Of a stretch of 64,000 nt of DNA, positions 1 to 64,000 are shown piece by piece (position 1 is the stretch's first letter; each line of letters opens with the position of its first letter). The stretch is from the NCBI RefSeq assembly GCF_034702125.1, contig NC_085874.1, forward strand, positions 617,001-681,000, given 5' to 3'. This DNA is from Engraulis encrasicolus. Lineage: Eukaryota; Chordata; Actinopteri; Clupeiformes; Engraulidae. The notes under the pieces are model-generated. The model did no database searches and was not told the origin of the DNA. It was given only the letters and a program-made list of their open reading frames with translations. The position numbers were made by a program, and so were the translations under genes.

Positions 1-94
1 TACTGTTCATGTGCCAGACCTTTTACCATTTTGAACCCAGGATATCTGCCTGTGGTTAACAGAATCCCATCATGTCCATACATACATGCTAGTA

Positions 95-582
95 ATTACA
101 TACAGCATTACATCTTGGTACACCAGCTGCACACACGACAACAAGAAGATGTTACAGCGCATCATTAAAACAGCAGAGAGAATCATTGGATGCCAACTAC
201 CCACACTTGAGGAGATCCACCATACACGCTGCACAAACAGAGCATTAAACATCCTTAAAGATCACACACACCCTGGTCACAGGCTCTTCACCATGCTACC
301 ATCTGGCAGGCGCTTTAGGACTCTGCGTGCCCGCACTACGAGAATGAAGGACAGTTTCTATCCTACTGCCATTAGACTTTTGAACTCAATACGTCACCTG
401 CCCCCCACTCAATACTTCAGGACTACCGATGCTGTGAGATGCACATGGATTTTTATGGATTTTTATATATTATTTATTTACTGTTAATATATATTTTATT
501 TTGTGGGCATTTGTGGGTGCTACTAAATATAATCTCGCTATATTTATATAGTGACAATAAAAGTCTCTACTCTACTCTACTC
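95..582 (+). mobile_element. L2-like LINE, 3' end only
   Basis: The translation at 95-420 matches the C-terminal end of the reverse-transcriptase ORF of the L2-like LINEs also present at 3781-4310 and 33306-34790. Shared landmarks are LPSGRRFR, TRMKDSF and the IIGC core. The 3' end is a short pentamer tail (TCTAC repeats, about 563-585), the tail style of these elements. The body is 5' truncated and has no catalytic domain, so it is dead. The tail is abutted directly by the next transposon at 585. Confidence 0.8.
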
Positions 583-584
583 TA

Positions 585-2049
585 CCCAGGTGAAAAAGTA
601 CCGGTAGTTCAATTTAGTATAATAGAAACAGGTTGATTGAGAGTGATATGTGTATTTGAAATTTCTGTAGCATTGTAATGACTCTAAATGTCAGTTGTAC
701 TATGCATGCTAATCACTAATGTGACCTGTGGCTACATTCAATGTACATGTACTGAGAAACATTGTGGATTATAGTATAACATTTATGTCATTTCATGTAC
801 TTGGGAGTATACTGTAAAACGTACTTCAAGCATACCTGTTAATGTACAAACTGTATTTACAATACTTAATATGATATGCTTTTACAGACTTAAAAGGTTC
901 CAATGTAGTCCAAAGAAGCATGAAGTTAATATACAGTACAGGCCAAAAGTATGGACTCACCTTTTCATTTAATTAATTCTTTAATTAATTTTTGTGGCTA
1001 TTTACAGAACTTAGTACATTTTCAGGTAGGGCATCAAAACTGTGAAAGAACACCTGTATAATTTTGTGCGTGACAAAAAAATGAAAATATATAAAAAATA
1101 AAAACAATTATTAAAAAAATATATCAAAACTGAGGGCCCCTCGTGTTTCAACAAAGTTATTTTTCGGTCTATTTTCAAGTAAAAATACCCAGTCAGTAGA
1201 GTCCATTTTAATTGATACAAGCAATACAAGACAGATTTTCTTGATCTGATAGTGGTTCACTTGGTCAGCATAGCTGGTTATCTAGGTGAACTAGTGATAC
1301 TAAAAGTGAAAGTGAAAAACCTTGCCAATGATTCCCCCCAACACAGATTTGACCTCTCCAAGTAACTGGCTATGACTCAATATCAGATCAAGAAAATGTC
1401 TGCAAAATGCTTGTATTGGCAAGTGTTAAAAACTAGGTTTTAGGTCTCAAAATTCCAGTTCTACAATGCTAGTGAGTTATTGGATGACTTTAATGCTCAA
1501 TTAAGATTGACATGACTGACTGGGCCTTTTTATTTGAAAATAGACAAAAATAAGCTTAATAATATGTGTGGGGCCATCAGTTGTGCCGTGTTGACGTCAG
1601 GTGGATGGACAGCTGACATTGCTGTTTGACAACAGATAGAATGATATTTTTTGGTAAGCACGATATTCTCCATGTGTTCAAGCACAGTTTTGATGCCCTG
1701 CATGAAAATACACAATGAAAATCCATGAAAATAAAGAGAATGCAGAAATGGGAAGGTGAGTCCATACTTTTGGCCTGTACTGTACTTTTATCAAACTTCA
1801 AGTAACAATAAAATGTCATAGAAGTATACTCCAACACACTCTTTATGCCATACTAATGCATGAAAAGTGTGTTTGGAGCATAATTTCAAAAGTAGGCTTG
1901 TAGTGCACTTAAAGCTTTCCAAAAGCGGTGCCAATTTAGCATCCTCTGTATACTACAAGTGTGCTGAAGTACTGTTTTAGTAGTGCTCCTTAAGTAGCGT
2001 ACAGAAAATAGTACACTTCAAGTGCAGGTATATGGGTTTTTCACCTGGG
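585..2049. mobile_element. Non-autonomous DNA transposon (TA target), interrupted
   Basis: The terminal inverted repeats are CCCAGGTGAAAAA at 585 and its reverse complement ending at 2049. Both are flanked by the dinucleotide TA (583-584 and 2050-2051), a Tc1/mariner-style target duplication. No transposase is encoded. A second element (934-1782) sits inside it; without that insert the host element is about 0.6 kb. Confidence 0.7.
934..1782. mobile_element. Tc1/mariner-like non-autonomous element, 849 bp
   Basis: Inverted termini CAGTACAGGCCAAAAGTATG at 934 and the matching reverse complement ending at 1782 are flanked by TA on both sides (932-933, 1783-1784). The termini pair almost perfectly for about 30 bp. 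The interior is AT-rich, and I see no credible transposase ORF or DDE motif. It is inserted inside the element at 585-2049. Confidence 0.8.
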
Positions 2050-2094
2050 TACATACAGTATGTGTAGAATTAAGAAATTAAGTAATGTGTAGAA

Positions 2095-2454
2095 CAGTGG
2101 TTCCCAACCTATGGGTCGGGACCCCCCTTATGGGTCGCCAAAGATCCACAGGGGGTCGCGGAGCCCTCTTGATTTTAAGGGGTTTCGTTTTAAATATATA
2201 TAGCCCATGTTGAATAAAAGACAAAGCATTTAACTAATAAATGCATAGACGCAACAAATTGTAAGTGCTACATTAAACATTTATTCTATATTTGACCAAA
2301 GACGAATTGAGGAATAAAATAACTAAAATAAGTTTTCGCAGGAAACGGAGGGCATCTTGTGACTCCGTCTCGTGCGGGCGCTCGCGTGGTTGGGTCACCA
2401 AAGCTTACAATAGTAAAAACATGGGTCCCTGGAGAAAAAGGTTGGGAACCACTG
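2095..2454. mobile_element. hAT-type MITE, 360 bp, with exact 8-bp target duplication
   Basis: Termini CAGTGGTTCCCAACC (2095) and GGTTGGGAACCACTG (ending 2454) are perfect inverted repeats. They are flanked by an exact 8-bp duplication GTGTAGAA at 2087-2094 and 2455-2462, the hallmark of hAT elements. It lies about 100 bp upstream of an aida exon. A truncated relative is at about 59900-60115. Confidence 0.9.
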
Positions 2455-2562
2455 GTGTAGAATATAGAAATGCACTTTTGATATTCTTTTGATTATCTAT
2501 GTTAAAAGAACGCATTGGGCTCCCATTCCATGTGCATATCTGATTAGGCAATTTCTCTGCAG

Positions 2563-2685
2563 ACCTGAATGGGGTTGATTTGAATCCAGTCCAAGACACA
2601 CCGGTCGCTTCCCGAAAGGAAGACACATACATTCACTTCAACATCGATGTTGAGATTCAGAAACACGTTGAAAAACTAACAAAAG
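2563..2685 (+). CDS. aida: aida exon: first C2-domain strands
   Basis: The exon encodes a segment starting LNGVDLNPVQDTPV and ending HVEKLTKG with the next exon. A polypyrimidine tract plus CTCTGCAG precedes it and AAAAG|GTAAGA follows it. It enters in phase 1 and leaves in phase 1. Confidence 0.9.
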
Positions 2686-5600
2686 GTAAGAAGTCCCACT
2701 TAAAGTCGTTTAACTTTTCGAAATTTCACTTTATTTTTCCTCAGTTAAAGTAGCTGATCTAATGGCATGTTTAAATCTCAGGTCCAATTTAAACCAAAAT
2801 CAATTTTTTTGTATTTTCATCACTTCAGGGGCAGCTATTTTCTTTGAATTCAAGCACTACAAACCTAAGAAAAGGTTCACCAGCACAAAGTGTTTTGGCT
2901 TCATGGAGATGGATGAGATCAAGCCTGGGCCCATCGTGATTGAGTTGTACGTACTATGCACATTTTCATTTTTTCATGCCCAGTCTTCCTTGTGTCTTTA
3001 AAGGACAATTATGGCGCTAAATTAAAATTGGAACAATAACGGGTCAATGGCAATGGCGAGTCAGGAAGTTTAGAGAGGAGAAATCCTAAGCTGTGCATTC
3101 CAAAGTTGAGCGATTTTTAACCTTTTAATTGAAAACAATTCATATTGACCAGGGGAGTATTCCAAGAACTTGTGGGGTATACTAAGAACATGATGAAGTT
3201 CACCAACAGGAAGTGGTAAATCTGGTAAAGATATACCTGCAGGTATCATATACTTAAGAAAATGAGGACTCCTGCCTCTTCTTTTAGATGATTTACCTCT
3301 ACCTCAAAGGTACCTACCTCAGCTTCTTAGTATACACCCCTGGCACAGTAGTCAGGTTAAGGTAACCTTGAGGCAGGGGTAAATCTAATTGAAGAGCCAG
3401 GAGTCCTGATTTTCTTAACTAAATGACACCTGTGGACTATCTATTGGCAAGTTTACCACTTATTATAAGTTAACTTAGTCATGTTTATTTAATTTAATTG
3501 TGTTCTTTAATGCAGGATTTTGGCATTACCGTTACCGAGCTGATAAAAGCATGACCATTTGCATGATGCCTCCTTAGGAGCCCAACTGAAATATTCAATT
3601 TTCTTATCAATCAAGTGAATAATCCATATAAGTGTCAGTGACAGCTTGGATAATCTACCTCAATAAGGCTGTTACAAAGTAAAATGTATGCTGATTTGTG
3701 TTCAGATATGTACAGTTTATCTGTCAAGTCCTGAGTGTAATATGGAGTGATGGGGGGGCTTTGTGATTCGGAAATGATCAATACAATACAATACAATACA
3801 ATATCTTTTATTTGTCATTGTGACAAGCACAACGAAATTGTGCATTCCTTGTTGAAGCAAAAATAAATAAAAAATAAGTAAAAAATAAGAATAAAAATAA
3901 AATAAAAAAAATGGAATAAAAAGAATGGTATGTATATAAAAACTATGCTTTTGATGCAAAATTCAGTTCTGTGATGGCCGCTGCATAGAAACTGTTCAGT
4001 CTGTTTGTCCTTGTCTTAATGGACCTGAATCTCCTGCCCGATGGCAGCAATTCAAAAAGACTGTGACCTGGGTGGGATGTGTCTCTCAGAATGCACTTGG
4101 CCTTTTTTAGGCAGCGGGTGCTGTGTAGGCCCTCCAAAGATGGAAGAGGGCAGCCAATAATGTTCTCTGCAGCCTTTATGACCCCCTGGAGCTCTTTCCT
4201 CTGTGCCACGGTGCAGCCTGGGAACCACACACAAAGACAATATGTCAATATGCTCTCCACTGAGCAGCGGTAGAAGGACACAAGCAGCTTCTGACAGATG
4301 TTGTTTTTCCTAAGTATTCTTAGGAAATAAAGTCTTTGCTTTTATCTACGTTTATCTTTTATCACACTCATTTATAATTCTCTACAAGAGCACTGCGCAC
4401 CATACTCAGCAGATGTTCTGCTGGCAGACACCAGGCTGTATCAGGGCCCTCATCTTGTAGCTCGAGCTGTGAAGGCCATACATCAGCTGGTTCACACAAC
4501 TCCCTATCTCATCTCCAGCCCCCGTAGATAAATTCAAAGCAGTATCAGTAATCCATATGCAATACACCATACATACAGTACAATATACTGTAGTCCTATT
4601 GACAAGTAGTGCGGGAAATGCTCATTTAATTCGAGCCAAGTATGAATCTTCTCCCCCCATACACACACACGCACACACACCTCTTCAGTATAATGTAATG
4701 TAATAATAATGTAACGCATTATACAACATGACATATTGTATATGACATGTTAGAAAGTTATTTTCTGAGGGCTCCTAGTCTAGAATTGCAACATATACCC
4801 TAAAGAAACACCATGCAAAGTCTGGTGCTTTTGTCACTTCTATAACGGTGCAAGTGTTAACCGACCCCACTATTTACGTACTTGGGCCACACCCAAAGCT
4901 TGAATCTAATGACTTGGCATGGCATTTTACTCTTCACATTTTCATTTCACATTGTAGATGTCATTTAATGTCTATTTTTACACTCAATGAAGGGAAAAGA
5001 CATTTTCATTCATTGAGCAATGAAAACGTTGAAAGAGCATGACAGATTGACTTCATCATTTGCCATGTTCAGCTGCGGTTTTCTGTGCTTTGTTGCTAAA
5101 CTGCATGAATTGTGCTACACATTGTTTGGTATTATTATTTGCTTTTGTTTTCCATCCCTACACTTCCATAATAAGCCATATGGGTCATTCCACGCCAAAT
5201 CAACAAGAGCCCGCACACTTAGGTCTCAAAAAATTCTGAAAATATTACTGAGTGTACCCATGGTACTTAAGAGAAACACTGTTACTTTATTTGAATGTAA
5301 GATGTATACTCTCCATGTTACAGCCAATTTCACTGGGGGAGGGGGGTGCCCATTTTGTTCACACTCTTTTTTTTGTCAAAGTTCACAAGCCCGTAGCTCA
5401 AGAACTAAACCTAGTAGGAAGCTCAAATTTGGCATGCTGGTACATAGATAGGAATAGTTTGTTGCAGCACAGTCAGTTTTGGCCTGGGTGATCCTGCATA
5501 GCCGTGATCCTGCATAGCCATTGCATTCCCTCAAAGATTATACAATATAGGAGTTTTTGTCTGTGCTCAGTTTAGGCCTTCAGAAGACATATTTGTGCCC

Positions 5601-7460
5601 AACATAGCCTCATGATTTTTTCCCCTTGTAGATACAAGTAGAAACACTCCCATAAAAATCTATAAATAGAAAGGAAACCCCATCAGTGTTTGACCAGAAG
5701 ACCTCACCAGTCTGACAAATCATTTTGGGTGTCATTTTCAGAGCACCAGAACACCTTGTGGGATTGTCCACAGATTTTTATTTTATATTTTTCTTCATTC
5801 TCCATGAAGTCTTCTTTTTAAAAATGCCAATAAGACTTGTCTTATGTGATGTTTTCTTTTGTAATTTCCACCCTGAACATGGGCAAAATGCAAAAAGAGA
5901 GCAATATGATTTCAATAACATTTAATGTAAAGACTAAATAATCAAATGCAAATTTTGCCCAGACATGATCACCAGAGAGTCCCTGTGCAGGGGTGCAGGT
6001 ATCCCTTTCAATTTAAATGATTTCAGGAGCGTTCAATGTGGGAGCAGGTTCGCACACCAAAAGAGACAGTAGGTCAGGCACAAGGAGTCATGTTGTTACT
6101 TTTTTTGACCAGCAGATGGCAGCGGAAGAAATGCATAGAAAACATATTGCCCTCAATGTGCATGTTGCCCATGTTCAGGTTGGAAATTACAAAAGAAAAC
6201 ATCACATAAGACAAGTCTCATTTGCATTTTTAAAAAGAAGAATTCATGGAGAATGAAGAAAAAAAAAAAAAAATCTGTGGACAATCCCACAAGGGGTTCT
6301 GGAGCTCTGAAAATGACACCCAAAATGATTTGTCAGACTTGTGAGGTCTTCTGGTCAAACACTAATGGGGTTTCCTTTCTATTTCTAGATTTGTATGAGA
6401 GTGTTCCTACTTGTCTCTACAAGGGAAAAAAAACAAGAGGCTATGTTGGGCACAAATATGTTTTCTGAAGGCCTACACAGAGCACAGCCAAAAACTCTTT
6501 GAGGGAATGCCATGACGATACAGGATCATACAGACCAAAACTGACAGTTTTGCAACAAACTATTCCTATCTATGTACCAGCATGCCAAATTTGAGCTTCC
6601 TACATGGTTTAGTTATTGAGCTACGGGCTTGTGAACTTTGACAAAAAAAAGAGTGTGAACAAAATGGGCACCCCCCTCCCCCAGTGAAATTGGCTGTAAC
6701 ATGCAGAGTATACATCTTACATTCAAATAAAGTAACAGTGTTTCTTTTAAGTACCATGGGTACACAAGCACAAACACACTCAAAGTGTGCAGTCATGGCT
6801 AAGCGGTTAGGGCAGGGGTGGGCCTAATGTTTCGAGGGCCATTTGCGGCCCTTGTTGCCGTTTTATACGGCCCCCGGTATAATTTCAATGTTATGCAGTT
6901 TCACATTACATTCAGGGGACCTAGAGTGGGGTCTGTTTGAAAGGTGGCTGGCTTCAATATAGGCCTAAAGTGCAGGGGAAATCCTGGTTTGTGCTCATAA
7001 TATGGCCCTCGGAGGACTTTTACGGCCCTCGGAGGAATTTGAAGTGGCCCTTCGAATGAATAAGGTTCCCCACCCCTGGGTTAGTGCATCAGACTTATGG
7101 CTCAGGGGTTGCCGGTTCAACTCCCAACACGCCAGGTTGGTGGGGGGAGTAATTTACCAGTGCTCTCCCCATCCTCCTCCATAACTGAGGTACCCTAAGC
7201 ATGGCACCGTCCCGTCACACTGCCCTCCTTGCACGGGTGAGGCATACATGCAATTTCGCTGTGAGCAGTGTGCATTTGTGTGCTGTGGAGTGTCGTGTCA
7301 CAATGACAATGGGAGGTGGGCTTTCACTTCATCTGTGTTTGTTTTCTGATTTTCTTCCCACAGGTACAAGAAGCCAACTGACTTCAAGAGGAAGAAATTG
7401 CACCTCTTGACCAAGAAACCACTCTACCTTCATCTCCATCAGACTTTGCACAAAGACTGA
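2563..7460 (+). CDS. aida: aida (axin interactor, dorsalization-associated), last three coding exons
   Basis: AIDA binds axin, interferes with axin-driven JNK activation and affects dorsoventral patterning. Its C-terminal half is a membrane-binding C2 domain. Three exons are visible: 2563-2685 (after CTCTGCAG, donor GTAAGA), 2829-2946 (after TTCAG, donor GTACGT) and 7364-7460 (after CCACAG, stop TGA at 7458-7460). Their phases join exactly (2+120+1, 2+114+2, 1+96). Key residues include KLTKGAAIFFEFKHYKPKKR, FMEMDEIKPGPIVIEL and the terminal HLHQTLHKD, which match vertebrate AIDA as I know it. The N-terminal exons lie to the left of the window. The last intron (4.4 kb) holds a LINE fragment, a large palindrome and an interrupted SINE. 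The gene is convergent with mia3. Confidence 0.93.
2829..2946 (+). CDS. aida: aida exon: C2-domain core
   Basis: The exon encodes FFEFKHYKPKKRFTSTKC and GFMEMDEIKPGPIVIEL. The acceptor is CACTTCAG|GG and the donor is GAGTT|GTACGT. Phase fits both neighbours. Confidence 0.92.
3120..3540. repeat. Inverted-repeat MITE, family also near 47740 and 48380
   Basis: The segment contains a left arm (TATTCCAAGAACTTG, AGGAAGTGGTAAA, ATGAGGACTCCTG) and a partly complementary right arm (GAGCCAGGAGTCCTGAT). The same phrases recur in taf1a introns at about 47740-47925 and 48380-48545. There is no coding capacity. The ends are not sharply defined. Confidence 0.5.
3781..4310 (-). mobile_element. L2-like LINE fragment (minus strand), 3' end
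   Basis: On the minus strand 3943-4281 encodes the RT C-terminal tail with IESILTYCLCVW-type and LPSGRRFR motifs, like the copies at 95 and 34298. The 3' tail on this strand is a pentamer array (TATTG repeats, plus-strand 3781-3802). It is 5' truncated and lacks the catalytic RT motifs. Confidence 0.8.
4311..5180. other. aida intron sequence, no recognised element
   Basis: I see no exon or recognisable transposon here beyond a short CA-rich patch at 4660-4682. The sequence is AT-rich and carries several in-frame stops in all frames. Confidence 0.4.
5250..6765. repeat. Long near-palindrome (foldback element), about 1.5 kb
   Basis: The left arm (about 5250-5915) and right arm (about 6135-6765) are reverse complements over more than 600 bp with scattered mismatches. 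Examples are TACTTAAGAGAAACACTGTT at 5269 against its complement near 6750, and ATGTGATGTTTTC at 5846 against GAAAACATCACAT near 6200. The centre is about 200 bp of unrelated sequence. No transposase is visible. It sits in the last intron of aida. Confidence 0.85.
6795..7345 (+). mobile_element. tRNA-derived SINE, split by a hAT MITE
   Basis: The left piece (AGTCATGGCTAAGCGGTTAG, box A-like) ends at about 6812. The rest resumes at about 7079 with box B (GCCGGTTCAACTCC) and the SINE body (ACTGAGGTACCCTAAGCATG, GCATACATGCAATTTC). The uninterrupted relative at 28797-29106 gives the expected order. It ends 20-40 bp before the last aida exon acceptor. Confidence 0.8.
6813..7078. mobile_element. 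hAT MITE inserted in a SINE, 266 bp
   Basis: Termini CAGGGGTGGG and CCCACCCCTG are inverted. The flanking 8-mers are GGTTAGGG (6805-6812) and GGTTAGTG (7079-7086), a target duplication with one mismatch. The interior is rich in GGCCCTCGGAGGA phrases, and there is no ORF of note. Confidence 0.75.
7364..7460 (+). CDS. aida: aida last coding exon
   Basis: The exon follows TTCTTCCCACAG and encodes YKKPTDFKRKKLHLLTKK through HKD, then TGA. A long 3'UTR follows. Confidence 0.93.
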
Positions 7461-8314
7461 GTTCTACCACAGGAGCATGTGGGACAACTAACAGCATATC
7501 AACACGCCCTTCCCCTCCCCTCTCCTCCACCTCTCTCATAACAGGCACATGGTTTAAGCTAAATTGAACTACCGAAGATGTCATACCAGATGACAAAACG
7601 GCCTATGATGAACATTCCTTTCACACTCCCTGGTGTTGTTCAGCAAAATGTCTCTCGATCTCAGCAATACAACAAACATCCATCTACTGATCGTACGAGA
7701 GTCCAACACAGAAGCCCATGAAGCTCTGCTTAGCGTTAAGATGTTCGGTTATCGTTGCCAGCGCATGTCCTCAATAGTCTTCCTTTATGCGCCTGAAATT
7801 TAGGGTAAACCCTGGCCATGTCTTTGAAATACCCACTCATTCACTTGAATAGGTCACTACGTGTGGGTGTGTTACATTTTGTTTACTATGTGTTGCACTC
7901 AATGCAGCACTATTTTGAATTACATAAATTCCCAACCAACATTGAAGGATCACGAATGGGGTAAAAAAAAATGGTTAAGTATTTTAATATATCTGCAATG
8001 ATAAAATTAAGTTTAATGTATTCTCTACTTTCTTCGAGATGGATTTCAAATGAAGAGCCAAGGCATTAAAGGAAAAAAAAACATGTGATGCCAATTTTCC
8101 ATTTAAGGGCTTACATGGGTCTGCATGAAACTAAACAATGGGTATACTTTTTTGTTTAACGATTAATGTGTTTATCAGATGAAGTGGTTAACGATAACAT
8201 CTTTAATCATGGCTGTCCACATTTGTGTTGTATTACTTGACATTTTGACTTTAGATTTTATTTTTGTAATATCTGAAATTCAAGGCTATTGGTTGACTCT
8301 GCTGAAGTGCATCT

Positions 8315-8317
<3 letters not shown>

Positions 8318-8387
<70 letters not shown>

Positions 8388-8422
8388 TGTGTGCGCGTGT
8401 GTGTGTGTGTGTGTGTGCGCGC
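8318..8422 (+). repeat. (GT)n microsatellite with GC interruptions
   Basis: About 105 bp of alternating GT with GCGC interruptions lie in the aida 3'UTR, about 90 bp before its poly(A) signal. Alternating purine-pyrimidine tracts of this kind are prone to Z-DNA and length change. Confidence 0.95.
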
Positions 8423-8513
8423 TTTTCTTTTCGTTTGTGAGTGTGGTTCAGACTGTTGTAACATTGCAGAGTGGGCTTGATGACCGTTGACTATTTACAC
8501 TGCTTTCATTTCT

Positions 8514-8519
8514 AATAAA
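8514..8519 (+). terminator. aida: aida poly(A) signal
   Basis: AATAAA lies 1.05 kb after the aida stop, followed by a GT/T-rich stretch (CCCCTCTTTTTGCTGCC). Confidence 0.7.
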
Positions 8520-8540
8520 TGACAAAGCTGCTTGGACCCC

Positions 8541-9074
8541 TCTTTTTGCTGCCTCATAACTAGGGCTTGACATTGGCATCAAATGCTGGTAAAACTCATC
8601 TGTGGCTAGCAGGGTCAATGGCAGCAGTAAAACAGTAATTTCATGGTTTCATTTTTACATATAGGGTGACCATTCACAAATGTAATCTTTGCATGAATAT
8701 TTACTAGTAATAAAATAATTAACAAATATTAACTGGTCTAATCAAAGCACAGTAAGTTTTGCAGCCAAAGATGTCTACAAAATGTATGTAAAAAAAAAAA
8801 AAGAGACATGCAGAACATCGACAAATTTATGTATGAAAAGCAGAGATTCATAATGAATACTAAGAAATTGGTGGTGGTAGTATATGGACATGAAAGAACT
8901 TTTGTAAAATGACTGCAAACATTCTGGAAATAAACTGCTTTTAAAAAAAAAAAATCATACTCAACCTTTAAAACATTGATATTTCCATTAGTGAAATTAG
9001 GAATCAAATCCAAAAGTTACATGTTTGACGTATACGATTTACACTGAAGACGTATTTACAAAGCATTTGAAATG
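8541..9074. other. aida/mia3 convergent intergenic spacer
   Basis: This is the only spacer between the two 3' ends. It contains repeat debris: a hAT-like start AGGGCTTGACATT at 8563 and part of the AGGTGCAC/TTAA family around 8660-8770. I see no gene. Confidence 0.5.
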
Positions 9075-9089
9075 TTTCACCTTTCATAC

Positions 9090-9095
9090 TTTATT
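9090..9095 (-). terminator. mia3: Likely mia3 poly(A) signal
   Basis: AATAAA on the minus strand lies about 1.95 kb after the mia3 stop and before the aida end. It is the best-placed canonical signal. Confidence 0.5.
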
Positions 9096-10559
9096 TACAA
9101 ATACGGTAAAAAAAAAATAATCATCTTTCACACTTTCCCCTATTCAGATTGGCAACTGGAGCCATGTGAACTCAGTTGGAGCCCCAAAATCAGAGTCAGC
9201 TCAATCATGTACAAAAGTTTTAGAAATCTACCGAGAATACCTCACTAACACTCCTGGATGAGGACTTCTATGCTGCCAAACTCCCATATTGGTGGCCAGG
9301 GAGGCCGTGGCCACTTGCAAACAAAAACAATAACTTCCACTAGCTGCCGTGTATCCGCAGGCATCTGCCGTTACTGTGTACCTGAGTTACTGCACGCAGT
9401 ATGAAGTATTGAGGGTTTGTATTCCCTCTAAAGATATGCATGAAGAACACACCAGAACAGTTGCATTTGCACAGGTGATTGATAATTTTATGTACATTAC
9501 TACAGTCAAGGCAATATACAGGTACTTTGTGTCAATATGACAGCATATTGGGTTTCTTCTCGTCGAAAAGAAATGACAGGAGCATTATAAAAACCTCAAA
9601 ACACAACAAAACTAAAAAAAACATACAATAAGCTGGCCATAAATCCATTGATGCAGCTGCACCCAAGTTCACAGGGGTTGATCTCATTTTGATCGTAGCA
9701 GAAAACGCTGATTGGTATTAAAACGAAAGAAAACAAAAACATGTGGCAATTAATTTATGTTAACAGATTGTGTGGGGTTATAACGTTATACCACTTTAAC
9801 TAACATACCAGACAAACAGATCATAGCATGCGTATCCAACACCAGGTCGTAAATCAAGTAAGGTGGTTTTAGTGACCAGCCCAGAATAGTTAACCCATGG
9901 TCAGTGGTAACTCTTCTAAATTGAGGGATGTCTCGTGGGTTCATTACTACAGGTATAGCAAAAAAAAAGTCAAAAGGCTGTTCAACCAGTAGATTTACCA
10001 CTTGTGTTAACCTACCTAGGTCAGTGACTAAACCACCTGTTAACATCATCCCACAGATCTGTGCACCGTACGCACGCACACAAACAAACACACACCTTGA
10101 AGTTACAACTGAAACTGAGGGCAAGTGGAGGAATACATACGATACGAATCTAGAAAACCCTCCTAGACAAACATTTTGTTGAAAACACACACACACACAC
10201 ACGCATTGGTTTAGCCCAGGATATAGATTAAGTCTCTGAAGTCTCTTACCCTGTGACATCTAGGCATTTCCACAGGAAACCATAATTTGTGACATAGAAA
10301 AAAAAGAAAAGCAAAACAGAACAAAATCTATCACTTTCGCTCACTTCAATGTCTCCTATTTTAAAACAACCCTTGGGTGTCCATTTTAAAATAATGTTAT
10401 TGCACAACAGGCCACATACAATGAAGCTGCAGGCCTCTAGCCCAACACCCACAGTGTAGCATGTTTGATTATTGTTTCTTCAAAATCCAGGAAACCACCG
10501 CCGAGCCAATTCTGCCTTTTTAAAATGCTGCGTTTAATGAAGTTAATTTTTATGGATAG

Positions 10560-11035
10560 AGTTTTTTGTGGATGCTAAAAAGTAAAAAGAAGGGTTGTTT
10601 GAAGAACTCTGAAAAGACTGGCAGAACTTCATTTTTTTTGTTTTTAGTCTTGCGAAGTCTACACAAGTCTTATAGAAGAGCGGTGTGTTCCATGTCCAGC
10701 GTTCAATCCTCCAAAGTCGGTTAATGTATCGCAAAACTCCAAAAAGGTCTTCTTGAAGAACTTCAGCATTTTTTTGTGTGTAGTTTTTGCGTGAAGTCGA
10801 CATGTCTTGAAGAAATTTTGGGTTCTGCACTGTAGGTGGCATAGTTTTACATCGGCATTCAATTCTCATAGTCGGTTCATGTAAGGTCTCCCCAAGGTCT
10901 TGTAGAACATCAGCGTTTTTGTGTGAAGTCTACAAGTCTTGTAGAAGAACTTTTGGGTTCGGCATTCAAATACTGTTCTAGTCGTCATACTGAAATCGGC
11001 GTTCAATTCTCGTAGTCGTCAAGTCAGTCCGGGGT
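10560..11035 (-). repeat. Degenerate tandem repeat in the mia3 3'UTR
   Basis: About three units of 150-170 bp share GTCTTGTAGAAGAAC-like, CATTCAATTCTCATAGTCGG-like and GGTCTTGTAGAAC-like phrases in the same order (around 10650-10760, 10790-10910, 10930-11030). The units have diverged, so this is not a recent expansion. Confidence 0.65.
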
Positions 11036-11045
11036 CAAAATCCAT

Positions 11046-14000
11046 TTAAGGGTCGAGAACCACCATGGCAGGGGGCTGCTCCCCCTGCTGCTGGTCCGGG
11101 TCCTGCCCAGAGGTCTGGCTAGCAGGCTGCTCTGGGGTCTGGTCCGCTTTAGCACTGCTATCCGAAGGCAAATCCCCCTGGCAGTTCCTCATGTCTGGGG
11201 CAGTGGCTGGGCCAAAGGGGCCGGACGGCCCGTGGGGCGGCATAGCTCCGGGTGCCATTGGAGGGCCACGGAAGTCCCGATCGGCTGGGTGCATTGGATG
11301 AGGTGGCATGTGCCCGGGTGGTGGCAGGGACCCAGGGGGCGGAGGGAAGGCTCCGGGCGGCAGGTGGCGTGGAGGGAACGGGTAATCCTGTGGCATGGGT
11401 GGATAGTCGCGCATCGGTGGAGGTGGGCCTCGCACTGCAGTGCACAGGGGGAGAACGCGATTAAAATCACAGTTTGGTCAAACCTCTTCATATAAACAAC
11501 CATTGTACGTACAGGAGCGCATTTAACACCAAAGCAGCTACCTTTCACTCTTTTGTTTGGTCACAATGCAAACACACAGACACACAAAAGAAAAAAAATC
11601 AGGCCTTACTGAATGGAGGAGGTCCGTAGGGTCCAGGAGGGCCAGGCCGTGGTCCATAACCAGCGGGTCCGAATCGCGAGTCAGGATGAGGGGGTCCGGG
11701 CGGTCCAAAGCGAAGGTCGTGAGGCATGGGTCCGGGGGGTCCAAAGCGAACGTCATGAGGTCCAGGAGGACCGGGTGGCATCATGGGGGGCAGGTGTCCG
11801 TTGGGTCTGATCATGGGGGGCGGCATGCCGTTGGGAGGGGCAGCGCCAGGGCCCATCATGTGGGCAGGGGAGTCCCTGATCGGGGACACCATCAGAGAGC
11901 CGGGGCCCTGGGAGGACTTGTTCATCTGGAACACGAGAGGGATAATCAGTCATGGCCAACCTGACAGACAGTCATGGCCAACCTCATTAGTTTTACAATC
12001 CACATTATTCCAAATCACCTGTTTTCACCTGTCGCATTCAAGCAAACAGATGACTGCCTCCCACATGACTGTTCAGGGTTAATTAAGGTTAATCTTCACT
12101 TGGTTCAATTGGACAGGTACAACCAGATCATTTGGAATATGTGGCACTGAATTAACTACAAACTAATGAATACAGGTTGCCCATCACTGCTAATGATAAA
12201 TGAAACACAATGAGATCAACTCAGTTCACAGACGGATGCTGTTGTCCGATGAAGAGGTTAATTCCTAAACCTTGAGCGTTTTTAATTTGTGACACTCCCC
12301 TTTTGTATGGGTCTGTGCCAATGTCATGTCAGATCATCCATGCATGCAGAGCAATGAGGAGTGAAAAACACACAAGCATTCACCATGTAGCCCACCACAG
12401 TGAGTAGGAGTTAGACCCTTTCCCATACAAATCACCAACGCATAGAGTCCACACCGTGATCAACCCTCCAACCCTTAAACACATCAGGGTCATGTAGATT
12501 TTTAGGAGGGTTGCTCCATTGAATGGAGGTCAAGCTGGTGTGTGTGTAACAAGTCCGACAGGCGGACAACAGATGCGTCCGTCTATGCCCGTTCTGAACC
12601 TTTTTTGCCCAAACGCCCCCTTGGCCTCCTCATAACCTGTCAAGGCAATTTATCAATAAGCCTACCATGTACTGTATAAGCCTGGATTTGAAAAAGTACC
12701 ATAGGATTTCAACAGTGTTGGGCAAGTTACTGAAAAACTGTAATGCATTGCTGATTACATGTTACTGTCTTTTCAAAATAATCCCTTACACTACATTTAG
12801 CAATGTGGGGACCTAAGGCGAATTTAGCTTAGGGGGGCCATCGGTCCATCCCATATCACATTTTTTTTAAACATAAAATCTCTATTTTTGTTAGGCTATT
12901 TTTTTTTTAATCACGATTTTTTATTTAAAAAAAATAAATAATTACAAACATAAAAAACAGGCAAACATTACAATGAATTACAATGAAACATTTCAATGAA
13001 TAGGCTATTTGCAATTTTGCATAGGCCTACATTAAATAAACTAAAATGTGAAATTCTCTTTTCACTTTAATATGAGAGCAGTGATGTCCCCCCCTCACTG
13101 AAGTGTTATTTCATGTGTGTGCATGATGCTGTCACCTATTTGAAGTGACGTTGATGTTGGATTTCATGGAATACTTTTAAATGCCGCTTTGGGAAGAAAA
13201 CAGAGTAGGCGACAGGTGAACTGTATTTCTGTCAAAACAGTGGTTTGCAGGCGTTTGCGTTTTCACGTGGATATTGTCTTCGTGGACCGTAACAGACAAA
13301 CCGTAAGTTCCATAAACTAATCAATGAGACATTGGCTACGTGTACATGATGTTTTTAAGTCCGATTTAATAAATGCGATTTAAATAGATCGGATAAAGAG
13401 TTATTTTGCGATGTGTATACATGGCACTTTCACTTAAATGCGATTAAACGTCTGGGGAAAATAAAGCATTGCGATTGGACTGAGGACGCGCGTGCTGAGC
13501 GAGCCAAATAAGGCACGGGGGCGTGGTTCAATGCCACCGAGATGCAGGTCATCTTCCCCACGAAAATCGTTGCCTCAGGCGGACTGAAATCACAACATTT
13601 CCCCCTTTCTCCCTGGATCATTTACAATGCTACATTAGCTACCCTGTTAGCATAGAAAAACGAGTGGTCAAATGGTAATGTGGAGTAACTTTGTTGTGCT
13701 TCATTACTTTGTGGGGCACTTTTACATCAATATATGGAAGCCACAACATTTATAGTCGCTTAGGGACTTTAAATTAAGCAAAACTTTCATGTGAAAATCA
13801 ACATGATGTGCCGCCATGTTTTTCTCACTGGCAAAGAGCTTTTGGTTTGCACGCATGAGCTCCAGGCCAAAACTGAGCGACTGCCACCTTGTGGACACAA
13901 GAGGGAATCACAAGAGGGAATCACAATTCAGAAACCCATCACGGGAGGGCGGACGGACGGACGGAAGGACGGAAGGACGGACGGACGGACACCAAAGCCT

Positions 14001-17000
14001 CTTATAGAGATGCGTGGGACGCATCTAAAAAACTGCACTTGTATGTCATGTAAAAGCACTGAAGTAGGTAAGTTTCAGCAGTTAATCACAACCTCAAGAA
14101 TAAAACCATGTATTATGCAAATTGGTGAAATTCCATTTCAAAACAGACTATTTTTTTTTTTAATGCACTAAGTCAAACCTCTTGTGATTTCTGGTGCATT
14201 CACACACGCACACACAAAGCTGTACACTTGCATCCAATTCTACCCATCCCACACCCATTGTGCAGTAACACACGCGCACACAATTTCATCCCTTGGGGCC
14301 CATGGCGCGGCCATACTCACGGCCTCTGCTGCTTCAGGGGAGGCGTCAGTGGAGGCCTTAGCCTCAGCCTCAGTTTCTACAGGTGCTGCTGTCGGGGCTG
14401 TCTGGTTTTGCTACAGGTAAGCCAGACAGCCCCCACAGGGAAACAAGGAAAGACACACATGACTGAGGGGCGTGGGGAAAGTCACACAATCTCATCTCTG
14501 ACACAAACCACCAGACCCTTCTGTGTAATTTGTTCTAGATGGTTCTACTGGTTTAATGTAGACCAGTGAATATGTGGCAAGACGACTACTTCCTCGAGCC
14601 CGTTTGTCTGCCTCTGTACCCATCATCAACTCCATTATTTCAACTCTATGACAATGGAAATAACACTCACCGAGCCGTCATTTGGAGACGAGGTGCGAGG
14701 AGGCACGTACATGTCTGTGGAAGAGCATACAAGACAGGAAGGGATTAAACCCAGACATCACAGGATGTGACCGTGACATCAATGCTGACTTGTCAGATCA
14801 GACAAGCTTGTTAAAAGCCCTGCTGAATACCTTGACATTCATGCATTTCCTTTAATTAACCATGTATCTCTACTCTACCACTATTAAACTTTGAAGAAGC
14901 ATGATTTTCAAGAAGCAAGACTCTTACCTGACAAATTTGCTTTATTCAGAAAGAAAAAAATAATCCCTCCTCATCTGCACTAAACCATGCTTGGGCCTGT
15001 ATACTTTCACATACTCAAATACTTAATAACATACTTTATTGTACGCTGCTGATTCTGTGCTTTGCTTTAAGTCACTTTGAATATAAGTGTGTGCTAAATG
15101 TAATATAAAAGTCTAAAGAAATACAGCACACGGTCCACTCCTCCACCAGCAAAAAGTTTGTTGGTGGAATGGATAGTGTTCAGGATTTCTCTACACTTGA
15201 ATGACAAGCCCACTGGGATAATATCCTACACACCTGTCCAACTACAGAAGTGTGCAAGCTCGCGTCATTTTGAAATGTAATAGAGTACCAGAGGTGCTGT
15301 GTGTGGCAGGTGCTCACCTGGTCGAGCAGGAGGAGGTGGGTAGCCGAGGTCAACAAAGCGTCCGTGGGGGTCAGAGGGAGGTCGAGGACCTGCAAGACAA
15401 ATGCTCTTTAGTATCACACCTTCCCACACGCACGAACACGCACACACGATTTACACCATCTGTACATATTGGCTCATTCCATGTGAAATCAGACACTTTG
15501 AGGTCTGACTGACCAACCGACACGGATCCTAAGACAAGGATGAATGTATTTAGTGTCCTACCCTCTTCATTAAGACTTTCTTAGCCCGTTTCTCCTTTAA
15601 GGTAAGTGCCAGATTAATGAAAATGCAGTTCTGGGGTTCTACCTTGCCACAAAAAAGGCACACCAAGTTGTATTAAAATCTGTGTCGGTCGGGCCCCAAA
15701 GTGTCTGATTTCACGTGAAATAACCCTATTCCAAGAAGGTGATCAACTACTGCCAATGGAGCCTAAACGAGACTCCTGGGGGGGTGATGAACTAAAAAAG
15801 GGATAAGCATTTTGATTTCAAATGATAGTCATGTGGTTTATAGGGTGCAATAAACCACCAAGGACAATCCCAAGCAACATTGTCATTGAGAAGACCATGC
15901 ATCATTTAACAATAAACAACACACACAAGCACACTGAACTGCAGCACGCACATGCAGGTGACCGCAAACCCAAGAAATGAACGCAATAGAAGTCACAGAG
16001 GCAAATCAGGATTATGACACTGGATCTGGGAGGAATGGGGACATGCAGAGGGAAGAGGACAGGCCCATAATCAGTTCTCTCACAAAGAGAGAGGGAGCAC
16101 CACTGGGGACAGTGGAAGGAGAGTGTGATAACAAAAGACACAGAAAGAATAGAGAAGGGACCGGGAGGGGCAGACACCATCACTTTGAGCATCAGGTGAG
16201 CACTGTTGAATGGAAGACACGGGGAGGGAAAAAAGACTAAAAAGGATAAAGAATAAAAGGAAAGTGGAGCCGAGGACATTTATGGAGAAAAGAATGGCGT
16301 GGAGGACGGGTGAGCACAACATCAGGTAATAGGGACGGACGAGTTCAAAGGGTGAGAAGGTGGATGTTTGTAGGGAGGGAAAATGGATGGTGCGTCAGGT
16401 GGGGTAAGGAGTTGGTGTTGCATAATTAATTAAAGGGATGGGAGATGATTTGAGGGCTTTAAGTGGGTTAAAGGGAGGAAATCAGTGTTGATTATCGCCA
16501 GGTGAAATAAAATGTAAAAAGTGGCAAGGTTGTTTTTGAGGTAAAGGAAGGGTGGAAAGGGAGAGGGTAAAGTGGTTGATGGGGACAGGTGGGCGAGTGG
16601 GTTTTTTCTGTCGGCAGTCTGGCGGACCGGACGGGATCGGACTGACTCACCGAGGGGCTCACTCCTGCGGCCCACGGGGGCAGAGGGGGGGCGGCCGGGA
16701 CCCTCCATCATGAGAGGGGGGGAGGGGGCGCCTCCACTAACGGGGGAGGGCCCGTACGAATCTCCTGTTTTCAACCAGACCAAAATCAAGCAACCAAGCA
16801 AAACAAAATAAACAATTATCCACACACAATATATTAAAAAAAACACCGCTATTCACAATGCCACTCCAATCCACAATGCACGCAAACGGATACAGAGTCA
16901 TGAATATTGCCTTCGCTTTCTGGGAGGAATATTGCCTTTGCTTTGGTTGGGTGGAAATAAACATGGAACTAACAAGAAACGCAAAACCGTAGGTCTCATT

Positions 17001-17322
17001 TTGACACCATTCAGAAACAGCCAAATGCCAACTCTGTTTTTTTTTGTTTTTTGTTAGACCAAACAATTCTATAGTGAAAAGACAATGCAGCAAAAGGACC
17101 CAACTCACATCAGAAGCTTCATAATGACATTCAAACTAGTCCAACACATTTGAGCAAACACACAAGGCAGAGTGACCCACTGTGCGTGCTCAATGGGTCT
17201 TGTAGATTTTGAGCGTCGTGTAGTTCTTACCTCTGCGCATGGGGGGGTGGTCAGGGCGTCCGGGAGTGGGCTTGGGAAGACCCCTGTACTGCTCGCCCAT
17301 CTTGTCGTTCAGCAGCATCAGC
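11046..17322 (-). CDS. mia3: mia3 proline-rich SEC23-binding domain (7 exons)
   Basis: The exons are 17231-17322, 16651-16764, 15318-15389, 14671-14714, 14321-14410, 11610-11925 and 11046-11434. They contain many PPP-type motifs (SEC23-binding in TANGO1): [58 protein letters not shown] repeats, and a long Pro/Gly/Met C terminus ending [14 protein letters not shown] and TAA at 11048-11046. The 30-codon exon 14321-14410 is Ala/Glu-rich and in phase 0, so it could be skipped without a frameshift. Confidence 0.94.
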
Positions 17323-17502
17323 CTGTATTCAGCATGCAGAAAGACAATCATGTCTCCCAAATAGCTACCCATTACACACTGACATCAGCACAGAGACTCA
17401 CACAACCAGTCAGCAAAACGCACACGGCCAGGATTGTACACATGCGCGCGCACACAGACAAAGACAACCAGCCTGACACACTCACTTGTGTGCGCGCGCT
17501 CG

Positions 17503-17552
<50 letters not shown>

Positions 17553-20500
17553 CAGTGTAAGGGCACTCACTTCTGGCGCAGGTTAGCAGCCTCGCGTTTC
17601 TCCTCAATCAGAGCTCTCTCGGCAGCTCGAGCGGTCAGCTGTAGGCACAAACACCAGAGCCAGGTCAGAGACAGGCCAGACACGTCTCATTAGGTAATAA
17701 GAGGCATTTCCTTCTTTAGACTGCACATTGGCATCCTTAGTGAAGTACATCTCTACAGCTGGGACCAGCTCTAACATGGAAGACACATCGCATCTATTCA
17801 CAACATTTTGCTACCGGCCTTCGGAAGTCGAGTAAATTGAATGCACACTTACCCAGTTGTCATGAGACTTCTTCTCAAGGGTCGCAATCTGTCAGGAAGA
17901 AGAGGAGACACATGTTCAAATTAGCAGAATTCCAGCTGTCTCAAGACCCAAGAGTTTTTTTAAAATAAAAACAGGCACGAAAACTGTTCAGGGTTGCGTT
18001 TCCCATAAACTCTTAAGTAGGACTTAAGTCTAAGTAGTACTTAAGTATGAGGGGCCGCCTAAGCAATATATCAAAAATAGGTCTCACACCATCACTAAAA
18101 GTTTATACATACACCATTTTACCTTGCACATGCACTTGGCACAACCATTTTATTTGCATGTGTGACATGTATGTAGACCTAAGAAATTACTGTATGCATA
18201 AACTTTTAGTGGGGTAATATATTGCCTAGTCGGCCCCTCATACTTAAAGTGATACTGTCCCATTTTTGGAAAAGTTTATTTTACACCTCTCCTTGAGTTC
18301 AATGATTGGGTTGTACCGTTTTCCAGTACTTTCAACCGTTCTCCGAGTATGGCAGTGCAAATTTTACCTCAAAGCTATCAGTTAACATTGATTCCTATGA
18401 GACCAGCTGGCGGCTAGCTGGTCTCATAGAACTCAATGTTAACTGCCAGCTTGGAGATAAAATTTACACTGCCATACTCAGAGAACGGCTGAAAGTACAG
18501 GAGAAAGGTAAAACTCAATAATTTAACTCAAGGAGAGGTTTAATATGAGCTTATTTCCAAAAATGGGACAGCATCACTTTAAGTACTACTTAGGCTTAAG
18601 TACTACTTAAACGTTTTTGGGAAACGCAACCCAGTCGGTGAGAAAAGGTGAGAAGAGTGTGTAATGCCTACTGCAATTGACCATGCACACTGCGGTCATT
18701 GTTCATTGCTAATCTGTGTTTTGCAGTGAAGAGTGCTAACCTCTGCCTTGTGTGCGCGCTCCACTTTCTGCATCTCTTCCTCCATTTCAAGGCAGCGGCG
18801 CTTGTAGAGCTCAGACTCTTCCGCAGCCGCCAGCGTCTTCTTGTCCACCTCGGACAGCATGCTCTCCTTTGCCCGCCGGTCCAGCTCCTCACGCGTCAGC
18901 TTCCTATTTTAGATGAGGGGTTGATTGGTTGATTGATTGATTGATCATTTATTGCCAATTCAGCAGCTATTGCTATACCATGGCAAATACAGGTACAACA
19001 ATATTCATATTACATTTACAAAAACAACAAAATAAATAAATCCATTAAAAAGGTGCACCTTGTAATATTTTAAGTAGTTCATTTTCAGAATCCATGCAGC
19101 CCATTCACAAATGTTACCTTTTTAACAAATACTTACCACCACCACATCAAATTCTAAATACCGGTATTCATTATGACTGGGAAAATTGCACTTTTCATGC
19201 ATGAAAAGGGGGATCTTCTCCATGGTCTGCCATTTTGAATTTCCAGAAATAGACATGTTTAAATTTTTCCGGAATTTAAGACTCAAAAGCTACTACAAAG
19301 ATACCACATCTTCTCTAACCTCTTACAAATGTGGGCGAGCCAAATTTAAACCCCAAAGTACATTTTGCCCACCTGCCCCCAACCCATCACTGGACACCTT
19401 TTGTCGCCTTGTTGAACGTGATGTTGAACAGCTCTTCGATAGATCTCATTCTAAAAAAAGCAACAACAATTTGACATCATCTGAAAGACAGGCTCTTGAC
19501 AAACTTTGTCGCGATAAAAACATTGTTGTGAAGCCAGCAGACAAAGGGGGCGGTCTAGTTATTATGCCTAAAACTCTCTATGACCAAGAGGCCTTGAGAC
19601 AACTACAGGACTTAACCTACTACAGACCTTTGCCCTCAGACCCCACGAGTAAGTTTCAAAAGGAAATTGAGTCTTTCTTGCAGCATGCCCATGACTCCTC
19701 CATTATCTCTGAACAAGAGTTTAAGTACCTGTTCAATCGTACCCCAACAAGACCAGTCTTCTATGTTTTGCCCAAAGTCCATAAAAGTCTATCTAACCCA
19801 CCAGGCCGCCCCATTGTTGCAGGCAACAACAGTCTGACTGAACCATTGTCCAACTTTGTAGATTTCATCTTAAGACCTTTAGTCACAAAGCTCCCGAGCT
19901 ACCTCCGAGACACGTCTGACTTCCTAGCATGCCTATCTGAGATTGGCCACCTAAGTCAGAATGTGTTGCTTGCCACAATGGATGTAACCTCATTGTATAC
20001 TAATATCCCCCATACTGATGGCTTGTCTGCTCTGAAACACTTTCTTGACCTCCGGATTGATGATGATGGACTAACTACAGATTTCATTGTTAAAATGGCT
20101 GAGCTAGTGCTGACTAAGAACTATTTCAGGTTTGAACAACAATACTACCTCCAGACTAGTGGTACAGCAATGGGTGCCACTATGGCCCCTGACTATGCCA
20201 ATCTCTATCTTGGTTTCCTTGAGGACCAGTATGTGTTCAATAACAATCCCTTCTCCGATAAACTAGTACTGTTTAAGAGGTACATTGATGACTGTTTTGT
20301 CATCTTTTTGGGTTCCCTATCTGACTTTGAACTCTTTGTTCTATACATGAACTGTTTAAGACCATCTATCAAGTTCACCCACACAGTCAGCACTACATCT
20401 GTCAATTTCCTTGATACCTGTATTTCTCTCACTGATGGAAAAATTGTGTCTTCCCTTTACAGAAAAGACACAGAGAGGAACAGCCTGCTGCATGCCACGA

Positions 20501-23500
20501 GTGCCCACCCAACTTCTCTCAAGAGAGGACTGCCCTTCAGCCAATTCACTAGACTACACCGTATCTGCTCTGATAAAAGAGATTTTGAGGCCAAAGCCCA
20601 ACTCCTATACAGAGATTTTAGTTCTAGAGGATACCCTGCCACCTGGCTTGATGCAGCCCTCAACAAAGTACGTGCCTCTGAAATACAACCTTCTGTTCAG
20701 ACCACCAATCCAAACCAAAATCGTTTGATTCTTAAATTAACATATAGTCCTCTGAGTAGCGATATTAGAAACATCATCAACTCTTGGCACATTATCCAAA
20801 CTGACAATCAACTGCATGGGCTCTTTCAGGATTCACCTCTCTGTGTCTTTTCTAGGAACCCTAATCTAAGAGACAAGTTGGTTCACGCTGACACTGCCAC
20901 ACCACCCCCTCGCAGCACTCTCTCCAATGCCCAGGGTAACTTCCCTTGTAAGAGCTGCACTTCTTGTTCACACTATCTCAAAATTCAGACATTCACACAT
21001 CCACACACAAACAAGACATACAAAATCAAACAGCTCATTACATGTCGCTCTACTCATGTGGTTTATATCTTGACCTGCCCTTGCCCACTATTGTATGTGG
21101 GTAAAACCACCAGGGCCTTACGTACAAGAATCTTAGAACACAGGAGTGCTGTGAGGAGATCTGATGAGGTGTCACCAGTTGCCCGACACTTCCAAGAAGC
21201 CGGACATTCTGTTGCTGACCTCAAGTTTTGGGGGGTCGAAAGAATCTTGCCTAAAAGGCGAGGTGGGGACCTGGACAGAACTCTGCTTCAGAGAGAATGC
21301 TTTTGGATTCATGAACTTGGCTGCCTATCCCCAAAAGGGATGAATGAGGACTTTAATCTTGCTTGTTTCTTGTAAATGTGTCATCTGAAAAAATTGCATT
21401 GTACATACTGTCTATCTGAACTCACTTGTTTGTAAACGTTCATCATTGAATTGCCTGATTGCATAATTGGATTTTGCTCTGTTGACTAGCTCCTCACACT
21501 GCACCTGTGTCTTGTCAACCCTGGTGGGTACTATTCAATTGTTGCACAGTAGTTGGGCTCATTGAGAGCACAGAGAGCACTGATGATGGCAACAGCCTGA
21601 AACGTCTGCTCTACCCTGCTCTAATAAAAAAACTCCTTGTGCTTGACCTTTGTGTCTTGTTTAGTGTGCGAACCTGCTCCTACGTTTATATTCTACTTCT
21701 TTTGGGTCCACGCACCTAGTTAATTTTTGCAACATCTAGAGCGCAACAATACTCCTACCTTCTGAAATTCCAGAAATAGACATGTTTAGCTGCAAAACTT
21801 ACTTTGGTCAAACTAGTAAATACAAGTGTATTACTTAGTAAATATTCAGGAGAAGATCAAACTTGACAATAGGTAGCACAATTTCAATGAGAAGCATAGT
21901 TACAATACCTACTCTGGCCACAATCTTACACAGTGCTCCCTTAAATAATTTTAACATCAATACAGAGGGCTCTAAATGAACAGTTTCATCACCACCCAAA
22001 ATGGCCAGTAGAATGGCTAAAAGACTCTTTCTAGCCAAACACACACTCACTAATAATGGGCTAAAGTGCCTAGTACATTTTCTTTTCTACCAGCCAAACA
22101 GAAATTGCACCAACATTTGGCAGGCTGGCTGGTGTTAATTTAGAGCCATGTGCACACATAAGCTTACTGAAAAGTTCAAAACCTGTAAAGGTGGGACCTT
22201 TTTAAAAATATCAACAACAGTATAATTTTCTCAAAAACTGCTGTCATTTCATTGTTAGTGCAGAGCTTGAGACGAGGGGAGATGAAGGGAATGAGGCCAT
22301 GCCCCAGAGATGTGGACTTGGGACTTGTGACTTGGACTTGAGTCAGACTTGAGCACAGAAATGACTTGACTTGAGACTTGACTTGGCAATATTAGGAATG
22401 ACTCGTGACTTGACTCGACATGCACGCCATTGACTCGAGACTTGACTTGACTTGACAGTTTTAGCTTGCAATGACTTGCAATAGTATGGCAAGTCTAAAT
22501 GTATTTATTCTTTGCATTTGTATGTCAAAAATTACATGGAAAAAAATGAAATATTAAATGAATTGCCCTTAAAGGGGCACAAGGTAGGATGACGTCGTTT
22601 GCACGGTGCCCGTGGCATGCCTGTCTCAAAATCTACACAGTAATGAAAAAATGCTGTTTAAATAAACTCGCTGTGACAGTTTTTCATTACGGAATATCAG
22701 CAGTTAATACAAATCTGAATACGGTATGTAAAGCTATGTTTCAAATGAAGTGTTTCCCACGACCGTGCGGTCAAAAGTTGCATGTGGGGTTTTCTGACAG
22801 CTGGTCGTGGAAGCGGTCACGAGAGCCATCTTTCACTTACTAATGACTCGCATAAGCATCGGCTGACTCGGGACCATGATTAATTTAACTTTTCATCCTA
22901 CCTGGAGCAGCCCCTTTAAACAATACCAGCAGGCCTACTATTTTTGTTTAGAATGCGACTGACAAAGGGAGCCATGCAGAGCAGTGTGGAATTTATGACC
23001 AAAAGTAATTGTCAATGTTGCCCATAGAACACAAGGTGTCTTTTTAGTGATTTGGAAAAAATGAGACTTGGACTTGGACTTGGCTTTGGTACGACTTGGA
23101 CTTGGACTTGGTCAAATGTGTCTTAACTTGTGACTTGACTCGGACTTGACTGGAACGACTTGAGACTTACTTGCGACTTGCAAATTAGTGACTTGCGACT
23201 TGCAAATTAGTGACTTGGTCCCATCCCATCTCTGCCATGCCCACATTTTTTTTTTTTCAGCGACTGCGTGGATGCGAATGCATTCAACACAACATTTCGA
23301 GTTCAAGCGATCTTAGTCAGGTGTGTAAGTCAGCTCTTTGTGTTAAAAACAAAAATTAAATCGGTGAGCAGCAACAGTGTACAGATTTTTCCGTCTGAGC
23401 TCGAAACGTGTTGAATAAATCAGTGAGCAGCAACAGTGTGCAGATTTGTTCTTCTTTTACGCGTCTTTGTTTGATCCAGCAGCTGTTTTACTGGATGTGC

Positions 23501-26500
23501 ACGCATCCCTCACACTATTATTGCTGTGTCTAGGACCATTGACGTACATCAGAAAGTTTGGGACCCCCGAAGTTTATTGCAAATTGCTCGCGGCGAACGC
23601 ATTATCCAATGAAGGTTGAGCACATTCGAATTTCCCCATGACACAAACTTAAGATTTACAGACTACAACAAACTATGAAGTGCAAGGTCATTGTCGTCAA
23701 AAATGTACATAATCCTTTGAACCCAGACACAATCAAAAATGCCATCAAGTGTGTGAAGTAAACACATGTCCACAGTTCAGTAAGGGGCACAGATCCTAGG
23801 CCACAGTATAAACAGGGCTATTAGAGCTGCATGTGGCTGGCGGTACTCACTGGTGCAGGGCGTTCTCCTTCTGCTGGTACATCTCGGACATTATCTCGAG
23901 CTTCTGCTGCAGGGCCTGGTGCTTAGTCTCAAGGTCAGTCCTCTCGCTGTCCAGCTGTGAGCGCTGGTGCTCCAGTTTCTCAACCTTTTCTGTGGAGGGA
24001 ACAAGGACAGCAGGAGGGACCGTTACCAAAGACTTTTCAAGCAAGACACTACGGTGCATTCCATTATCCAAACTCCCGTCCTTGACTTGCACTTGTGAAT
24101 TCGTGTTTCGCTGATGCCTCGCCTCTGTGGAGAAAATAATATAGTTTCCCTGCTGTCAGCCTAGGCACAACAACTTTTGGGGGGCATTTACCCATTCAAC
24201 ATCCCGATTGCAAAGGAGAAAATTATCTTTGAATTGCACTTGTGCGAGATATTGAATTCAACTTCTATCGATTACGTCTTTCGAGGTCATCACGAGGTCA
24301 CAAGCACATGGGAGAACAAGAGTTTGGATAATGGAATTTACCCTAGTACATGCTTGTTGCCAAGGACGGTTGAGTCAGACTCTTCATGGTTGTTACAAAA
24401 AAACAGTACAATATACAATGCAAAATGTATTTATATAGTGCAGTATCAAAACTATAAAGTTGAATTCAAGCGCTTTCAAAATACACACACATTCCCACAT
24501 TAGCTATGGAGGCTGCCGCACGGCGCCAATTGTACCGGGGTTTACTTGAGAAAGTGCACAAACAGTGCCGTGCATAGCCTGGTGAACCAGCGCCACCCGC
24601 TGGACGGCAAAATGTTTTGTCTACGGGTGGGTCTGGCCTTGCATAATGATTCAATGAAGCCAGAATGCCAAGAATCTGGCAAACCAATTACAACACAAAG
24701 ATGTGTTTTGAATCAAAGTGGGCAGGGTTTTGAGGGAAGGTTGTTCTCATCAACAATCTTCGGATGTATTATGGATCGAGGCCAGACTAAATTAGACATC
24801 CACATTTAGTCTGGTTTATCAGGCTATGCCGTGCATATACTTTCGTCCCCCAACTGATGTTTTACTATTTTGCACATTCGGCACACTTAACATTTTCAGA
24901 TCACCAAACAAATGTAAACATTAAACAAGGATAACCCAAGTAAACATAAAAGGCAGTGTTCCAGTGATTATTTCATTTGTTAAGAGAATAATTCCATAAA
25001 ACCTGCACGAGTCTGTGTGGAAAAAGTAATTGCCCCCCCCTTGTTAAATGAGGAGGTATCTGTGATTAATCATATTATTTTGGACAAGTTATATTGCAAA
25101 GCTACCCAAGTCTGGCTGGAGAATAATGCCATAAAACCTGCATGAGCCTGTGTGGAAAAAGTAATGCATTAAGTAAAAAAGTAATAAGAATGCAGCCCTG
25201 GTTGCAGAGTTGTGCCCTTACCCTCAAGAGTCTGCCTTTGGCCCTCTTCATCAAGCAGCTTGCTCATAAAGCGGTTTCGCTCCTCCTCGATGACAGACAG
25301 GGTGGCTTTGACCTGAACATATAAATATATATTTTTTCCCCTCCAAAATATTAGTTTAAGTCAGTAGATAAAAGAAGGAATCTTGTATCCATATTGATGA
25401 TTGCTGCTTACCCTTGACACATCCACCATTTGCTTAATGCGGGCTCTCAAGGTCTCGCTCTTCTGGGCTGAAATAGTTATCACAGCAACAAGTGCAGAGA
25501 CAACAAACACAACAAATAATTTGTATTTGCCTTATTGTTAAGAAAGGTTAATTTAGGTGCATGCATTGGGAATAGACATCACACTAACACGGTCACACCA
25601 CACGGGGGCGCCACCTGACTTGTGGGTCCTTGAGCCTATAATAGGGGTCAGGGGTCAGATGCAGGTCGGAAGTCACTTGGGACACAGACAGGGAGTGCGT
25701 CTTAAGCCCGATTCGCACGGGATAAATATTACCTATGGACCCCTGGTAATTCGCAATTACCCCTGGACCTCCGTGATTTTTCAGGGCGCATTCGGACGGG
25801 ATAAATAAACGTCTGTTATTTAGTCAATTCACAGACACTACAAGGGAGTTCAGACGGCGCGCCTATGTAAAATTACCCCAGGACGTCTGAGTTTCGCCGA
25901 AATACAGTAGGTAATTTGCGGCGGAATTATTACCTCACAAATCGCAGACATGGCACATTCGCACAGGACTAAGAACTCAGACATTCTCTGTAATTATTCC
26001 GAATTACCGGGGGTCCATAGGTAATTAAAGTCCCGTCCGAATCGGGCTTTAATATGCGACCTTGCCTCCTCCACTTGCGCTTGTCTCCTCGTCCCGCTTC
26101 CTGGCCCCTCCTCCGTGGAGAAACGATAAAGTTTCCCAGCTGTCAGCCTAGCCACAACAACTTTTGAGGGACTGTTTTTCATTCACCATCCCAATTGCAA
26201 ATGAGAAAAAGACTCTACAATCGAGCTTTTGCAAGATATTGAAATATAATGCTGTTGTCAGTGATGTCATCATGATGAGAAGCAAGTGGAGGAGGCAAGT
26301 GGAGGAGGCAAGGTCGCATATTAAAACGCACTCAGGGTGAACAGGTGAGCGGACCAGGCACCTGCTGTTCGCACGCTGGAGCCAGTTGCGTCAGCATTGG
26401 AGCTAGCCTGCGTTCATGGCGTTATAATGGCGCCGTACATGTATGGACTATGACCCGGCGTGGCCGCGTTTTGATGTACTGAACCTTTTTGGGATTTTAT

Positions 26501-29500
26501 ATATTTGCGTGGGGTTTTCCCCCACATCTGTGAACTCTGTCGGGAGAGCTTGGAGGGAGCTCTGGCCTAAGCTTGCCGTCCATGGAGGATGCCCGCTTGT
26601 GTTGGCCCTGGGAACGCAGGTAAGCAGTGCCCCTGACACTCCATCCAGACATTAGCATCTCACATGCCAACTAACAAGTTGTTGCACACATAGCGTTAGG
26701 ATTTTAGACAGGGGCTTCTAAATTCAAAATACTTATTACTAATAATAACAATTGGTGTGATAAGCGTACTTGTATAGCACAATGACTACAATTTGTAGAT
26801 CAAGATGCTTTAAAACACAGAGCGGCATGCATGTGAAACAGTACAGCAGCACAAAAGTCCAGTGGAATTAATGGTCATTTGGCAGTACAGTGGACTTTGG
26901 ACTGGCAAGGAGACCTACCGGCGGCTTGTCCATTGGCCAACGCCTCGTCATCGTCCACCAGAGCCTCAATGGATCTCAGCTCGGCAACGCAACCAGTTAT
27001 TATCTAGAGAATTAGAAGAACAGCGGTCACATCAGTATAACCACCAGCAGTAAGCAGTTGGCCACAGGACAGATTCATTCAGAAAATCAAGCATGTGTGA
27101 CAGGTAAAGGCCAGATGTTAGATAAGTAAGTAAAAAAGTAAACCAATATTTTCAGCTATTTTCTGAGTAACTAAATCTTGGTGTAAGCATTATTACAACT
27201 ACACCCTTACCGTTCCTACATTTGCTAGAAGTCCAGCACCAATACTGATTGCAACTTTACCGCAAATGAGATACTGCACAGAATAACGCGCAAACGCACA
27301 CACAGTGAAAGCATTACGCAGTGGTGGCTGTACACCTCCGCCACTTGGCTCATGCCTGCATTAGCAGTGAGAGTACGCCGTGAGCTCTGCGCTACAAATC
27401 CACTTACTTCAATCTCGCTCTCCCTATGGGCCAGCGCGTCCTCCAGCTCCTTCTTGTTTATTGTGAAGTCTCTGATCTGCTCATTCAAATCCTTGTGTTT
27501 GTCCTCCCATTCCCTCAGTTCGCGTTGAAGCTGACCAAAAGGGGAGGGATAAAGGATTGTTAAGGGGCAGAAATGGAAGGGGAAAAAGTACAGCGGGAGG
27601 AGGAGAGCACAGGGGAAAGACAAAGGCAAAATGGTGGGGGTAAAAGGTCTCATTCTCTGGCCATCAAAGGTCGACTTACCGATGTCTTGGCCTCCTTCAG
27701 TTTGGCGTTCTCCTTGTCGGAGGCCTTCATTTGTGCTTTCAGGGCGTCTTCTCTGAGCTTTCCCTCATCAATCAGAACCTGGACCTGGGTTGCAACACGG
27801 ATGACATTTGCAACTCAGGGCTTGACATTGACATTGACGTTCACTGCGGCTGGTGGTTTTCCCCGAGTCATTAGCCATTCAGCTTTTCTACTAGCTGATA
27901 GGTTATGTTTTTTTTCCCCTTAATATTGTTCATCTGAACTAAGAAGATTGAGTGCTAAAGCATGACGTTCAATGCCAAGAACATGGCTATCCTACATGAA
28001 CATAAACGAGCCAAATAGAAGCTGACGTCACAGATCTTTTTCTTGAACAAAGATGAACAGGGGGCGAACAACAGAATGAAGGCCATTACGAGACGACATC
28101 ATTCCAAATCATAAGCTACCCGCCAAATGACTGAAATTACTACGTAGGTGACAAAATCAAGCCCTGTTTGGAACACAATACATAACATTCAGCACTGTTC
28201 CAGACTTCTATTAACACTGCACAGCTGTTAAGAAGAGGCACAGAGGGAGCAGATGTGATGATGACAAACCTTGTCCACCTCCTTTTGGTAGTTCTGTATT
28301 GTCTGATTGAAGGTTGCCATGGTGCTTTCCGACTTTGAAAGCTGTAATGGTTGAATCAGAGAAGGCAGAACAGTCAGCAAGGTCACACCGAGCTTGAATA
28401 GAGAACCTTCACATAGACTTATGGTATATTACATTTGCCTCACAGCCAAAGTACATGCAGTTGGAGATGTTAAATTCACAAGGCCTACGAATTCTTACAC
28501 TTCAGCCATAGATGAGGTGACCACAACTGTTACAAGCCCCTGCTAGTACTTGTAGTACAGGGATTTGAGCCTGCTACCCTCCATTAAGCCAGGAACACAT
28601 TGAGGCGAAATGAGCACAGTGAAAGCAGGTGAAATTGAGTGTTCCATTCACAACAGTCAGCACTGGCAGTTCAGAGCAGCGAAACAAATCGATTAAAAAA
28701 TTCATGCTGTTGATTTGATCGTCCTCTGTAGGCGAAATTCGCTCCTCATTTGTATACTATTAAACTTAGCTGAATGTGTTTGCTTCGCCCCTGTTCAGGG
28801 CAGTCATGGGTAAGCGGTTAGCGTGTCAGACTTGTAGCACAAAGGTTGCCGGTTCGATTTCCCGAGCCACCAGGTTGGAGTAATTAACCAGTGCTCTCCC
28901 CCATCTTCCTCCATGACTGAGGTACCCTGAGCATGGTACTGTCCTGCCGCACTGCTCGCTTGGTGCGCTATTGGGGGCTGCCCCCTTGCACGGGTAAGGC
29001 ATAAATGCAATTTTATTGTGTGCAGTGTGCAGTGAACACTTGTGTGCTGTGTCATAATGACAAGAGTTGGAGTTTCCCAGTTGGACTTTCACTTTCACTT
29101 TCTTTCACTTTGGACTTTCCCTTACCTTCGCCCCACTTTGCAACCCTCATAGAAATGCATCGCACATGTCACTTCACTTTGCCAAATTCGTATGCATGTG
29201 TCCCAAGCATTAGGTCACACTGCTGTAGCATCCATAGGTGAAGAGGATAGGAGACTTACTGATTCCCTAAGGACAAGGGAGTCCTTGCGGTAAATTTCGC
29301 GGTCCTCCTCAAGCTTCCTGATGGTGTCACTCATCACAATGCGTTCCTCTTCCATCCGCTTTATTGTTTCCTAAAAATTACAGAAAATAATGTGGATGTT
29401 AATGGCCAACAGTCATTGAAAAAAAAATGGCGCAACTATTGTTGTATTGCATCATATCGAATAGTATGTTGCTGTTTTTTACCCCCAGTTGGCTGGCTTT

Positions 29501-30477
29501 AGCTCGCAGCTCCTCATTGGACTCTTTGCAATCCGTCAGCTCGTTGTCTTTTGCCTTCAGCTAAATACAAAATGGTGGCATTTAGAACAAGCCAATGATT
29601 TCCTCAGGGTAAATAGCACTTATTTGAGTGGGGCATATCATACCGCTTTCTGGAGCTCTGCAATTTTTGCTGTACACTGATGATTCAGATCCAGCAGATG
29701 TACAATCCTTGCAGCAATTTGTTTTTCTGTAACTACACAAATAAGATTGGAGCATTTAAATTAGTTTATGTCCAGTTCAGGAAAAAATGCAATGTTAAAG
29801 CACTAACTCAAACAGGTTAAAGGTGTATGCCACTATTTTGGGGCTTAATACAGTTAAAATCGTTGGCTGGGGTTTATAAAGGTGGAAAAGTGTCTTATTT
29901 TTCATGTTAAGCGTTGTCTTGCTTTAAGACCAGTTAAAAGAGGGAATATGTCGCTAAGCTAGTGAAAGTCAATGTATCCATGTAGCATGCTACAATGCTA
30001 CACGGATACATTGACTTTCACTAGCTTAGCAACATATTCCCTCTTTTAACTTGTCTTAAAGCAAGACAACGCTTAACATGAAAAATAAGACATTTTACCA
30101 CCTTTATAAACCCCAGCCAACGATTTTAACTGTATTAAGCCCCAAAATAGTGGCATACCCCTTTAATGCTAATCTTACCTTGATACATTCTGCTTTTTAC
30201 CTGCAAAAGAAATTCAAAAAAGTAAGTTATTAGTGTTTGAAAACAAACAACAATCAACATGCATGAATACCACGTCGGCCAATGTCACATAAGTACTTAA
30301 ATAAAGACAATAATTGCATTACAGCAAGAACAGTCCTCCAAATGAATGTCAGAAAGGTGAGGACTCCCACTGCCATGGTCCAGGCCACAGGCTCCCAGGG
30401 AAGCCCGAAGAAGGTCGGCCCAGGTCTCCATTCCTCCGGCAAGGTGGCAACCAGCTAGACATCGAAGAAAGGGGGGC

Positions 30478-30569
<92 letters not shown>

Positions 30570-33500
30570 GCAAAAACACTTGAGTGGTTGCAGTTGAACT
30601 GATGAAATCAATACGGTCACGTTGTTAATCATGCAAGCACCAATCAGGATGGATAACTGAATGTAACCATCCCCGGATCACCGCTATCTGGTTCCATATG
30701 TTTGCACCTGAAGCGTTCGAGTGACCAGAGTGAAACGCTACAGCTTGCTCAAAGCCCTTTTTTGAACCTTTAGTACTTTTGTCCCCTGCAGCATGCAACT
30801 GGAATGTTGTTCAGGCCACTTAAAACCAGTATGGTGGTGGATTAGCCTCCACTTGAATACTGTACTTCAAAAAGCTACTTTGTGGTCATTCACATTGTCC
30901 AGTAGATGACCCAGAGAGTATAGTGTTGTAACTTCAGCTCATTTTAGTCAAACACATAAGGTTCTCTGTCGTTACACAACGGCCCAAGACGACTATTTCT
31001 AGACAAAAGCAGCTCCGTGTGGTCTCTTTAACTTAGTGCTTGCCTCAGAGACAGATGAGGAAACGGAAGACGATGAGAGTGGCGAAATATTCAGATTCAA
31101 TTTATAACGGACGCCATCACTCAGTCGTCGTTTATATTATTCATATAATCTTATCACATATTCTAGTTGTTTTGTTGCATTTACATTTAATACGCTACAA
31201 GTTGCATGTATTCGGTCTTGAACAGTTAGCTTCCCAACACAACACAACCGGCTGACAGCAGCAGTCTGCTGATTTCACTTAGCAGACTAGCATGTCAACA
31301 TGAAGAAAGCCAACTTGCAAAATGTTGCAATAACCGCTCCATTAGCCAATTTCAGACTGGCACGTTTCATCATCCAGGGTCTAAAAACACATTTACCTCC
31401 TTAAGAGATGTCAAAAACACAGCGTAGAAGGCGGCAACCTCCTCCCGTCCACGTAAAATAGACGCGTTAATTCCCTCCGCAACCATGGCTAACGTTACCC
31501 CTACCCGGTGTGACAAAGCCCGGCTCTTGAGGCCGCTAGCTGGATATCATACGTGAAACACCTTTGACACCACCGAATCGAAAGGTGAACTGCCTTTGAT
31601 TGTGAGTGTCACAGTGAAAAACGGCAAAAACAGTGCCAACTGGTTGCAGAAGCCGCCACCAAGCTACCATTAGCTTGTAAGCTAACAGCGAAACAACAAG
31701 TCGCTTATTAGCTAACAGCTGACTTAATCCTCAGCCAAAACCCACTCAAGGCTAATGAAACACTGGGTTATCACAACCACCGGTTACCGGTCACCGACTA
31801 ACTTGCAGCTACTAACGAAAGGGTCGTTTCTGTCACGCAGCAAGCGCCATGTCCTACAGCTGACAGAGCAGCAACTGGATATGCTCGCTGATGAACTTCG
31901 GCCTATTCGTTGAACACGTCAACATTCGGTAACCTTCTAACCTTTCACGTCACACTAAACGCGACACAAAACTGACCCAATCAACTTCAGAAACAAGAAA
32001 AAAAACATTGGGAATGATGACATAATGCAGAACAGTCCACAGACCTGTATTAACCAGTCCGGCAAAGTCGGCCTGTTATGGTTCACATTGTTCGCAAAAT
32101 TTAAAAAAATAACTGTATAATGCTACTGTTTAGTTTGTGATCTAATGACCTCATGCCATCTGTCAATTTGGCCAAAATACAGTAGCAGAACAGATTTTTC
32201 AATAAAGACTTTTTTAAAAGCAGTGGTAGTAAGACAGCATGAATAGGCCTACATCAGCGTGTTAAGAACATTGAAAACCTTCATTGCAAGTTATTTTCAG
32301 CATGGAAGTATAGCCCATAACATCTACCTACCAGCCTACCAGTCAAAACAGACTCAGGAACTTAACAGTGTCGCCAGATGGAAAATTCTGCATCACTGTA
32401 CCAAAACCTCAGAATTATTCATTTTTGTTTTCCCCTGACTGCGCAAAACTAACTGCGCACAACTAAACCTCTGATTGTTGGAAACCGCTGTCGGTCAAAG
32501 AATTAGCTCACGTGGTTGGCCTTGCCCCTCCTCATATCATCGTGTTTACAAACACTGCGAACCCATGTATACCGGTAGTAATAATACGATGATTATCATA
32601 CATCTGGCAACACTGGATTAATGACCAGGCCTACTGGGCCCGGTCCCAATGAACTAGTATAGCCCCGAGGCCAAGTCAGGTCAGGGGGTGGGACTAGAGG
32701 GCCTAAAGGGGCCAACTTGGCCCCATGGTCACAACCCACAGAGAGCCACAGGCCCCAAGGGGCCAGGCCAGCTTGGCCCCATGCCATGGCCATGACCCAA
32801 ACTGCCCTTCAAACCTTTGCAATAACCATCTACAGTGACAACTCAAACTAGTGATCCTGCACCAGTGGGAACCCTGTCAATTGCACTGGCTTCCTATCCA
32901 GTCACGGATCCAGTTCAAAATTCTCCTCCTCGTCCTACAAGGCCCAGCACAACCTTGCATCCACCTACATCACAAGTCTCCTCACCCCATATAATCTCGC
33001 CCGCACACTACGCTCCACTGACACACTCCTCCTTACCAACCCCTCCACACACCTGCGCACCATGGGCGACAGGGCATTCAGTGTTGTTGGCCCCAAGCTA
33101 TGGAACGCACTCCCGCTGTCAATTCGTCAATGTTCTATGGCACTTTCCGCTTTTAAATCCAAGCTTAAGACACACCTCTTCAGTATATTCCTCACACCAC
33201 TGACATGCACCTCCACTTCCTTTAATTATTACTTTATTATCGTCATTTTATTTTATATGTGTTCTACTTTATTCCTGTATAACTATTTTTATTTTTATTT
33301 TATATTTGGCTGATGACGTGAAGCGAGTGCTTCGTGCTGTGAACCCGAGGAAAGCAACAGGCCCGGATGGTGTACCAGGTAAGGTGCTCAAGGCATGTGC
33401 GGCCCAACTAGCACCAGTCTTCACTGACATTTTCAACCTGTCACTGAAGCAAGCCACCATCCCAGCCTGCTTGAAATCTGCCACCATCATACCTGTTCCA

Positions 33501-36500
33501 AAGAAGTCATCTACTACCACCCTCAATGACTTTCGCCCTGTTGCACTCACTCCAGTCATCACCAAGTGCTTTGAAAAACTGGTGCTGAGACACATAAAAG
33601 CCCGTCTCCCCCCAACCCTAGACCCTCATCAGTTTGCATACCGGGCAAACAGATCCACTGAGGATGCAATAGCCATTGCTCTCCACTCTGCACTGAGTCA
33701 CCTGGAAAGACAAGGAAGCTACGTCAGGATGCTCTTCATCGATTATAGCTCAGCTTTTAACGCCATCATTCCTGACATCCTAATCCCCAAGCTGAGACAT
33801 CTAGGACTTCCATCATCCACATGCTCCTGGATCAAAGACTTCCTTGTTAATCGTCCCCAACAGGTGAAACTAGGTCACCATCTCTCAACCACCCGCACCC
33901 TCAGCACCAGCTCGCCCCAAGGATGTGTGTTGAGCCCACTTCTCTACTCCCTCTACACATTTGACTGTAGCCCCATCCACCCAGAGAACATCATTGTCAA
34001 ATTTGCAGATGACACAACAGTGGTGGGGCTGATAACCGAGGGAAAGGAGGAGGCCTACAGAGATGAGGTCCTGAAACTTGGAGAGTGGTGTGCATCCAAC
34101 AACCTGGCCCTGAACATCTCCAAGACAAAGGAGCTCATCCTGGACTTCCGGCGGAACAAAGATGCTCCTGCCCCCCTGTACATCAATGGAGAACGTGTAG
34201 AGCAAGTGAGCTCATTTAAATTCCTAGGTGTACACATCTCCGCTGATCTCTCCTGGTCGACTAACACCTCGGCTCTGGTAAAAAAGGCCCGCAGCGATTG
34301 CACTTCCTCAGAGTACTCAAGAAAGAACAGTTAGACTCAAGCTTGCTGGTGACCTTTTACCGTTCCACTATAGAGAGCCTGCTGACCTACGCCGTGTCAG
34401 TGTGGCACTCAAGTTGCACTGAGGCTGACAGGAAGAGACTGCAGAGGGTGACCAAAACAGCACAAAAAATCATAGGCTGGCCCCTGTCTCCCATACCCAC
34501 CATCTACAACTCACGCTGCGTAAGTAGAGCCAGGAGTATCATTAAAGATCCCACACATCCTGGCTTTCATCTCTTTACACTGTTGCCCTCTGGCAGGCGC
34601 TACAAGGCATTGCCAGCCAGAACCAATAGGATGAAGAACAGCTTCTTCCCCAGAGCTGTTACAACAATGAACACAAACTTACTGGACAATGTGCATCTAT
34701 AAAGGACTGTGCACTTCGTAGGGAAGCTAAAATCTCGGTATACTTTGTATACTGACAATAAAGGCTTTCTATTCTATTCTATCTATATTTTAATCATTCT
34801 CCTATTTTTAGTTGTATATAGGTTACATGTATAAATTCATTGATGCTTCGTTATTACTTTTTCTGCTGTTATTTCTCCGTTTTAATGTAAAGTGACCTTG
34901 GGTATCTTGAAAGGCGCTTAAAGTTTATTTTTATTATTACTAGCCATACATGTGAAAGTTTGGCTGCATCATAAAGGGTCATATCTGTGGTGTAAAATCT
35001 GGAATTAGAGCTGTCAAAAACCTTCCGAAATGGATCTCTGTTTCTCTGTTTGACTAGAGTGTTTCTGACAGAACTACAGTAAAATAAAACAGCGCTACAG
35101 GGTATTTCTACTGATGAAACTGAGAAATGAGACACACATATTTTCCAAATGCATCACTGTGGTATACGTGAGTATTATTCACATATTACTGTAGTAAATT
35201 CAGTATATGATGGAAAAAACAACTGCACACTGCAGTTACAAGGAATTTACTCACCTCTCCAACAGTCAGGCCAAGATAAAGACGAGCAGCCTTTAACGCC
35301 GTTCGCATTGCAGCGAAAACTGTCGATGAGCCGGCTTCATCCTGAATGGGCTCTTCAGAGAAATCTGGAACACGAGGGTCAATTGAACCTGCAAATGTTT
35401 GCAAAGAGAGAGGGGTGGGGTGGAGGGGGGGAAAATTAACCTCTATGCTCTGAAAAAAATATTTTAAAAATTATCAAGATATCAGTCTCATGTTACCAAC
35501 CTGTAGTTGAATGGTCAGCATCAATACCAAGTCCAACATCCAAAGGGCTCTCCCGAATACGCTGTGGACCTCTCTGGATTTTCTCTTGCTTGTTATGGCT
35601 GGCCTGGCTATCCTTGTTTCGGTGTCCCGCGTCCTCCTCGATGGCCACGTTCGCACTGTGAGGCAAGTCACTACGGTCACTTTGTTCTGAATGGGGCTCC
35701 GACGTGTAGTGATGATGCTCCTGTTCATCGTCGATGGCAACGTCATCGTCTGTTGTGTCGGCTTTGGTCTCTGTTGAGTTATTGGCAGATTCCTCATCAG
35801 CTTCAGGTGACTCTGTCTCTTCTAGGGATAGAAAAACAGGTATATTTAATTCACCTACTTAACCTCTATGCTACAAAAAAAGATATTCAAGATGTTAATG
35901 CATGTCACCAACCTGTAGTTGAATGGTCAGCATCAATACCAAGTCCAACATCTAAAGGGCTCTCCCGAATACGCTGTGGACCGCTCTGTATATCCTCTGG
36001 CTTGTTATGGCTGGCCTGGCTGGCCTTGTTTCTGTGTTCTGCGTCGTCCTCGATGGCCACGTTGGTACTGTGAGGCAAGTCACTATGGTCACTTTGTTCT
36101 GAATGGGGCTCCGACGTGTAGTGATGATGCTCCTGTTCATCGTCGATGGCAACGTCATCGTCTGTTGTGTCGGCTTTGGTCTCCGTTGAGTTATTGGCAG
36201 ATTCCTCATCAGATTCAGGTGACTTGGCCTCTTCTGGAGATAGAAAAACAGGTATATTTAATTCACCTACTTAACCTCTATGCTACAAAAAAAGATATTC
36301 AAGAAGTTAATGCATGTCACCAACCTGTAGTTGAATGGTCAGCATCAATACCAAGTCCAACATCCAAAGGACTCTCCTGAATATGCTGTGGACTTCCCTG
36401 TCTCTCCTCTGGCTCATTGGTGCTGGCCTGGCTGTCCTGGTTTCTGTGTCCCGCATCCTCCTCGATGGCCACGTTGGCACTGTGAGGCAAGTCACTACGG

Positions 36501-39500
36501 TCACTTTGTTCTGAATGGGGCTCCAACGTGTTGTGATGATGCTCCTGATCATCACCGATGGCAACGTCATCGTCTGCTGTTAATGTATTGACGGATTCCT
36601 CGTCAGCTTCGGGTGACTCTGCCTCTTCTGGGGATGGAATAACATCAGGTATATTTAATTCACCTATTGTTCACATGAATGCACCTTTGACACTATCCAG
36701 CTGCTTGCTGCAGAAGAGTTGAACTTGCGGTTTGCGCGCACACAGACACACACCTCAGGGTTTCCCCCAACACTTTATTGCTAAGGCAACCACCTTGTCA
36801 AGAAACACCAACCACCTTGACTAGGTCCCCTGAAAAGATTAAGTATTCCTGTTGTGAATGTAATTTCTAAAGTTGCTCATCGCATTTAGTAGCTAAATAC
36901 ATACTTTTAAGAGTTTTAAGATCATATTTCAAATGAAACTGCACAGCACAGTATGTCTACTGATGATGGTGACTTGTCTCTGATGCAGACTTAACGCCCC
37001 ACCAACCTTGACTAACGGAATTCTGCAGGAAACACTGCATGGGCTTACAGGAGGGTTTCAGTTATAAAAAAGAAAAAGATCTAACCTGTTAACGGCTCCT
37101 CCTGAGCTTTTGCCACGAGCGGTGCACTGTCATTGGCCAGGGAGTACTTCTGCCTCAAGGTGAAGGCCAGCTCCTGGAAGTCATCCAAGATGGCCGCCTC
37201 CTCATCGAACATAGTTTCATCTTCCCTCTCCACGTCAGAGGTTCTTTGCTCCCTGCTGTCTAGCAATTTCTCAACCTCGTCCAGGATGGTAGTCTCCGAG
37301 GACTCAAGGATGGCCTCCAGGGCCCTCTCCGTGTCGTCAGAACTGTCCGTCTGAGATAGCCGTGCAGCCTTCAGCTCCTGGTCCAGGTCGTTAAACATGG
37401 CCTCGATCTGGAGCAAGTGGTTCAAAGTTAAATACCTCTGGAGCCGTGCCATGTCATTCTCTTTGAAATGGTCCCTTATAATCGTCAGCCTGAGAACACT
37501 GTCACTGTACTCCGGCATGTCTGCAACTGTCGTGGCCGTCTGGCGTTCCATGGCAGTGTCTGTGTCAATATCTGCATCAGTGATGTTATTTGATTCATCA
37601 GTGGGCAGAACTTCAGTGGGTGTGGGGTCTGCCTCTGCTGGATTTGGAGCAGTTGTTGCTGCTGCTGCTGCTGGAGCCAGTTCTGGTGGGGTTACGTCAG
37701 AGGCGACCTCAGCTTCCACGGTCTCAGAGCTCCGAGTCCACTCCTTCCGTTTGTCCTGTGGTGAGACCTGAGCTCCCACGGTCTCAGAGCTCCGAGTCCA
37801 CTCCTTCCGTTTGTCCTGTGGTGAGGCCTGAGCTCCCACTGTTTCAGGGCTCCGGGTCCCATCTTTCGAGCGGTCCTGTTGGTGATGTTGAGGATGTTGT
37901 GGAGTGGCTGAGTAGAATGACATTACAGCATTTTCGTCTGGAAGTAACCCTTGCAGCCGTTGTTCTGGGGGTACTGAACGCTCTTCTATTCTCCAAGGAT
38001 CTACATAACTGCTTTTCCCAGGATCTTCTTTTCTGGTGTCTAGTTCTTTTTTCATTTTCTGCACAAAACTGCGAAAATCCGGTTTCTCCTCAGAATGTTT
38101 GCCTTTTGTTCGCTCTTCAGTAGTCTTGTCAGGAGTGTGATCTTGAGGAGAGGATACCGTCATTGCGTCGTCCTCTTCTGGGAAACGCTCCATGTTGCTT
38201 ACTTCAGCCAATGCCACTTCATCACTATCTACGAAACTGTGAAAATCCGGTATTTTTGCTTTTGTTACCTCTTCTTGTTCTTGGAGCTCACCTTCTAGAG
38301 GAGTATCATTTTGAGGAGAGGATAGTTTTGTTAAATTGTCCTTCTCTGGGACACTCTCTGTGTCGCTTACTTCAGGCAATATCACGTCATCTTCATCATC
38401 ATCATCGTCGTCATTGTCATTGTCATCTACGAAACTGTGTAAATCCGGTATCTCCTCAGACCATTTGGCTGTTGTTGTCAGGTCAGAAGTCTGGTCAACC
38501 GATTCTTCCGGGCCAGGTGACAAATCCTGTGGATGGAGTTCTTGTGTGGGTTCCTCACTTTCCACACTGTCATTCTGGTCACCTTCTAGAGGAGTGTTAT
38601 TTTGAGGAGAGGATAATGTTATTACATCGCCCTCTTCTGGGACGCTCTCGGTGTCGCTTACTTCAGCCAATGCCACATCATCATTATCTACAAAACTGTT
38701 CAAATCTGGCATGTCCTCAGACTGGTTAGCTTTTTTTTCTTCAATTAATGGGTCAGAAGTTTCCTCAGGTCCAGATGACAAGTCCTGTGGATGGAGTTCT
38801 TGTGTGGGTTCCTCACTTTCCACATTCTGGTCAACTTCTAGAGGAGTGTCATCCTGAGGAGAGGATACTTTCGATGAATCATCCTCGTTTGGGATGCTTT
38901 CGGTGTCGCTTACTTCAGCCAATGCCACAGCATTACTTGCTGGCTGTGACTCTGAGGACCTCAACAAATGATCCAAGTTATAACTTTCAAACTGATCTAG
39001 GCCCGAATCAAAACAGACGAAATCTGTTTCCTGAAATAGAGAACAGATAACTTATCACAATGTTATGAAGTTTCTTGGATTAAACAATAACAACTCCACA
39101 CACATGAATTGCCACACATATTTAAATTGTTAACTATGAAAGGGGTAAAGTAAACTATCGGACTTGTTACATTATTGATCATAATTCAATGTATTGGTCA
39201 AAAGAACACACCTCAGCCGGAACCTCTATTTCCTTCTCTGTATATATATGATTAAGGATGAATAGGTCTTTGGGAAAATAGCCAAATCGGCTGCCCACCT
39301 GTGAAACACAAATCCAAACATTAAAAGAGTGAACTCAAAAAGTCATTATGACAAAATTCCTGGTTACTTTGACAATGACAATAACTCCTTGAATGTTTGT
39401 GTACAGTGCTTAATACTTAATACTAATACTTAATACAGTGCTTAATACTTGGGATGAAACATGAAGAAATGTCAATGGGGGTGGGGTGAAGGCTTCAGAA

Positions 39501-40774
39501 AGACAGAAAAAAAAATGGTAATGATTAACTTGTACTTACACTTCCCGCCCACACATCCGACCTCTGTCCTGAGAGTTTATAATAAACATAGACCGTCTCC
39601 CCCTTTTTGAAACTTAAAAAGCGACAGTCCGGTCCGGTGAAGTCTCCTGCTGCCTTCCCCCGACACAGAAGCACTGAGGGCAAGAATGGTTTCAATTATT
39701 TTTAGTAAAAGGTAAGTGCCAAATTTCCTTAAATGAAAACTGCAAAATTCATGAAGGGTTTGTACCTGGGGCCAAACCAGGGTGGACTGAAACAAAAGCC
39801 TACCACCAGGGCCACTGCTAGCAGAGTAAGCAGAGCCCTTCGGGCCTCAACCACTTTTCCCCTAAAATTGGGGCCTCCTAAATTGAGATTGACTAAAAAA
39901 AAGCTTATCATTTAATTATGAGGGTGGGCTCCAGAGCAGATGCTTAGGGTCCTCCAAAACCTTGGCAGCGGCCCTGCCTAACCTAGTCTAACTACACTCT
40001 CTCCTCACACTCACCTCTTTCGAAGCTCCCTTGCCCTGTTAGATCTCCTCCTGCAGTTCCTACATGAACAACATCATATTGGCTGACTACTCTGAGACAT
40101 TTTTATATAGCTATAGGGCCTATACCCTTTAACATTTGATTGACATTTATGTAACATTGGCCATGAAGTCAAACAAGTATCGCCTTCATTATGTCACCTT
40201 AGTTGGCGCAAGGCGATACTTGTTTGACTTCATGGCACGCACGGGCTGACTGAACGTGGTGCAGCAACGTCAGCTGTTACCTGTGAACCACCAAGGCATT
40301 GAATATGTGTAGCATACATGATTGTACTTGTACATCACCATTTGGCTTGCAAAAAGCTAATTTTCACTAGCATGCATGCTATCGAGTTAGCTTGCGAACA
40401 ACCAAACAAGTAGGCTACAGCAGGCAACGACAACAACATTAGATGATCGTAAATGTTATGCCACGGTCTTATTTTATCAGAACAATGTCTTGCCTAAGTG
40501 TTTTATTGAGCGGAAGTTCGCACAGGCGTAGATATTAACAAGTCAAAAGTTAGCCGGTTATCTGACCCTGGATAAGGTGGGGGAGATAAGGCTGGCTACA
40601 TTTCCAACTGGATCTTGTTTTGGATTCCCAACTTTAAGCAACTGGAATATACTCACTGCTGCACTCCTCGTCTGCACACCTCTTCAAATCTGAAAATCGT
40701 CTTTCAGGAGTGACACTATAAATAAGTAAAAAGGATAAAATAAAGCCGTAAACAAGAGAAACGTGTGTTGCCAT
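11046..40774 (-). CDS. mia3: mia3 (TANGO1), ER exit-site cargo receptor, full coding region
   Basis: TANGO1 is an ER-exit-site membrane protein that loads bulky cargo (collagens, large lipoproteins) into COPII carriers. Coding exons in transcript order: 40657-40774, 39540-39673, 39212-39298, 37086-39030, 36325-36627, 35913-36233, 35501-35821, 35255-35388, 30323-30454, 30179-30200, 29644-29732, 29483-29560, 29260-29370, 28270-28341, 27680-27784, 27408-27530, 26919-27003, 25412-25467, 25222-25312, 23851-23989, 18741-18903, 17853-17888, 17571-17638, 17231-17322, 16651-16764, 15318-15389, 14671-14714, 14321-14410, 11610-11925, 11046-11434. All borders are GT-AG, phases agree throughout, and the total is 5850 nt (1949 residues plus stop; human TANGO1 is about 1907). 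MIA3 rather than its paralogue MIA2 is chosen because aida and taf1a flank it and because of the long lumenal region. Confidence 0.95.
11986..14300 (-). other. mia3 intron, mostly unrecognised
   Basis: No exon fits between 11926 and 14320 apart from the flanking ones. An AT-rich stretch lies at about 12860-12960 and a GGAC tetranucleotide array at 13946-13992. I recognise no transposon ends. Confidence 0.4.
13946..13992 (+). repeat. (GGAC)n/(GGAA) tetranucleotide repeat
   Basis: About eleven tetramer units (GGAC with two GGAA variants) in a mia3 intron. One frame reads TDGRT-like repeats, but there is no reason to think it is translated. Confidence 0.9.
15471..15730. mobile_element. Inverted-repeat MITE, family of 43491 and 46190
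   Basis: The ends pair: TTCCATGTGAAATCAGACAC at 15478 and the complement near 15700-15722. The interior has CAGTTCTGGGGTTCTACCTTG, also found in the 43491-43700 and 46190-46396 copies. It lies in a mia3 intron just upstream of exon 15318-15389. Confidence 0.8.
17508..17554 (+). repeat. (CA)n microsatellite beside a mia3 donor site
   Basis: The repeat ends about 16 bp from the low end of exon 17571-17638. On the mia3 strand a TG repeat therefore begins about 12-20 nt after the 5' splice site. Confidence 0.92.
17571..23989 (-). CDS. mia3: mia3 second coiled-coil block (4 exons)
   Basis: The exons are 23851-23989, 18741-18903, 17853-17888 and 17571-17638. They encode [84 protein letters not shown] and [20 protein letters not shown]. 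The last two segments are strongly conserved in MIA2/MIA3. In TANGO1 this part mediates self-assembly and cTAGE5 binding. Confidence 0.94.
18048..18240. mobile_element. TA-target MITE, 193 bp
   Basis: Inverted ends TGAGGGGCCG...CAATATAT and ATATTGCCTAG...CGGCCCCTCA, with TA at 18046-18047 and 18241-18242. The interior ACTAAAAGTTTATACAT / TGCATAAACTTTTAGT also pairs, so nearly the whole element is palindromic. Confidence 0.8.
18244..18582. mobile_element. TTAA-target MITE, about 339 bp, palindromic
   Basis: TTAA at 18244-18247 and 18579-18582 flanks inverted ends AGTGATACTGTCCCATTTTT / AAAAATGGGACAGCATCACT (one mismatch). The complementarity continues to the centre (GAGACCAGCTGGCGGCTAGC). A TTAA target is the piggyBac-type signature. 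Confidence 0.85.
19186..21375 (+). CDS. Penelope-like element ORF: reverse transcriptase plus GIY-YIG endonuclease
   Basis: A 729-codon ORF with no internal stop. RT landmarks: [16 protein letters not shown] (about residues 263-278), [19 protein letters not shown] (about 325) and the catalytic [11 protein letters not shown] (about 366). The C terminus has a Cys-rich linker ([12 protein letters not shown]) and a GIY-YIG nuclease ([20 protein letters not shown], from about residue 625, then [10 protein letters not shown]). RT plus GIY-YIG in this order is diagnostic for Penelope-like elements, probably the Neptune/Poseidon type. The first 23 codons come from the interrupted host repeat, and a second in-frame Met (19255) lies in the target duplication, so the native start was probably lost by 5' truncation. 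It is antisense to mia3, in the intron between exons 23851-23989 and 18741-18903. Confidence 0.93.
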   Translation: MHFSCMKRGIFSMVCHFEFPEIDMFKFFRNLRLKSYYKDTTSSLTSYKCGRAKFKPQSTFCPPAPNPSLDTFCRLVERDVEQLFDRSHSKKSNNNLTSSERQALDKLCRDKNIVVKPADKGGGLVIMPKTLYDQEALRQLQDLTYYRPLPSDPTSKFQKEIESFLQHAHDSSIISEQEFKYLFNRTPTRPVFYVLPKVHKSLSNPPGRPIVAGNNSLTEPLSNFVDFILRPLVTKLPSYLRDTSDFLACLSEIGHLSQNVLLATMDVTSLYTNIPHTDGLSALKHFLDLRIDDDGLTTDFIVKMAELVLTKNYFRFEQQYYLQTSGTAMGATMAPDYANLYLGFLEDQYVFNNNPFSDKLVLFKRYIDDCFVIFLGSLSDFELFVLYMNCLRPSIKFTHTVSTTSVNFLDTCISLTDGKIVSSLYRKDTERNSLLHATSAHPTSLKRGLPFSQFTRLHRICSDKRDFEAKAQLLYRDFSSRGYPATWLDAALNKVRASEIQPSVQTTNPNQNRLILKLTYSPLSSDIRNIINSWHIIQTDNQLHGLFQDSPLCVFSRNPNLRDKLVHADTATPPPRSTLSNAQGNFPCKSCTSCSHYLKIQTFTHPHTNKTYKIKQLITCRSTHVVYILTCPCPLLYVGKTTRALRTRILEHRSAVRRSDEVSPVARHFQEAGHSVADLKFWGVERILPKRRGGDLDRTLLQRECFWIHELGCLSPKGMNEDFNLACFL
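19262..21767 (+). mobile_element. Penelope-like retroelement insertion, about 2.5 kb
   Basis: A 21-bp target duplication (starting TTCCAGAAAT, ending ATGTTTA) is exact at 19241-19261 and 21768-21788. The insertion lies inside the AGGTGCAC/TTAA repeat. The 3' noncoding part (21376-21767) includes AATAAA at 21622-21627. The intact ORF and perfect duplication suggest a recent insertion. Confidence 0.9.
22305..23234. mobile_element. hAT-type element, GACTT-rich, 930 bp, interrupted
   Basis: Termini CAGAGATG and CATCTCTG are flanked by an exact 8-bp duplication CCATGCCC (22297-22304 and 23235-23242). Both ends are built of degenerate GACTTG/ACTTGG repeats. A TTAA MITE (22569-22919) sits inside. 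No transposase is seen. Confidence 0.85.
22569..22919. mobile_element. TTAA-target MITE nested in a hAT element
   Basis: TTAA at both ends (22569-22572, 22916-22919) with imperfect inverted ends AGGGGCACAAGGTAGGATGA and TCATCCTACCTGGAGCAGCC. Confidence 0.8.
24051..24345. mobile_element. Inverted-repeat MITE, relative of 25693-26337
   Basis: The ends GCATTCCATTATCCAAACTC and GAGTTTGGATAATGGAATTT pair. The interior (GTCAGCCTAGGCACAACAAC) recurs at about 26140 in the MITE at 25693-26337. Confidence 0.7.
24571..24836. mobile_element. MITE with AGCCTGATAAACCAG-type ends
   Basis: The left end GCATAGCCTGGTGAACCAG and right end TCTGGTTTATCAGGCTATGC are inverted. A partial relative starts at about 44572 (TAGCCTGATAAACCAGC). 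Confidence 0.65.
25222..29732 (-). CDS. mia3: mia3 first coiled-coil block (9 exons)
   Basis: The exons are 29644-29732, 29483-29560, 29260-29370, 28270-28341, 27680-27784, 27408-27530, 26919-27003, 25412-25467 and 25222-25312. They encode long charged heptad-type helices, for example [93 protein letters not shown] and [20 protein letters not shown]. In TANGO1 this region tethers ERGIC membranes (TEER part) and pairs with cTAGE5. All phases agree. Confidence 0.93.
25693..26337. mobile_element. MITE whose left arm is split by another MITE
   Basis: The right arm (GCAAGTGGAGGAGGCAAGGT ... TTAAAACGCACTC, ending about 26337) pairs with GAGTGCGTCTTAA at 25693 and then, after an interruption, with TTAATATGCGACCTTGCCTC at about 26049. 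The interruption is the TTAA element at 25702-26052. Confidence 0.75.
25702..26052. mobile_element. TTAA-target MITE nested in another MITE's arm
   Basis: Inverted ends GCCCGATTCGCACGGGA and TCCCGTCCGAATCGGGC are flanked by TTAA on both sides, with a second paired motif ACCTATGGACCCC / GGGGTCCATAGGT. Confidence 0.8.
27816..28166. mobile_element. hAT-like element with CAGGGCTTGACATT end
   Basis: It starts CAGGGCTTGACATTGACATT and ends AAATCAAGCCCTG, flanked by similar 8-mers (TTTGCAAC near 27808 and TTTGGAAC at 28167). A related copy with a similar start lies at 48712-49087. Confidence 0.6.
28797..29106 (+). mobile_element. tRNA-derived SINE, uninterrupted copy
   Basis: Box A-like GGGTAAGCGGTTAGCG (28808) and box B GGTTCGATTTCC (28851) begin the element. 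The body has ACTGAGGTACCCTGAGCATG and the tail is CTTTCA repeats. It is the reference for the split copy at 6795-7345. Confidence 0.85.
29817..30166. mobile_element. Near-perfect palindromic TTAA MITE, 350 bp
   Basis: TTAA at 29817-29820 and 30163-30166. Each half is the reverse complement of the other over about 160 bp (GTATGCCACTATTTTGGGGC / GCCCCAAAATAGTGGCATAC; CATTGACTTTCACTAGCTTA at the centre) with few mismatches. It lies in the mia3 intron right after the 22-nt microexon. Confidence 0.9.
30179..30200 (-). CDS. mia3: mia3 22-nt microexon
   Basis: The exon encodes VKSRMYQ plus one nucleotide. It has clear GCAG and GTAAGA borders and joins the membrane exon to the first coiled coil. A palindromic MITE begins 12 nt into the following intron. 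Confidence 0.85.
30323..30454 (-). CDS. mia3: mia3 transmembrane exon
   Basis: 44 codons: [20 protein letters not shown], then a hydrophobic span ([18 protein letters not shown]). The P-G-P-x-F-x-G-L-P-W motif is typical of TANGO1 and cTAGE5 just before the membrane helix. It is phase 0 at both ends, so either the long or the short N terminus fits. The acceptor lies only about 26 nt from a long CA/TG repeat. Confidence 0.93.
30480..30568 (+). repeat. (CA)44 microsatellite next to the mia3 membrane exon
   Basis: 88 bp of uninterrupted CA. On the mia3 strand this is (TG)44 ending about 26 nt before the acceptor of exon 30323-30454. Confidence 0.97.
31397..31486 (-). CDS. mia3: mia3 alternative first exon (short TANGO1 isoform)
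   Basis: An ATG at 31486-31484 in good context (GCCATGG) opens 30 codons encoding [19 protein letters not shown] and AVFLTSLKE, then a strong donor GAG|GTAAAT in phase 0. It therefore splices cleanly to the membrane exon at 30323-30454 and would give a protein of about 858 residues lacking the lumenal SH3-like part. Vertebrate MIA3 is known to make such a short form (TANGO1S). The first exon is inferred from phase, position and start context. Confidence 0.78.
31487..31900 (-). promoter_or_regulatory. Probable internal promoter for short mia3
   Basis: This is the stretch directly upstream of the alternative first exon. It is richer in CG dinucleotides than its surroundings (for example CTACCCGGTG, CACCGAATCG, CACCGGTTACCGGTCACCGAC) and lacks transposons. 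This is position-based inference; no core promoter motif is decisive. Confidence 0.4.
32630..32800. other. GGCCCC-rich segment, unrecognised
   Basis: The segment is unusually rich in GGCCCC/GGGGCC words (GGGCCTAAAGGGGCCAACTT, GGCCCCAAGGGGCCAGGCC). It contains short palindromes but no identifiable element. Confidence 0.35.
32835..34940 (+). mobile_element. Older L2-like LINE 3' end, split by a younger LINE
   Basis: The left piece (32835-33305) encodes, with frameshifts, a RT C-terminal tail; the landmark [20 protein letters not shown] is at 33062. The right piece (about 34795-34940) is the matching 3' end (GTGACCTTGGGTATCTTGAA, AAGGCGCTTAAAG, TTATTATTA tail). Confidence 0.75.
33306..34790 (+). 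mobile_element. L2-like LINE, 5' truncated, with RT domain (frameshifted)
   Basis: 33306-34334 reads through RT motifs: [80 protein letters not shown] and the catalytic FADDTTVVG (about 33999). A one-base deletion near 34296 shifts the frame; the tail continues in 34298-34702 ([23 protein letters not shown]). The 3' end is a TTCTA pentamer array (34766-34785). No upstream endonuclease domain is present. It is inserted inside the 3'UTR of another L2-like LINE and lies in the mia3 intron upstream of the short-isoform promoter. Confidence 0.9.
35255..35388 (-). CDS. mia3: mia3 exon before the membrane segment
   Basis: The exon encodes [16 protein letters not shown] and [19 protein letters not shown]. 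The last part is moderately hydrophobic and corresponds to the first, intramembrane hairpin-like segment of TANGO1. The donor is GAG|GTGAGT, phase 0. Confidence 0.88.
35501..35821 (-). CDS. mia3: mia3 tandem exon copy C (107 codons)
   Basis: 321 nt, nearly identical to copy B, with the same borders (acceptor ...CTAG|AAGAGA, donor ACTACAG|GTTGG). Confidence 0.9.
35913..36233 (-). CDS. mia3: mia3 tandem exon copy B (107 codons)
   Basis: 321 nt, very similar to copies A and C in sequence, frame and splice borders. The length is a multiple of three, so skipping or repeating it preserves the reading frame. Confidence 0.9.
36325..36627 (-). CDS. mia3: mia3 tandem exon copy A (101 codons)
   Basis: The first of three tandemly repeated exons in transcript order, 303 nt. 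It encodes an acidic segment with [34 protein letters not shown] and [14 protein letters not shown]. The acceptor is CCCCAG|AAGAGG and the donor ACTACAG|GTTGG. It is 18 nt shorter than the other two copies. Confidence 0.9.
36671..37085 (-). other. mia3 intron, nothing recognised
   Basis: No exon or element ends are seen between the duplicated exons and the large lumenal exon, apart from a short CA patch (36736-36752). Confidence 0.4.
37086..39030 (-). CDS. mia3: mia3 large acidic lumenal exon
   Basis: A 1945-nt exon encodes about 648 residues, very rich in Glu, Asp and Ser, with no Cys-rich or catalytic motif. It begins [16 protein letters not shown] (end of the conserved MIA-adjacent segment). 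It contains three to four diverged copies of a roughly 90-residue module ([25 protein letters not shown]) and 2.5 copies of a 20-residue unit ([18 protein letters not shown]). It ends with a predicted helical stretch ([20 protein letters not shown]) that is recognisably TANGO1-like. Low-complexity lumenal regions of this length are usual for TANGO1. Confidence 0.93.
39212..39298 (-). CDS. mia3: mia3 exon: SH3-like domain, second half
   Basis: The exon encodes [20 protein letters not shown], ending EVPAE. The FGYFPKD segment is a signature of the MIA domain. Confidence 0.94.
39540..39673 (-). CDS. mia3: mia3 exon: SH3-like (MIA) domain, first half
   Basis: The exon encodes [20 protein letters not shown] then [13 protein letters not shown] and DVWAGS. 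The MIA-family SH3-like fold faces the ER lumen and recruits cargo (through HSP47 in collagen export). The acceptor is CCCTCAG and the donor AGT|GTAAGT. Confidence 0.94.
39809..39977. mobile_element. Small hAT-like MITE
   Basis: CAGGGCCACTGCTAGCA at the left and TTGGCAGCGGCCCTG at the right are imperfect inverted repeats. The interior reads GGGCCTCAACCACTTTTCCC and GGGGCCTCCTAAATTGAGA. The target duplication is not clean. Confidence 0.5.
40161..40235. repeat. Perfect 26-bp stem hairpin in mia3 intron 1
   Basis: The left arm 40161-40186 (CCATGAAGTCAAACAAGTAT + CGCCTT) and right arm 40210-40235 are exact reverse complements around a 23-nt loop. The total length is 75 nt. Confidence 0.9.
40657..40774 (-). 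CDS. mia3: mia3 first coding exon: signal peptide
   Basis: The start ATG is at 40774-40772. Residues 2-22 form a hydrophobic signal peptide ([14 protein letters not shown]). Then comes [15 protein letters not shown], the entry into the SH3-like MIA domain. The donor is GTGAGT. The exon leaves one nucleotide that completes Met-Leu-Leu-Cys with the next exon. Confidence 0.93.
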
Positions 40775-41841
40775 AGTGGTTGGCTTTCTATGGCTGGTTT
40801 CTCTGGGCACTGGGCAGTGCTCGACACGTCAGCAAATCCGTAGCTCTGGGCTGATATACAGGATGTGCTGGAGCGCGGTGTCGAATATCAAAAGTTTCAG
40901 ATAATTAAAGCGATATCATTGATTTAGAACTGTAACAAGGCTAGACATTAATGTCTTGCTCACAAGCCACAATGGCAACTAATCGGCCATTCAGCCATTC
41001 TAGCCTACTAGCCACAGTTTTGTTGTATACGTTTTCTTCTTTACCAGAGTAGGCTAATTTTCACACCGGTGTGACCGGAATGTTCGGGCAGTGAAAGTTC
41101 TGGGCGTCATAATACAATTTGGAATTTTAGAATCTTGCATTGTTACATAGATTTAATACGCATTGTTATATAGAACACATTCTTTTTATGTATAAAAACA
41201 AAAACCCGAGGGAAATTAAGATGTCTGACAGACTTCTTACAAAAATACAAAACATACACAAAGAGCTAACATCATGGCACAGTAAACATTCAGCACTCAT
41301 TTGAATAAACGAGTACACAAGTCAGCATGGCTGATTGAGTAGGCCTACAATCATCATCAGTTCACATACGCGCGCGCACGCACGCTCACAAAACTGTAAC
41401 CAACCAGCATGATAATCATGTTCATGGTGCTGCCAGTGCTTTGGGCCGAAAGTTTATTTTATTTTATTTTAAGGTTGTTCTTCTTTCGGTTTATAATGTT
41501 TTATGTCCGGTCAGGGGCTGATGTAATTTAGCTTGAGGCTAACTTACATGCATGAAATGGCACCATCTATGTTTTAATTGTGCATGGTCCCTTTTAATAA
41601 ACTAAATAAATTAATGAATAGACTAAATTAAATAAAAAGCGCTGTTCTTCCAACTGCCAATGGAGGGTGGTATTGTGTTTTACCACTCTCACCCCCTGGA
41701 GGGAGAGGTAGAAGAAGTACAAGCATCCAATCAGTGTCACAGACGAAGTAAACATGTGAGAGACTGATCATTCATGCACCCCACAGCCTGTCTGTTATTC
41801 TTTTCCTTCATTTTTTACAGTCTTCTCCTAATCGGGGTACC
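40775..41841. promoter_or_regulatory. Divergent mia3/taf1a promoter region
   Basis: The two start codons point away from each other across 1067 bp. A CCAAT motif lies at 41727 (GCATCCAATCAG). The sequence before the taf1a ATG (TTCATTTTTTACAG at 41808-41821) looks like a 3' splice site, so taf1a probably has a noncoding first exon upstream. Promoter function is inferred from position. Confidence 0.5.
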
Positions 41842-41938
41842 ATGGACGACATTGAAGCTGAGCTAAATCTGACAGACCACGCGGAGGCAGATGCAGACGA
41901 CGAGTCAGAGAATGGGATATCGGTTCGTGCTTCTACAC
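41842..41938 (+). CDS. taf1a: taf1a first coding exon (3' border uncertain)
   Basis: ATG in strong context (ACCATGG), then an acidic start DDIEAELNLTDHAEADADDE. The next exon needs one spare nucleotide. The visible donor TCG|GTTCGT (after 41922) leaves none; ACAC|GTGCAT (after 41938) or CAT|GTGTGC (after 41944) would fit. All three are weak, and an unseen small exon is also possible. Confidence 0.6.
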
Positions 41939-44900
41939 GTGCATGTGTGCCCCCCTCCCTCTTGGCGCCAGCACTCTGTCCAGGTAGCCTACTATTTTAC
42001 TACAATGGTCTATCGTACTTGCGCTTTATTCAGAAATGCAGTTTCTGTTGGTCCCAGGAACAGAGAACCGCGTCGGTAGAGAGTATGTTTTCGGTCATTT
42101 GAAAACAGAAGCCCGCTGCTTCCATCCAGACATCTTTCCTCCTACCAATGCATTCGGTGACGTAGGCCTAGATGCCCTTCAATTTACAGCCCTCACAAGC
42201 ACATTTATCATGGCCCTGGGAACCTCAATTAATTTTATGAGCTGACTGGCTGCACCGCTCTAGTGCTAATTGCACAAGTGATAGATTCAGTTGTAGGCCC
42301 CTGTATGATTCAGTGGTATATAGCTACCTTCATTTGTGTTTTCATCCACTCCCGTCCACAGCTATTCTGGACTTTACGGTCCCATTCACTTCAATTCATT
42401 TTTTTTGGAGTTTTACAGATTTCGGAACGTGCCGACGCCGCTGTCGTCGTGCGAGGAAAACAACAATTGTATCGTGTGCTAAACATGGTCATGGAACGGC
42501 TTGCTTAACAAGAATGATAGCCTATATGTGTTGTGTCATTTCGAAGAAAATCTTATTACAATGGGATTTCTCATAGGCATGGTTTTGCATGTCTCTTATC
42601 TCTTTTCATGTTGACTGTGCTATCACCGTTACAAGTTTACAAGGTGCACAGCGCACCGATGTATGCAAACGACAGCGGCGTCGGCATGGTCCGAAATCTG
42701 TAAAACTCCAAAAAAAGTGAATGGGAACGTAAAGTCCAGAATAGCTGCGGACGGGAGTGGATGAAAATACGGCAGTAGATAGACTCTAGTTTATTGCAGT
42801 CCTGAGGCCCAAATTAATGTCTTCCTTTTGGGCCTCAAGACTGTAATAAACTTTATATGAACTCACCAGAAGTACTTAGCACCTAAAATCTCTTTGAGCA
42901 GTCACCATTTTCGAAACGGAGGATGGATCGTTCTTGTTTATTGGACCAATTCATTCTGGCTGGCCTTGCCGTGGCCAACCGGTAGGGCACTCGTCTACCA
43001 TGCGGCTGACCCGGGGTCAATTCCTGGCCCTGCCGGGTCCTTTGCCGGCCCTTCCCCGTCTCTCTCCCACTTGCTTCCCATCACCACTTTCACTGTCCTG
43101 TCAAAAATAAATAAAAAATAAAAATAAAGTCAAAAAGACTACAAACAATCTTTACATTGTTTTTAAAATTCTGGCTAACTTGGGTTGAGTGTTCGTTCCT
43201 ATGATCATAGCCAGCGTATTACCCACTATAATGTGTTGTGTCTTTCCAACAGCCGAATCGCGTGAGACTGGTTTCCGTCATAGTGTGAGGCTATGCGTTG
43301 AGGCCGTGAGGGATGCCATGCTCCACCAGCGATGGGAGGAGGCAGCCATGTACATGTCACACTACACACAGGCCCTTGAGGACAACCGCCTCAAAAAATT
43401 CTACACGTCCAAACAGGTTTGACTGGCAATCGATGCAAAACACTTGTTTCAGTTCCTTTCCAAACTTCCATGATATTTGTTCACTATTTATTTGGGTCAT
43501 TTCACATGAAATCAGACACTTTGGGACTCTACTGACCCGGATTTGAATACATTTTAGTGTGACTTTTTAGTGGTAAGCTGGAACCCCAGAACTGAATTTG
43601 CATGAATCTTAGACTAATAGTAAGGGAGAAACTCAAGAAAGTTTTAGTTAAGAGGATAAGACACTATCCAAAGTGTCTGATTTTACACGAAATTACCCAA
43701 TAGATCACACAGACGATAAGCTTGAGCTGAGATTTATGTGAACGACTGTTTCAATGTGTGAAGGAGTGACCCTCGTTGCTACCAGTGTTAATTTTGTCAG
43801 CTTTTTTTGATTTAGTCGTAGTCTTAGTCACAATGACGAAAATCAATTTTAGTCTTAGTCATATTTTAGTCATTGCCTTCCCAATTTAGTCTTAGTCTTT
43901 GTTTAAATGACGAAAATCAATTTTAGTCTTAGTCAATTTTTAGTCATTTTAGTCATTTTAGTCAACACTGTACATAATAGAACTTCTCCACACACTGCTT
44001 CTCTTTTTAACATATATCATTGACTGGACAGAATTAACCTTCTCTGTGCACTGCTTCTCTTTTTCACATGTATCACACTGTGCAGAATGAAACTTCTTCA
44101 CACACTGCTTCTCTTTTCCTAATTGTATTTAACATCGGTGTTAATTTTGTCAGTTTGTTTAAATTTAGTCTTAGTCTTAGTCACAATGACGAAAATCAAT
44201 TTTAGTTTTAGTCATATTTTAGTCATTGCCTTCCCAATTTAGTCTTAGTCTAAATGACGAAAATCAAAAAAGGGCTTTGACGAAATATTTTAGTCATAGT
44301 CATGGTTGACGAAATTAACACTGGTTGCTACTACTGTTGGGAATGTGTTCAGAATATTTCATCAGTGAACCCTTGCTCTGCCTCTCTTCTGTTCTTCTAT
44401 TCCCTGTCTTTGTGTTGTCTTTTTATTGAGGTAATTTCAGGTGAAATCAGTCACCTTTGGACCCGGGCGGCACATATTGTAATGAAACTTGGCATGCGTT
44501 TTTACTATCACAGTTGATTTAGGTCACATATCAATGTTATGTCTGGTTCCAACACTGACACTGCTAGCCTGATAAACCAGCCTAAATGTGAGACCGGAGT
44601 AATTTAGTCTGGCCCCGATGAACGATACCACCGAAGATTGTTGATGAGGGCAACCTGTTGTTTTTTCAAACCGTGCCGGCACTCTGACCAATCGGTGATC
44701 TTTGCAGTTTTTGTTTTCCCAACGGTGTTGCGAAGTTCGTCGTCACTCTCTCAAAACCCTGCCTGCTTTGACTATATACGGGATGAGCAAAATAAAATTA
44801 ATTGTAATAATTGTGTAAAGGCAATATATATAGCATGAAACTTAGGTGGACAGATTTCTGGCCAGAAACACCAGCCTGTCAGTATGTTCTGGCTTCAAGG

Positions 44901-47900
44901 ACGCTCTCAAAAGTAGGTCACTATTGCCACGAGTAAATCACGATTAAAATTTCGACTTCAATTTCACTAATTTATCACAATTTGAAGAGCTCTTTTCCAA
45001 AATGAGATATATCCTTTTTATAGAATGTTGGGAAATTGACATTTTTGTATTGGGCATTCCATTGAAATGCATTGCAAAATGCATTTTTATAGAGGTTTTA
45101 AAGTATGTTCTCAAAATATTTGAATGGCAAGAATTCACACATAGATGATAGGACATCTTAACAGCCAATTCCAATATTAAAATTCAAAAAGTCAAAAATT
45201 GTGGATATAGCGTTTTGGAAAAGAGCTCTTCATTTATACAATAAAGATGTTTGTGTCACAAGTCTTATTTTCTCTCGCTGACCCATGGGCACCGGAGGAG
45301 GTGCGAAAGGCAGCAATGCCCAGCAGGTATTAACAGCTACCTGGACAATCCTGAAAAATTAAAAATTGAATATCAAAAAAACTTATATTTTAAAATGGCC
45401 AATTCCTTGTCTAAACATAGGCTGCAATGTCATGAACAACACCTGAAATGCTGGTGTTTGGTTCTTTTTTCATTTCAGAGATAATGGGACTCAAAAATAT
45501 GGCATCATACAAATAACCTAGTAATAATATGGTAATACCATAGTAATATCACATGACAGCATGTCTATCGGAAATTGTAAAGGATGGAGATGGTCCATGA
45601 GGATGCAGGAAGTTCAGTTTCACCTCTCCAGTGCTCGGCATACATTCCTCAGCACATGCTAGCCACTAGTTGCCATCATGCTACAACATACCCTTTGATG
45701 CTTGAACATTTAGAAAATTCAATTATTGAGCTTATTCTTTCAACCCTGCCTTCTGTGAATGCTGAAAGTGGTCTGGCTTCCACTGTGTCAATTGACAATG
45801 GGCAGAAGCTGTTTAGTTTTTGAGTACCTGGAATAGGGACCGACGAGGGTGCAGGGCCCACCGGGAAAATGCCTGTTATGCCAGATGGCCAGTCCAGTCC
45901 TGTCCCTGACACTACTCTATTACTACGTCATTACAACTCATTTCAACCTTTATGTCCCATTATCGCTGAAATGAATAAAGAACCAAACACCCCATTTTCA
46001 GGTGTTGTTTATGACCTTACAGGCTATGTTTAGACAAGAAAACGACCATTTTAAGTTTTTTTGATATTCATCTTTTCATTTTTAAAGGCATCATAATTCA
46101 TATTCTGAAAGTTGTTGTATTCCATGCTGTGTGTGTAATTTGTAGAGCCAGAAAAGAGCTTTCAAACAACACATCAGACATCTTTTTGTGACTTACACTG
46201 ACTGATATAATCAAGGCTGAATGAATAGTGTCCTACCCGTAAACCTTTGTTACTCTGTTTCTCCCTTAATATTGGTGTCAGATTCACACAAATGCAGTTC
46301 TGGGGTGCTACCTTGCTACTAAACAGGCGCAGCAAGTATGATTGAAATCTGTGTCGGTCGGGTCCCAAAGTGTCTGATTTCATGTGAAATGACCCAATAG
46401 ACCATACAGAACTGTATCGGTTTGCTGATTTTCTGAATGCACTGTACCGTCATAAGTTACTAAAAATCGTTTGGATTCCAGGCTCACTGAAGAGCAGCTT
46501 ATTTTATTTTATTTTATTATTAGACGCCACGGTAATTAGCTTATTCTTCTTTTCTGTAGATAATGTGGCGTTTTGGCTGTGAGATTCTACACCAGCACCC
46601 TAACACAAACCCGGAGACTATCATTGATTTTTATGAACAAATGAAAAACTTTGGAGTGGGATACTTTGCCAAGGTATGTATAACGCAAGATTGAATTAAC
46701 AACCTGTAAGAGAGATGGATGTATTTGAGACCTACTACATATCATCAAAAAGTATTCAATTGCAATGTGATTCAAAAACTGGTTCCATGTGCATCACCTT
46801 GTTTCTACATTTTCATTTGCTGAATTTGACTGTTCAGTGTCAAGAGGGTGGATGGCATGCACTAGTATTTTGTTCCCAGGCTCCCAGGAGATCTGGTATT
46901 GCAATTATTCTGTCTATCTGTCTGTCTACTCGCGACGTCTTTGATCATTTCAGGAGGGGCGTCAAAGCAGACAATATCTAAGATAAAAGGTGCGCTGTGT
47001 AGGATGGTGGCCAGAGTAGGTATTGTAACTATGTTGCTCATTAAAACTGTTCTGCCTATTGCCATATCTGATATTTTCATGAATATTTCCTAAGTAATAA
47101 ACAAATATTTACCAGTATTACCAAAGCACAGTCATTTTTTGCTGCTAAAATTATTTCTGGCAATTCAAAATGGCGGACGTGGAGAAGATCCACCTTTCAT
47201 GTATGAAAAGTGCAATTTTCCCAGTCATAATGAATATTTAGAATTTGATGGTGGTGGTAAGTTTTTGTGAAAAAAGTTAACATTTGTGAATGAGTAGCAT
47301 GAATTCCGGAAAGAAACGTCTAAAAATATTGCACAGGGCACCTTTTAAGACCTGGGGCCTCATTTATCATCAGTTCGTAGAATGCCTTCTAAATTCTGTC
47401 CTACGAGTGAAATATAGAACGGTCCCAAGTACAGAAAAATCAGGAATTATCAAACGTGCGTTGGCTGCTCCTACGCTCACCTCCTCGTGATAAATCTCAC
47501 ACCTTCCAAATCACTGTGCATGCAATTTCATGTTTCTTCCACTCGCATGCGTGGTCTGTGTTCATAGATTTAGGCACATTTCTACGTTCAAGTACATGTT
47601 CATAAATCCCACACTTTGCTCAGGAATGATCGCACAGATGAGTGCCTAAGAACGCTTGATAAATGAGGGCCCTGGACTCCTTTATCACCTTTTGCACCTT
47701 TTAAGGCTCTGAACATGCGAATCTAGTGCTGGCCAGGTGGCTATTCCAAGAACACAGCATAGTGGTAAACCTGGCTAACATCATCTACAAGAGGTGGTAA
47801 GCCTGCAAATAGATAGTCCACAGCAGGTGTCATTTATTTTATAAAATGAGGACTCCAGACTCATCTATTAGATGATTTACCACTATCTCATCACTCTCAG

Positions 47901-50900
47901 GTTCTTTGAATTACTCCCCAGGTCGCCATCTCTGATTGCTCTTTGTTTCTTCTCTGTGAGTAGATCAGCCTAGATCAGGCCATGCATCTGCTGCTGGGCG
48001 GCCAGGCAGAGGAGGCGCGGAGGCAGCTGTCGGTGGCAGAGAACTGGAGGTACGGCAAGCAGTCCATCTCTCTCCAGTCCCAGGAGCTGCTCCTCATCAG
48101 GGCCTACCGCGCCTTCCTGGACTACATCACCTGGCGCCAGAAGAAAACCTTGGCAGAGGAGGAGGCAGGTGAGGCTCAGATGCTGCTTTACTACTGTACA
48201 CCCGCCTGGATATTTTTGAAAACGCGTTTGTTTTAGCCTCTCGATTGCACGTAAACTCTCCTTTCAAACCTTAAAAGTTTAAAAGATGTCCCTTTCAGGG
48301 GGATAAAGAAATGAAGAAAGATGAAGAAATGTGGTATTTTCTAAACTACTCTTCATGATATACAATCTTACAATCTCTGATGGTTAAGTGATAAACCTGG
48401 CTAAGTTAACCTACAGGAAGTGGTAAACCTGCTAATAGATGGCCCACAGTTGTCATGTAGTAAAGAAAATGGGGGCTCTAGGCTCTTCAATTACCACTAC
48501 CTCAAGGTTAACTTAACCTGCTTTTAACCTGGTTCTTGAAATGCCACCCTGTCTTCCATGTCTCAGATCAGCAAGGTGAAGGCCGCAACCCAGAGATGCA
48601 CAGCTACTTCCGCCAGGCCTGCGTGACCCTCCAGGAGATCATCAGACAGCCTGGTGTCTGGGACTCATTCGTGCTGGCCTACGTTGATGTGAGTTTCCAA
48701 CACCACGCAAGCAGGGCTTGACATTGACACCTGCCCAAACCAGCCAAATGCTGATAACACTTGGCCATGGCTAGTGATAATTTCAGCGTCACTCACTAGC
48801 CACTTTTCACAGGTAGCTTATTCAGAGTGTTATTTTGCACATTGTGCATCAATTACTTGTGTTCAAGAAAAGTGCATAGTTTTGGTCCGTTGGTCCGTAG
48901 TTTGTTGTAGGAAGCTATGTGAATAGGACAGATCATCTTGCTTTAGCACTACACCTGAGGTTAGGTGTACAGTGTCATGTTATTAAAGAACAAATGATAA
49001 CAGAACTGTGGCTAGTAGAAAGGCTGAATTGCTTGTAAATCGGGGGAAACCAGTAGCCTGTGAGACAAAATATATTGTTGAACCCTGCATACAGGGCAGA
49101 AAGACATCATGCCTTGAAATGAACCTACAGTGTTTACATGTTTACTCAGGAAATTAGATCAGTTGCATACTGAAAATTTTAAGCTTGTTTAAAAAAGAAA
49201 AAACATTTTCTTGAAGCAAAATCAGTCACGCTGAGTAATGTATGGTACAGTTGAATAAACAGGGCTTGTTTAACAGTTAGCATTTTGGTTAGCAACTTGG
49301 GTTGTTACCAGTGGGAAATTGCATTGCAATCAACAAAGTTGGATATCACCACTACAGTTTCGAGAAATGCACCCTTGGTCAGCCAGAAAACGGGTAAACT
49401 GAAAAGCACCGGTATTCAATCTATCACTTTCAGATGCTGGAGTTCTACCATGATAACGAGACCGCAGAGAGTGTTCTGAAGGACTACGCCTACGACAAGT
49501 CCTTCCCAGCCAATCCAAACGCTCATGTCTACCTGTTTGACTTCCTGAAGAGACACAATGCCCCGGTGAAGAAGCAATTGAAAGTGCTAGAGGTACAGTT
49601 GTGAAAGTCCTTCTCCCCTCCCCTTGTCTGTAACTACAGAGTGCAGGTACAAAGAGGTTGCTAGGATGCTGTAGGACAGGGATGTCAAACTCAGGCCCGG
49701 GGGCCAAATCTGGCCCGCAGAGTCATTTTATTCGGCCTGCGGGGTCATTTCAGATGTGTGTTTCAGTTGGCCCACATGCACCATTAATGTATAGTGTAAC
49801 AACACTTGAACAAGGGAACACAGGATGTCAAGGCATATTTAAACTACCATGTACCTGTATGAGTGTGTGCGGAATTTAACTATGAGTATAAAGTGCACGT
49901 ACTCATAATTTTAGTCCATTTTATTAAATAAATGATAAGTTTGGCCCGAGACTTTGTTACAGATTTTGATTTTGGCCCTCAGTCAATTTGAGTTTGACAC
50001 CCCTGCTGTAGGACATGCTTGGAAGCTGGTCTTGGAATCAGAGCATTGAGTTTTCTAATGATTATATGCAGCTATGCACTTTGTATTTGGTGTCCAATAA
50101 GAAACGTTGTACCACTGACTAGTAGTAGTAGCTTTATTGTCGCCCATGGGGGAAATTTATTTTACTAAATGGAGCGTAAGACATGAAAACCAGCACAATG
50201 CAATCCACAAAGACGCACAGGTGATGTCCACACGCCTCACCGAGTGCTGTTGCCACAGAGCAGCGCCCGCCTCCCAACTCCCACTAACTCTCCCAATAGT
50301 TATTCCCTGTGGTCAACATCATTTGCTATGGGGAGCTGCCGCGCAGCGTGTTAAGTCTGCACATATGGGCTTGCAGGCCCATGAGATGCAGGTTCGAATC
50401 CGGGTCATGTCTCAATCCCACCACATCTCTCTCTCACTTATTTCCTGTCTCCATCTTCCACTGCCCTTTCTACGTACGGACTAAATGTTGAAAAGCAATT
50501 AAAAAAAAAATTGCTGTGAGTTAGGGATGTCTGCAATTCACTTTAGTTGATGAAGACATTAATCGAAAAAAATAGATAATTGCAATTAATCGGCAACTCA
50601 ACTAGCAAGAAAATGGGCATGACTAAGTGCTTGTTAAATGTGGGAACATTTCAGTCACCTCTGGATTAAAGAATATAAATAGATATTCATTTCAATTAAG
50701 TATTTTATTTAGTTTTTCATTAGAATTTTTAGATGTACTCACAAAAGATTGGGGGGAAACATTGACATTTTGGGGAAAAAACGCTGCTTATCAATTACTC
50801 GTAAGTCGATCGATAAGGTCAACCAACTAACAATGATTAATCGACAATTAATCCATAATTTGCATCCCTGCTGTGTAAAAAGTCATGATGGTTACGTGTT

Positions 50901-53900
50901 GATTTCTAGATATCGACTCATGCCACGCTTTCTGTGGAGCCCTATCTCACGCCTTTCGTAAAGTCTTCACGAAAATAATATATTAATTTTCGTGGTGCAT
51001 TCACGTTATTGCCCGCCTTTCGTAAAGTCTTCACGAAAATAATAGATTCATTTTCACGCTGCCTTCACTTGAATTGCCCCACTGCTGCTATGGTTATCCA
51101 AACGTCTGCAGGGGCGGGGAGGGGGTCCTGACAGAACACTGCTCGGGACTCACTAATTCGACGCCCTTTCGGTACTTACGCCTTATGTCCCCTAAACCTA
51201 AACCTAAACCTAACCCTAACCTTAACCCTAACCCTAACCTTAACCCTAACCTTAACCCTAACCTTGACCCTAAACCTAACCCTGAATTGCTTATTTGAAA
51301 TGTTTGATTACCATACAGTCGGGCAATTCAAGTGAATAGGCAGCGTGAAAATTAATCTATTATTTTCGTGAAGACTTTACGAAAGGCGGGCAATAACGTG
51401 AATGCACCACGAAAATTAATATATTTTTTTCGTGAATACTTCACGAAATGAGTGAGATACGGTTGTTCTGTGTTGTTGTTTGCCCCAGATCCTGCATACT
51501 CTGGTGCCAAGTCACAAGCTGGTGCTGGACTACTGCCACCTACTGCTCACCCAAGGTACCGCATGGCTTATTATTCACTAGACTAGAGCCGTGTTTTTCA
51601 AAGTGGGGGCCGCATTGTCACAAGGGCAAAGCAACAAAATTGTGTTTGGAGCAACAACACTGTAGTAAGGTCTCCAATCTCCATCCCAAATGTGTTTTTG
51701 TTGTTGTTTTCATTTGTTTTAAATGATGCTGCTTTCAATCTCTATGCCCTTCTGGAGTGGAACATCGTCTTCTTATTTTAACCTTTGCACTGCATCAATG
51801 GGAACTAAACTGAAACACAGCTGCTCTGTGTGTTGTAGGGGAGGATGACCAAGCCTACAGGGCCTTACTGCTCATCATGGAACTCCTGGAGTACATCACC
51901 TGGAAGTATAATGTCCATGGCTGGACATGTCTTAAGGAAGTGATCATAGCTCTGTCTGAAAGGTGCCGCTCGCCTCCAGACCTCCCACAGTACAAATGCC
52001 AAACATTCTTTTGTCCCTCAATATTCCGTAATTTGAATGCAAAAATCGCAGGAAAAGTAGAGTGTACTAACCATACAAGTGAATACTATTAACTACCAGC
52101 TTATGAAGTGTGTGTGTGCGCGCATGCGGCCCCATGCTGTACCTCCAACATAAAGAATGACATGAATGAATGGTTTAACACCAGTGTTTCCCAACCTTTT
52201 TTGTCTCAAGTACCCCCAAAGCCTTTTTGTTGTACCATGAGTACCCCCTACATCTCTTCCTCTATCTCAGTGTGACTATGCATTTGTTCCATGCATTTGT
52301 TGTTATTACTTTTTTCCAAGTACCCCCTGCAGAGTGCTCACGTACCCCTAGTGGTACACGTACCCCTGGTTGGGAAGCACTGGTTTAACAGACATTTCAC
52401 GGCCATTACTGCACTAAACTGTACTAGCAAAGTATGTGTATGGCTGTGGTGTCTGGATATGTGTGATAGTGATGTGTGTGAGGTTGGTGTACATTTATAA
52501 TTATTTTATTTATTGCTTATTGCACAAGAATGCTCAATTTTGTTGTACATGTTACACAGTGACAAATAACACGAAGAGCACATACTGGGATGCATGGGTT
52601 TAGCATGTCATTCAAAATAATAGCATATTAATTACTTTAAATGTTAATCTGACCATTTTTTTGACAGAACATTTAAGTGTTTTGTTTTCTTGAGTGTGGA
52701 TTGAAATCATATCTATCTATCTATATCTATCTATCGATCGATCGATCGATCTATCTATCTATCTATCTATTGAATGTGATTTATGTATTAAATGGCTTTG
52801 CCTGTAATATGTGTACGTGGCTGTCTTTTCCAGGGGTCTTGAAGATGTCTTGGCGAAGGAGTGGCAACGGAGAAAAGAGCTGTGGACGTCCCTGCACTTC
52901 CGAGCGGCCCACGCCAAGAAGGACTTGGAGGCCTGCAAGGATATCCTGCTGATCAAGAACTACCTGGCCATGTACCACCTGTACGGCAGAAGTGAGTACT
53001 AGTAAACCTGGTCAATCACCTGTATGGCAGAAGTGAGTACTAGTAAGCCTGGTCAATCACCTATACGGCAGAAGTGAGTACTAGTAAGCCTGGTCAATCA
53101 TATAATAATAATAATAATTATATAATAATAATAATAATAATATCTGTATCTCTTGCCAGATGGTAGCAGTTCAAACAGATTGTGACCTGGGTGTGAATTG
53201 TCTCCCAGAATGCACTTGGCTTTTTTATGCATGGTCATGGTGTGTACTAGTAAGCCGTGTCAATCATATGTACGGCAGGGGCGAGTACTAAGCCTTGTAG
53301 TATTTCACACAGACCAAGTATCATAGTGTGGTGTGAAATGTGGCAGGACATGTCAGCCACTGACAATTTCATGTTTTACAATTTGGCATTTTACCAGATG
53401 GCAATTCTTTTAACATGGCTCTCACCAGATGAATTTGGGTCCTCCCTGTCACATACACACTCATCTGGGACAGCTCCGGTCAAATCCGCTGTCCCAAGGT
53501 GTGGCTTTATTAAAGATCTGAGCATTGTGATTTGCGAAACCAGCTGTCTGATCATTTTTAAAGCCATGCAACACGTGACTCCTCCATGCGAGCAGTCATT
53601 GTTGTCTGAAACAACTGTCTCTATTCACTTATTTCCCCCCTTATCGACTACGTTAAATCTATTTTGACTACTTCACAAAATCCCGCCAGGCAATCCTGAT
53701 AAGTTTGTCAACTTCCATTATGGCTAACCTTACCTAATGTGGAATTTCTCCCAGATGTGCGAGTGGAGCTTGTGAGCTGTGCAGAAACACACAGTTCTGG
53801 TGCTAGAGGATTCTTATCCCCAGTCCCAAATGGTCATTTGCTGTTTTTATTATTGAAATTATTGAAAGCTTATGAATGCGCTACAATGGTCACACCATTT

Positions 53901-54136
53901 GTCAATACCTGGTGTGACACTACAGTATGACATTACTGTGACACTACAGAATGACAATACATACCATGCATTTGAGTTTGTCTTTTTTTATGGCGAATCC
54001 TTACAGTGAATGTTTGACAATTAACAAGAAATCCAACACCATCTTGACATGCCACCCCTCCTGTGTCCTGTTCTTAGGTTGTGAATACTGTAACAACGCC
54101 TTCCGACTGCTTCCCATGTCAAGCAAGAAGACCTAG
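41842..54136 (+). CDS. taf1a: taf1a, SL1/TIF-IB subunit of RNA polymerase I transcription
   Basis: TAF1A (TAFI48) is part of the SL1/TIF-IB complex with TBP that recruits RNA polymerase I to rRNA promoters in the nucleolus. Exons: 41842-about 41922/41938, 43253-43416, 46560-46673, 47964-48168, 48567-48688, 49434-49592, 51489-51555, 51839-51962, 52834-52991, 54078-54136. From exon 2 onward all phases and GT-AG borders agree. Landmarks: IMWRFGCEILHQHPN, LLGGQAEEARRQLSVAENWR, PGVWDSFVLAYVDMLEFYHD, DKSFPANPNAHVYLFDFLKR and ILHTLVPSHKLVLDYCHLLL, all like vertebrate TAF1A. Predicted length is about 420 residues (human 450). Exon 1 fits only with a weak donor (phase problem). Confidence 0.92.
42335..42773. 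mobile_element. Inverted-repeat MITE with about 105-bp arms
   Basis: The left arm 42337-42445 (TTTTCATCCACTCCCGTCCA ... GACGCCGCTGTCG) and right arm about 42670-42772 are reverse complements with few mismatches. It lies in taf1a intron 1. Confidence 0.85.
42788..42852. repeat. 65-nt imperfect hairpin, pre-miRNA-like
   Basis: The 23-bp arms (AGTTTATTGCAGTCCTGAGG CCC at 42788-42810; complement at 42830-42852) differ at two positions around a 19-nt loop. It is directly downstream of a MITE, so it may be repeat debris. Confidence 0.7.
42961..43135 (+). mobile_element. tRNA-derived SINE (second family)
   Basis: The tRNA-like head has box A (GTGGCCAACCGGTAGGGCAC) and box B-like GGGGTCAATTCC, followed by a CCTTCCCCGTCTCTCTCCCA body and an A-rich AATAAA-repeat tail. 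Confidence 0.75.
43253..43416 (+). CDS. taf1a: taf1a exon 2
   Basis: After TCTTTCCAACAG. It encodes ESRETGFRHSVRLCVEAVRD then LHQRWEEAAMYMSHYTQALE and ends at KQ|GTTTGA. This is the first TPR-like helical segment of TAF1A. Confidence 0.88.
43491..43700. mobile_element. Inverted-repeat MITE (family of 15471)
   Basis: TGGGTCATTTCACATGAAAT at the left pairs with TTACACGAAATTACCCA at the right. The interior AGACACTTTGG is shared with the 15471 and 46190 copies. Taf1a intron 2. Confidence 0.8.
43783..44323. mobile_element. hAT-type element rich in TTTAGTCATT repeats, 541 bp
   Basis: Termini CAGTGTTAATTTTGTCA and TGACGAAATTAACACTG. Exact 8-bp target duplication GTTGCTAC at 43775-43782 and 44324-44331. 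The interior has degenerate TTAGTC/AATGACGAAAATCAA repeats in two blocks. Confidence 0.9.
44983..45232. mobile_element. MITE with TGAAGAGCTCTTTTCC ends, 250 bp
   Basis: TGAAGAGCTCTTTTCCAAAA at 44983 and its exact complement ending at 45232. AT-rich interior, no ORF. Confidence 0.8.
45357..46088. repeat. Inverted repeat with about 120-bp arms
   Basis: The left arm 45357-45478 (GGTGTTTGGTTCTTTTTTCA) and right arm 45966-46088 (GAATAAAGAACCAAACACCC) are reverse complements with about 10-15 percent mismatch. The 490-bp centre is unrecognised. Confidence 0.7.
46190..46396. mobile_element. Partial MITE (family of 15471)
   Basis: The right half matches the 15471 copy closely (AATGCAGTTCTGGGGTGCTA, GTGTCGGTCGGGTCCC, AAAGTGTCTGATTTCATGTG). 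The left end is degraded. Confidence 0.7.
46560..46673 (+). CDS. taf1a: taf1a exon 3
   Basis: 38 codons from IMWRFGCEILHQHPNTNPET to MKNFGVGYFAK, between TTTCTGTAG and GTATGT. Confidence 0.92.
46984..47348. mobile_element. AGGTGCAC/TTAA family repeat, reverse copy
   Basis: It has GGTGGCCAGAGTAGGTATTG, AAAAGTGCAATTTTCCCAGT and GCACAGGGCACCT|TTAA, in reverse orientation to the 19045 copy. Taf1a intron 3. Confidence 0.75.
47353..47672. mobile_element. MITE with GGGGCCTCATTTATCA ends
   Basis: GGGGCCTCATTTATCATC at the left and TTGATAAATGAGGGCCC at the right are inverted. No ORF. Followed directly by the TATTCCAAGAAC family MITE. Confidence 0.65.
47964..48168 (+). CDS. taf1a: taf1a exon 4
   Basis: ISLDQAMHLLLGGQAEEARR through YITWRQKKTLAEEEA. 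GC-rich coding sequence in an AT-rich context. Donor GGCAG|GTGAGG. Confidence 0.93.
48567..48688 (+). CDS. taf1a: taf1a exon 5
   Basis: QQGEGRNPEMHSYFRQACVT through FVLAYVD. The acceptor is CATGTCTCAG. A MITE end lies about 20 bp upstream of the acceptor. Confidence 0.92.
49434..49592 (+). CDS. taf1a: taf1a exon 6
   Basis: MLEFYHDNETAESVLKDYAY through APVKKQLKVLE. Phase 0 at both ends. Donor GAG|GTACAG. Confidence 0.93.
49677..50005. mobile_element. hAT-type MITE, 329 bp, exact 8-bp duplication
   Basis: Termini CAGGGATGTCAAACTCA and TGAGTTTGACACCCCTG. Flanked by CTGTAGGA at 49669-49676 and 50006-50013. Taf1a intron 6. Confidence 0.9.
50325..50515 (+). mobile_element. tRNA-derived SINE (third copy type)
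   Basis: The head contains box B GGTTCGAATCC (50392) and the body has CACATCTCTCTCTCACTTA TTTCCTGTCTCC, then an A-rich tail near 50500. Confidence 0.65.
50940..51461. repeat. Palindromic element with a telomere-like core
   Basis: The left arm 50940-51080 and right arm 51319-51461 are reverse complements. Each holds two copies of CGCCTTTCGTAAAGTCTTCA CG. The centre (51190-51283) is a CCTAAA/CCCTAA/CCTTAA hexamer array on the plus strand, close to the vertebrate telomere repeat. Confidence 0.9.
51190..51283 (+). repeat. Interstitial telomere-like hexamer array
   Basis: About fifteen hexamers, mostly CCCTAA with CCTAAA and CCTTAA variants. It lies inside a transposon-like palindrome, not at a chromosome end. 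Confidence 0.93.
51489..51555 (+). CDS. taf1a: taf1a exon 7
   Basis: ILHTLVPSHKLVLDYCHLLL + TQ. The acceptor TTTGCCCCAG lies only about 30 bp from the end of a large palindrome. Confidence 0.92.
51839..51962 (+). CDS. taf1a: taf1a exon 8
   Basis: GEDDQAYRALLLIMELLEYI through LKEVIIALSE. Acceptor TGTTGTAG, donor GAAAG|GTGCCG (weak). Confidence 0.88.
52181..52382. mobile_element. hAT-type MITE, 202 bp
   Basis: Ends CCAGTGTTTCCCAACC and GGTTGGGAAGCACTG. Flanked by GTTTAACA at 52173-52180 and 52383-52390. The interior repeats GTACCCC. Confidence 0.85.
52711..52771 (+). repeat. (ATCT)n/(ATCG)n tetranucleotide repeat
   Basis: TATCTATCTATC runs with a central ATCGATCG block, about 65 bp upstream of taf1a exon 9. 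Confidence 0.9.
52834..52991 (+). CDS. taf1a: taf1a exon 9
   Basis: GLEDVLAKEWQRRKELWTSL through MYHLYGR. The exon end and its donor (GGCAGAA|GTGAGTACTAG) are repeated downstream. Confidence 0.9.
52975..53296 (+). repeat. Tandem repeat of the taf1a exon 9 end and donor
   Basis: Units of about 41-44 bp containing GGCAGAAGTGAGTACTAGTA and CCTGGTCAATCA occur three times in a row (52975-53098). A fourth, diverged unit lies after a LINE fragment (about 53268-53296). Confidence 0.85.
53099..53240 (-). mobile_element. L2-like LINE 3' fragment (minus strand)
   Basis: ATAATAATA tail (53101-53141), then TTGCCAGATGGTAGCAGTTC and CAGAATGCACTTGGCTTTTTT, closely like 4035-4110 of the minus-strand LINE. 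It is inserted in the taf1a donor repeat. Confidence 0.75.
54078..54136 (+). CDS. taf1a: taf1a last coding exon
   Basis: CEYCNNAFRLLPMSSKKT then TAG. Acceptor TGTTCTTAG. The two Cys (CEYC) form a short CxxC at the C terminus. Confidence 0.82.
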
Positions 54137-54830
54137 ACACACATTCTGCCTTAACTGATGGTCACATGCAGGAAGAAGACACCAGAAGCAGCAGGTGGAC
54201 CTTACAAACCATTTCCAACACAGTTGTACAGGATTCGTTCAAGCTGCTGGTTTGGCTCGTTCAGAACGTAGCAGAAGGCAACAAAGATTTAGAAAATGGT
54301 ATGCAGAGTGGATGTGTAAACGTCCCTTACTGTAAATGTTTACTTCCTGAACTCTTGATAAGCGGATGTGACTGATGTATTGGTGTTAGCTTGGCTATCA
54401 TGACTGCAAGACTACGAGACTATGGTCTGGCTAACCCACAGTGTCAACCCATTTCCCTGTGGGAAATGCAAAGAGCGTGTCCAGCTCTTAATGCAACTGG
54501 TACCTCCATATGCTACTAGTTGAAGCTACAATCGATAAGATCATAGATCATAGATCATAGATCGATAAGCCATTCCTTCACTCACCGGCTTACTGAGGTG
54601 GTGTGTCATTGCTTTAAGCATGCCCCATTAAACCATTGTAGTGCTAAAAATTGGTTGCCTCTGTATCTCAGTGGCGTTTGAAATGTTGTAGATGGCATGC
54701 CTGGCTAGACTAAATGGTTTTGCCAAGCGTTGTGCAGCTTCACAGCTAGTATGGGTGAGTCCAGGTTAGTTGATGTTACCATGTGGGTGCTGATGTGCAT
54801 AACAATAAATGTGCACAGCTTGGCCAAAAA
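54137..54830 (+). other. taf1a: taf1a 3'UTR
   Basis: Noncoding sequence after the stop, up to AATAAA at 54804-54809, the first good poly(A) signal. Confidence 0.55.
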
Positions 54831-55038
54831 GCTTGATTCTCCAGACCAAAAAAAAAGCGCTCACACACACCATACCAATATGTTGTTGGACCACGTGTAG
54901 ACACCACACAATGCAAGACCAAATGTGTTTTTTTTTTTTGTGATTTTTTTTTTTCCATGCTGTATATATTTTCACCACTAGGTGGTACTCATGCAGTGTA
55001 GAATATTCATGCCTCTGAGTTTTGTGTAGCAGCAAAAG

Positions 55039-55084
55039 TGTGTGTGTGTGTGTGCGCGTGCGCGCGTGCGTGCGTGCGTGTGTC
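55039..55084 (+). repeat. (TG)n/(CG) alternating repeat
   Basis: Alternating TG, GCGC and TGCG units, a Z-DNA-type tract. Confidence 0.9.
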
Positions 55085-55184
55085 TAAGTGAGAAATGAGA
55101 GCTGCATGTGTGTGAATGTATTCATTCATATGTATTGAATGTTTTCAAAAGGCTGCCAAGGTCCAGCTGCCTTGGAAGAGTGTC

Positions 55185-55550
55185 TTAAAGGTGCACCATG
55201 TAATATTTCTAGTAGTTAATTTCCAGAATCCATACTGCCCATTCACGAATGTTACCTTTTTAACAAATACTTACCGCCACCATTCTGAATTCTAAGTAAT
55301 TCAGTATGACTGGGGAAATTGCACTTTTCATACATAAGTAAGGGGATCTTCTTCATGGTTTGCCATTTTGAATTTCCAGAAATAGACATTTTAAGCTGCA
55401 AAAATTACTGTACTTTGGTCATAGTAGTAAATACTAGTTTATTACTCAGTAAATATTCATGAAGATATAAAATTTGGCAATAGGCAGCATACTTTCAATG
55501 AGAAGCATAGTTGCAATACCTATTCTGGCCACAATCTTACACAGTGCACC
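55185..55550. mobile_element. AGGTGCAC/TTAA family repeat, forward copy
   Basis: TTAA then AGGTGCACCATGTAATATTT at 55185, through TGCCATTTTGAATTTCCAGA, to CTTACACAGTGCACC at 55550. It gives the uninterrupted order for the 19045 copy. Confidence 0.8.
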
Positions 55551-55717
55551 GGAAAGTAATTTTGTTTGTTGAGTTTCTATGTGTATGGCTCTCTGTGAGA
55601 GTGACGTGCTTCAAGGTTATGCAGTTACAGCAATGCCTTTACAATAGCCATAGCGGTTTATAGCAGAGCTTAACATTTGAATAACACTTCACTTTAGTCT
55701 TCACGTTTCCACACATA

Positions 55718-56163
55718 CAAGGTGTGCATAATTATTAGGCAAACACGTTTTCTGACCATATTGTCCATTCTATGCATATTTTACAACAACAACCTGTATG
55801 AACATGATGCCTATTATTGTATTAACAGTTTTTTTCAATTGCTAACATGCTTTTGTCCAATCCTCAGCGACATTTGCAAAACTCTTAATACAGTTAGCAC
55901 ACCAAGGGCTTTCCATTGCCATACAGTTGACACATTACATGCCTTTTTCACACAAATTGCAGTCAATGAATGCATTTCTTTGTGTATAACAGTGTGTGCT
56001 TTTGAGAAGAAAATGAACTGTTTGGCCAATTGTTCTTGGTAGGTGGTAGTCTGTGTTAAGAGTTTAGAAAAAGTATCCAAAGTATGGGTAAGCGCTTGTT
56101 AGCAATTGAAAAAAACTGTAAGCATGGTCAAAATACTTTTGCTTAATAATTCTGCACACCCTG
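55718..56163. mobile_element. Tc1/mariner-like MITE, 446 bp
   Basis: Ends CAAGGTGTGCATAATTATTA and TTAATAATTCTGCACACCCTG, flanked by TA (55716-55717, 56164-56165). A repeat arm at 56205-56280 on its right belongs to the AGGTGCAC family. Confidence 0.8.
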
Positions 56164-56280
56164 TACCTACCTAATTACTGTCTGTATAAGTGTTCGCTTT
56201 TCAAGGGGTAACATTAGTGAATGAATTCTGAAATAAACTACTAAAAATATTACATAGTGCACCTTTAACCTTTGTCTTAT

Positions 56281-57585
56281 TAGTCACGTATGAACATACT
56301 ATTAGTGGCTAATGTGTGAACCTTTAACTATGTTAGTTGTTATCAACATTTACTCTGTGTTGAATCAGTGTGTGTCTTCCAAGCGTCAAAGACCATGCTT
56401 ATACTTTTTGGGCAACACAGGAAGCTTTGAGACACACACACACACACACACACACAAAATATGGCATGCATTTGGAAATTAAAACTTTACATGCCAAATC
56501 TTTTTGGCATTCCATGATTTTATTTTGATGAACAAAAATAAGAATGGTTGCTTTATGTTGTACATACTGTATAGGGATAATCTGTTTTTACGACTTTTGA
56601 ATTTTTCAGCATAGCGGTTATTTTTTTCAGTTGCAGTCGAGGAAATGTCTGAAAGTACAGTAAAAGTCTCTGTTGACGCACACCGCCTTTGTCAGCCAGC
56701 ATAGGTTGTTAAAGCATAAAACTGGGTCAATTCTTTCAGATATAAAAATATACATTGCAATGTCTTTGTTGGCAGCTACAGTACTAATAAATGCATTCAA
56801 AATCCACTGTATCAAAGTTTATAGTGTCTCTGTCCTCTCTTCTCAAGTAAAATAATTGCCTTTGGGTATTTTTGTACTCACAAGATTTAAAGGGAGAGAA
56901 AAACACACTGTATATGTATGTCCAGAACTAGAGTATGAATATGTGATATGTATGAATATTGTTAGTTTAAGTAGCCATCATCAGTCTAAGCTTTCACACG
57001 GCTGTGGTTGTTTCAGTGTGAATGCTGCTTCTCAACAGGAATACCAATGATCTAGCTACCAAGTGCTCTGGTGAGAAGACAGAAGAAAAGTGGAGATGAA
57101 GGAAGGAAGTGGAGCCGCATCCATCTGGGCTGGTGACGCCCCAGGTACCACACACCTGTGCTCTCATGGTGGTGTCACACGTCGTCGAGCCTCCTGATTA
57201 GATGACACAACATTCAGGAGAGGTGTCGCAGCTCTTGCAGACAGTCACTGGGGGAGAAGACAAGCCTTTGTTATCCAGGGATTGGAAATGAGAGAAAACA
57301 TGAAGAACCTAGAAATGCAGAGAGTCTAGACCATAGTTAACCAAGGTGGGCCGAGTGTGTCTTAGGGGTGCAAATACCTGTTAAAAAAAACCCTAATATT
57401 CGATTAAAAATGTTTCACATTTAGCTTTTTATTGTAATGTGAATACAAGTTAGTTATGAAAACACCTTTAAGTACAGAGCTAATACAAGTAATCTTTTTC
57501 TGCAAAGCATTGAAGCAAATGTCTTTCCGCTGATTAGACGATCGTGTGCCTCCGTCTCCTAATGATCTGAGAGCAGGTGTATCAT
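56281..57585. other. Intergenic, nothing recognised
   Basis: Only a CA repeat (56433-56456) stands out. No gene, element ends or RNA gene is seen. Confidence 0.4.
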
Positions 57586-58925
57586 TTCAATTCAATTCAG
57601 TTTATTGTTTATTTGCCAGACTTTGTCCAATCAGACTGGAGCCCCACACCAAACAAACAACAAGAAAAACAAAAAAAGCACAATGTAAAAGACTTCTATA
57701 CAGAAAGAAAATCTATACAGACATTTCATCCAGTGTGCTCTTAGCCTGGATGATTACCTTGCGCTACTGACCAATTGATTACTGAGTGCTGCCATGATGT
57801 TATTGGAGGAATCATCCAGGTGCTGTGTAAACTTGTACATTAAGTTTCTTAAAAGTGCATGCAGTGTGCTTACTCCTGCATACACATCTGGCTAGCACTA
57901 CCACCTCTGGGGACCTTACGTAAAATTCTTAGAGCATCGTTGTATGCAATTTGTAGTTTCTGCATACTGGACTCTGTAAGAAGTCCAGAGGTGTGCAGGG
58001 TATAGTAGTGTGCAGTATACCTTGAATAGAGCCACTTTAACTTGTGTGGCTCAAAATGTGAATTTACAGGCTATAGTGTTTGCCTGCGCATATAGCTTAC
58101 AACACTGTCATCATCATTCACATCATCTGTAACCCAGTGGCCTAGTTATTTTATCTTGTAAACATCAAGAGGATTATTTGACAAACACAGGAAATTGGAG
58201 GCTTTTATCCTGTTTAGTTCTACATATTAAAACAGCGGGGTTTTTTGGAGTTATACTTAATGTCAAATTGTACACCATAGTCAGAGCATACATTAAGGGG
58301 CTGTTGCAGCCCCGCACTACTAGGACTAAAGGTCACAAGGTCATCTACATACATAAGATGATTGACTAGTACACCACCAATCATACCCTGTGTTACAGCC
58401 ATTCAATTGTGTAGACAGCTCATTCATATACAGATTGAATAAGACCGGGGACCGAATGCTACCCTACCTAACCCCATTGGTCACACCAAAGGGGTCAGAT
58501 ATACTACCTCACCATTCGATATGCATTTTCTGTTGTGTTGTGTATACCAGTTAAGTACCCTCACAATGTAGCCAGGTACTCCTCCTTGCCTTAATTTAAT
58601 AAATTCCTTTTTGTGATTCACATGGTCGAATGCCCTAGAAGCAGCAATGAGATACATTAATATAGTTGAGTTTTTAGATTTATACAGGTTCACTATCTCT
58701 TTTAGAAAATAGATACACATATCTGTGCCATGCTTTGGTTGGAACCAAACTGATTGTCAAGGGAAGAGACATGTGCATTCACTCTGTCTAGGAGGATTCT
58801 TTCCATCACCTTTGAAAGTATACTGGCCAGTGCAATAGGTCGATAATGGAAATATGAAACTTTAGACCAACTTGTATTGCAAATAAGTGAGCCTCATTGC
58901 AAGTATATTTCAAGGACTTTTGTCT
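57585..58925 (-). mobile_element. Decayed non-LTR retrotransposon (LINE), minus strand
   Basis: Minus-strand frames give RT pieces in order: YRPIALASILSKVMERILL (about 58850), MYLIAASRAFDHVNHKK (58660 to 58610), GVPGYIVRVLNWYTQ, and HLMYVDDLVTFSPSSAGLQQ (about 58350). Stops and frameshifts separate them. Its 3' end is an ATTGAATTGAA-type tail at 57587-57600. The clade is not certain; it is distinct from the L2-like copies. It is 5' truncated. Confidence 0.8.
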
Positions 58926-58998
58926 TAGTTGCGTGCGTACCACTGTACAGTAAGTGTGGTGTCTCTTGTGTCTTCACCCAGCACATTGTCCACAGCCC

Positions 58999-59190
58999 AG
59001 TATCATCGTCCAGTGGCGGAACAATTGCACACAGGGCCCTTTGGCAAGACACTTATAGGGCCCCCTATACAGCTTGCCAACCTCACAATAGGGCCCCCAC
59101 CACCAATACGGGATGGCTCTGGGCCTAGGGGCAAGTGCCCTGCTTGCCCTACCTATAGCTCCACCCCTGGTCCTCCTGCATAATAAGTAA
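58999..59190. mobile_element. Possible small DNA transposon, GGGCCC-rich
   Basis: It starts CCAGTGGCGGAACAATTGC and ends AGCTCCACCCCTGG, with AGGGCCCCCTATACAGC and GGGCCCCCACCACC inside. The terminal repeats are weak and no clean target duplication was found. Confidence 0.4.
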
Positions 59191-59900
59191 TGCGTGATTG
59201 GGTGCAGGTGGGGGCTCTATAAGGCGACCTCTGGGCATCTGGCACCACCTGTCCTGTGCCACCTGCTGGGACTGACTGTCTCCTGCTGACCAGGAGGGAG
59301 GGGAGCTGGGGACGTGTGTGTGTGTTTTGTCCCCTTGATTTGACAAGAACACAGCCGTAGTCTTCTTTCTTTGACCAACTTTACGTGTTATCTCAAAGTT
59401 TTAGGAGGTTACAATGTGAAAATAACACAACATAAATGAAAATAACACTAACCCTCCTCACAATATCCTAAAAATGCTAATCATATAAATGTAATATAAT
59501 ATAATGTTACTGTTCTCCTCAAAGGGCTAGGATTGTGATGGGTGTATCGGTCATTGCAAAGGACCTACAGTAGCTCTTGGTGTTGCAATTAGAGTGCACA
59601 TTAGGTTCCTCGGAGGTTCAAAGCTAAATGGGGCAGGTGTCCTCCCCTCGGCTAGACAGCGTTTCCCAGGTAGATGAGATCATTAGTGCAGTCACTGTCT
59701 TGAGAACAATCTCAGAAGCTACGTCAAAATAGGGCAATTGGAGAAATGACACCAGTTCTTTTGGAATATGTGGCAGATTCTAGCTTCTGAATCACTGCTT
59801 GAGGGACAGGCATGAGTATACAGTACAGCATGACATTGTTTCTTCTCACTATTGTTTGTTCTGTCTCCTTTGGGTTTTGCCAAAGTATTGTCGCTAAGCA
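59191..59900. other. Intergenic, nothing recognised
   Basis: No ORF of more than about 65 codons and no element ends that I can pair. Confidence 0.4.
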
Positions 59901-59902
59901 TC

Positions 59903-60115
59903 GACAGGGGGTCGCAAAGTCCTCTTGATTTTAAGGAATTTCATAATTTAATTTAATAATATGTTTAGGTCCACCTTACACATCTATTTAAAAAGATCAT
60001 TATCTTCCTGGAAAAGAGCGTTTGCACCTTTCGAGAAGCAGAGCAGAGGGGGAAAGTCACCAAAGTTTACAATGGTAAAAAAAAATATGGGTCTCTGAAG
60101 AAAAAACACTTTTAT
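59903..60115. mobile_element. Truncated hAT MITE, relative of 2095-2454
   Basis: GACAGGGGGTCGCAAAGTCC, CTCTTGATTTTAAGG and CACCAAAGTTTACAATGGTA match the 2095 element in order. The terminal inverted repeats are missing. Confidence 0.7.
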
Positions 60116-60399
60116 ACTAGAGGACTTAGTTGAGAGTGCTGTGGACTGAAATGTTACCCCTGGGTCTGTGGACTGTAATGTTACAGCATGAGAATGACAT
60201 GAGTGAATCATCACTGTGGATTGTGCAGCTGTTAGATGCTGCTGAGTCTGTGTGAATGTACTCTCCAGTCTTGACTAGGAGATTAATATGATACCTCAAG
60301 AAATGCAGATTGACATTTAGTCAATGTCAATTTAAAAAATCGCATCGAGCTTGTGCATGAATATGACGCAAAGAAAAGAAATTACAATACATTACACTC

Positions 60400-60575
60400 C
60401 AAGCGACTTACAGATATTTATAGGGTATTAGTTACAGTCCCTGGAGCAAAGTGAGGTCAAGTGCACTCAAACCATGAATGGAGGTGTAGCGAGAGGTACG
60501 GGTGGGATTCGAACCAGCAACCCTCTGATCGTTGTAAATACCAATAACTGTTAGCCCACAGCTGCCCCGAAATAG
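60400..60575 (-). mobile_element. tRNA-derived SINE, minus strand
   Basis: On the minus strand GGGGCAGCTGTGGGCTAACA (box A region) and GCTGGTTCGAATCCCACCC (box B) start the element. The plus-strand ATTACACTCCAAGCGACTTA region is its body. Confidence 0.65.
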
Positions 60576-60850
60576 CCATAGTTCATCCATTTTGAGCACA
60601 CAAAAAAACTGATTTGTTTTATGCTATTGTAGCAGTGAAGATAATGCCTACACATTTATTTTTATTTTGTTATTTTCATTTCATAAATGTGTGAACTTTC
60701 ATTTTATGTTGGTGTTTATTTCCCCAAAATCCTTTCTCTGTATTTAGTTTTGAACTTGCTGGTATTGGGAGATTTGTTCATTTCTTGTGTTATAGCACCC
60801 TCTAGTGGCGTGCGCGACCTGTCTTTTGTTTTGCACGTTCTTCTCTGTTC

Positions 60851-61198
60851 AGTCTGCGCTGAGCTGAGCAGGGAAAGGTACGTATTTTCATGGAGCTCCG
60901 ATGTTGCAAAGTAATCCGTGTGTTGCAATGTCGCAATGTTGCATCTTTCATTTCCAAATGTTGTATTATCTTATGTACATGTAAAAACCTTTGTGATGAG
61001 CATTTTGTTTCGTTTGAAATATGTATTTTGAGAGCACTAAATAGCTATCAAGCTAACCACTTGTTGTAGGCACTGACTAGCCTTTTGTCTCTGACTTGGC
61101 GCCTGAATATGTATGGTGTGTTTTTCATGTTAGGCTGGTCCGATGACGACGTGAATGCGGTGCCTAACCCTTTTGTGCTCTTTTTGTTGTTTAAAAAG
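60851..61198 (+). other. Two exon-like blocks with splice borders (unspliced copy of LTR leader)
   Basis: Block 1 is 60851-60877 (27 nt, AGTCTGCGCTGAGCTGAGCA + GGGAAAG), preceded by a pyrimidine tract and CAG-like boundary (TTCTTCTCTGTTCAG) and followed by GTACGT. Block 2 is 61134-61198 (65 nt, starts GCTGGTCCGATG, ends TTTAAAAAG), preceded by TTTTTCATGTTAG and followed by GTATGT. The interval (60878-61133, 256 nt) is GT-AG with branch-like CTGAC motifs (61074, 61092). Both blocks recur, joined and identical, at 61442-61533. Confidence 0.75.
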
Positions 61199-61335
61199 GT
61201 ATGTACTCCCAATACCAGTGAATTGCTATGAGTGTGTTGATATGTTTGCATTGTATTTTTCTGAATGCATTTGATTATTATTATTAAGTAATTTCCTATT
61301 ACTACTATTGGAGTTTTGTAATGAAGCATTCAGTC

Positions 61336-61644
61336 TGTGATGTTACATTATGTATGTTATGGCCCTACAGAGCATTTTAATGCAGTTTTATTGTAATACA
61401 GTAGTTTTACACTGTACTGTATTTTGTTTTACAATTTTGTGAGTCTGCGCTGAGCTGAGCAGGGAAAGGCTGGTCCGATGACGACGTGAATGCGGTGCCT
61501 AACCCTTTTGTGCTCTTTTTGTTGTTTAAAAAGAAAATAAAAGAATACAGCTGAGGAACAGAACGGCATCAGTGGTCCTTTCTCCCCCCTTTGGCACCGG
61601 AACACAGCGCAGGGTAGCCGGGACAGTAGAGCGTTCCGGCTACA
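61336..61644 (+). repeat. Probable 5' LTR of a Ty3/gypsy element
   Basis: It likely begins TGTGATGTTACATTATG (61336) and ends GTTCCGGCTACA (61644), just before the primer site. It contains AATAAA at 61536-61541. The transcript start probably lies near 61442 (AGTCTGCGCTGAG). The left border is a guess because the 3' LTR is outside the window. Confidence 0.6.
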
Positions 61645-61645
61645 G

Positions 61646-61663
61646 TGGTGCCGTGACCCGGAT
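61646..61663 (+). promoter_or_regulatory. Primer-binding site, tRNA-His type
   Basis: TGGTGCCGTGACCCGGAT is complementary to the 3' end of tRNA-His as I know it, with one mismatch (C for T). It lies one base after the proposed LTR end, as expected for LTR retrotransposons. Confidence 0.75.
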
Positions 61664-61905
61664 GGTTTCGCTTCAGATCATCGCCAGAGTGATCGCCGGT
61701 GGTTGCTGCAGAATACCCTGAAGACGCTGATGTTGTTCCAAGTACTCGTATGAATGCAAACATAATGTGGTTTATGATTATTTAGTTTCAATTTATTCTT
61801 CCCTTTTTGTTTTGAGTGTTTGAATACATAACACTGACTAAGAAGTACAACACTTAACATTTTACACTTAATACTGATTATTTACATTGCTGAAGACTAT
61901 TTAAC

Positions 61906-63393
61906 ATGGCTGAGGGAAATGACATGGATGTGCCTTTTAACTGTGATGATGGTGGTAATGCAGTAGTGGGTGTAGGCAGGGGTAAGCTATTTGGGAACGT
62001 GGAACCGACTCCAGTTGGGGGTGTTCATGAAATAGGAAACCCTGTATCATCCTCTACATACCTGGTTACTGACTCGCACACACCCACACCACACAGGCCT
62101 GGCCCTAGTCTGAGGAATTTTCCTGGCGTAGGCAGGGGTGTTAGTGCAGTACGCCACCCTGTATCGTCATTCACACGCATGCACACTGATGAGCCCCCTA
62201 GTCCAGGTGTGGACACCACTGACATAGGCCATCTCATTACACAGTTGGCCCAACAAATAGGTGAGAACATCGCAAGTCAATTAAATAAATCCACTCAGAG
62301 TCAACAAAGTCAGCCCACTCCCACTCTTAACACACCCAGTCTGAACATGGGCCAGGGACAGTCTGACTTAAACATGACTGGAGTCAAGTTGGTGATGAAG
62401 ACAGATGTCCGGGAGCCACCATACTTCAGAGGGGATGGGACTGATAAGCACACAGTGCATGAGTGGGAAGAAATCATGGATGTCTACCTGAAAAAGAGGG
62501 GTGTCCCACCACAAGAGTACTCCCAAGAAATCCTGTCCAGACTGATGGGAAAGGCCAGAGACATTGTTAAAGTTACACTGCGTAGTGTTCCATCCTTAAA
62601 GCCTGCAGAGAATCCTAAGCTTGTCTTTGATGTACTCAAGCAGCATTTCAGTGAAGTAACTTACTCCTCAATGCCTCTAGCAGATTTTTATAACACACTC
62701 CCCCTGAATGGTGAAAGCCCAATGGACTACTGGATCCGCTTGAACAAAGCTGTGGACGTCGCGGATGAGTGTCTGAGAAGACAGGGGCGAAACATTGAAG
62801 ACCCCTCACATGAAGTCACAATGATGCTGGTGAAACACTGTCCTGACCCCGCCCTCGCCAGTGTCCTGAAGTGTAAGACAGCTGAGAAGTGGACAGCAAA
62901 CGAGATTCAGGAGCATCTTGTCGAACACCAGAGGGAGGCTCGCACAAAGTCTCAGACCAGGTCAGTTCGACCAAAGCACATTGGCACTCATGTACAGACA
63001 TCCACGACCGAAGCAGTCGCTGTAGACAATGCCTGTGAGCCTGCTCCTCTCCAAACTACAGTGGGGCAGCCATCCCCATCTCCGACCGAGAGTGTTTACA
63101 TTCAGTCTCTCATCAGCCTGTTGGATCGTGTGCTGGAGCAGAAGGCTCAGACAGCGGCAGTTGAACCAACATACAAGGGGCCAGTAAACATTTTCCAGAG
63201 GAAATGCAGAGTGTGTCAGTCCACTGAGCATTCAACAACTGTTCACTGTAGGCAGGAGAATCTGTGCATGGGCTGTTACAAGCCAGACCACTGGAAGAAA
63301 GACTGCCCACAGCGCAAGCCGAGATTCAGTGCCACACCACAGCAGGCCCAGGCACAGCCCCAGGGCCAACAGCATGGCACACATTTAAACTAG
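61906..63393 (+). CDS. Ty3/gypsy gag polyprotein
   Basis: 495 codons from ATG 61906 to TAG 63391-63393. A low-complexity Pro/Thr-rich N terminus is followed by a capsid-like helical region (residues about 165-340: EPPYFRGDGTDKHTVHEWEE, MDVYLKKRGVPPQEYSQEIL, LSRLMGKARDIVKVTLRSVP). Two zinc-knuckle-like motifs follow near residues 430-465: C-x2-C-x4-H-x5-C (slightly irregular) and a canonical C-x2-C-x4-H-x4-C (CMGCYKPDHWKKDC). The final codons overlap a -1 frameshift signal. The ORF is intact, suggesting a young element. Confidence 0.9.
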   Translation: MAEGNDMDVPFNCDDGGNAVVGVGRGKLFGNVEPTPVGGVHEIGNPVSSSTYLVTDSHTPTPHRPGPSLRNFPGVGRGVSAVRHPVSSFTRMHTDEPPSPGVDTTDIGHLITQLAQQIGENIASQLNKSTQSQQSQPTPTLNTPSLNMGQGQSDLNMTGVKLVMKTDVREPPYFRGDGTDKHTVHEWEEIMDVYLKKRGVPPQEYSQEILSRLMGKARDIVKVTLRSVPSLKPAENPKLVFDVLKQHFSEVTYSSMPLADFYNTLPLNGESPMDYWIRLNKAVDVADECLRRQGRNIEDPSHEVTMMLVKHCPDPALASVLKCKTAEKWTANEIQEHLVEHQREARTKSQTRSVRPKHIGTHVQTSTTEAVAVDNACEPAPLQTTVGQPSPSPTESVYIQSLISLLDRVLEQKAQTAAVEPTYKGPVNIFQRKCRVCQSTEHSTTVHCRQENLCMGCYKPDHWKKDCPQRKPRFSATPQQAQAQPQGQQHGTHLN

Positions 63394-63425
63394 GTGGCCC
63401 GCATTTAGCGAGGGAGCGTGTGGGC
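63384..63425 (+). promoter_or_regulatory. -1 ribosomal frameshift signal at the gag/pol junction
   Basis: The slippery heptamer T TTA AAC (63384-63390) lies in the gag frame directly before TAG. A stem (GCCCGCA at 63397-63403 pairing with TGTGGGC at 63419-63425) begins 6 nt downstream, the usual spacing. The -1 frame is open from here to the window end. Confidence 0.75.
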
Positions 63426-64000
63426 ACTGAAACATCTACCCTCGAAGCAAATGAAGAATTAAAAGAGATGTATGTGAACGTCTGTAAAGTAATGCCAGAT
63501 GATTGTAAAGTAATTGTACAGAACACCCAGACCGTTGAGCCATTCGGTGAATTGTTCCATGCCCCAGTGATGATCAATGGTGCAGCTGAGCTGAGAGGGT
63601 TACTGGATACGGGGTCAATGGCCTGCACGATCAGTGAAGAGGCAGAGCGGAGACTCGTGTCGGAGAACGTTTTAACTCAGCTGCAACAACCAACCGAGCG
63701 CATCATCCTTGTAGGCTGTGGGGGAGTACAGGTGAGCCCCAAAGGCATGTACGACATGGAATTGAGTCTGTATGGTGTGAAGTGCACAGTCCCGGTCCTG
63801 GTGGTGCCTGGCCAGAAAGATGAGATCATTGTGGGGACCAACATGTTGAAGCATGTGCTGCGCCAGCTGAAAAATGATGACAACTACTGGGCGCTTCTCT
63901 CTCGCAACACCCAGGAGTCTTCTGAGTGTGAGCCGTTTTTGGAGATGATGGCCAGCCTCACGAGGTGGAGGGGTGCAGATGTGCCTGAAAAAGTAGGTAC
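63387..64000 (+). CDS. Ty3/gypsy pol start: aspartic protease (partial)
   Basis: The frame is -1 relative to gag and open to the window end. It contains the retropepsin active site LLDTGSMACTIS (63599 onward), then a flap-like segment with GCGGVQVSPKGMYDMELSLY and VLVVPGQKDEIIVGTNML, which matches the ILG-type end of the protease fold. Reverse transcriptase, RNase H and integrase would lie beyond the window. Expression depends on frameshifting at 63384-63390. Confidence 0.85.

Follow-up and report, generated by a model that had tools for sequence, protein, structure and literature searches.

The LTR retrotransposon at the right end of the window

The window, i.e., the whole stretch of DNA that was analyzed, comprises 64,000 bases of eukaryotic DNA with a GC content of 43%, and an LTR retrotransposon begins at its right end. 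We propose that its LTR spans positions 60628-61644 of the + strand (1017 nt; TGTAGC...GCTACA). This segment is bordered by a 6-nt terminal inverted repeat, and a PBS-like 18-mer (TGGTGCCGTGACCCGGAT; 61646-61663, + strand) is read 1 nt past its end. Because gag comes after it, the LTR is presumably the 5' one. The gag reading frame (61906-63393, + strand) is open from its ATG, encodes 495 amino acids, and contains a C-X2-C-X4-H-X4-C knuckle close to its end. A further open frame on the same strand (63264-63998), which leaves the window at its end, encodes an aspartyl protease (LLDTGS) and matches the Pfam families Asp_protease_2 (E 3.4e-07) and gag-asp_proteas (E 1e-06), both above the cut-off. 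The locus hence displays a TG...CA LTR with a PBS-like site as well as gag and aspartyl protease, the hallmarks of an LTR retrotransposon.

The Gag protein has 276 relatives at E values up to 0.001, with identities of up to 95% among the best 120 of these 276, and the named relatives among the matches listed are those of fishes, including Coilia, Merluccius, Dallia, and Leuciscus. Its Pfam matches to PNMA and zf-CCHC are weak and fall below the cut-off, while a precomputed PNMA domain is present on one relative among the matches listed (P0028). The PNMA match fits what we take to be a Ty3/gypsy Gag, a class that such a match does not prove. The element is a fish LTR retrotransposon that probably belongs to Ty3/gypsy, judging from its gag and protease; its reverse transcriptase, integrase and second LTR would lie beyond the end of the window. 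An earlier note on this DNA had spoken of a gypsy LTR; gag and protease are indeed present, and the name has just these two as its basis, with the remainder of pol lying beyond the window. Judged by its sequence, the element looks otherwise ordinary, and its unusual part appears to be the R region.

Searches of several collections were carried out with the element. Among viral contigs, a scan with patterns from the gag alignment gave 16 pattern matches and exact DNA patterns gave none; among prokaryote contigs the corresponding figures were 25 and none, and not a single one of these 16 and 25 gag pattern matches was confirmed. A tblastn search with gag in phages and plasmids gave no match. Because none of these collections is expected to contain fish DNA, their silence says little about the family. 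In the protein collection, the antisense frame across the fused copy described below (61432-61677, minus strand) yielded no candidate, and that across the unspliced copy (61051-61329, minus strand) yielded one candidate, none scored, and no homologue.

Directly upstream of the LTR, at 60450-60580, lies a stretch with a tRNA-like GATTCGAACC box and a SINE-like look; ARAGORN found no tRNA gene in the window, and no Rfam family matched within it at the gathering score. Elsewhere in the window we noted a near-perfect palindrome at 29817-30166 (172-nt arms, 97% complementary, 6 nt apart), a nest of long inverted repeats at 5252-6765 (arms of 255, 243, and 139 nt, 90-94% complementary) that is possibly a large foldback element, and three direct repeats with a spacing of 412 nt at 35489-36612, two of which are 94% and 84% identical to the 300-nt reference copy.

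Two blocks of the LTR and their fused copy

Two separate blocks of the LTR, 60851-60877 (27 nt) and 61134-61198 (65 nt), recur further downstream in fused form at 61442-61533 of the + strand. The earlier note had described this arrangement as 100 percent identical, and a letter-for-letter comparison confirmed it at 92 of 92 positions (27/27 against 61442-61468 and 65/65 against 61469-61533). The outer edges of the 92-nt repeat are sharp; its left edge can be extended by 0 nt, and on the right a G at 61199 faces an A at 61534. The inner junction has a slack of 3 nt (AGG), exactly as expected for an intron lying between AG and G, and four placements consequently give the same copy. With one of these four placements the omitted interval, 60878-61133 (256 nt), begins with GT and ends with AG, as had been claimed for it; local dinucleotide frequencies predict such a coincidence by chance in about 2% of cases (0.02).

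How singular this arrangement is can be seen when the window's + strand is scanned for exact blocks, each at least 13 nt long, that adjoin each other at one site and are separated by 30-3000 nt at another; 13-mers of low complexity or present in more than 40 copies were excluded. The scan returned 12 cases, and the fused copy (recorded there as 28 + 67 nt) was the only one with a GT...AG interval. The other 11 all fall into one tandem array at 43.8-44.3 kb, and in none of them (0/11) is the interval of the GT...AG type.

We refer to the two blocks as the leader exons E1 (60851-60877, + strand) and E2 (61134-61198, + strand; ending in CTAAC, a T-rich tract, and AAAAAG) and to the interval between them as intron 1 (60878-61133, + strand; AAG/GTACGT...TGTTAG/G). 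When all positions from 60600 to 62000 were scored with a general vertebrate donor matrix, the two best donors were 60878 (AAG/GTACGT) and 61199 (AAG/GTATGT), which mark the ends of both blocks; the GTATGT to which the earlier note had pointed behind the second block in the unspliced copy is the latter of the two. Scores as high as theirs are reached at 25 and 29 positions, respectively, of the window's entire + strand. The consensus MAG/GTRAGT is matched at no fewer than 8 of its 9 positions by four sites in 60001-63991, half of which are the donors 60878 and 61199. The acceptor of intron 1 at 61133 is the second-best one of 60600-62000, and CTGAC branch-point candidates are found about 40 and 58 nt before the end of the intron (39 and 57 nt if counted as for intron 2). 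A sequence scan thus finds the GT...AG ends, the donor, the acceptor, and the branch-point signals of a spliceosomal intron together in this interval.

One might instead suppose that R was duplicated in tandem long ago and that intron 1 was later gained as an inserted element, a 253-nt insert flanked by a 3-nt AGG repeat. AGG does flank the interval, but any intron of the type AG/GT...AG/G shows the same, and neither the ending of the second block at a donor nor the identity at 92 of 92 positions is explained in this way; we regard such a history as improbable. The earlier note had likewise raised the prospect that the interval is a transposon with its own ends; its 40-nt ends, however, reach a best local score of 6 with each other and form no terminal inverted repeat, and the interval has no other BLAST match within the window. 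A longer tandem would fit the slight resemblance seen upstream of the two copies, where T-rich 17-mers at 60819-60835 and 61417-61433 agree at 15 of 17 positions. The fractions of shuffled sequences reaching this similarity were 0.0005, 0.0015, and 0.01 for flanks of 40, 60, and 100 nt, respectively. We hold it to be weak because a third T-rich copy of the 17-mer is present at 60738-60754, a rival stretch at 60731 scores nearly as high (21 vs. 24), the shuffle fraction rises up to 0.01, and an end-anchored alignment is not significant (0.134). It would fit an old, longer duplication of which the transcribed part alone stayed identical, a weak suggestion on which we do not lean.

The left edge of the repeat coincides with the A of an initiator-like TCAGTC (60849-60854, + strand), and transcription may well start at about this A at position 60851, with which the repeated block begins and which is the candidate cap site. 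TCAGTC accounts for two of the six TCAKTY matches in 60601-61700, and the repeat edge falls on the A of one of them. The consensus scan gave no TATA match in the region upstream of the proposed start, which would constitute U3 (60628-60850, + strand). It had been suggested in the earlier note that the fused copy spans the transcript start; the initiator-like motif sits at the unspliced block instead. The fused copy has an identical first base, but TTTTGTG comes before it, and the consensus scan lists neither an initiator nor a TATA match there.

With the splice sites and the initiator-like motif at the edges of a repeat that is exact over 92 nt, and with the gag frame downstream of it open, an artefact of the one assembly seen, or mere coincidence, is a very remote prospect for which we found no supporting point. 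The joined-block scan of the window together with the ranks of the splice sites leads us to reject chance.

Among the acceptor-like sites of 60600-62000, the AG at 60851-60852 within the initiator-like motif ranks first (GTTCTTCTCTGTTCAG/TCTGCG). Because of this, E1 might alternatively be an internal exon of a transcript that comes from an upstream host gene or another element, and the fused copy would then have been captured from readthrough RNA. The top rank of this site and the fact that the repeated block starts with that very AG speak for this possibility. An acceptor AG is itself not copied into spliced RNA, however, so both sequence contexts would need an AG by chance. Moreover, those suffixes of the sequence preceding the fused copy that match the window over 8 nt or more do so over just 8-9 nt, and GT follows none of the matches listed. 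Capture of a host exon was likewise examined and rejected, since within the window the sequence before the fused copy is without a source, 9 nt being the longest match of a suffix. An internal exon of 25 nt, the size E1 would then have, is unusual. We therefore prefer a cap at 60851, on account of both the chance AG that a copied acceptor would demand and the preceding sequence that is without a source in the window, and consider the internal-exon origin of E1 quite unlikely.

A candidate second intron, the poly(A) signal, and the proposed R region

The end of the second block at a strong donor suggests that the leader contains another intron. We propose intron 2 at 61199-61533 (+ strand), with the donor AAG/GTATGT at 61199, the second best of 60600-62000, and the acceptor AAAAAG at 61533, so that the fused copy would lie inside the intron and its last base would also be that of the intron. 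In its terminal part the fused copy has a CTAAC, whose A at 61502 lies 31 nt upstream of the last base, and then a T-rich tract and AAAAAG. Of the 12 AGs that were listed from 61260-61645, the acceptor at 61533 has, jointly with 61313, the highest pyrimidine content, and it is the sole one with a CTAAC in range. A crude matrix gives it a score of 3.0, which places it outside the 20 best acceptors of 60600-62000, and AAAAAG is a poor ending for a pyrimidine tract. Six AGs between 61199 and 61646 score higher than 61533 (61218, 61370, 61401, 61462, 61607, and 61645), the first of which is too near to the donor at 61199.

The fused copy is directly followed by AAAATAAAAG, which contains the poly(A) signal AATAAA at 61536-61541 (+ strand), the only match to AATAAA or ATTAAA in 60601-61900. 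The earlier note had placed this signal inside the fused copy; it actually lies 2 nt beyond it. We propose that the fused and already spliced copy of E1 and E2 forms the body of R, and that R would end at a cleavage site about 10-25 nt beyond AATAAA. The length of R implied by the fused copy and this spacing is presumably an ordinary one.

Taken together, these features make a reverse transcript of a capped, doubly spliced leader RNA the most plausible reading of the fused copy. That an RNA spliced in its leader had been reverse transcribed was already the view of the earlier note, and it is well supported by the GT...AG interval, the ends of both blocks at the two top-ranking donors, and the initiator-like left edge. 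The routes then envisaged, namely an intron-bearing relative upstream of the LTR or readthrough from host exons, fit less well than the simpler route of two introns in the LTR's own leader. With both introns located there, and with the copy corresponding to a strong-stop product, a captured host exon is unnecessary.

Proposed replication through a spliced leader

Minus-strand transfer involves pairing of the strong-stop DNA made from the 5' end of the RNA with the R region at the 3' end, and a junction at the U3-R border is its expected signature (PMC10085805). For the element in the window we propose the following. Transcription would begin at about 60851, and the leader would be spliced at 60877^61134 and 61198^61534. 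The genomic RNA would then start with E1-E2-AAAATAAAAG..., i.e., with the letters of the fused copy and of what lies directly behind it. Such a doubly spliced RNA would give rise to minus-strand strong-stop DNA that could pair end to end with the fused copy which the RNA carries at its 3' end, and extension of this DNA would copy the intron-bearing stretch upstream. The introns would not be erased by splicing, because the strong-stop DNA pairs with the 3' fused copy and the introns are copied by extension. The fused copy of the 5' LTR would be removed within intron 2 and then restored from E1 and E2, and if it is rewritten from these exons in every cycle, it would stay identical to them. The arrangement itself probably had a single origin, in which the intron 2 stretch of an unspliced 3' end served as the template for extending strong-stop DNA that came from a spliced leader.

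To follow the consequences of these steps, block labels were passed through minus-strand transfer in a block model that presupposes 61533 as the acceptor and a simple pairing of ends. The observed order U3-E1-i1-E2-i2-E1-E2-E3-U5 remained unchanged when none or both of the introns were spliced. Splicing of intron 1 alone gave a longer LTR and that of intron 2 alone a shorter one, from which it follows that the two introns would have to be spliced almost always together or not at all. If it lacked the fused copy, an LTR stayed constant only if unspliced and otherwise lost the spliced intron or introns, two of its three spliced outcomes being fixed by a rule in the script. Since the acceptor at 61533 and the end pairing were premises, the model attests consistency, not fact. 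Still, an LTR that is stable through a doubly spliced cycle, and that would lose its introns if it had no fused copy, suggests that this copy is more than a scar. An element that truly splices both introns in its genomic RNA would need something like it in order to retain them.

Our first choice, held with slightly better than even confidence, is accordingly that the 5' LTR of this fish retrotransposon contains two spliceosomal introns in its leader and that the family uses the fused copy, which reproduces the spliced leader and is rewritten in each cycle, as its working R. The site of this copy just before the poly(A) signal, the ordinary length of R, and the self-consistent acceptor all favor a working R. 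We give about an even chance to the wider proposition that the family keeps its LTR introns over endless RNA cycles by storing a pre-spliced leader as R that is renewed in each generation; as part of the same joint claim, and with the same balanced odds, the fused copy would serve both as the landing site of the strong-stop DNA and as the acceptor of intron 2. This picture of an R that maintains itself is drawn from a single LTR of one copy of the element. The earlier note had counted the presence of both copies in all LTRs of the family, as an old tandem unrelated to splicing, against its reading; such a presence would not in itself speak against splicing, since maintenance of the kind proposed here predicts it.

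The principal alternative shares with our first choice the origin from a doubly spliced, capped RNA. The spliced leader would have been reverse transcribed in the one cycle or the few cycles behind this insertion, outside the normal life cycle of the family, which otherwise would replicate through unspliced leaders. The sequence evidence for a spliced template is the same for both, a single perfect copy is also expected from a very recent event, and in the block model unspliced RNA preserves the introns of an LTR whether or not it has the fused copy. The fused copy occupies, however, the place that a working R requires, with AATAAA following after 2 nt, and use of its end as an acceptor could give the same leader again; a template switch that landed at random is not expected to provide both the R position and a usable acceptor. 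We thus consider a recent one-off event to be the less likely explanation, albeit one that deserves to be taken seriously, and continue with a working R that is rewritten from its own exons.

An intron in the leader favors expression and export of an RNA in general, and the leader intron of this element would, if our proposal is true, aid its expression and export. The proposal further predicts an identity that reaches from the exact cap site to the exact donor and is renewed in each generation. Within open-licence papers and with the terms used, our search of the literature found no LTR of such a design.

The proposed R resembles that of ordinary LTR retrotransposons and retroviruses in that strong-stop DNA pairs with the 3' R (PMC10085805). 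Unlike an ordinary R, its 5' version would be made by splicing from a genomic source that is interrupted by introns, and its 3' version would be a pre-spliced copy. Among the plant LTR elements, Ogre and EVADE also have spliceosomal introns in their RNA, and the genomic RNA of these elements remains unspliced. These introns are described as yielding subgenomic RNAs through alternative splicing, a description that does not locate them in the LTR (PMC12786077).

The internal repeats of PAT/Ngaro and DIRS1-like elements, which probably restore the ends of these elements during replication, provide the nearest structural analogy that we can offer, and splicing is not known to take part in their replication. 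PAT and Ngaro elements are described as having split direct repeats and DIRS1-like elements as having internal complementary regions (PMC4157794; PMC3266345); the analogy lies in internal repeats that copy separated end sequences. These elements use a tyrosine recombinase, and the LTR and PBS anatomy seen here argues against membership in this group.

In the indicator introns used with Ty and in later reporters, the loss of an intron marks passage through a spliced RNA (PMC12786077). Intron loss can serve as a marker of retrotransposition because the introns of an element copied from RNA should go at the first spliced cycle (PMC12786077). Here, in contrast, an intron-less copy has been added beside its intron-bearing source, in one LTR and naturally. 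If our proposal is true, an LTR that is spliced in its leader and still transmits its introns would represent a natural way round intron loss.
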